Below are positions 1 through 33,225 of a stretch of 33,225 nucleotides of DNA, in pieces. How positions within the stretch are numbered: the stretch's first letter is position 1; the number at the start of each line of letters is the position of its first letter. This stretch comes from Candidatus Aquidulcis sp. (GTDB taxonomy: Bacteria > Chloroflexota > Limnocylindria > Limnocylindrales > Limnocylindraceae). The position numbers and the translations under genes were made by a program. The DNA lies in the NCBI GenBank assembly GCA_003670455.1, contig QWRK01000005.1, positions 1-33,225 of the forward strand. Direction: 5' to 3'. The notes under the pieces were generated by a model. It did not search any database. It was not told the DNA's origin and worked only from the letters and a program-made list of their open reading frames with translations.

Positions 1-75
1 CTTGTGCTCATGTTCCTGCTCAATCTCGTGGCAGTAATCCTTCGTGCGCGACTGTCGCGCACGATCCAGTGGTGA
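1..75 (+). CDS. pstA: Phosphate ABC transporter permease PstA, 3' end only
   Basis: Only the last 24 codons are present, read in frame from base 1 to the TGA at 73-75. The fragment begins [18 protein letters not shown]: a hydrophobic stretch followed by a short basic tail. This is how PstA-type permeases usually end (last membrane helix, then a cytoplasmic Arg/Lys tail). The identity rests mainly on position, immediately upstream of pstB on the same strand. It is too short for the ORF track and cannot be confirmed by itself. PstC is the next most likely identity, although pstA normally sits directly before pstB. Confidence 0.6.
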
Positions 76-91
76 GGTACCGTCTGTGTCG

Positions 92-949
92 ATGAACGAG
101 CGTGAGCCAGTGACCAAGCCTTCAGTGAGCCAGATCGGCGCGAGCGCCCCATCGGGTGCTACCGAGGCCACCTCCGCATCATCGACAAATCCCGCACTAC
201 TCCTAGAGAACGTCAGCTGCTGGTATGGCGGCTTCCGTGCGGTGCGCGAGGTAAGCCTCGCCATTCCACGGAACAAGGTCACGGCGCTGATCGGCCCTTC
301 CGGCTGCGGCAAGAGCACGCTGCTCCGCTCCATCAACCGCATGAACGACCTTGTGCCCGGATTCCGCATGGAGGGGGAGATCGCCTTTGAGGGCACGTCG
401 GTACACTCCCGCGCAACGGACGTGATTGATCTTCGCCGCCGCGTCGGCATGGTCTTCCAGAAACCAAACCCATTCCCAAAGTCCATCTTCGAGAACGTGG
501 CATTCGGGCTTCGCCTTCTCGGCGAGACCACAGGCATCGATGCCCTCGTTGAGGAGAGCCTCCGCGCCGCGGCTCTCTGGGACGAGGTGAAAGATAAGCT
601 CGATCAACCTGGGCTCTCCCTCTCGGGCGGGCAGCAGCAGCGCCTCTGCATCGCACGAGCCATCGCCATTCGCCCTGAAGTGATCTTGATGGACGAGCCA
701 TGCTCAGCACTAGATCCAAAGTCCACGCTGCAGATCGAAGAGCTGATGCGCAAGCTGATTCGCGATTACACGATCGTGATCGTGACGCACAACATGCAGC
801 AGGCGGCACGTGCGTCGGACTACACCGTCTTCCTCACCATGGGCGACGATCGTGCCGGCTATGTGGTGGAGCAGGGCGAGACGGGGAAGATCTTCACAGC
901 GCCACAGCAGCAGCTCACCGCCGACTACGTCTCGGGCCGATTCGGCTGA
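92..949 (+). CDS. pstB: Phosphate ABC transporter ATP-binding protein PstB
   Basis: ATPase of the PstSCAB high-affinity phosphate importer, acting on the cytoplasmic face of the PstC/PstA permease. With the ATG at 92 it is 285 aa. A Ser/Thr/Ala-rich lead of about 35 residues comes before the ABC domain. Walker [10 protein letters not shown] lies near residue 68, the PstB-like stretch [18 protein letters not shown] follows, the signature [14 protein letters not shown] is near 176, Walker [14 protein letters not shown] near 198, and the switch His in VTHNMQQA near 232. The PNPFP/SIFENV segment is characteristic of PstB among ABC ATPases. The ORF-track start at 44 overlaps pstA and is unlikely. 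A GTG at 86 is an alternative that sits better behind GAGG (74-77). Confidence 0.95.
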
Positions 950-958
950 TCTGCCTTC

Positions 959-973
959 GCGGGGATACCCCGC
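959..973 (+). terminator. GC hairpin after pstB, no U-tract
   Basis: GCGGGG-ATA-CCCCGC forms a perfect 6-bp stem with a 3-nt loop, ten bases after the pstB stop. No T-run follows, so it is not a canonical intrinsic terminator. It could end pst transcription in a U-less or Rho-assisted way, or protect the mRNA 3' end. The rest of the 83-nt gap holds a weak -10-like TAGGCT (991-996) and the AGGAG ribosome site of the next gene. Confidence 0.35.
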
Positions 974-1032
974 CAGTACGCGCCTCTCCATAGGCTTGCG
1001 ACCCGCCCAATAACCCGCTCGTAGGAGTCGGT

Positions 1033-1650
1033 ATGCAAACAGAGCGAACTCTCTTGACGTCGCGTCACGCCGTGCGGGCCGTGGTCGTGGCAGGCGCCCT
1101 GGTGATTGGGGCGACTGTTGGTCGAACCAGCGCCGCGTTTACCGCTACGGCGCCAGTCACTGGCGGGGCAACCTCTGGAGTCGTCTCGTTGAGTACGGGC
1201 GGTGTGCAGCAGCTCACCTTCGGTGGCGCAACACTCACCAACATTGGTCCGGGCGCAACGTTTACCCAAACCATCACGGTGCTCAACGAATCAACGGTAA
1301 CCACACCATCAGACCTGACCGAGATTGCGCTGTGGAGTGATCTCACTGGAACGTCGACCGCCTCCTCTGGACTTGGCGCCGCGCTGCAGGTAACGATCAC
1401 GCGCAGCATTGGCGGTGGGGGCGCGGAGACGCTTTATTCCGGTGCACTGAACGGGCTATCGGCCTTTGGCTCGTTCGCAGCGCCGATCGGCGCAGCATGG
1501 AGTTCACAGAATGGAGGAGCGGTGACGGGCGCAACGGCGAAGAGCGCGGCCTACACGTTCACCTTCACGCTGCCAGCAAGTGCCACTACAGGCGCTGACT
1601 CTTCGGTCGCTGCGACCTTCACCTTTGAGGCGCGCAACAAGACGCAATGA
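1033..1650 (+). CDS. Secreted protein with SipW-type signal peptide (TasA/camelysin-like)
   Basis: Protein of 205 aa with a well-placed AGGAG (1023-1027) five bases before the ATG. Residues about 14-34 form a hydrophobic signal (AVVVAGALVIGATVG) followed by RTSAAFTATAPVTGG. The AAF-T pattern with a Gly/Ser-rich follow-on is typical of SipW-processed proteins such as TasA and CalY, rather than of ordinary Sec signals. The mature part is low in charge, rich in Thr/Ser/Gly/Ala and has no Cys. It carries an LxxIGPGATFTQTITVLNES segment like the PG-T-T-V-N strand of TasA-family domains. That suggests a beta-sandwich exported to the surface, possibly a fibre or matrix subunit. The stop overlaps the next gene, a signal peptidase, by ATGA, which supports a dedicated pair. 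Fibre formation is inference only. Confidence 0.75.
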   Translation: MQTERTLLTSRHAVRAVVVAGALVIGATVGRTSAAFTATAPVTGGATSGVVSLSTGGVQQLTFGGATLTNIGPGATFTQTITVLNESTVTTPSDLTEIALWSDLTGTSTASSGLGAALQVTITRSIGGGGAETLYSGALNGLSAFGSFAAPIGAAWSSQNGGAVTGATAKSAAYTFTFTLPASATTGADSSVAATFTFEARNKTQ

Positions 1651-2492
1651 GTCGGGCTGGCTGGGGCGCCGCCGCGCTCACACTTCTCCTTGCAACGCAG
1701 CTTGCCGGACTGCGGATGCTCGTTGTATCAGGGAACTCAATGTCGCCAAGCATTCGCGACGGCGACCTGGTCTTCACAGCGCGAGTGTGGCGAGGCGGTG
1801 AGGTGGGCGATGTGGTGTTGGTGGAGCGACCGAGTGATGGCCAGTTGCTTCTACACCGCGTCATCGAGCAGGGTGCGGGGTGGCGTCGAACACAGGGTGA
1901 CGCCAGCCTCAGCCCCGACGCCGAGCGCATCTCCGACGCGGCGGTGTTGGGCGGGCTTGCCGCAGTGATCCCCACCAGCCTCCTCGCCTCGCTTCCGCTC
2001 GACCTTGTTGCGGCACAGTTCAGTGCCGGGAGGAGCGTCAACGTGGGCATCACCTCCGCGCTAGGGGCGCGTGCGGAGATGAGCGGCCCAACGTTGGTGG
2101 GTGCCGATGTGCGCGGCCAGCTCCTTCCGGGAGGGCGGGCAACGTGGACGCTCATGCTCACGCCGTGCCTAACGGGGGTGGCGGGCGAGTGTGCTGGCGC
2201 CACCAATACGCTGCGTGTTGATCCGGACCGATTCGCGCCGATCGCGACGAGTGCCATCGCCCGATCACTCCGACTTACCAGCACCTGTCGCCCAGTTGGC
2301 AGCACAGCCTGGACCGCTTCCGCTGACCTCTTCACCGCCGCATGGAGTGCGGCGAATCTTGCAACGGGGCGACTCGCGTCACTCTCTGCGGGCGCCGCCG
2401 CGAGCGAGTGCCAGATCCAAGTAACCCTCCTCGGGAGTATCACTGCCGCCAATGCGACCATCTCACTCCCGCTGCGCTGGGGGCCAGAGTGA
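1647..2492 (+). CDS. S26B (SipW/ER-type) signal peptidase with long C-terminal domain
   Basis: Predicted membrane signal peptidase of 281 aa. One N-terminal membrane segment (about residues 6-26) leads into SGNSMSPSIRDGDLVF, which carries the catalytic Ser (S31) in GxSMxP. The second catalytic position is His (LLLHRVIE, about H69) rather than Lys, as in the archaeal/ER/SipW branch (MEROPS S26B). A GD box follows (QGDASLSPDAE, about 91-101). SipW-type enzymes usually end soon after this with a second hydrophobic segment. Here about 150 further residues follow, containing four Cys and a strand LLPGGRATWTLMLTP that resembles the PG-T-T motif of the upstream substrate-like protein. The tail is therefore probably an extracytoplasmic beta-rich domain. 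The gene overlaps both neighbours by 4 nt, so the three are likely co-translated. Confidence 0.85.
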   Translation: MSRAGWGAAALTLLLATQLAGLRMLVVSGNSMSPSIRDGDLVFTARVWRGGEVGDVVLVERPSDGQLLLHRVIEQGAGWRRTQGDASLSPDAERISDAAVLGGLAAVIPTSLLASLPLDLVAAQFSAGRSVNVGITSALGARAEMSGPTLVGADVRGQLLPGGRATWTLMLTPCLTGVAGECAGATNTLRVDPDRFAPIATSAIARSLRLTSTCRPVGSTAWTASADLFTAAWSAANLATGRLASLSAGAAASECQIQVTLLGSITAANATISLPLRWGPE

Positions 2493-3256
2493 GTCGGCAC
2501 CGTTCGTGGCTGCGAGTTGCTGTGCCACTCGCGCTCATCGCCCTAGCAACCTCGGGTGCCGCCTGGTCGCCTCGGCTCGACCTCTCAGTCACCTCTGGCA
2601 CGTGGAGCGCCCCGGGCGGCATCAACAGTGGGCTCCGCCTCTGGTACGACGCCGCAGAGGCGGGAACCATGGCGCTCTCGCCACGCCTTCGCTACTGGTT
2701 CGACAAGTCGGGCCAGGCACAACATGCGCCCGTAAGTGCAGGACCATTTCAACCCTACCCAACGGTGACAGCGGGAGTGACCGGCCTGCAGTTCAGCGGT
2801 GCGGCGGTGCAGCTGCCAACTAGCATTCCCCTGGAGCCGATGACGGTGATGATCGTCTTTCGCCAAAGCAACGATGGGCTCAGCCATCCGCTCATGGGGA
2901 GTCGGACGCGCTTCTCTGGCATCACGATGGAGTTTGGTCGACTGCGTGTGTATAGCAATGGCCAGGTAGTTGGTGCCACTACCGCTCGCACTGCCACCGG
3001 GCTGACCATCACCACCGTGCGCACCGCCGCAGGAGCGGCCGACGGCTTTCAGTACAACGGAGGAGCGGAAACGTCGTTCAACATCACCACGACGGAGAGC
3101 ATGAACTGGATCGGCGGGATGTTCGTTGCTGGGACAGCGAAGTATTTTGTCGGCACCATCATGGAGGTGGTGATTTGGGGAAGGTCGCTCTCACCGAGTG
3201 AGCTGCAGGCGGCACACCGCGCGCTTGGTGCGAAGTGGGGGATTAGCGTCCCTTGA
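2489..3256 (+). CDS. Secreted LamG-like (concanavalin A-type) domain protein
   Basis: The ORF track starts at 2342, inside the peptidase gene. The GTG at 2489, overlapping the upstream TGA as GTGA, gives a proper secreted protein of 255 aa. Residues 1-25 are a basic-then-hydrophobic signal (WLRVAVPLALIALATSGAAWSP), again with the AAW/AAF-type end seen in SipW substrates. The body reads like a LamG/laminin-G3 jelly roll: LRLWYDAAEAGTM, YWFDKSGQAQHA, VTGLQFSGAAVQLP, a central MTVMIVFRQ strand and the closing LSPSELQAAHRALGAKWG. Such domains bind glycans or act as adhesion modules; the ligand here is unknown. No Cys and no sortase or membrane anchor is seen. The last 14 bases overlap the 3' end of the opposite-strand gene. 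Confidence 0.75.
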   Translation: MSRHRSWLRVAVPLALIALATSGAAWSPRLDLSVTSGTWSAPGGINSGLRLWYDAAEAGTMALSPRLRYWFDKSGQAQHAPVSAGPFQPYPTVTAGVTGLQFSGAAVQLPTSIPLEPMTVMIVFRQSNDGLSHPLMGSRTRFSGITMEFGRLRVYSNGQVVGATTARTATGLTITTVRTAAGAADGFQYNGGAETSFNITTTESMNWIGGMFVAGTAKYFVGTIMEVVIWGRSLSPSELQAAHRALGAKWGISVP

Positions 3257-4367
3257 GGATTCGGCGCGGGAGTAGGAGGGCGATCTTCCCGATTAACCCG
3301 ATACCAGCGGCGCCAGCGAGCGCGTAGGGAACAGCAATCGTTAGTAGGTACTGTGGCCACTTGGTTGGCCAGAAGAACAGCGCAACAGCGCCCAGCCCAA
3401 GCCAGATTGCATAGACCGGTCGCTTGCGGGCAAGTGGGACGAGGCCAATCAGCGCGAGCGGCAGCATCCAGAAATCGAACTTCACGAGGAAGATGTTCTG
3501 GTCGTCGTGCCACGGCACGGACTGCAGGAGCCAGATCAGCTGCTGCCACATTGGAAATCCGGTGGATTGCACCTGCTCGCTTGTGGCGTAGTCGGGGTGG
3601 TAGGCGGCACTGGCGATCAGCCGACCGATCGGGTCGCTCCAGAGGTACGGATTCACCGCAAAGAAGGCGAGCGCAGCGATAGCGCTCCAGCCAAGCGCAT
3701 CCTTGAGCCTGAGTGTCTCGCCGCGTCGCGTGCGACGGAGGCGATCGACGACGATCGCGAGACCGGCGATGGCGTACGGATACTTTGCGCCGACAGCGAG
3801 GCCAATGCCAATTGCCGAGGCCACGTAGGCGAGCCGCCGGCGACGTGCGCTGGAGATACCGCGTGCGAACTCGTAGAGCGCCACGCCCAGCAGTGAGAAG
3901 AGGAGCGGCACCGATTCGAGCATCACTTGGCTGGTGTACTTGATGACCCAGGTGCTCGTCGCAAGAAGGATCCCCGCAACCGGGCTGACCACCGCCAAGG
4001 CGGTGACGGCGAGTACGCCGAACGCTACCTCCATGCGGCGTACCGCAGCGAGCGTCGGCCGATGCATCAGCTCGTAGGGGTTGGCCGTAACGGGGAGCTC
4101 TGGAATGCGCTGAATCGGCTCCATGCCGAGCATCACTGAGGCGATCAGGATCTTCACAAACTGTGGATGCTCAATGCGGTAGTTGTCCTCAAGCAAGATC
4201 GCAGGGTTTCCGGTGCGAATCTCGTCGGCCAAGATCTGGCCAGCGCGCATGTAGTCATCCTCATCGAAGTCGATTGGGAGTCGCGCCGCCTGCTGGTGCA
4301 GGAGCAGCGAGAGGGCGGTGATCAGTCCGACGGCGCCGAGCCTAAGGGCTTGGGATGAGCGGGTCAT
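3243..4367 (-). CDS. Multi-pass membrane protein, GT39/ArnT-like glycosyltransferase
   Basis: Predicted integral membrane protein of 374 aa with about 8-9 hydrophobic segments. After the first helix comes an acidic loop, LPIDFDEDDYMRAGQ. It matches the D-E motif in the first extracytoplasmic loop of PMT/ArnT-type (GT39/GT83) transferases, which use polyprenyl-phosphate sugars. A later YHPDYATSEQ loop and short C-terminal basic tail fit the fold. The length is at the short end for the superfamily. Acceptor and sugar cannot be read from sequence. It is the last gene of the pentose phosphate operon (4-nt overlap with pgl) and converges on the LamG gene. It could glycosylate surface proteins such as those encoded next door, but that link is speculation. 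Confidence 0.6.
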   Translation of the reverse strand: MTRSSQALRLGAVGLITALSLLLHQQAARLPIDFDEDDYMRAGQILADEIRTGNPAILLEDNYRIEHPQFVKILIASVMLGMEPIQRIPELPVTANPYELMHRPTLAAVRRMEVAFGVLAVTALAVVSPVAGILLATSTWVIKYTSQVMLESVPLLFSLLGVALYEFARGISSARRRRLAYVASAIGIGLAVGAKYPYAIAGLAIVVDRLRRTRRGETLRLKDALGWSAIAALAFFAVNPYLWSDPIGRLIASAAYHPDYATSEQVQSTGFPMWQQLIWLLQSVPWHDDQNIFLVKFDFWMLPLALIGLVPLARKRPVYAIWLGLGAVALFFWPTKWPQYLLTIAVPYALAGAAGIGLIGKIALLLPRRILKGR

Positions 4368-5134
4368 GCGGGCAGGTTAGCCGCCGACGCGGTATCGAGG
4401 AGCCACGTTGCCGTGGGGATCAGTGCCCCCTTCGCTGGTGCGTCGGCCACCGCTGTGGAGTTGTTGAAGATGCGCGCGAGTGCCTCGGCCTTGCCGGCGC
4501 CTGGGGCGAGGGCAATCACCGCGCGTGCACTGACAAGCACGCCGAGCGAGAAGGAGAGGCGCGGCACGTGCGGCTCAATGTGTGTTGGGGCTGGTACTCC
4601 TGCGGCAACTTGCGCCCCCTCTAGCGCGAGCGGGGAGCCAGGGAAGACGCTCAAGCAGTGCCCATCGCCGCCAATGCCGATCAGCACCAGGTCGAAGATG
4701 GGGAAGCCCGTCGGCGTGTGCGGAACCCCAGCAGCTCGCAGCTCCTCGAGATAGGCGCTCACCGCGGTTGGCGCATCGGCGGCAGTCGTGGGCCAGGGGT
4801 GAACAGCGCTGGGGGAGAGTGGGGAGGGTGCCCCATCAGCGCTCGCGCTCAGCAGTTGTGCGTCGAGCGGGGAGACGTTCGAGAGCGGGTCAGCACGTGG
4901 CACGAAGCGGTCATCACCGAACCAGATCTGCGTTTGTGCCCATGGCATTCGGTCGGCTCGTGAGGGTTCGCGCAGCGCGCGATAGAGCGCCGCAGGAGTT
5001 GAACCCCCCGTTGTGCAGAGGTGAAAGACGCCGCGCGCGGCAACGGCGGCGGTCGCCGCCTCGATGATCTGGTCCGCAGCTGCTTCTGCAACGCCCTGGG
5101 CGTCGACGAGCACGCGAACCGTAGGGAGGCTCAT
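4364..5134 (-). CDS. pgl: 6-phosphogluconolactonase
   Basis: DevB/SOL-type lactonase of 256 aa that hydrolyses 6-phosphoglucono-1,5-lactone to 6-phosphogluconate, the second oxidative step of the pentose phosphate pathway (cytosolic). Family signatures: FHLCTTGGSTPAALYRAL (about 37-54), QIWFGDDRFV with the acidic pair (about 68-77), LVLIGIGGDGHCLSVFPGS (about 150-168; the family norm is GMGxDGHxASLFP), and HVPRLSFSLGVLVSARAVIALAPGAGKAEAL near the C-terminus. The length is normal. It overlaps opcA by 4 nt upstream and the GT39-like gene by 4 nt downstream, so all are read from one mRNA. Confidence 0.93.
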   Translation of the reverse strand: MSLPTVRVLVDAQGVAEAAADQIIEAATAAVAARGVFHLCTTGGSTPAALYRALREPSRADRMPWAQTQIWFGDDRFVPRADPLSNVSPLDAQLLSASADGAPSPLSPSAVHPWPTTAADAPTAVSAYLEELRAAGVPHTPTGFPIFDLVLIGIGGDGHCLSVFPGSPLALEGAQVAAGVPAPTHIEPHVPRLSFSLGVLVSARAVIALAPGAGKAEALARIFNNSTAVADAPAKGALIPTATWLLDTASAANLPA

Positions 5135-6312
5135 CCGATCAGCGCGCTCATGGTGCGAAGGATCGCCGGCGAGAGAGGATCAACTTCGCCAAATTCGAGC
5201 GACTCACTCAGCAGCGTCGCCTCGGTCCAACGTGGTGCCTGGAAGGTTCGCTCATGCACCACGGCCCCGTTGATCTTTGCGATTGCACGGGTTGAGGTGG
5301 AATCGGCACGTACCTCAAGATCGAAGTGATCGCCTCGCCGATCAGCAGCAATGCGTACCGCGATCGTTGTACCAGCACCGAGCACCGACTCAACGAGGTT
5401 CAACTCAACGGCAATTGCGTGACGTAGTGGGTCATGCAGCTCGGCACGCCATCCTGGGCCCTCTCCTAAGTGCAGTGGCGTCTTAATTGAAGCCTTAAGC
5501 CGTGAGGCGAGCCACGCCACGTGATAGGCGGGGCGTACGACATTGATCGACGCGCTGGAGCCCTTTCCGCCTGAGTAGTCAATGGAGATCTTGTTGATGG
5601 CACTGAGGAATGGGGTCGCCGCCTCTTCGTCGAACATCGTGGCGATAGAGTCGCGCCAACGCCCCTGGCGCAGTAGTGCGAAGTCGGTGAGTGCGACACC
5701 GGCGCTCTCAGCTGCGGCGAAGAGGGTGCGAATGGTTGCGAGGCCATCGCTCGGTTGCGTTGCACCATCAATAATCACGCGGTCAACTCCGCGCAAGAGT
5801 TGACGAACGTCGTTCTCGGCTGCGTTTACTGGGGCATCCCACCAGAGAAGCGTCGGTAGATCATGGAGGGAGAGCGGCGGCACGATGCTTGCGAGGTGAT
5901 GCGCCGCAGGGCCACCAACATCAATCCAGAGCAACTCGGTGCATGCCGAGGTGCCGTCGCCGCGTGGTGTCACTGCGCAAAACACTTCAAGTCGTGCAGC
6001 GAAGGTGGCGGGACCCTCTGGGTCACGCGGAACAATGAAGAGGGTGCGCGATGGGTTGCGCGGCAACGTCGCCAAGATGGAGGCCGCGTGCGCGGCGCGT
6101 TCGGCACCGTTGGCAACAACGGCAAGGTTCATCACGCCGGTGCGTACCGCAATCGGCTCGGCCGTGGTTGCGTCGGCAGGCGAGTCAGAGACAAGGAAGC
6201 GGCGCGCCTCGCTGCTCGCCCAGAGCTTGGCGAGGAGGGCGTCAGCCTCAGCAACGGTGGTGGCGCTTGAAGACCAGCGGAGTGACGAAGCGAGGATGGA
6301 GTTGAGGCTCAT
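5131..6312 (-). CDS. opcA: Glucose-6-phosphate dehydrogenase assembly protein OpcA
   Basis: OpcA family, 393 aa. In cyanobacteria and actinobacteria OpcA helps assemble or activate glucose-6-phosphate dehydrogenase; it has no known catalytic activity. The evidence is overall layout and position. The N-terminal half contains RTGVMNLAVVAN and a PSRTLFIVPRD strand. The middle holds LHDLPTLLWWDAPV followed by VDRVIIDG, which is the most recognisable OpcA stretch. The C-terminal half is a beta-rich domain. It lies between zwf and pgl, the usual OpcA context. The gap to zwf is 21 nt with a GAGG about 10 nt before the ATG. Redox control, as described for the cyanobacterial protein, cannot be inferred here. 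Confidence 0.88.
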   Translation of the reverse strand: MSLNSILASSLRWSSSATTVAEADALLAKLWASSEARRFLVSDSPADATTAEPIAVRTGVMNLAVVANGAERAAHAASILATLPRNPSRTLFIVPRDPEGPATFAARLEVFCAVTPRGDGTSACTELLWIDVGGPAAHHLASIVPPLSLHDLPTLLWWDAPVNAAENDVRQLLRGVDRVIIDGATQPSDGLATIRTLFAAAESAGVALTDFALLRQGRWRDSIATMFDEEAATPFLSAINKISIDYSGGKGSSASINVVRPAYHVAWLASRLKASIKTPLHLGEGPGWRAELHDPLRHAIAVELNLVESVLGAGTTIAVRIAADRRGDHFDLEVRADSTSTRAIAKINGAVVHERTFQAPRWTEATLLSESLEFGEVDPLSPAILRTMSALIG

Positions 6313-6333
6313 CGGTGTTGCGCCTCTACCGGC

Positions 6334-7946
6334 TTAGAGGCGGCGCCAGCGGCGCCCCTCTCGGGTGAGGAGCTCGTCTGCGGCCTCGGGGCCCCAGGTG
6401 CCCGATGTGTAGTTCGGCATCTCTGGCTCGGCGCCGGCGATCCAGGCATCGATGATTGGATCGACGATCCGCCAGGCCGCCTCAACCTCGTCGGCGCGCG
6501 TGAAGAGCGACGCGTCGCCCAACAGTGCGTCAAGGATCAGCGTCTCGTAGGCGTCGGGGCTCTCCACAGTGAAGGCCGATCCGTAGGCGAAGTCCATGTT
6601 CACTGGGCGAACGTCGATCCCAAGACCAGGGACCTTCGCCGCGAAGCGCATGAGGATCCCCTCGTCAGGCTGAATGCGAATGACGAGGAGGTTCGGCTCC
6701 GGCTCATCGCCGACCGTAGGGAAGAGGCGCTGTGGAACATCCTTGAACTGGATGGCGATCTCGGTGGCCCGCTTTGGGAGACGCTTTCCGGCACGCAGGT
6801 AGAAGGGGACACCGGCCCAGCGCCAGTCATCAATCTCCAGGCGTGCGGCGACGAAGGTTTCGGTTTCGCTCTCGGGGTCAACAGCAGGTTCGCTGCGATA
6901 GCCCGTCGCCTCGGTCGCCCCAACCCAGCCTGGCCCGTATTGGCCGCGAACTACCGACTGATCAACCTTCTCAACAGGGATCGGGCGGATGGCGCGGAGC
7001 ACCTTGACCTTCTCGTCGCGCAGGGCATCGGCCTCAAGGTTTGCCGGTGGCTCCATTGCCACCAGCGTCAGAAGCTGGAGTAGATGGTTCTGCAGGATGT
7101 CGCGCAGCGCGCCCGTCTCTTCATAGAATGCGCCGCGACCCTCCACACCGATCGACTCGGCCACCGTGATCTGCACATGGTCGATGTAGCGGCGGTGCCA
7201 GATCGGCTCAAAGATCAGGTTGCCGAAGCGGAAGATCAGAATGTTGCGCACCGTCTCCTTGCCCAGGTAGTGGTCGATGCGATAGACCTGCGACTCACGG
7301 AAGACCTTGCCAACCTCGCGGTTGAGCTTGACCGCCGTCTCAAGGTCGCGGCCGAACGGCTTCTCGATGACGATGCGACGCCAGCCTCCATCGGCCGTCT
7401 CGTGGTCAAGGCCCGCAGCACCAAGGCTCCGCACAATCTCTGGGAACGATGAGGCCGGTGTCGCGAGGTAGTAGAGGCGATTCCCATCGGTGCCGGACTC
7501 GGTGTCGATAGCGGCGAGCTTGGTCGACAGCGACGCGTATGCCGCTGGCTCGTCAAAACCACCCTGGTGGTAGGTGATGCGCGCAGCGAACGTCGCCCAT
7601 CGCTCTTCGTCTACTGGGGTGATCCGCGCATGCTTATCGAGTGAGGCGCGCAGCGCGGTGCGGATCTCCTGATCACTGAACGGGCGTCGGCCGAAGCAGA
7701 CGAGTGCGAATCGCTCTGGGAGCAGGTTGCCAACCCAGAGGTGGAAGAGCGCTGGGACAACCTTGCGGTGCGCGAGGTCACCCGTTGCACCAAAGAGAAC
7801 CACCACATGCGGATCAGGAACGCGCTCGATGCGCAGTCCTGCGCGAAGTGGGTTCTTCGCCCCCTTCTTCGCCGCAGGCTTTCGCGTCTTCTTGCCGAGT
7901 CGAAGATCGCGAATTGTTGCGTGCCCCTCAGGGGGCGTTTGCGGAC

Positions 7947-7950
<4 letters not shown>
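6334..7950 (-). CDS. zwf: Glucose-6-phosphate 1-dehydrogenase
   Basis: Oxidises glucose-6-phosphate to 6-phosphogluconolactone with NADP+, the entry step of the pentose phosphate pathway. Length 538 aa. The coenzyme motif GATGDLAHRK lies near residue 54, the substrate/active-site signature YRIDHYLGKE near 222-231, and FRFGNLIFEPIWHRRYIDHVQITV follows as in all Zwf. The start is a GTG that overlaps the gnd stop (GTGA). It adds about 45 residues before the Rossmann fold, including the very basic run KKTRKPAAKKGAKNP. Most Zwf proteins begin closer to the Rossmann motif, so either this is a real extension or the start lies downstream. I saw no better in-frame start with a ribosome site. Confidence 0.96.
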
Positions 7951-8846
<896 letters not shown>

Positions 8847-8885
8847 GATCTCCCCCTTCACTATTGGTGGTTGTACTTCCCGATG

Positions 8886-10664
8886 CTAGCGAACTGCGAG
8901 CACCCGTTCGATGAGCGCCGTGAGGCGCGTGAGCCCAGCGTCTGGATCGTCGCCCAGATGCACCCGCAGCACGGGGAGCCCGTGGTCCGCCAGTGAGCGC
9001 ACATCCCCGAGCGCCTGAGCGTCAATCAGCTGGCCGAAGCTGTACGGCCGCCCCGGAATCGCGAGGTCGCGCGGGTGTCCAGCCACGATCTGCAGGAACC
9101 AGCCGATCGGCGCCCCACCCTTATGGAGCTGCCCGGTGGAGTGCAGAAAGCGGGGCCCAATGCCGACGGTGGTGGCTCGCCCGGTTGTGTCGCGCAGGGC
9201 GAGGCGAAGCTTGGTCAACGCTGCGGTGCGTGCCGGCGTGGTGGCGATGTACGCCTGAATGCCGATGTAGCCGTTGGCACCGAGCCGATCAAGCTGGCCG
9301 GCGATGAGCCGCTCTGCGTCATCGGCGAATGCAGCGGGGAGCGTGTCATCGGCCCAGATCTGCAGCCCATCAACTGAGCACTTGGCTGGAAGCTCTGGGA
9401 GCGCACCCTTTGCGGCAAGTTCAGCCAAAACGTTCGCGGTGTTCGTCTTCGACTCGGTGACGTTCGGCTCATCGAATGGATTGATGTTCAGTGCGGCACC
9501 AGCAAACGCCGTGGCAACCTCCCAGCGTACGAACTCTCCACCAAGATCGATGCGGTCGTTGAGGGTCCACTCCACCACTGGGTGACCGGCTGCCGCGAGT
9601 GCGTCGAGTCGCGCGTCAACGGCAGAGCCATCGGCGCAACGTGGTGCAACGCCGCCATCCAAAGTGATGCGCACAAAGAGTCGGTCGTCGCCGTATGCGT
9701 TCACGGCACCGAGTGGTTCACCATCAACGGGCACAACGCCAACGCCGTGCTTACCGGTGCTCTCAGCGACGAGCTGCTCTGCCCAGGCGCCGAAGCCATC
9801 GATCGGTTCGTCGACGATGAGAGTCATCTTGTCGCGACCCTCACGAGCGAGCGCGCCCATGATGCAGCCGAGTGCGAGTGCGTGATTTCCCGCTGGCTCT
9901 GGATCGCGGCTCTGCGCAATGGCTGCGCTCCCCGACGCGAGGAGTGGATCAAGATCGATACCAAGAAGCGCCGCTGGCACAAGGCCAACGAAGCTGAGTG
10001 CGGAGTAGCGGCCACCAATGTCGGCAGGATTCAAGAAGAGGCGACTCGTATCGACCACCTTGGTGACTCCGTCAACGCACGGCGACGGGTCACTGATTGC
10101 AGCGAAGTTTGCCGTTGGCTCCTGTGAGGAGCCGCTTGCGGCGAGTTGCTGCTTATTCAACTCGTACGCGTATGCGGCGAAGGAGAGCGTCTCAGTAGTA
10201 GTGCCCGACTTGCTCGCGAGCAAGTAGTAGCTGCTCTCTGGCTTCAGGCCAGCGACGGCAGCGTGGACCGCCTCGGGGTCGGTCGAGTCACAGATGCGCG
10301 CTTTGCCCCAGTCGGTGATGTCGGCGAATGCGCGCGCGAGTACTTCAGGGGCAAGCGACGAGCCGCCCATACCGGCAACAACAAAGTCGGTAACGCGCGT
10401 GGCGGCACCAGTGACCGGTGATTCACCGAACGCCTCAAGCGACGGAATCTCTGTGGTGAAGTACTCAGGGGCATCGAGCCAACCGAGACGATTCGCAATC
10501 TTCTCCTGAACCTCTGCATCGTTGCTCCAAAGGGATGCGTCACGCGCGGCAAGTCGAACCGCCCACTCGCCGGTGCGTGCACGGTCAAAGGTGCTCTCGA
10601 TTGCTGCAAGGTCTGAGGCTCGGCCAATGCGCGCGCGGAACGGGAGTCGTGGTTCGCTGCTCAT
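8886..10664 (-). CDS. pgi: Glucose-6-phosphate isomerase of the transaldolase-PGI fusion type, here free-standing
   Basis: Interconverts glucose-6-phosphate and fructose-6-phosphate. PGI features in order: VVAGMGGSSLAPEVLARAF (about 92-110), DSTDPEAV, the sugar-phosphate site LLASKSGTTTETLSF (about 147-161), and DIGGRYSALSFVGLVPAALLG, a PGI signature. At 592 aa the protein matches the C-terminal part of bifunctional transaldolase/PGI proteins (about 900-950 aa), including the NRLGWLDAP lead-in that follows transaldolase in the fusion. No transaldolase domain is present; a separate small transaldolase-like gene lies at 18883. The start overlaps the rpiB stop by 4 nt. A 39-nt gap to gnd contains only the gnd ribosome site. 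Confidence 0.85.
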   Translation of the reverse strand: MSSEPRLPFRARIGRASDLAAIESTFDRARTGEWAVRLAARDASLWSNDAEVQEKIANRLGWLDAPEYFTTEIPSLEAFGESPVTGAATRVTDFVVAGMGGSSLAPEVLARAFADITDWGKARICDSTDPEAVHAAVAGLKPESSYYLLASKSGTTTETLSFAAYAYELNKQQLAASGSSQEPTANFAAISDPSPCVDGVTKVVDTSRLFLNPADIGGRYSALSFVGLVPAALLGIDLDPLLASGSAAIAQSRDPEPAGNHALALGCIMGALAREGRDKMTLIVDEPIDGFGAWAEQLVAESTGKHGVGVVPVDGEPLGAVNAYGDDRLFVRITLDGGVAPRCADGSAVDARLDALAAAGHPVVEWTLNDRIDLGGEFVRWEVATAFAGAALNINPFDEPNVTESKTNTANVLAELAAKGALPELPAKCSVDGLQIWADDTLPAAFADDAERLIAGQLDRLGANGYIGIQAYIATTPARTAALTKLRLALRDTTGRATTVGIGPRFLHSTGQLHKGGAPIGWFLQIVAGHPRDLAIPGRPYSFGQLIDAQALGDVRSLADHGLPVLRVHLGDDPDAGLTRLTALIERVLAVR

Positions 10665-11125
10665 GACTGCTCCTCCTCAATGTCGGCGACCTTGGCCGTG
10701 CGGCGGAGGTATCGCTCTTCGCTACTTGGTTCGGACTGCAAGAAGGCGGCGAGCGTTTCAAGCGCCGTCTCAAGCGTGATGAGGTTTGCGCCGAAGGCAA
10801 GCACGTTCATATCGTCATGCACCACACCCTGCCGGGCCGAAGCTGGATCGTGGGCGATCGAAGCACGAATGCCGTGGAACTTATTGGCAGCGATCGTCAC
10901 GCCGATTCCTGAGCCACAGATCACCAGGCCGCGATCGGCCTGGCCGGAGATCATGCGCTCCGCCACCGCGCGTGCGGAGTCGGGGTAGTCGTCGGTCGGG
11001 TCGCTCCCGTCACCGCCGAGGTCGGCAACGCTCCAGTCAGGCGCGATCTCCGCAACGCGGGCAACGATCGCTGCCTTGAGAGCGGCTCCGGCGTGATCGG
11101 CGGCGATGGCGAGTCGGCGGCCCAC
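10661..11125 (-). CDS. rpiB: Ribose-5-phosphate isomerase B
   Basis: RpiB/LacAB family; interconverts ribulose-5-phosphate and ribose-5-phosphate. The ORF-track protein begins inside tkt, and its first 55 residues are out-of-frame noise. The GTG at 11125, one base after the tkt TGA, gives 154 aa, the usual length, starting VGRRLAIAADHAGAALK. Signatures: ADHAG near the N-terminus, DYPDSARAVAERM, the phosphate/catalytic loop VICGSGIGVTIAANKFHGIRAS (family GTGIG with Cys), and HDDMNVLAFGANLI. It is translationally coupled to tkt and overlaps pgi by 4 nt. Confidence 0.93.
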   Translation of the reverse strand: MGRRLAIAADHAGAALKAAIVARVAEIAPDWSVADLGGDGSDPTDDYPDSARAVAERMISGQADRGLVICGSGIGVTIAANKFHGIRASIAHDPASARQGVVHDDMNVLAFGANLITLETALETLAAFLQSEPSSEERYLRRTAKVADIEEEQS

Positions 11126-11126
11126 C

Positions 11127-13175
11127 TCAGCGAACCTGATGCCCGTCGTGCAGGTGTGGCGTTGGAACGACGCCGTGCACGCTGCCCGCGAGCACGCCCT
11201 TGGCGATCTCCACGATGCGCTCTGGGGTGAAACCGAACTCCTTGAAGAGGGTTGGCGCTGGGGCCGATGCGCCGAAGCGGTCCATCGCAATGATGGCGCC
11301 GTCGGTGCCCGACCAGCGATCCCAGCCGAGGCTCACACCCGCCTCAATAGCGACGCGTGCACGCAGTGCAGCTGGCAGTACCGACTCGCGGTACGCCGCA
11401 TCCTGCTCGCCGAAGAGTTCAGGGCAGGGCATCGAAACAACGCGCGTTGGTGTGCCGGCCGCCTCGAGCTGCTCCGCCGCCGCAACGGCGAGGTGCAACT
11501 CAGAGCCCGTCGAAATCAAGATCATCTTCGCGGCACCCGTCGCCTCGCGAAGCACATACGCTCCGCGTCGTACGCCAGCCGCTGCACCGGTAATGGAGCC
11601 AGCAAGCACCGGCAGCTTCTGTCGGGTGAAGGCGAGCACCGTTGGTGCATGTCGTCGTTCAACGGCAACACCCCACGCCGCAGCGGCCTCATTCGGATCA
11701 CCAGGTCGGAAGAAGCGCACGTTTGGAATTGCGCGCAACGCGGCGTAGTGCTCAACCGGCTGGTGTGTTGGACCATCTTCACCGAGACCAATTGAGTCGT
11801 GCGTGAAGACGAAGATGCTGCCGAGGTTTGCGAGCGCTGCGAGACGGAGTGCGCCACGCAGGTAATCGCTGAACGTGAGGAACGTTGCAACGAATGGGAT
11901 CAGACCACCGTGGTACGAGATGCCGTTCGCAATCGCCGCCATTGCGTGCTCGCGCACGCCGTAGCTAATGTTGCGCCCCGACTCGGTGGCGGTGAACTTG
12001 CCACCACCATGAATGTCGGTGAGGTTTGACTCTGAGAGGTCGGCGCTGCCGCCGATCAACTCTGGAAGAACGGCACCAAGCGCGGTGATGCTCGACTGGC
12101 TGACGTTGCGCGTTGGCGCATCGCCACCAATCTCGTACTTCGGTAGCGCGCTCTCCCAGCCGGCTGGGAGTGTTCCCGCCATGCGGCGCTGCAACTCAGC
12201 GGCCTCGGCCGGGAAGGCGGTGGCGTAGGCGAGCAGCTGCTTGGCGTGCTCGGCAACGAGCGTGGCACCGTGATTGCTGCGCTCTTTATAGAGGGCGGCA
12301 ACATCGGCAGGCACTGCAAAGGTTGCCTCTGGGTCAACACCATAGGCGGCCTTGGTGAGCTTCACCTCATCAGGACCGAGTGGTGCGCCGTGTGACTTCT
12401 GGCTCCCCGCCTTGTTTGGTGAACCGAAGCCGATGACGGTTCGCACTGCGATGAGGCTTGGTCGCTCGTCGGCAATTGCCCAATCAATAGCGCGATCGAT
12501 GGCCTCGATGTCGTTGCCATCCTCAACGCGAGCGGTGTGCCAGCCGTAGGCATCAAAGCGCTTCAACACATCCTCGGACCAGGCGGTCGAGGTTGGTCCG
12601 TCGAGCTGAATGAGGTTGTCGTCCCAGAGGTAGATCAACTTGCTGAGCTTCAAGTGCCCCGCGAGCGAAGCGGCCTCAGAGGCGATCCCCTCCTGAAGAT
12701 CGCCATCAGAGACGATGGCGAAGACGCGGTGGTCAATGACGGTGTGTCCTGGGCGGTTGAACTCCTCGGCGAGGCGGCGCTCTGCGATCGCCATACCAAC
12801 GCCGTTCGCGAACCCTTGGCCGAGTGGGCCGGTGGTGGCCTCGACGCCGGCGGTCAGACCAAACTCTGGGTGCCCAGGGGTCAGTGAGCCCCACTGGCGG
12901 AACGCCTTGAGGTCGTCGAGCGTGAGGCCGTAGCCGGCGAGATGAATGAGCGAATAGAGGAGCGCGCTCGCATGTCCGTTGGAGAGCACGAAACGGTCGC
13001 GGTTGAACCAGCTCGGCGTTGCTGGTGCATGGCGAAGGTGTCGTGACCAGATCGTGTGTGCCATCGGTGCGCAGCCCATTGGGGCGCCTGGGTGTCCACT
13101 GTTGGCCGCCTGCACCGTATCAATGGCGAGGGTGCGAATCGTCGTAACGGCCGACTGGTCGAGGCGCTGATCCAT
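11127..13175 (-). CDS. tkt: Transketolase
   Basis: Thiamine-diphosphate enzyme that moves two-carbon units between sugar phosphates in the non-oxidative pentose phosphate pathway. The start is set at the ATG at 13175 because GGAGAG lies six bases upstream; the ATG at 13187 overlaps that site. Length 682 aa. Motifs: [12 protein letters not shown] near residue 30, the ThDP/Mg motif [19 protein letters not shown] near 150-170 with WDDN beyond, LSESNLT at the start of the pyrimidine-binding domain, the catalytic Glu region [13 protein letters not shown], and [19 protein letters not shown]. This is the first gene of the eight-gene minus-strand operon. A TACAAT box lies about 77 nt upstream. Confidence 0.96.
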
Positions 13176-13251
13176 GGGTCTCTCCATCCATCACTAGGCA
13201 GGTGGGCCGTCGGCGCGGAGTTGCTCACGTGCGCCTCGGTGCTGCAGGGAG

Positions 13252-13257
13252 ATTGTA
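13252..13257 (-). promoter_or_regulatory. Candidate -10 box for the tkt/pentose phosphate operon
   Basis: On the minus strand TACAAT is one mismatch from TATAAT. It would place the transcription start near 13245 and leave a leader of about 70 nt before tkt. The best -35-like match, TTGCAA, is 20 nt upstream, longer than ideal. The box overlaps the plus-strand TAGACT of the divergent ABC operon. Confidence 0.45.
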
Positions 13258-13261
13258 GACT
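13256..13261 (+). promoter_or_regulatory. Candidate -10 box for the ABC exporter operon
   Basis: TAGACT on the plus strand, about 62 nt before the ATP-binding gene, with no good -35. The same hexamer sits before pyrG, the M23 peptidase gene and galE in this window, which supports its use as a -10 element. It shares two bases with the opposing tkt -10 candidate. Confidence 0.4.
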
Positions 13262-13322
13262 CACTGCACGTGCGCCGTTGCAACCGAGTGGCAACGCGGC
13301 GCTGCCCGCCAAAGGAGGAGTT

Positions 13323-14360
13323 ATGTCGGGATCTACCTCGCCTGCCGCCGTTCAGGCCACCGGGATCGGCCGCGTCTTTTCGGCGAAGGGCGGCCCCGTC
13401 ACCGCGCTGGACGGCATTGACCTGCGCATTGAACCTGGCGAGCTCTTCGGGGTCCTTGGCCCAAACGGCGCAGGTAAGAGCACGCTGATCAAGATTCTGA
13501 GCACCCTTCTCCTTCCGAGTACCGGATCCGCCTCAATCTTTGGCCTCGATGTGGTCACCGAAACAGCACGCGTGCGCCGGATCATGAACCTGGTCGCCGG
13601 CGGTGACTTTTCTGGGTACGGCCTGTTGACGGTTCGTGAGCAGCTGGCGATGTTTGCCCAGTTCTACGGCCTGCCGTATCGCGAGGGGATGGCGAAGGTT
13701 GATGCGCAGCTCGCCTCGTTCGGCATTGAAGAGATTCGCGATCGAAAGATCAGCGCTCTCTCAACAGGCCAACGCCAGAAGTTGAACTTCGCACGGTCGT
13801 TCTTGAATGACCCATGGATCCTCTTCCTTGATGAGCCAACCATTGGCCTCGACGTCTCGGCCGCGCGCGATGTGCGCGATCGCGTGCGCGCCTTCCAAGC
13901 GGAACAGCCTGGGCGGACCGTTCTCTTGACGACGCACTACATGGCCGAGGCAGATGAGATGTGCGACCGCATCGCTATCGTCGATCATGGGCGCATCTTG
14001 GCGCAGGGGACACCAACAGAGTTGAAGCGCATGGTGCAGAAGGATGCACTCTTTGTCGTTGGCATTGACGCACTCCCTGCATCGATGTCGTTGGACTCGT
14101 TGCGCGCGCTCCCTGGCGTGATCTCAGTCGCGGCGCGAGATGCCGATGGTAGCGACGCCTCTGGCGTCGGATCGCCAATGCGACGGCTCGCAATCGGCCT
14201 CAAGGAAGATGGCGCACTCGGCGGCGTGATCAGTGCGCTTGCTGCAGGTGGCGCACACCTGCAAGAGATCTCCAAGAGTGAACCAACCCTGGAAGAGGTC
14301 TTCGTGCAACTGGTTGGTCGCGGGATCAGCGAATCAGATGAGGCGAGCAATGGGGAGTAG
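13323..14360 (+). CDS. ABC-2 type exporter, ATP-binding protein
   Basis: ATPase of 345 aa, DrrA-like class. The start is the ATG at 13323 behind a near-perfect AAAGGAGG; the ORF-track start at 13056 runs back into tkt antisense. Walker A GPNGAGKST lies near residue 46, a degenerate signature LSTGQRQKLNFARSF near 146 (LSTGQ instead of LSGGQ, common in this class), Walker B ILFLDEPTIGLDVSAARD near 166, and the switch His in LTTHYMAEADEMCDRIAIVDHG. A C-terminal regulatory domain follows and ends in EPTLEEVFVQLVGR, typical of export ATPases of this type. Two permease genes follow with overlaps. The substrate (drug, lipid or polysaccharide) is unknown. Confidence 0.92.
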   Translation: MSGSTSPAAVQATGIGRVFSAKGGPVTALDGIDLRIEPGELFGVLGPNGAGKSTLIKILSTLLLPSTGSASIFGLDVVTETARVRRIMNLVAGGDFSGYGLLTVREQLAMFAQFYGLPYREGMAKVDAQLASFGIEEIRDRKISALSTGQRQKLNFARSFLNDPWILFLDEPTIGLDVSAARDVRDRVRAFQAEQPGRTVLLTTHYMAEADEMCDRIAIVDHGRILAQGTPTELKRMVQKDALFVVGIDALPASMSLDSLRALPGVISVAARDADGSDASGVGSPMRRLAIGLKEDGALGGVISALAAGGAHLQEISKSEPTLEEVFVQLVGRGISESDEASNGE

Positions 14361-15240
14361 CGTTGTCGGCGCAGAGGCCGCTGCACTTATCTCGCGCATT
14401 CATGAAGAGACCAGCTGGAGCTTGGGGCGCCGAATCCGTCACGCCTTTGTCTCGGTGGTGGCACGCGCCTATCCGCGCGTGATCGGCGCAGCACGCGAAC
14501 CATCATGGCTCTTCTTTGATCTGGTCTTCCCGATTCTCGGCATGTGCTCGATCGTCTTCCTGCTTCGCTCACGCGGGGTGGATGAGGCCTGGATCGCCTC
14601 CACGATCTTGGCGACGGCACTCCTCTCCTTCTGGATCTCCGTGGTCTGGATGATGGGAGCGCAGTTCCACTGGGAGCGTGACTCCGGGAACCTTCTCCTC
14701 TACATCACCGCCCCTGTTGGCCTCGGCGCAATTGCGCTCGGGATGGCGATCGGCGGTGCCCTTGGCGTGGTCATTCGAGCGGTGATCATCACCGTGGCGG
14801 GCGTGCTCCTTTTCGGTGCGAAGTACCAGGTCGCCGACCCGTTCCTCCTTGCGCTGGTGATTTTGGCGGGGGTCGCGGCGATGTACTCGCTTGGCGTCTG
14901 CCTCTCGTCGGTCTTCCTGATCTCCGGTCGCGAAGCAGATCACCTCGGCAGCCTCTTGAACGAGCCGATGCAACTCCTCGGCGGCGTCTACGCACCAGTG
15001 CGCTCCATGGGCACGGTCGGGGTGGTCGCGCTCGGAATCTTGCCGCTCGCCCCAGCGATTGATGCGCTCCGCCAGGTTGCGGTGCCACAACTCGCCGCAA
15101 CGGGGATCTTGCCCGTAGGTGTGGAGCTGCTGATTCTCTTGGTGATGACGATCGTGTTCGGCGTGATCGGGCGAGTGCTACTCGCGCACATTGAACGGGT
15201 CGGTCGAGCTGGTGGAAAGTTGTTGGCGCGTGCGGATTAG
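14350..15240 (+). CDS. ABC-2 type exporter permease, first subunit
   Basis: Integral membrane protein of 296 aa with about six hydrophobic segments, the ABC-2 permease layout. The start is set at the ATG at 14350 (GAGG six bases upstream), overlapping the ATPase gene by 11 nt; ATG 14338 is an alternative. After a cytoplasmic N-terminal helix come FFDLVFPILGMCSIVFLL, ATALLSFWISVVWMMGAQFHWERDSGNLLLYITAP (the conserved first cytosolic loop with E-R/D), then helices ending in the GGVYAPVRSMGTVG segment that matches the conserved P-V motif before the last helices. It probably pairs with the next permease as a heterodimer. Confidence 0.82.
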   Translation: MGSSVVGAEAAALISRIHEETSWSLGRRIRHAFVSVVARAYPRVIGAAREPSWLFFDLVFPILGMCSIVFLLRSRGVDEAWIASTILATALLSFWISVVWMMGAQFHWERDSGNLLLYITAPVGLGAIALGMAIGGALGVVIRAVIITVAGVLLFGAKYQVADPFLLALVILAGVAAMYSLGVCLSSVFLISGREADHLGSLLNEPMQLLGGVYAPVRSMGTVGVVALGILPLAPAIDALRQVAVPQLAATGILPVGVELLILLVMTIVFGVIGRVLLAHIERVGRAGGKLLARAD

Positions 15241-16123
15241 CGCAGGTTCTACACCAGAGGTGCGCCCGTTCGGTCCGTTGCGTGGCGGCGCTGCCGATGC
15301 CGCGCGCTCTCTAGTCGCCTCGGCGCGACTCGCGTGGGCGATTGAGGGGAACTGGGCGCAGCCGGTCTACCTTGCGGCATTCCTCATCGTGCGACCACTC
15401 GCGTTTCTTGGACTCTTTCTCGCCGTGCTCAGCATCGGTGGCTCACTGAACGTTGCGACGATTGGGTTTGTGGTGATCGGCCAGGCCGTCTTCCAGATTG
15501 TGAGCGCCGCACTCGAAGGCCCAACGCATGCGCTCCTCGACGATCGCGAGCGCTATCGCACCATTCGCTACATCTTTGCAACGCCATCGTCACTGCTCCC
15601 TGTCTCCATTGGTCGCTCGCTGGTGAAGGCGAGCATTGCGGGGTTTAGTGCGCTCGTTGTGATCGGCGCAGGGATGCTGCTCGGCGTACCGATGCGTGCC
15701 GGTGGACCTGACCTGCTGCTCTTCGCGGCGGTGCTCCCACTTGGGCTCCTCTCGGTTGTTGGGCTTGGCATCGTCCTCGGCGGTCTCTGTGTGCAGCTCC
15801 GCAATGACGCGTGGTCGTATCCAGAGGCGGTCTCATCAACCGTCTTCCTGCTCTGCGGTGCGATCTTCCCGCTCGAGGTGCTGCCAGGACCGGTGCAAAA
15901 CATCGCCGCAGCACTTCCGATCACCTGGTGGATCGAGGGACTGCGCCGCGCACTGCTCGGCACCACCTCACCAGGTATCCTCGGCACCATGCCCACCAAC
16001 GAGCTCCTGCTCATCCTTGCCGTGGGTACCGCGGTGATTTGGCTCATCTCACCACGCCTCTTCGTGGCAGGGATCGACCGTGCCCGTGAAAAGGGGCAGC
16101 TCGACCAGAACACCGCTTCGTGA
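15230..16123 (+). CDS. ABC-2 type exporter permease, second subunit
   Basis: Second six-helix ABC-2 permease, 297 aa from the GTG at 15230, which overlaps the previous stop by 11 nt. GTG 15212 and the ORF-track TTG at 15191 are alternatives and no start has a strong ribosome site. Recognisable parts: VYLAAFLIVRPLAFLGLFLAVL (helix 1), ALLDDRERYRTIRYIFATPSSLLPVSIGRSL (the cytosolic coupling-helix region with E-R-Y/R-T), FLLCGAIFPLEVLPGPVQNIAAALPITWWIEGLRRALLG (conserved ABC-2 signature), and a final helix with a basic tail. With the ATPase and sister permease it completes a three-gene exporter. Confidence 0.82.
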   Translation: MRISAGSTPEVRPFGPLRGGAADAARSLVASARLAWAIEGNWAQPVYLAAFLIVRPLAFLGLFLAVLSIGGSLNVATIGFVVIGQAVFQIVSAALEGPTHALLDDRERYRTIRYIFATPSSLLPVSIGRSLVKASIAGFSALVVIGAGMLLGVPMRAGGPDLLLFAAVLPLGLLSVVGLGIVLGGLCVQLRNDAWSYPEAVSSTVFLLCGAIFPLEVLPGPVQNIAAALPITWWIEGLRRALLGTTSPGILGTMPTNELLLILAVGTAVIWLISPRLFVAGIDRAREKGQLDQNTAS

Positions 16124-17034
16124 GCCGCGCCCCACTCAGCGTCCGTGCCGTCGCTGAACTTGGCGTGCTCGTTGCCATGGCGACCTGGGCCGTTAACTTC
16201 ACCGTTGTTAAATCGGCGGTACTGGTTTGGCCTGTGCTCCCGTTCTCTGCCATTCGCATCACTGCGGCTGGCATCTTGGTGCTCGGTTGGGCAGTCATGC
16301 GCGGTGCAAACTTCCGCATGGCACGTCGCGACCTGCTTGCCGCTGCACTCTTTGGTGTGATCGGGCAGGGCCTGTATCAACTCCTCTGGGCCGGTGCCTT
16401 CGGCACTATTAATGCGGGCACCAGCGCGCTCCTCATTGCGGTGACGCCGTTTCTCACGGCGATCCTCGCCTCCCTGCTGCGCATCGATCCACTGAAGCCT
16501 GCGGTTGCCGTTGGCGGCATCATTGCCTTCGCTGGTGTTGTGGCCGTTGCCCTTGGTGAAGGGGCAGGCGCATTCGGTGGCGAGACCACCGGCGTCCTGA
16601 TGACACTCGCCGCTGCGGTCTGTTGGGCGGCGTATCTGCTTGCAGGCGCACGCGTTATTCCGCGCGTTGGCGCAATTGCCTGGACCGCCTGGAGCATGAT
16701 CTTCGGTGGCGGTGCGCTCTTCATCTCCGCGATTGCCGCTGGGCAATTCGACGGGCTTGCCGCGCCACCACCAGCCGCCATCTTCGGCCTGGTCTTCTCC
16801 ACCCTCGGCTCGAGCAGCTTGGCCAACGTCCTGTATTTCATGGCGGTGCCGATCGTTGGCGTGTCACGCGTCGCCAGTTTCCAGTTGCTCGTGCCGTTCC
16901 TCGCCGTCGTTGTCTCCGCCGCTGTGCTCAGCGAGGCCCTCGAGCCGATCCAAGCGTTCGGCGGCGCGCTCATCCTCTTGGGCATCTGGGCAGGGCGCCA
17001 AACCAGTCTCCCGTTCCGCCGCCGCCTGCGATAG
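16120..17034 (+). CDS. EamA/DMT-family transporter
   Basis: Drug/metabolite transporter superfamily member of 304 aa with ten predicted helices in two EamA repeats. The first begins near ATWAVNFTVVKSA, the second near AAVCWAAYLLAGARV. The second repeat has the typical YFMAVPIVGVSRVASFQLLVPFLAVVVSAAVLSEALEPIQAFGGALILLGIW ending. Such proteins usually export metabolites or amino acids; the substrate cannot be assigned. It starts with a GTG overlapping the upstream TGA (GTGA), so it is coupled to the ABC-2 exporter genes. Its TAG stop is also the first half of a TAGACT box before pyrG. Confidence 0.88.
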   Translation: MSRAPLSVRAVAELGVLVAMATWAVNFTVVKSAVLVWPVLPFSAIRITAAGILVLGWAVMRGANFRMARRDLLAAALFGVIGQGLYQLLWAGAFGTINAGTSALLIAVTPFLTAILASLLRIDPLKPAVAVGGIIAFAGVVAVALGEGAGAFGGETTGVLMTLAAAVCWAAYLLAGARVIPRVGAIAWTAWSMIFGGGALFISAIAAGQFDGLAAPPPAAIFGLVFSTLGSSSLANVLYFMAVPIVGVSRVASFQLLVPFLAVVVSAAVLSEALEPIQAFGGALILLGIWAGRQTSLPFRRRLR

Positions 17035-17037
17035 ACT
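17032..17037 (+). promoter_or_regulatory. Candidate -10 box for pyrG, overlapping the EamA stop codon
   Basis: TAGACT begins with the TAG stop of the EamA gene. Its predicted transcription start near 17044 lies just before the hairpin at 17048-17067. No clear -35 is present. Confidence 0.4.
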
Positions 17038-17047
17038 CCGTCAGGCT

Positions 17048-17067
17048 CGTTCGGGAATCCCCGAACG
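17048..17067 (+). terminator. Perfect 8-bp hairpin between EamA gene and pyrG
   Basis: CGTTCGGG-AATC-CCCGAACG is a perfect 8-bp stem with a 4-nt loop, 13 nt after the EamA stop and 32 nt before the pyrG ATG. There is no U-tract. It could end the exporter operon, or be a structure at the very 5' end of the pyrG mRNA if the TAGACT promoter is real. The two roles cannot be separated from sequence. Confidence 0.5.
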
Positions 17068-17078
17068 CCCCACCTTGA

Positions 17079-18839
<1,761 letters not shown>

Positions 18840-18882
18840 TCGCCCATAATCGGGCTAATCCATTAAGTATTGAGGGGGCGCT

Positions 18883-19539
18883 ATGAAGTTCTTCTTGGAC
18901 ACCGCTGACATCGAAGAGATCAAGACTGGGATCAAGTGGGGCGTCGTTGATGGCGTCACCACGAACCCGTCGCTCTACGCGAAGGTTGGCGGCTCGTACG
19001 AGGAGATCCTGAAGGAGATCTGCGGCCTGACCAAGGGCCCGGTCTCTGCAGAGGTCATCAGCGATGACGCTGACGGCATGGTTAAGGAGGGTCTAGCCTT
19101 CGCGAAGATCGCTCCAAACATTGTGGTCAAGGTTGCCCTCACCACCGCCGGACTCGAGGCCATTAGCCGCCTCGCCGCCGAGGGGATCAAGACGAACTGC
19201 ACCCTGATCTTCACGGCGAACCAGGGGCTCATGGCGGCGAAGGCGGGTGCCTCGCTGATCAGCCCATTTGTCGGCCGACTCGACGACATCAACGAAGACG
19301 GCATGATCGTGATCCAGGAGCTCGCCGAGATCTTCGCGAACTACGAGGGGCTCGATCACTGCGAGATCCTCGCCGCCTCGATCCGACACCCACGACACGT
19401 CACAGAGTCAGCACTGGCAGGGGCACACGTTGCAACGATGCCTCTCAAGGTGTTGGAGCAGATGACGAAGCATCCACTCACCGAGAAGGGGATCGCGATC
19501 TTCAAGTCAGACTGGGCGAAGGCGACCTCCGGAAAGTAG
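18883..19539 (+). CDS. Transaldolase / fructose-6-phosphate aldolase (TalC/MipB type)
   Basis: Small transaldolase-fold enzyme of 218 aa with GAGGGGG before the ATG. It starts MKFFLDTADIEEIKTGIKWGVVDGVTTNPSLYAKVG, the standard TalC/FSA opening. The Schiff-base Lys is in NIVVKVALTTAGLEAI (about residue 84). TNCTLIFTANQGLMAAKAGASLISPFVGRLDDI follows, and the end carries IRHPRHVTESALAGAHVATMPLKVLEQM. Family members are either transaldolases or fructose-6-phosphate aldolases and the activity cannot be told safely by eye. Here transaldolase is the better guess because no other tal is visible while tkt, rpiB and pgi are. The leader (18840-18882) is unusually AT-rich, with a possible -10 CATAAT at 18845. 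Confidence 0.92.
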   Translation: MKFFLDTADIEEIKTGIKWGVVDGVTTNPSLYAKVGGSYEEILKEICGLTKGPVSAEVISDDADGMVKEGLAFAKIAPNIVVKVALTTAGLEAISRLAAEGIKTNCTLIFTANQGLMAAKAGASLISPFVGRLDDINEDGMIVIQELAEIFANYEGLDHCEILAASIRHPRHVTESALAGAHVATMPLKVLEQMTKHPLTEKGIAIFKSDWAKATSGK

Positions 19540-19543
19540 TCAC

Positions 19544-19563
19544 GGGCCCGAAACCGCGGGCTC
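19544..19563 (+). terminator. Hairpin between the transaldolase-like gene and the rho promoter
   Basis: GGGCCCG-AAACCG-CGGGCTC forms a 7-bp stem with one G-U pair, starting four bases after the stop codon. No U-run follows; the stem abuts the TTGACG -35 box of rho directly. It is a candidate end point for upstream transcription. Confidence 0.4.
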
Positions 19564-19592
19564 TTGACGAGCGGCAACGGCTGCCGTAGAGT
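19564..19592 (+). promoter_or_regulatory. Sigma70-type promoter of rho
   Basis: TTGACG (19564-19569), a 17-nt spacer and TAGAGT (19587-19592): the best -35/-10 pair in the window. The predicted start near 19599 leaves a leader of about 88 nt before ATG 19687. The spacer holds a perfect inverted repeat CGGCA-ACGGC-TGCCG (19572-19586), a possible operator. The ORF track's TTG start for rho is this -35 box, so that start is wrong. Confidence 0.65.
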
Positions 19593-19686
19593 TCTCTCAT
19601 CCCCCCCGATCTGCACAGCGAACGCGGCGCAGTTTCGCGTACCGGGGATGTATCCACCCACAGGTAGAGGAAGGTATCCAACTGAT

Positions 19687-21093
19687 ATGAACGACGGACG
19701 AAACCGCGGCCCACGACGACCACCCCGCCGCGGCGGACCAAACCCAAACTCGATGCGCATGCCACAGGGCGCGCTGCCGGCCGATGTCGAGGTGCTCTCT
19801 GAGGCCGACCTCGCCGCCGAAGGCCTCGTCACCTTTGCCGCACTCGCCAACATGAAAGCGACCGAGCTCATCGCCGCAGCGAAGAAGCTCGGCGTTGAAG
19901 CTACCCAGCAAGAGGAGCTCTCCGCTGTTATCCAGAAGGTCCTCACGGCGCAGGCCGATGAACAGGGTCAGATCTGGGCCGAGGGAATCCTTGAAATTGT
20001 CGATGACGGCTACGGCTTCATTCGACGCAACGGCCTTCTTCCAAGCGCCGATGATGTGTATGTTCCATCGCCAATGGTGCGCCGTCTCGGCTTGCGCCAG
20101 GGCGACACGATCGGTGGCGTCATTCGTGCACCGCGCGAAGGCGAGAAGTTCTGGGGGATGCTCCGCATTGAGATCGTCTCCGGCACCGACCCAGAGTCGG
20201 CGCGACAGCGTCCGCACTTCGGCGATCTCACACCGATTCACCCGATTGAGTTGATCAACCTTGAGACGGTTCCCTCGAACCTCTCGCAGCGGCTCATCAA
20301 CCTGGTCAACCCACTCGGCAAGGGACAGCGCGCCCTGATCGTTTCGCCACCGAAGGCCGGTAAGACGAGCCTGCTGAAGCAGATCGCCCAAGGCGTCACG
20401 GCGAACTACCCAGAGATCTCCCTGATGGTCTGCCTCATTGGCGAGCGACCAGAAGAGGTCACCGACATGCGCCGCTCCGTGAAGGGCGAGGTCATCTCGT
20501 CGACCTTCGACGAGCCAACCGAGAACCACACCCATGTCGCCGAGATGGCGCTCGAGATTGCGAAGCGCCGCACCGAGGCTGGTGCCGACGTCGTCGTGCT
20601 GCTCGACTCCATCACACGACTGGCACGTGCCTACAACTTGGCGCTCCCACCATCCGGACGAACGCTCTCGGGCGGTATCGACCCAATCGCCCTCTACCCA
20701 CCGAAGCGCTTCTTCGGTGCCGCACGAAAGCTCGAAGAGGGTGGCTCCCTCACCATCATCGGCACCTGCTTGGTCGACACCGGCTCGAAGATGGACGACG
20801 TGATCTACGAAGAGTTCAAGGGGACGGGTAACTCCGAACTTGTGCTCGACCGTAAGTTGGCCGAGAAGCGCATCTTTCCGGCGATCGACGTGCAGCGCTC
20901 CGGCACCCGTCGCGAGGAGCTCCTCCTTGATGAGGGGACCCTCAAGATGGTCTGGACGATGCGCCGCATGCTCTCCGCCGTTGGCGCGAATGAGGGGATC
21001 GAGTTGCTCCTCAATCGCATCGCGAAGACAGAGTCGAATGCCCAGTTCCTCGCCTCGCTCACCAAGGGAACCGAGGGGTCAAACCCCTCGTAG
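19687..21093 (+). CDS. rho: Transcription termination factor Rho
   Basis: Hexameric RNA-dependent ATPase that ends transcription. The ATG at 19687 gives 468 aa; AGAGGAAGG lies 12 nt upstream, a little far. ATG 19648 would add 13 residues but puts that site inside the gene. The protein opens with a basic Gly/Pro/Arg tail ([14 protein letters not shown]), then the Rho N-domain (about 38-75), the cold-shock RNA-binding domain with [21 protein letters not shown] (about 105-125), Walker [16 protein letters not shown] (about 219), [14 protein letters not shown], Walker [17 protein letters not shown] (about 302) and the R-loop/Q-loop stretch [12 protein letters not shown]. All key ATPase motifs are present. 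Confidence 0.96.
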
Positions 21094-21126
21094 TCCACGC
21101 ACGAGGCACAGCGTGTGCCAGGGTGC

Positions 21127-21151
21127 CCCGCTCGGCGGCATAGCCGAGGGG
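21127..21151 (+). terminator. Hairpin after rho, no U-tract
   Basis: CTCGGC-GGCATA-GCCGAG (21131-21148), with flanking CCC/GGG that can extend the stem past a bulged G. It starts about 35 nt after the rho stop and ends just before the TAGACT box of the next gene. A possible rho-gene 3' end. Confidence 0.35.
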
Positions 21152-21157
21152 TAGACT
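21152..21157 (+). promoter_or_regulatory. Candidate -10 box for the LysM-M23 gene
   Basis: TAGACT 22 nt before the ATG. A start near 21164 would leave a leader of about 16 nt that still contains the GGAGG ribosome site. No -35 is recognisable. Confidence 0.4.
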
Positions 21158-21179
21158 AAGGCGGAGATCGGAGGCTGGA

Positions 21180-22712
21180 ATGCCAGATGTGAAACGCCAA
21201 AAAACGTCTGCCCGCGGTTCCTTGCATCGCAATGTGCGAGCTGGAAGCCCCACCTTCCGCCTCGCTGCGGCCATCCGCCGCCGCCTCCTCGCCTTCGGAT
21301 CACTCCTTGAGCGCAGTGGTGAGCGTGCCATTCGGCTCAGCCTCTTCCGCGCTGGCGAGTTCCTGAAGCGCCCGCTCCCTCGACGGGTCCGAGTGCACCC
21401 AACGCTCGCGGCCCGTACGACCGGCATCGCGGTGGCCGCAATCGTCCACAAGGTCACCCCAGCCCTTGAAGAGCGCGGCATCCTTCGCTCACTCCGCCGT
21501 CGACGCCGCTCACTCGACTCCGGACTTCGCGCACTCGGTCGCGAGCCAGAGCGAGCGATGCCCGCCGTGATTGCAGGGCTGTTGAGCGTCGCAATCATCG
21601 CCAGCTTGCTCCCAGGGCCTATGGTCGATGCGCGCACCCAGGCGCTGAACGACGGTGGCATGAGCGTTGGAGCGGAGGCGGCCTACGAGCCGACGTTTAC
21701 CACGGAGTGGGGCGGTACCGAGAACCCAGACCGTTTCGCATCTGATGGGATCGCCGAGAGCGCCGCTGTGAACGACGGCGTGCTCATTGGAGAGGCTGCA
21801 ACAGAGAGCACCTTCTCCATGCGTGCGACCGAGGTGATCGCACAGGCCCCGGATCCAGTTGTTGCAACCTCAGCCATCGACGGCCCGATCTTCCTTGACG
21901 ATGGAACCCTTGAGCTCCCCGCCGCGATCGACATTGTGGTCGCCGACGGCCGCGATCACGTACTAATTCATGTGGTTGCCCGTGGCGAGACCCTCGCCGC
22001 GATCGCGAAGCGCTACAAGATCTCCTCCATGGAGCTGATCTGGTCAAACGGCCTGCAGTCTGCCGACAATCCAGCCGTCGGAAAGCGTTTGCGCGTTCCC
22101 GATACCCGCGGCATCGTCGTTACGGTTCGTGAACATGAGACGCTTAAGTCGATCGCATCAAAGTATCGCGTCACACCGTCAGTCATTCGCACCTACAACA
22201 AGCTAAAGACAGCAGATCTTGTGTTGGGCATGATCCTCGTGCTTCCCGGTGGACGAGGCTCTGCGCTCCCAACATTTACGCGACCTGATGGACTCATCGG
22301 CTACACGGGACCAATTCCGTCGGTGTACAGCGGCGTGAAGTTCCGTTATCCCGTTCCAGGCGGTCGGTATGTGCGTGGATTCACACGCACGCACCTTGGT
22401 ATGGATATCTCCAACGCCTACGGCGCGCCAATCGTTGCCGCAGGCGACGGTGTGGTGGTCTTCACCGGATGGCGCAACAACTGCGGCGGCTACCAGGTAA
22501 TCGTTGCGCACGGCTCGAATCTCTACACCGGTTACTACCATCTCTCCGGCATCCTCGCGACCACGGGGCAGAAGGTGACGCGTGGAACTCGCATCGGGCG
22601 CATGGGCCAAACCGGCTGCGCGACCGGACCACACTTGCACTTCGTCGTCTCTCGTGGATTCCCGCTCGCGGGCTCCTCGACGCTCTACAACCCAGCGCGC
22701 TTCCTCCCCTAA
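21180..22712 (+). CDS. LysM-containing M23 family metallopeptidase
   Basis: Cell-wall hydrolase of 510 aa, probably anchored in the membrane with the enzyme outside. The ATG follows a well-spaced GGAGG. About 125 very Arg-rich residues come first, with amphipathic stretches such as AIRRRLLAFGSLLERSGERAIRLSLFR. Then a membrane segment AVIAGLLSVAIIASLLPG (about 129-146), a low-complexity linker, LysM 1 (VVARGETLAAIAKRYKISSMELIWSNGL, about 263-290), LysM 2 (VREHETLKSIASKYRVTPSVIRTYNKL, about 316-342), and the M23 domain (about 390-503). Its zinc ligands are in THLGMD and GPHLHF. LysM binds peptidoglycan and M23 cuts its peptide bridges. It sits 4 nt upstream of obg, so it may be coexpressed with growth genes. 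Confidence 0.92.
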   Translation: MPDVKRQKTSARGSLHRNVRAGSPTFRLAAAIRRRLLAFGSLLERSGERAIRLSLFRAGEFLKRPLPRRVRVHPTLAARTTGIAVAAIVHKVTPALEERGILRSLRRRRRSLDSGLRALGREPERAMPAVIAGLLSVAIIASLLPGPMVDARTQALNDGGMSVGAEAAYEPTFTTEWGGTENPDRFASDGIAESAAVNDGVLIGEAATESTFSMRATEVIAQAPDPVVATSAIDGPIFLDDGTLELPAAIDIVVADGRDHVLIHVVARGETLAAIAKRYKISSMELIWSNGLQSADNPAVGKRLRVPDTRGIVVTVREHETLKSIASKYRVTPSVIRTYNKLKTADLVLGMILVLPGGRGSALPTFTRPDGLIGYTGPIPSVYSGVKFRYPVPGGRYVRGFTRTHLGMDISNAYGAPIVAAGDGVVVFTGWRNNCGGYQVIVAHGSNLYTGYYHLSGILATTGQKVTRGTRIGRMGQTGCATGPHLHFVVSRGFPLAGSSTLYNPARFLP

Positions 22713-22716
22713 CGAA

Positions 22717-24108
22717 ATGTTCCTTGACGTTGTAGAGATTCACCTGGCTGCTGGGCGTGGCGGCGATGGCGCATCAACGATGCGTCGTGAGTCGCATGTG
22801 CCGCGCGGCGGCCCAGATGGCGGCGATGGTGGACGCGGCGGCAGCATTTACGTTGCGGTTGATACCGGCCAGACGACGCTGCGCGACTTCGAGGTCAAAC
22901 GCCGGTACGTTGCCGGCGACGCGAGCCAGGGTGGGAACAAGACGTCACACGGCAAGGCTGGGCGCGATCTGGTCATTGGGGTGCCGCCAGGCACGGCAAT
23001 CTTTGACGCCAAGAGTGGAGACCTGATTGCGGACCTCGTTTCGCGAGAGCAGCATGTGCTGTTGGTTCGTGGTGGCCGCGGCGGCCTCGGGAATGCGCAC
23101 TTCACCACGGCAACACACCAGGCGCCGCGCCACGCGCAAAAAGGTGAGCCAGGCGAACTGCGCGAGGTTCGATTCGAGCTACGCCTGATTGCTGACGTTG
23201 GCCTCGTCGGGCTACCGAACGCTGGGAAGTCCACACTCCTCGCCGCGCTCACGGCGGCGCAGCCGAAGATTGGCGACTACGCCTTCACCACCCTTGAGCC
23301 GAACCTCGGCGTACTAGAACTTGGCATCGATGATGGTCGCCGACCGACAATCGCCGATCTTCCAGGGCTGATCGAAGGGGCATCAATCGGTGCAGGTCTT
23401 GGCTTCGCCTTCTTGCGACACGCCTCTCGCACGCGCGTGCTGGTGCATGTGGTCGATGCCTCTACACCCGACCCGGTACGCGATGCCGCAATCATTCGGA
23501 CGGAGTTAGAGGCACACAATCCGGCGCTGCTTGAGAAGACAACACTCGTCGCCCTCAACAAACTTGATCGACCTGAAGCGAAGGAGCGTGAGGCCGAACT
23601 CACCGCCGCATTCCGCGAGCTTGGCCTGCGCGTTCTGCCGATCTCAGCGGCGGGTGGCGAGCGTGGGGAGGGGATCGCAGCGCTTCGTGATGCCTTGGCC
23701 GACCTTCTCCCTGACGCAGAGACCCTCTCGTATCCGGCTGAGCCTGCGGGTGTGGTGGTACATCGCATCAATCCGATCGCATCGGTTGGTTTTGAGGTCA
23801 GCCGTGAGGGCGAAGGCTTCCGCGTTCGCGGAAAGGCAATCGAGCGACTCGTTCATCAGACCGACTTTTCCCGAGACGAATCCGCTGAGCGCTTCCAACA
23901 CGAACTTGCCCGGCAGGGGATCGAATCTGCACTGCGAAAGGCGGGGTGCCGCAGCGGCGACACCGTGACGATCGGCGAGCTCTCACTTGAGTGGGATGAC
24001 CCAGACGACGCGTCGCTACTCAATGCGGCGGAAGAGGCGGAGGCCCTTGAGCTTGATGGCGTGCTCTTGGCCGCCGCACCAAACAACGACGGGGAGAGCG
24101 AAGGGTGA
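22717..24108 (+). CDS. obg: Obg family GTPase (ObgE/CgtA)
   Basis: Ribosome-associated GTPase needed for 50S assembly and growth control. The ATG at 22717 gives 463 aa starting MFLDVVEIHLAAGRGGDGA; the ORF-track start lies inside the peptidase gene. The Gly-rich Obg fold (about 1-158) includes PRGGPDGGDGGRGG and FTTATHQAPRHAQKGEPGE. The G domain has G1 GLPNAGKSTLL (about 163), G3 IADLPGLIEGA, G4 LNKLD and G5 ISAAGG. The C-terminal OCT domain (about 350-428), containing GFEVSREGEGFRVRGKAIERLVHQTDF, marks the longer Obg subgroup seen in Gram-positive-type lineages. The stop overlaps nadD by GTGA. Confidence 0.96.
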   Translation: MFLDVVEIHLAAGRGGDGASTMRRESHVPRGGPDGGDGGRGGSIYVAVDTGQTTLRDFEVKRRYVAGDASQGGNKTSHGKAGRDLVIGVPPGTAIFDAKSGDLIADLVSREQHVLLVRGGRGGLGNAHFTTATHQAPRHAQKGEPGELREVRFELRLIADVGLVGLPNAGKSTLLAALTAAQPKIGDYAFTTLEPNLGVLELGIDDGRRPTIADLPGLIEGASIGAGLGFAFLRHASRTRVLVHVVDASTPDPVRDAAIIRTELEAHNPALLEKTTLVALNKLDRPEAKEREAELTAAFRELGLRVLPISAAGGERGEGIAALRDALADLLPDAETLSYPAEPAGVVVHRINPIASVGFEVSREGEGFRVRGKAIERLVHQTDFSRDESAERFQHELARQGIESALRKAGCRSGDTVTIGELSLEWDDPDDASLLNAAEEAEALELDGVLLAAAPNNDGESEG

Positions 24109-24782
24109 GCGGGATCGGCATTCTCGGCGGCACGTTCGATCCGATCCATGATGGGCACCTCGCACTCGGCCAGGCCGCCTACGAACTTCTGAAGCTTGAC
24201 CACGTGCTCTTCGTCCCTGCCGCACGGCCACCCCATAAGGTTGCCGATCGCGTCACCGATCCTGAGACTCGCTGTCGCATGGTGGAACTCGCGATCGCCG
24301 GGAACCCAGCCTTTGAGATGAGCCGCATGGAGATTGATCGCCCTGGGCTCTCGTACACGATCGACACACTCCGAGCGATCACGGCTGAGCGACGCGAAGG
24401 GGGTGCTGCGCCAGAGCTCACGCTGATCCTCTCTGTTGAATCGCTCCTTGGATTTAACGAGTGGGAAGACGCAACGGGAATCCTAGATCTGGCGCGGGTC
24501 GCCGCACTGCCACGACCTGGCACACCAACCCCTGATCGAGCCTGGCTCACCCGCCACTTCCCGGGGCGCGAGGACCGCTTCCTCTATCTCGATGGCTTCC
24601 ATCTCTCGCACGCGAGCCGCGAGTTGCGTGCGTTGGCGGCGCGCGGTCGATCACTGCGCTATCTGGTTCCTGATGCCGTTGCCGACTTCATTCGACGCGA
24701 AGGGCTCTACCGCGGTCGACCTGAGCTGGTGCTAGAGCGCCCTGTTGAAGTCGAAGATGTGCCCGTTGATCCAGCCTCGTAA
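24105..24782 (+). CDS. nadD: Nicotinate-nucleotide adenylyltransferase
   Basis: Joins nicotinate mononucleotide and ATP to make deamido-NAD. Length 225 aa, GTG start overlapping the obg stop. The nucleotidyltransferase motif GILGGTFDPIHDGHLAL sits at residues 4-20 with the HxGH-type His pair, and VLFVPAARPPHK lies near 45. MSRMEIDRPGLSYTIDTLRAI matches the NadD E-x-x-R-x-G-xSYT motif exactly. The C-terminal ISxTxxR motif appears as LSHASRELRALA, slightly divergent. The end LRYLVPDAVADFIRREGLY is standard, followed by about 20 extra residues. Confidence 0.94.
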   Translation: MSGIGILGGTFDPIHDGHLALGQAAYELLKLDHVLFVPAARPPHKVADRVTDPETRCRMVELAIAGNPAFEMSRMEIDRPGLSYTIDTLRAITAERREGGAAPELTLILSVESLLGFNEWEDATGILDLARVAALPRPGTPTPDRAWLTRHFPGREDRFLYLDGFHLSHASRELRALAARGRSLRYLVPDAVADFIRREGLYRGRPELVLERPVEVEDVPVDPAS

Positions 24783-24802
24783 TCGCGCAACCGCGAGTGC
24801 GG

Positions 24803-24808
24803 TACGCT
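24803..24808 (+). promoter_or_regulatory. Candidate -10 box for a leaderless rsfS mRNA
   Basis: TACGCT ends exactly 6 nt before the ATG at 24815, so initiation about 7 nt downstream would fall on the start codon. The same spacing occurs before galE, pdxS, the R3H ATPase gene and guaB3. Confidence 0.4.
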
Positions 24809-24814
24809 GAGGGC

Positions 24815-25183
24815 ATGTCAACCAAACAGCAAACTGCCATTGAGCCGCATGACCTTGCGCGAAAGGTTGCCCTTCTCGCGGAAGATAAGAAGGCGGCCGA
24901 CATTCTTGTTCTAGACGTCAGTGGTCTCACCACGGTTACTGAGGCGTTCGTGATCTGCACCGGTGGCTCTGAGCCGCAGCTTGCCGCCATCACCGAGAGC
25001 ATCGTCAGCGGCATGGCCGAAGACGGGATCACGCCAGCGCATCGTCATCGCGCCGCCGCCTCGCACTGGATCGTGTTGGATTACGGAAGCGTGATCGTGC
25101 ACATCTTCACGCCGCCAGAGCGTGACTTCTACAAGCTCGAGCAGCTCTGGTCTGATGCGAAGGTGCTCGTCCGCATCCAGTAG
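24815..25183 (+). CDS. rsfS: Ribosome silencing factor RsfS (RsfA/Iojap family)
   Basis: Small protein that binds uL14 on the 50S subunit and blocks subunit joining in starvation. The ORF-track start at 24797 (residues MRYAEG) covers the promoter-like TACGCT. The ATG at 24815 gives 122 aa, the normal size. Family stretches: DKKAADILVLDVSGLTTVTEAFVICTGGSEPQLAAI, then HWIVLDYGSVIVHIFTPPERDFYKLEQLWSDAK, the hallmark of Iojap proteins. It follows nadD, its classical neighbour in many bacteria. Its TAG stop faces the galE stop at a distance of 2 nt. Confidence 0.95.
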   Translation: MSTKQQTAIEPHDLARKVALLAEDKKAADILVLDVSGLTTVTEAFVICTGGSEPQLAAITESIVSGMAEDGITPAHRHRAAASHWIVLDYGSVIVHIFTPPERDFYKLEQLWSDAKVLVRIQ

Positions 25184-25190
25184 CGCTACT
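25179..25190. repeat. 12-bp palindrome spanning two convergent stop codons
   Basis: AGTAGCGCTACT is a perfect palindrome. Its left half contains the rsfS TAG and its right half the galE TAG on the other strand. The stem is too short to be a convincing bidirectional terminator. Confidence 0.5.
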
Positions 25191-26157
25191 TCGGGAGCAG
25201 GCTCTTCACAATCCGATTGATGTCGCTCTGGCGTGGGCGCCAACCGAGCTGACCCTGCGCCTTTGAAATGTCGGCGACCAGACGGGGCGGATCACCGGCG
25301 CGGCGGGGCTGCTCTTGGACCTCGACTCGCGCGCCAGAGGCCTTCTCGATTGCCTTGATCGCCTCGCGAATGCTTGTGCCTGCGCCGCTTCCAATGTTGA
25401 TGGCGCTGTACCCCTGCGCCTCTAGAGCCGCGAACTTCTCGATTGCGGCGAGGTGCGCTGCGGCGACGTCGGCAACATGGACATAGTCACGGACGGCGGT
25501 GCGGTCAGGGGTGGCGTAGTCGTTTCCGTAGATCGGGAACGGTTCTCCTGCAAGGGCAGCGCTCATCAGACGTGGCAGCAGATGGGTCTCTGGATTGTGG
25601 CGCTCCGACACTAGCTCCGTCGCCCCCGCAACATTGAAGTAGCGCAGCGCGGTTGCAGTGAGGCCATGCGCTGCGGAGTAGGCGCGGAGCACCTGCTCGA
25701 AGGCGGCCTTCGTTGCCCCATACGGGTTGACCGGCGCAAGGGGAATCTCTTCATGAAGCACGCTCGCGGACGGTGCGCCATAGACCGCGGCACTAGAAGA
25801 GAAGATGAGGTGCTTCACGCCAACGGCAATCGCCGCGTCAAGCAGGGCGATACTGCCGACGAGGTTCGCCTTGAAGTACCGTTCTGGCTGCGCCACGCTC
25901 TCAGCGACGATGCTCAGCGCCCCGATGTGGAGGATGGTGTCAATCCGCGCATCGCGCAGCAGGCTCTGCATTCGATCTCCGTCGGCGTAGCTGCCAACGA
26001 CTGAGGAGGCCTCATTGGGGATTGTGTCGGCGTGTCCCGCCGAGAGGTCATCCAGGATGACGACGCGGTGCCCGGCGGCGATCAGAGCATTCGCACTTAC
26101 AGCGCCGATATACCCGGCCCCACCGGTGATCAAGACTGTGCGTGGATCAACCGTCAT
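25186..26157 (-). CDS. galE: UDP-glucose 4-epimerase
   Basis: NAD-dependent extended short-chain dehydrogenase of 323 aa that interconverts UDP-glucose and UDP-galactose and feeds surface polysaccharide or galactose metabolism. Motifs: LITGGAGYIGAVSANALI (about 9-26), LDDLSAGH after strand 2, the catalytic Ser in LIFSSSAAVYG (about 117-126), YGATK with the catalytic Tyr/Lys (about 145-149), and ALRYFNVAGA. The C-terminal part has DYVHVADVAAAHLAAIE and NIGSGAGTSIREAI, which are GalE-typical. Activity on N-acetyl sugars cannot be excluded. The ATG lies 9 nt from the cca stop. A TAGACT box ends 6 nt before it, so it may have its own leaderless transcript. Confidence 0.92.
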   Translation of the reverse strand: MTVDPRTVLITGGAGYIGAVSANALIAAGHRVVILDDLSAGHADTIPNEASSVVGSYADGDRMQSLLRDARIDTILHIGALSIVAESVAQPERYFKANLVGSIALLDAAIAVGVKHLIFSSSAAVYGAPSASVLHEEIPLAPVNPYGATKAAFEQVLRAYSAAHGLTATALRYFNVAGATELVSERHNPETHLLPRLMSAALAGEPFPIYGNDYATPDRTAVRDYVHVADVAAAHLAAIEKFAALEAQGYSAINIGSGAGTSIREAIKAIEKASGARVEVQEQPRRAGDPPRLVADISKAQGQLGWRPRQSDINRIVKSLLPK

Positions 26158-26163
26158 AGCGAG

Positions 26164-26169
26164 AGTCTA
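26164..26169 (-). promoter_or_regulatory. Candidate -10 box for leaderless galE, overlapping the cca stop
   Basis: TAGACT on the minus strand. Its TAG is the stop codon of the CCA-adding enzyme gene and it ends 6 nt before the galE ATG. No -35 is evident. Confidence 0.45.
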
Positions 26170-27507
26170 CGCGATGGAATCAGGTCTCTCGCTCGCAACG
26201 ATGCGCTCGCTCCATGCGAGCAGGTCACCCTCGGCATTCGCCACGCGGCGATGGGCGACGTCATCAACGAGTCGCGCAAGGAGCGCGGCGACCCACGGAC
26301 CTGGCGTGCGACCGAGGCGAGCCACCAGCTGATCGCCCGCGAGGGCAAGATCGCTCGCCGCGGCGGGGAGTTGCTGCTCATCACCCTGCATGCACGCGTT
26401 GAGAAGTGCGGCGGAGGCACCACTAGCTCGACCGGCAGCAACGCGGCGACGAATCTGTCGCGCGGCATCGCGTGGGTCACCCGTGGTAGCAGCGGCCACG
26501 ATTCGGAGGGTTGCCCCATCAAGGTGGCCGCGCTTCGCCTCACTCTCCGCGACTTCTACCGCGCGGTCCAGCGCGCGGATCTGTTGGATGGCGGCAATGG
26601 TGGCGCGCGGTCGGCGCCACGATTCAAGGAGTGCCGCGACATCATCGTCGTCGGCGATCGGTAGAAGGAGCTCGCTCATGCGCCCCAGGGGATCTGGTGA
26701 ATCGGGGAGCGCATCGCCACCGACCGCCTCAACCCGCGTACCAACCGCAGCGCTCCACTCTGCCGAAAGCGCGGGTGCGATGGCGGCAAGAGCGCCGAGA
26801 TCTGCAGCAAGTTGCAAGGCGCGTGCCGGGCGCACAGCGGCAAGGATCCCCTCAATCTCTGCGCCAATTCGCTCGCCAGAGAGGCGTGCAGCTAGTGGGG
26901 CATCGCGCTTGATTGCCGCGGCGGTATCTGGCTCCACCGTCAGGTTGAAGCGCGCAACAAACCGGAGTGCGCGCAACATGCGCAACGCATCTTCAGTAAA
27001 CCGTTCGGCCGGATTACCAACGGCGCGCAGTAGACCGTTGGCGAGATCGTCGATGCCGCCATGTGGGTCGACGATGGCTCCATCGGCGACTGGATCGGCA
27101 CGACGGCTCGCCTCCGGGGCGAGCCCAAAGGCGATCGCGTTGATCGTGAAGTCTCGACGAGCGAGGTCACCCTCAATGCGCGGGAGGAAGGTGACCTCGT
27201 CGGGGCGACGGGCGTCACTACTACCGCTATCAGCGCGGAAGGTGGTGATCTCACGAACTACTCCTTCGCCGGTGGGAACGCCGACGGTGCCGAATCGATT
27301 CTCATAGGTGGCGTGTGGGAAGAGCGCACGCAGCTGGTCTGGCGTCGCCTCAGTGGCGAGGTCCCAATCGGCAGGGACTCTTCCAGCAATCACGTCGCGA
27401 ACGGCACCGCCGACAACATAGGCGCCAAATCCTGCCGTTCGCAGCGCGCGCAGCAGATCAGCAACGTCGCGAGGGATGGCGGCGCGTACCGCCGCCGCGG
27501 GGGTCAC
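26167..27507 (-). CDS. cca: CCA tRNA nucleotidyltransferase / poly(A) polymerase family protein
   Basis: Class II nucleotidyltransferase of 446 aa that most likely adds or repairs the 3' CCA end of tRNA. The N-terminal catalytic head has YVVGGAVRDVIAGRVPADWDLATEATPDQ with the metal-binding DxD (D-W-D), FGTVGVPTGEG, then RRDFTINAIAF and DPHGGIDDLANGLLRAVGNPAERFTEDALRMLRALRFVARF, the RNA- and nucleotide-binding motifs. The C-terminal half is helical with no HD phosphohydrolase motif visible. Full CCA-adding versus A-adding activity cannot be decided by eye. The GTG start overlaps the HNH gene stop by 4 nt. Confidence 0.92.
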   Translation of the reverse strand: MTPAAAVRAAIPRDVADLLRALRTAGFGAYVVGGAVRDVIAGRVPADWDLATEATPDQLRALFPHATYENRFGTVGVPTGEGVVREITTFRADSGSSDARRPDEVTFLPRIEGDLARRDFTINAIAFGLAPEASRRADPVADGAIVDPHGGIDDLANGLLRAVGNPAERFTEDALRMLRALRFVARFNLTVEPDTAAAIKRDAPLAARLSGERIGAEIEGILAAVRPARALQLAADLGALAAIAPALSAEWSAAVGTRVEAVGGDALPDSPDPLGRMSELLLPIADDDDVAALLESWRRPRATIAAIQQIRALDRAVEVAESEAKRGHLDGATLRIVAAATTGDPRDAARQIRRRVAAGRASGASAALLNACMQGDEQQLPAAASDLALAGDQLVARLGRTPGPWVAALLARLVDDVAHRRVANAEGDLLAWSERIVASERPDSIA

Positions 27508-28037
27508 GCGCCGCTGGCCGCGGCGCTATCAGAGATGAAGAGGAAGTCGCGCCACGCCGAGTAGGCATCGTGCCGTAGGTACGGCAGGAAGACGGCGTAC
27601 ACGTCACAGCGCGGCTCATACGGTTTGCGTCGGAGCTGTAGGCCTGCGGCCTCGGGGAGCCGGTCGCCCTTGCGGTGGTTGCACGCCATGCAGGCGGTGA
27701 CCAGGTTCTCCCAGGTCCAGGTGTCACCGCCGCGGCTCTTCGGCACGATGTGATCGATCGTCAGAGAGACGCCGGTCCGACCGCAGTACTGGCAGGCGTG
27801 ACCGTCGCGCGCAAAGATCTCTTTACGGCTCAACTTGGCGCGCGGTCGTGGCCGGCGCACGCGATGGCGCAGGCGCACCACAGATGGGGCGGTCCAGCTG
27901 CGCGATGCGCTGCGGATCGGGTCGCCCTCAGCGAGGATCTCGGCCTTGCCGCCCAGCACCAGTCGGAAGGCGCGTGGCAGGGAGGCGACGTTGAGCGGTT
28001 CGTAGTCTTGATTCAGGACGAGAACTTCGCTGTTCAT
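27504..28037 (-). CDS. HNH endonuclease-domain protein
   Basis: Protein of 177 aa. It opens MNSEVLVLNQDYEPLNVASLPRAFRLVLGGKAEIL, typical of a widespread chromosomal HNH family rather than of phage or homing enzymes. The HNH core (about 70-127) reads SRKEIFARDGHACQYCGRTGVSLTIDHIVPKSRGGDTWTWENLVTACMACNHRKGDR. Two CxxC pairs would bind zinc, with IDHIVP-N-H as the catalytic beta-beta-alpha-metal motif. The cellular role of this family is not established. It heads the HNH-cca-galE group and diverges from pdxS. A TACGAT box (28052-28047) ends 9 nt before its ATG. No repeats or mobile-element marks flank it. Confidence 0.88.
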   Translation of the reverse strand: MNSEVLVLNQDYEPLNVASLPRAFRLVLGGKAEILAEGDPIRSASRSWTAPSVVRLRHRVRRPRPRAKLSRKEIFARDGHACQYCGRTGVSLTIDHIVPKSRGGDTWTWENLVTACMACNHRKGDRLPEAAGLQLRRKPYEPRCDVYAVFLPYLRHDAYSAWRDFLFISDSAAASGA

Positions 28038-28110
28038 ATGAGCGCGATCGTAGCAGGGGGGCTGCGCCTATTGCGCCGCCGTTTAGCCTTGGGGGGTGGG
28101 GGCGATGTGC

Positions 28111-28116
28111 GAGAAT
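28111..28116 (+). promoter_or_regulatory. Candidate -10 box for a leaderless pdxS mRNA
   Basis: GAGAAT ends 6 nt before the ATG at 28123. A TTGGGG at 28089-28094 gives a 16-nt spacer as a partial -35. The first base of the -10 is off consensus. The surrounding G-rich run (GGGGGGTGGGGG, 28091-28102) is the other notable element of this 85-nt divergent gap. Confidence 0.35.
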
Positions 28117-28122
28117 ACGGGC

Positions 28123-29022
<900 letters not shown>

Positions 29023-29026
29023 TCCC

Positions 29027-29641
29027 GTGGCGAAGCGCCACACCACGCCGATCATCGGCGTCCTCGCAGTGCAGGGCGACTTCGCTGAACACATCCGCAT
29101 GCTCGAGTCCCTTGGCGTTGAGGGGCGCGAAGTGCGACTCCCTGCAGATCTCAATGGCGTCGATGGCCTAATTCTTCCCGGTGGTGAGAGCACGGCGATG
29201 CGCAAGCTGCTGCACCGCTGGGATCTGGTGAAGCCGATCAAGGCGTTGGCAAAGCGCGGCGCGCCAATCCTCGGCACCTGCGCGGGGGCGATCCTCCTTG
29301 CGACGAAGATTGCGGATGGTGACGAACCTGTCCTCTCGTTGCTCGACATTGAGGTGCGGCGCAATGCGTTCGGGCGGCAGTTGGAATCGTTTGAAACGAG
29401 CCTTGTGATGGAGGGCTTCGGCAAGGAGGGGCGATCACGCACCATCCAAGCCGTCTTCATTCGTGCCCCGGAGATCGTGAACGTTGGTCCGTCGGCTCGC
29501 GCCGTTGCCACACTTGAGGACGGCCGGATCGTGGCCGCGCGCCAGGGTCGAATCCTCGGCATCGCCTTCCACCCTGAGATCACCGGTGAGACGGGGGTGC
29601 ACCGCTGGCTGGTAGCCGAGGCGACCGCCGCCCTCGGTTGA
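29027..29641 (+). CDS. pdxT: Pyridoxal 5'-phosphate synthase, glutaminase subunit PdxT
   Basis: Class I glutaminase that delivers ammonia to PdxS. The GTG at 29027, 4 nt after the pdxS stop, gives 204 aa; the ORF-track start lies inside pdxS. It opens IIGVLAVQGDFAEHIRMLESLGVEGREVR. PGGESTAMRKLL holds the oxyanion region (about 50), the nucleophile Cys is in LGTCAGAILLAT (about 84), and the His/Glu of the triad are in GIAFHPEITGE (about 182). RVP-type FIRAP is present, as is typical of PdxT. The ribosome site is weak, consistent with translational coupling to pdxS. Confidence 0.95.
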   Translation: MAKRHTTPIIGVLAVQGDFAEHIRMLESLGVEGREVRLPADLNGVDGLILPGGESTAMRKLLHRWDLVKPIKALAKRGAPILGTCAGAILLATKIADGDEPVLSLLDIEVRRNAFGRQLESFETSLVMEGFGKEGRSRTIQAVFIRAPEIVNVGPSARAVATLEDGRIVAARQGRILGIAFHPEITGETGVHRWLVAEATAALG

Positions 29642-29682
29642 GCGGCAGGCGCGCACGCCGCGCCGACCGCGCAGGCGCACGC

Positions 29683-29688
29683 TAGGAT
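29683..29688 (+). promoter_or_regulatory. Candidate -10 box for a leaderless R3H ATPase mRNA
   Basis: TAGGAT ends 6 nt before the ATG at 29695, predicting transcription from the A of the start codon. No ribosome site is visible in the 53-nt gap after pdxT, which supports leaderless translation. Confidence 0.5.
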
Positions 29689-29694
29689 TCGCCC

Positions 29695-31629
29695 ATGAGC
29701 GTTGCTCGCGACCCCAACGAAGAACCAATCCGCGCGGCGATTCAAGACGAGGCGATTGTCGACAATCTCGACCTGCTTCTCGCCTGTCTCCCGGGCGAGA
29801 TCGTTGCTGCGATCCGAGACCTCGCGACCCGCGAAGAGCTCGCCGCAGGACGCGACGGCCTCCTCGAGATCGTCATGGACCGAGGTCGTCGCCCTGAGGC
29901 ACGTCTTACTTCGGGCGATGTGACGCTGCTCGACCGCGAGGTGACCGACGAAGACCTCAACTGGGTGATCTCGCGCATCGGCAACTTCGGTGGAGATAAT
30001 CGCGCAGGAATTGAGCGCACACTCCACCGCATCTCTGCAATTCGCAATCGATCGGATCGAGTCGTGGGCCTCACCTGCCGTGTTGGCCGTTCAGTCTTCG
30101 GAACGATTGAGATCCTGCGCGACCACATTGAGGCCGGCCGCTCGATTCTGATCATGGGGCGCCCAGGCGTTGGTAAGACCACCATGCTCCGCGAGGCTGC
30201 GCGCGTTCTCGCCTCAGAGTTCAGCAAGCGCGTGGTGGTGGTTGATACCTCCAACGAGATCGCTGGCGACGGCGACATTCCGCATCCGGCGATTGGTAAG
30301 GCACGCCGTATGCAGGTGAGTGCACCAGAGCGACAGCACCTCGTGATGATCGAGGCGGTTGAGAACCACATGCCCGAGGTGATCGTGATCGACGAGATCG
30401 GCACCGAGGCCGAGGCGATCGCCGCACGAACAATCGCTGAGCGCGGCGTGCAGCTGATCGGCACCGCCCACGGCAACAGCCTCGACAACCTGATGTTGAA
30501 CCCAACGCTCACCGACCTGATCGGTGGTATTCAGAGCGTCACCCTCGGTGACGACGAGGCGCGACGACGTCGAACGCAAAAGAGCGTGTTGGAGCGCAAG
30601 GCGCCGCCAACCTTTGATGTGATCGTCGAGATCATTGACCGCGATCACATCCTGGTACACGAAGATGTGGCGGGCACGGTGGATGCGCTCTTGCGCGGTG
30701 ACGCGGTGGCCCCTGAGGAGCGCTGGCGCGATGAGGGCGGCGTCCGCCGATCCCATGCGCGCATTCGACCCGGACAGACAGCGCAGGGTGAGTCACGCCG
30801 ATTTGGCGGGCTGACGCCAGGCGACGATCGCCGCGGTCGACGAAGTGACCGGGGTGATCGTGGTGATGAGGGGCGTGGCGGCTGGCGACGCAATCGCGAA
30901 CAGGCGCGACACGTTGAGACCATTCCGGGCGGCACGGCTACGCCAGTGATTCGCGCATTTGAGGGCGACCCTGTTGGTGGTGGCAGCTGGAGGCCAGAGC
31001 GCGGCTGGAGTCACGATTCAATGGCATCCACCATCGCCGAGATGGACCGCGAACTGATTGGTCGAACGGTCGACGGTGCGCTCGTCCCAGCGGAGTGGGA
31101 TGAGGCACCAGACGCCGATGATGTTGATCGCGAAGTCAGCCAGCTCCCGCAACTACGAGTGCTCGCGCACGGCATCTCGCGCAAGAAGCTTGAGGCGGTA
31201 ATCCGCGAGCTCGGGCTCCCAGCAACCACAGCACGAACCGCCGATGAGGCCGACGCCGTGGTGACGATCCGTAACGAGTTCAAGCAGCGCGGTACGCCGA
31301 TTGTTGACGCTGAGCGACGCGGCGTACCGGTACATGTGCTTAAGAGCAACGCCTCCGAGCAGATGGAGCGTGCACTCCTGGACATCTATCAGCTGCCACA
31401 CGACCCACGCGAGATCGCCATGCGTGAGGCGAAGGCGGGGATCGAAGAGGTGGGGCGCACCCAGCACCCTGTTGAGCTTGCGCCACAAAACGCCTACATC
31501 CGTCGACTGCAGCATCAGCTCGCTGGCGATGCCGGCGTCACCAGCAGTTCGCGTGGCCGCGATCCACATCGACGCGTTCGACTTGAACCTCAGGGTCGCT
31601 CTTCGAGCACCCCTCGTCGTCGTCGCTAG
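29695..31629 (+). CDS. Ycf45-type AAA ATPase with R3H domain
   Basis: Protein of 644 aa. The N-terminal half has the SpoIIIAA/Ycf45-type P-loop ATPase: [23 protein letters not shown] (about 152-174), [29 protein letters not shown], and Walker [36 protein letters not shown]. Next is a linker rich in Arg, Gly and Asp (about 350-410, [21 protein letters not shown]), probably disordered and RNA-binding. Then comes a domain [39 protein letters not shown]. The C-terminal region [34 protein letters not shown] carries an Arg-x3-His motif, so a single-strand nucleic acid-binding R3H domain. The basic tail ends PRRRR. Function is not established; an RNA or ssDNA role is inferred. Confidence 0.85.
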
Positions 31630-31635
31630 CCCGCG

Positions 31636-32256
31636 ATGTTCATCACCTTCGAAGGACCAGACGGATCAGGGAAGTCCACCCAAATCGCCCTCCTGGCCGA
31701 GCGGCTTCGTGCTGCAGGTCGTGAAGTGCTGACCGTGCGCGAGCCGGGCGGCACACCGGCGGGGGAGCGCATTCGTGCACTCCTTCTCGGTGAGGGTGGC
31801 AGTGTGGAGATCAACCCGCGTGCCGACGCCCTTCTCTTTAACGCCTCGCGCTCACAGCTGGTCCTTGAGGTGATTCGGCCCGCGCTGGCGCGCGGCGCCA
31901 CCGTCATTGCCGATCGCTTCGCCGACTCCACCCTGGCCTACCAGGGCTACGGCAGCGGTCTTCCGCTCGACGAGTTGCGCGCGGCGATTAGCTTTGCCAC
32001 CGCAGGGCTGACCCCAGACCTCACTGTGCTCTTGGACCTTCCCGCAGAGGAGGGGCTCGCACGTAAGTCGGGCGACGGCCGCACGCGCTTTGAAGAGGGG
32101 TTTGATGCCGCCTTCCACACACGTGTCGCCGAGGGCTTCCGCGCGTTGGCCGCTGCGGAGCCTGCACGCTGGCGCACCTTCGATGCCCGCCGCCCGAAGG
32201 GTGAGCTTGCCGATGAAATCGCCTCTGCCGTTGGCCTCGCTACACTCCGTCAATGA
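31636..32256 (+). CDS. tmk: Thymidylate kinase
   Basis: Phosphorylates dTMP to dTDP. Length 206 aa, ATG 6 nt after the R3H gene stop. P-loop EGPDGSGKSTQI (about 5-16), dTMP-binding REPGGTPAGERIRALLL (about 35-51), the DRY/DRF motif VIADRFADSTLAYQGYGSGL (about 92-111), and the lid/adenine region KSGDGRTRFEEGFDAAFHTRVAEGFRALA. All match the standard bacterial enzyme and the length is normal. Its last codons contain the TACACT box of the following gene, and its stop overlaps that gene's ATG. Confidence 0.96.
   Translation: MFITFEGPDGSGKSTQIALLAERLRAAGREVLTVREPGGTPAGERIRALLLGEGGSVEINPRADALLFNASRSQLVLEVIRPALARGATVIADRFADSTLAYQGYGSGLPLDELRAAISFATAGLTPDLTVLLDLPAEEGLARKSGDGRTRFEEGFDAAFHTRVAEGFRALAAAEPARWRTFDARRPKGELADEIASAVGLATLRQ
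32241..32246 (+). promoter_or_regulatory. Candidate -10 box for a leaderless guaB3 mRNA
   Basis: TACACT lies inside the last codons of tmk and ends 6 nt before the guaB3 ATG at 32253. No -35 is obvious. Confidence 0.4.
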
Positions 32257-33225
32257 GTGGCCCTTTCATCTCCAAGATCGACACCCTGCGACCCGCATTC
32301 GGGTTCGACGACATCTCGCTGGCCCCTGGCACCGACACCATTGATCCCGCCGACGTTGACCTCACGCAAGAGTTTTGCGGCATCCCACTCACCGAACCGA
32401 TCATCGCTTCGGCGATGGACGCCGTTGTCTCACCGACAACGGCAGGGGTACTTCGCGGGCTCGGCTCACTCGCCTTCATCAATCTTGAGGGGCTCTGGTT
32501 CCGCTATGAAGATCCCGCCGCGCAGTACGCCACGATCATTTCGGCAACCGCCGACAAGGTGCAGGCCACCTTTGCTGAGCTGTACGCCGCGCCGATTCGC
32601 CCAGAGTTGATCGCCCGACGCATCGCGGAGATGCGCGCAGCGGGCGCACCCGTAGCAATCGCTGCAACACCGCAAGCGGTCGGAAAGTATGCCGACGCAC
32701 TCATTGGCGCGGATGTTGACCTGCTACTCATTCAAAGCCAGGTCTCCTCAGCGCGGCACATTGCTTCGGGCTACGCGCCACTTGAGCTCTCGGAATTTGT
32801 GAAGCGCGCTGGCATGCCCGTTGCGATCGGCAACACCACAAATGCTGAGGCCGCCTACGCCCTCATGGAGCAGGGTGCCGCCGCCGTCTTCGTTGGCGTG
32901 GGGCCAGGAAATGCCTGCACCACGCGTGAGGTTCTTGGAATCGGCGTGCCTCAGGTGACCGCGGTGAGCGACGTTGCCGCCGCGCGCGACGCCTTCTTCG
33001 CCGCCACCGGTCGCTATGTGCCCATTGTCGCAGATGGTGGCATTCGCAAGGGTGGCGAGATCGCCAAGGCGCTCGCCGTTGGTGCCGACGCTGTGATGAT
33101 CGGTTCACCACTCGCTCGTGGCAGTGAGGCCCCTGGTGGTGGATTCAACTGGGGGATGGCGGCGCCGTCACCAACACTCCCACGCGGCACGCGAATCAAC
33201 GTTGGCACGGTTGGGAGCATGAAAC
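32253..33225 (+). CDS. guaB3: GuaB3 family IMP dehydrogenase-like protein, cut by the window end
   Basis: Not in the ORF track because it has no stop before base 33225. From the ATG at 32253 (overlapping the tmk stop as ATGA) 324 codons are readable. The opening FGFDDISLAPGT, then EPIIASAMDAVVSPTTAGVLRGLGSLAFINLEGLWFRYED, is the GuaB3 form. No CBS domains interrupt the barrel, unlike ordinary GuaB. The flavin/IMP-type Cys loop is VGVGPGNACTTREVLGIGVPQ (Cys about 224), followed by YVPIVADGGIRKGGEIAKALAVGADAVMIGSPLARGSEAPG and NWGMAAPSPTLPRGTRI, as in actinobacterial and cyanobacterial GuaB3. Full family length is about 370-390 aa, so some 50-60 residues are missing. Whether it makes XMP or acts as a GMP reductase cannot be told here. 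Confidence 0.93.
   Translation, partial: MSGPFISKIDTLRPAFGFDDISLAPGTDTIDPADVDLTQEFCGIPLTEPIIASAMDAVVSPTTAGVLRGLGSLAFINLEGLWFRYEDPAAQYATIISATADKVQATFAELYAAPIRPELIARRIAEMRAAGAPVAIAATPQAVGKYADALIGADVDLLLIQSQVSSARHIASGYAPLELSEFVKRAGMPVAIGNTTNAEAAYALMEQGAAAVFVGVGPGNACTTREVLGIGVPQVTAVSDVAAARDAFFAATGRYVPIVADGGIRKGGEIAKALAVGADAVMIGSPLARGSEAPGGGFNWGMAAPSPTLPRGTRINVGTVGSMK

Follow-up and report, generated by a model that had tools for sequence, protein, structure and literature searches.

A probable dedicated SipW/TasA-type unit in Candidatus Aquidulcis with a signal peptidase fused to a genus-specific domain

Three overlapping genes in a Candidatus Aquidulcis MAG (Chloroflexota, Limnocylindria) very probably constitute a dedicated SipW/TasA-type unit, encoding in order a diverged TasA/camelysin, a signal peptidase of the S26B type and a LamG-type surface protein. 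The peptidase has no second transmembrane helix and continues instead into a beta-domain that is restricted to the genus. Our best explanation, to which we give a probability of about 0.6, sees the trio as a unit dedicated to secretion and assembly, in which this fused domain would act as a fibre starter or anchor. Sequence and conservation are the basis for the gene layout, the catalytic residues, the signal ends, the homology of product 1 to camelysins and the loss of the second helix.

Gene layout and signal ends

The trio lies in the window, by which we mean the whole stretch of 33,225 nucleotides that was analysed, taken from an assembly (G000) of 872,547 bases that is about 67% complete. 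Its genes and the main features of products 1 and 3 are these:

1033–1650, plus strand: gene 1 (ATG at 1033, 205 aa), TasA/camelysin-like SipW-type substrate and proposed fibre subunit, based on homology to sister-family PF12389 proteins and the Foldseek top match, TasA 5of2
1033–1134, plus strand: predicted signal peptide of product 1 (aa 1–34), putative cleavage A34/A35 with Phe36 at P2', based on the TSAAFT motif (12/12) and the hydrophobic stretch at aa 12–30
1135–1182, plus strand: proposed donor strand of product 1 (aa 35–50), mostly of low confidence in the monomer model, by analogy to the TasA N-terminus (PMC10151520)
1647–2492, plus strand: gene 2 (ATG at 1647, 281 aa), S26B signal peptidase fused to a C-terminal beta-domain
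2489–3256, plus strand: gene 3 (GTG at 2489, 255 aa), LamG-type surface protein with a SipW-type signal end
2558–2569, plus strand: signal end of product 3 (A24-A25-W26-S27), aromatic residue at P2', A24 and W26 invariant in 13/13
3041–3205, plus strand: stretch of product 3 (aa 185–239) matching Laminin_G_3 (PF13385, E 8e-6, 26.5 bits against a cut-off of 27.6)

The initial annotation had described three genes overlapping by 4 nt each, and this is correct to the base, the shared letters being ATGA for genes 1 and 2 and GTGA for genes 2 and 3. Values of dN/dS are low (0.05–0.10 for product 1, 0.07–0.16 for product 3 and 0.08–0.53 for product 2), indicating that all three genes are real and under purifying selection. 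No Rfam match falls within the window, and no sigma-70-like promoter was found upstream of the trio.

On the minus strand, positions 3243–4367 of the window encode a 374-aa multi-spanning protein whose gene is convergent with gene 3, the two sharing 14 nt. This protein has no Pfam match, appears GT-C glycosyltransferase-like by eye, and is present in inner-clade congeners and absent from deeper ones. A GT87 protein is found downstream of the trio in some sister-family loci (L112:5858–6862, PF09594). Glycosylation of the trio's surface proteins is possible.

The SipW-type signal ends that had been proposed for products 1 and 3 are present, with key residues invariant in congeners. TSAAFT (aa 32–37 of product 1) follows a hydrophobic stretch and is unchanged in 12/12 congener gene-1 products; judged by this motif, cleavage would occur at TSA/AFT, placing Phe at P2'. 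SGAAWS (aa 22–27 of product 3) is likewise preceded by a hydrophobic stretch, and both proteins carry an A-x-aromatic motif directly past that stretch, with an invariant Phe36 in the former and an invariant Trp26 in the latter. TIGR04088, which describes the SipW-cognate signal peptide, was absent among the matches of both products at E up to 10. E. coli LepB works inefficiently when P2' is aromatic, and TasA is cleaved by SipW (PMC10269814), so the predicted P2' residues would argue against ordinary LepB processing of products 1 and 3.

The TasA-like subunit and the LamG-type protein

Sequence searches with product 1 against Pfam, NCBIfam and PDB gave no match; when the PDB was queried directly with the sequence of each of the three products, or with profiles built from products 1 and 3, it yielded nothing either. 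PF12389 likewise had no match in the window's own genome, so product 1 lies below the curated cut-off, and among its 12 orthologues only a single match was obtained (E 0.23). The homology to camelysins was reached solely via the sister family, to which a weak match first pointed. The sister-family protein used as query passes PF12389 (39.4 bits against a cut-off of 22.5), and an order-wide search with it recovered relatives in 37 of 126 genomes as well as an Aquidulcis product 1 at E 2e-4. Profile–profile comparison of product 1 with the sister family (hhalign) gave E 6e-12 and a probability of 97.5%. The AF2 model of product 1 (pLDDT 72.9, pTM 0.71) has TasA (5of2) as its top Foldseek match in the PDB, with probability 1.00 and TM 0.43–0.45 at a modest E-value of 4e-3. 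From the profile comparison and this best structural match we conclude that product 1 is a diverged TasA/camelysin. Since PF12389 matches above cut-off in 30 of 400 Chloroflexota genomes, camelysins of this phylum are already known to profile libraries.

TasA fibres assemble via N-terminal donor strands, with F29 and P62 within a conserved interface (PMC9674648, PMC10151520). The F and PG positions of this subunit interface are retained in product 1, where 37 residues separate the Phe from the PG; the corresponding distance is mostly 32–39 in sister-family camelysins. The proposed donor strand falls in a part of the model with pLDDT below 50 at aa 41–48 and averages of 43–53 across aa 31–50. 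Product 1 probably makes a fibre, as the characterised relatives considered here, TasA and BsaA, polymerise. The opposing view is that products 1 and 3 stay monomeric on the cell surface or in association with an S-layer, the S26B enzyme doing no more than process them. It accords with a planktonic, streamlined host and with the small number of camelysin-family members known to make fibres; set against the polymerising relatives and the retained interface positions, we regard it as rather unlikely.

In product 3, the PF13385 match is confined to the C-terminal third and lies just under the cut-off; 11 of 13 orthologues show it again with E below 0.01. Judging by this fold class, the protein may bind carbohydrate, and the trio's products may take part in adhesion. 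A phage origin of the LamG protein was also considered, and no match was found in phage records. In the comparison with family and structure databases that the initial annotation suggested, TasA emerged as the top PDB match of product 1 and peptidase folds were matched by product 2; the cut-offs of PF12389 and TIGR02228 were missed and LamG stayed at 26.5 of 27.6 bits.

The peptidase and its fused domain

Product 2 is more than twice as long as its peptidase domain, a point overlooked in the initial annotation. Its features are:

1647–1982, plus strand: peptidase domain (aa 1–112) with a single N-terminal transmembrane helix (aa 4–20); TIGR02228 34.7 bits; Foldseek SipA, SpsB, LepB
1737–1739, plus strand: Ser31, nucleophile, invariant in 31/31 genus and sister-family peptidases
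1854–1856, plus strand: His70, general base (S26B type), invariant in 31/31
2013–2024, plus strand: AQFS (aa 123–126), junction motif resembling a SipW cleavage site and standing where the second transmembrane helix would be; Phe125 invariant
2025–2489, plus strand: C-terminal beta-domain (aa 127–281), genus-restricted, with invariant Cys214 and Cys255

The reading of the middle gene as a Ser-His S26B signal peptidase is upheld, as G84-D85 is invariant together with Ser31 and His70 in all 31 peptidases of the genus and sister family, and these residues and D91 align with those of 19 sister-family enzymes. Product 2 itself remains below the profile cut-offs, reaching 34.7 of 51.85 bits with TIGR02228 and 14 of 190 bits with NF046067; a sister-family peptidase passes TIGR02228 with 79.9 bits. 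In Foldseek the peptidase domain matches SipA and SpsB with probability 1.00, and also LepB. Its best structural match is SipA of Streptococcus pyogenes (PDB 4n31), a signal-peptidase homologue devoted to pilus polymerisation; unlike SipA, the Aquidulcis enzyme keeps an intact Ser-His dyad and carries an additional domain.

With its catalytic core complete, product 2 could in principle be the general signal peptidase of the cell. This idea is contradicted by a separate LepB at G000:C1:78301–78786 and has a negligible probability: LepB scores above the TIGR02227 cut-off in 17 of 19 Aquidulcis genomes, including this one and the two that have no trio. Given the separate LepB, product 2 is a second signal peptidase and probably a dedicated one.

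A second transmembrane helix is present in 19/19 sister-family peptidases and missing from all Aquidulcis enzymes. Over 19 residues the sister helix has a hydropathy of 1.9–2.8, against at best 0.4–1.8 before the Aquidulcis junction, where the segment is partly peptidase core. The junction itself bears A-x-F-[STA] in 12/12 Aquidulcis peptidases (one with Thr for Ala), with Phe invariant and about 155–160 residues beyond; motifs of the A-x-F type arise elsewhere by chance at about 0.7% of positions. With a single N-terminal helix, the C-terminal half of the protein should lie outside the membrane.

The model of product 2 shows this half as a beta-domain whose order of strands and helices resembles that of product 1. 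Its invariant Phe is followed 36 residues later by an invariant Pro-Gly, a spacing pattern that was chosen after seeing the sequence and occurs in 0.8% of shuffled sequences (0.1% if anchored near the start). In hhalign, under several settings, the domain showed no significant similarity to camelysins (P 0.16 to product 1, 0.4–0.8 to others), and it was not filed as a camelysin; the closest structures to it are weak matches of mixed kinds. No copy was found outside the genus among 400 Chloroflexota genomes, and when the whole of product 2 was searched against the order, matches outside the genus stopped by about residue 148, none covering the fused domain.

Because its sequence homology to camelysins is not significant, a role for the domain as a membrane-tethered fibre starter or anchor is one that we infer and hold tentatively, at rather less than even odds. 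A somewhat more doubtful extension is that the Aquidulcis peptidase swapped its second helix for an extracellular domain of camelysin/TapA-like character; freeing the subunits and nucleating or anchoring the fibre would then fall to one protein, which might also cut itself at the junction. A comparably doubtful alternative sees an ordinary, diverged SipW/camelysin unit, with the domain simply replacing the lost helix structurally, for stability or substrate presentation, and having no part in a fibre. The lack of significant homology to camelysins fits such a case, as does evolution faster than that of products 1 and 3 (dN/dS 0.15–0.53), but the junction Phe, the PG and the Cys pair are invariant, the domain is kept genus-wide, and its strand order and spacing are camelysin-like.

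The junction motif also permits a peptidase–substrate fusion, in which the domain would be a third SipW-type substrate that lost its own signal helix and is freed when the enzyme cuts itself after A123 (A/QFS). The placement of the motif exactly at the junction, with an invariant Phe in 12/12, speaks for this, and a merger is made plausible by two sister-family loci (L110 and L112) with two further SipW-type genes past the peptidase. We nevertheless find it unlikely, as no real transmembrane helix precedes the site, which may thus be unable to reach the active site in the manner of a normal substrate, and the motif has the background frequency given above. A fibre starter or anchor remains our preferred role for the domain within the dedicated unit.

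Conservation, comparison and meaning

The whole trio is found on one contig, in synteny, in 12 of 19 Aquidulcis genomes (the window's own included), and no relative was found in which the three genes are separated, in line with what the initial annotation had expected of related genomes. One further trio is split by a contig break, one genome has the end of gene 3 alone at a contig edge, in another the contig ends before the site, and two without a match cannot be judged. In the remaining two (G110 and G124) the trio is missing as a block and its flanks are joined, giving pgl-tdk-lysA in place of the pgl-trio-tdk-lysA of G116. All three genus genomes of at least 90% completeness possess the trio, and its site is constant, adjoining pgl-opcA-zwf-gnd and usually near pstB. 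This block-wise absence, together with low dN/dS, speaks for one functional unit, and the two congeners without it show that it is not essential.

Two assembly matters were noted in passing. In G111, two contigs, L063 (G111:C8) and L043 (G111:C57), each bear the end of gene 3 next to pgl, which probably reflects strain variants or an overlap that assembly left unresolved. Contig CAMAXG010000004.1 (L001, 44225 bases), titled Thermoflexus hugenholtzii JAD2, has the gene content of G125:C4 from a 1.1 Mb Aquidulcis genome, and the public MAG behind it looks mislabelled.

The same arrangement extends to the sister family (loci L096–L115, the reported start being internal for L096 and L105), where 17 of the 19 loci with a peptidase have a camelysin, then the S26B peptidase, then a protein whose signal end is of SipW type; the third protein is absent in two. 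These trios share with Aquidulcis the gene order and strand, a homologous first gene, SipW-type ends on genes 1 and 3, and similar short gaps or overlaps. They differ in that the peptidase ends in a normal second transmembrane helix and the third protein is not LamG; many third-slot proteins look Fn3-like by eye, Pfam gives one weak Ig-like match, and that of L112 passes TIGR04088. L110 and L112 have two consecutive SipW-type genes downstream of the peptidase, and the Aquidulcis form could have arisen when a gene of this kind merged with that of the peptidase.

As the layout recurs in the sister family, it is not special to Aquidulcis and the unit is of a known kind; a camelysin/S26B/SipW-type surface protein unit is conserved across this family of the same order and apparently undescribed. 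The recurrence speaks against the earlier suggestion that the LamG protein stands in for a TapA-like partner: the sister family fills the third slot with other surface-type proteins, so this position looks like an exchangeable surface module and not a TapA substitute. If anything in the trio is TapA-like, it is the fused domain. The earlier claim of a self-contained SipW/TasA-type unit holds, with product 1 a TasA relative, a Ser-His S26B enzyme, a separate LepB and the trio kept together in relatives.

In our preferred reading, products 1 and 3 would exit through Sec, and product 2 would trim both of them, since its S26B peptidase, unlike LepB, is suited to an aromatic P2' residue. Once mature, product 1 would form a TasA/camelysin-like jelly-roll and build a fibre by donor-strand exchange, each subunit inserting its freed N-terminus (AFTATAP...) into the next. 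Product 3 would add a further, exchangeable surface module with a fold of the carbohydrate-binding (LamG-like) kind. The fused domain, held outside the membrane by the peptidase's single helix, may start or anchor the fibre through its own AxF[ST] segment; a TapA-like role would put nucleation at the very enzyme that releases the subunits.

Bacillus subtilis tapA-sipW-tasA likewise has an S26B peptidase beside SipW-type substrates, the TasA-like fold of product 1 and Phe at P2'. Compared with that operon, Aquidulcis has no TapA sequence homologue and adds a LamG-type protein, its peptidase lacks the second helix and bears an additional extracellular domain, and its order is substrate-peptidase-substrate. 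In the sipW-bsaABC operon of Clostridium perfringens, too, a matrix protein that polymerises depends on SipW for its secretion, and other secreted proteins are encoded alongside it; the passages compared here describe separate genes with sipW first and two-component regulators in the operon, and report no peptidase fusion (PMC7395162). Bacillus and Clostridium (PMC7395162) thus already provide the outline of such a trio. What is new in Aquidulcis is a peptidase that lost its second helix and has a fused domain specific to the genus, together with the LamG partner. Among open-licence papers, none was found on such a system in Chloroflexota.

SipW/TasA systems have been studied mainly in Bacillaceae, and here one is conserved in a streamlined planktonic freshwater genus of Chloroflexota. 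Aquidulcis and its sister family, with their exchangeable third proteins, offer a natural comparative set for the evolution of a fibre and its accessory protein. The peptidase fusion, if true, would directly link signal-peptide removal to fibre initiation, and it bears on how fibres remain attached in bacteria without TapA.
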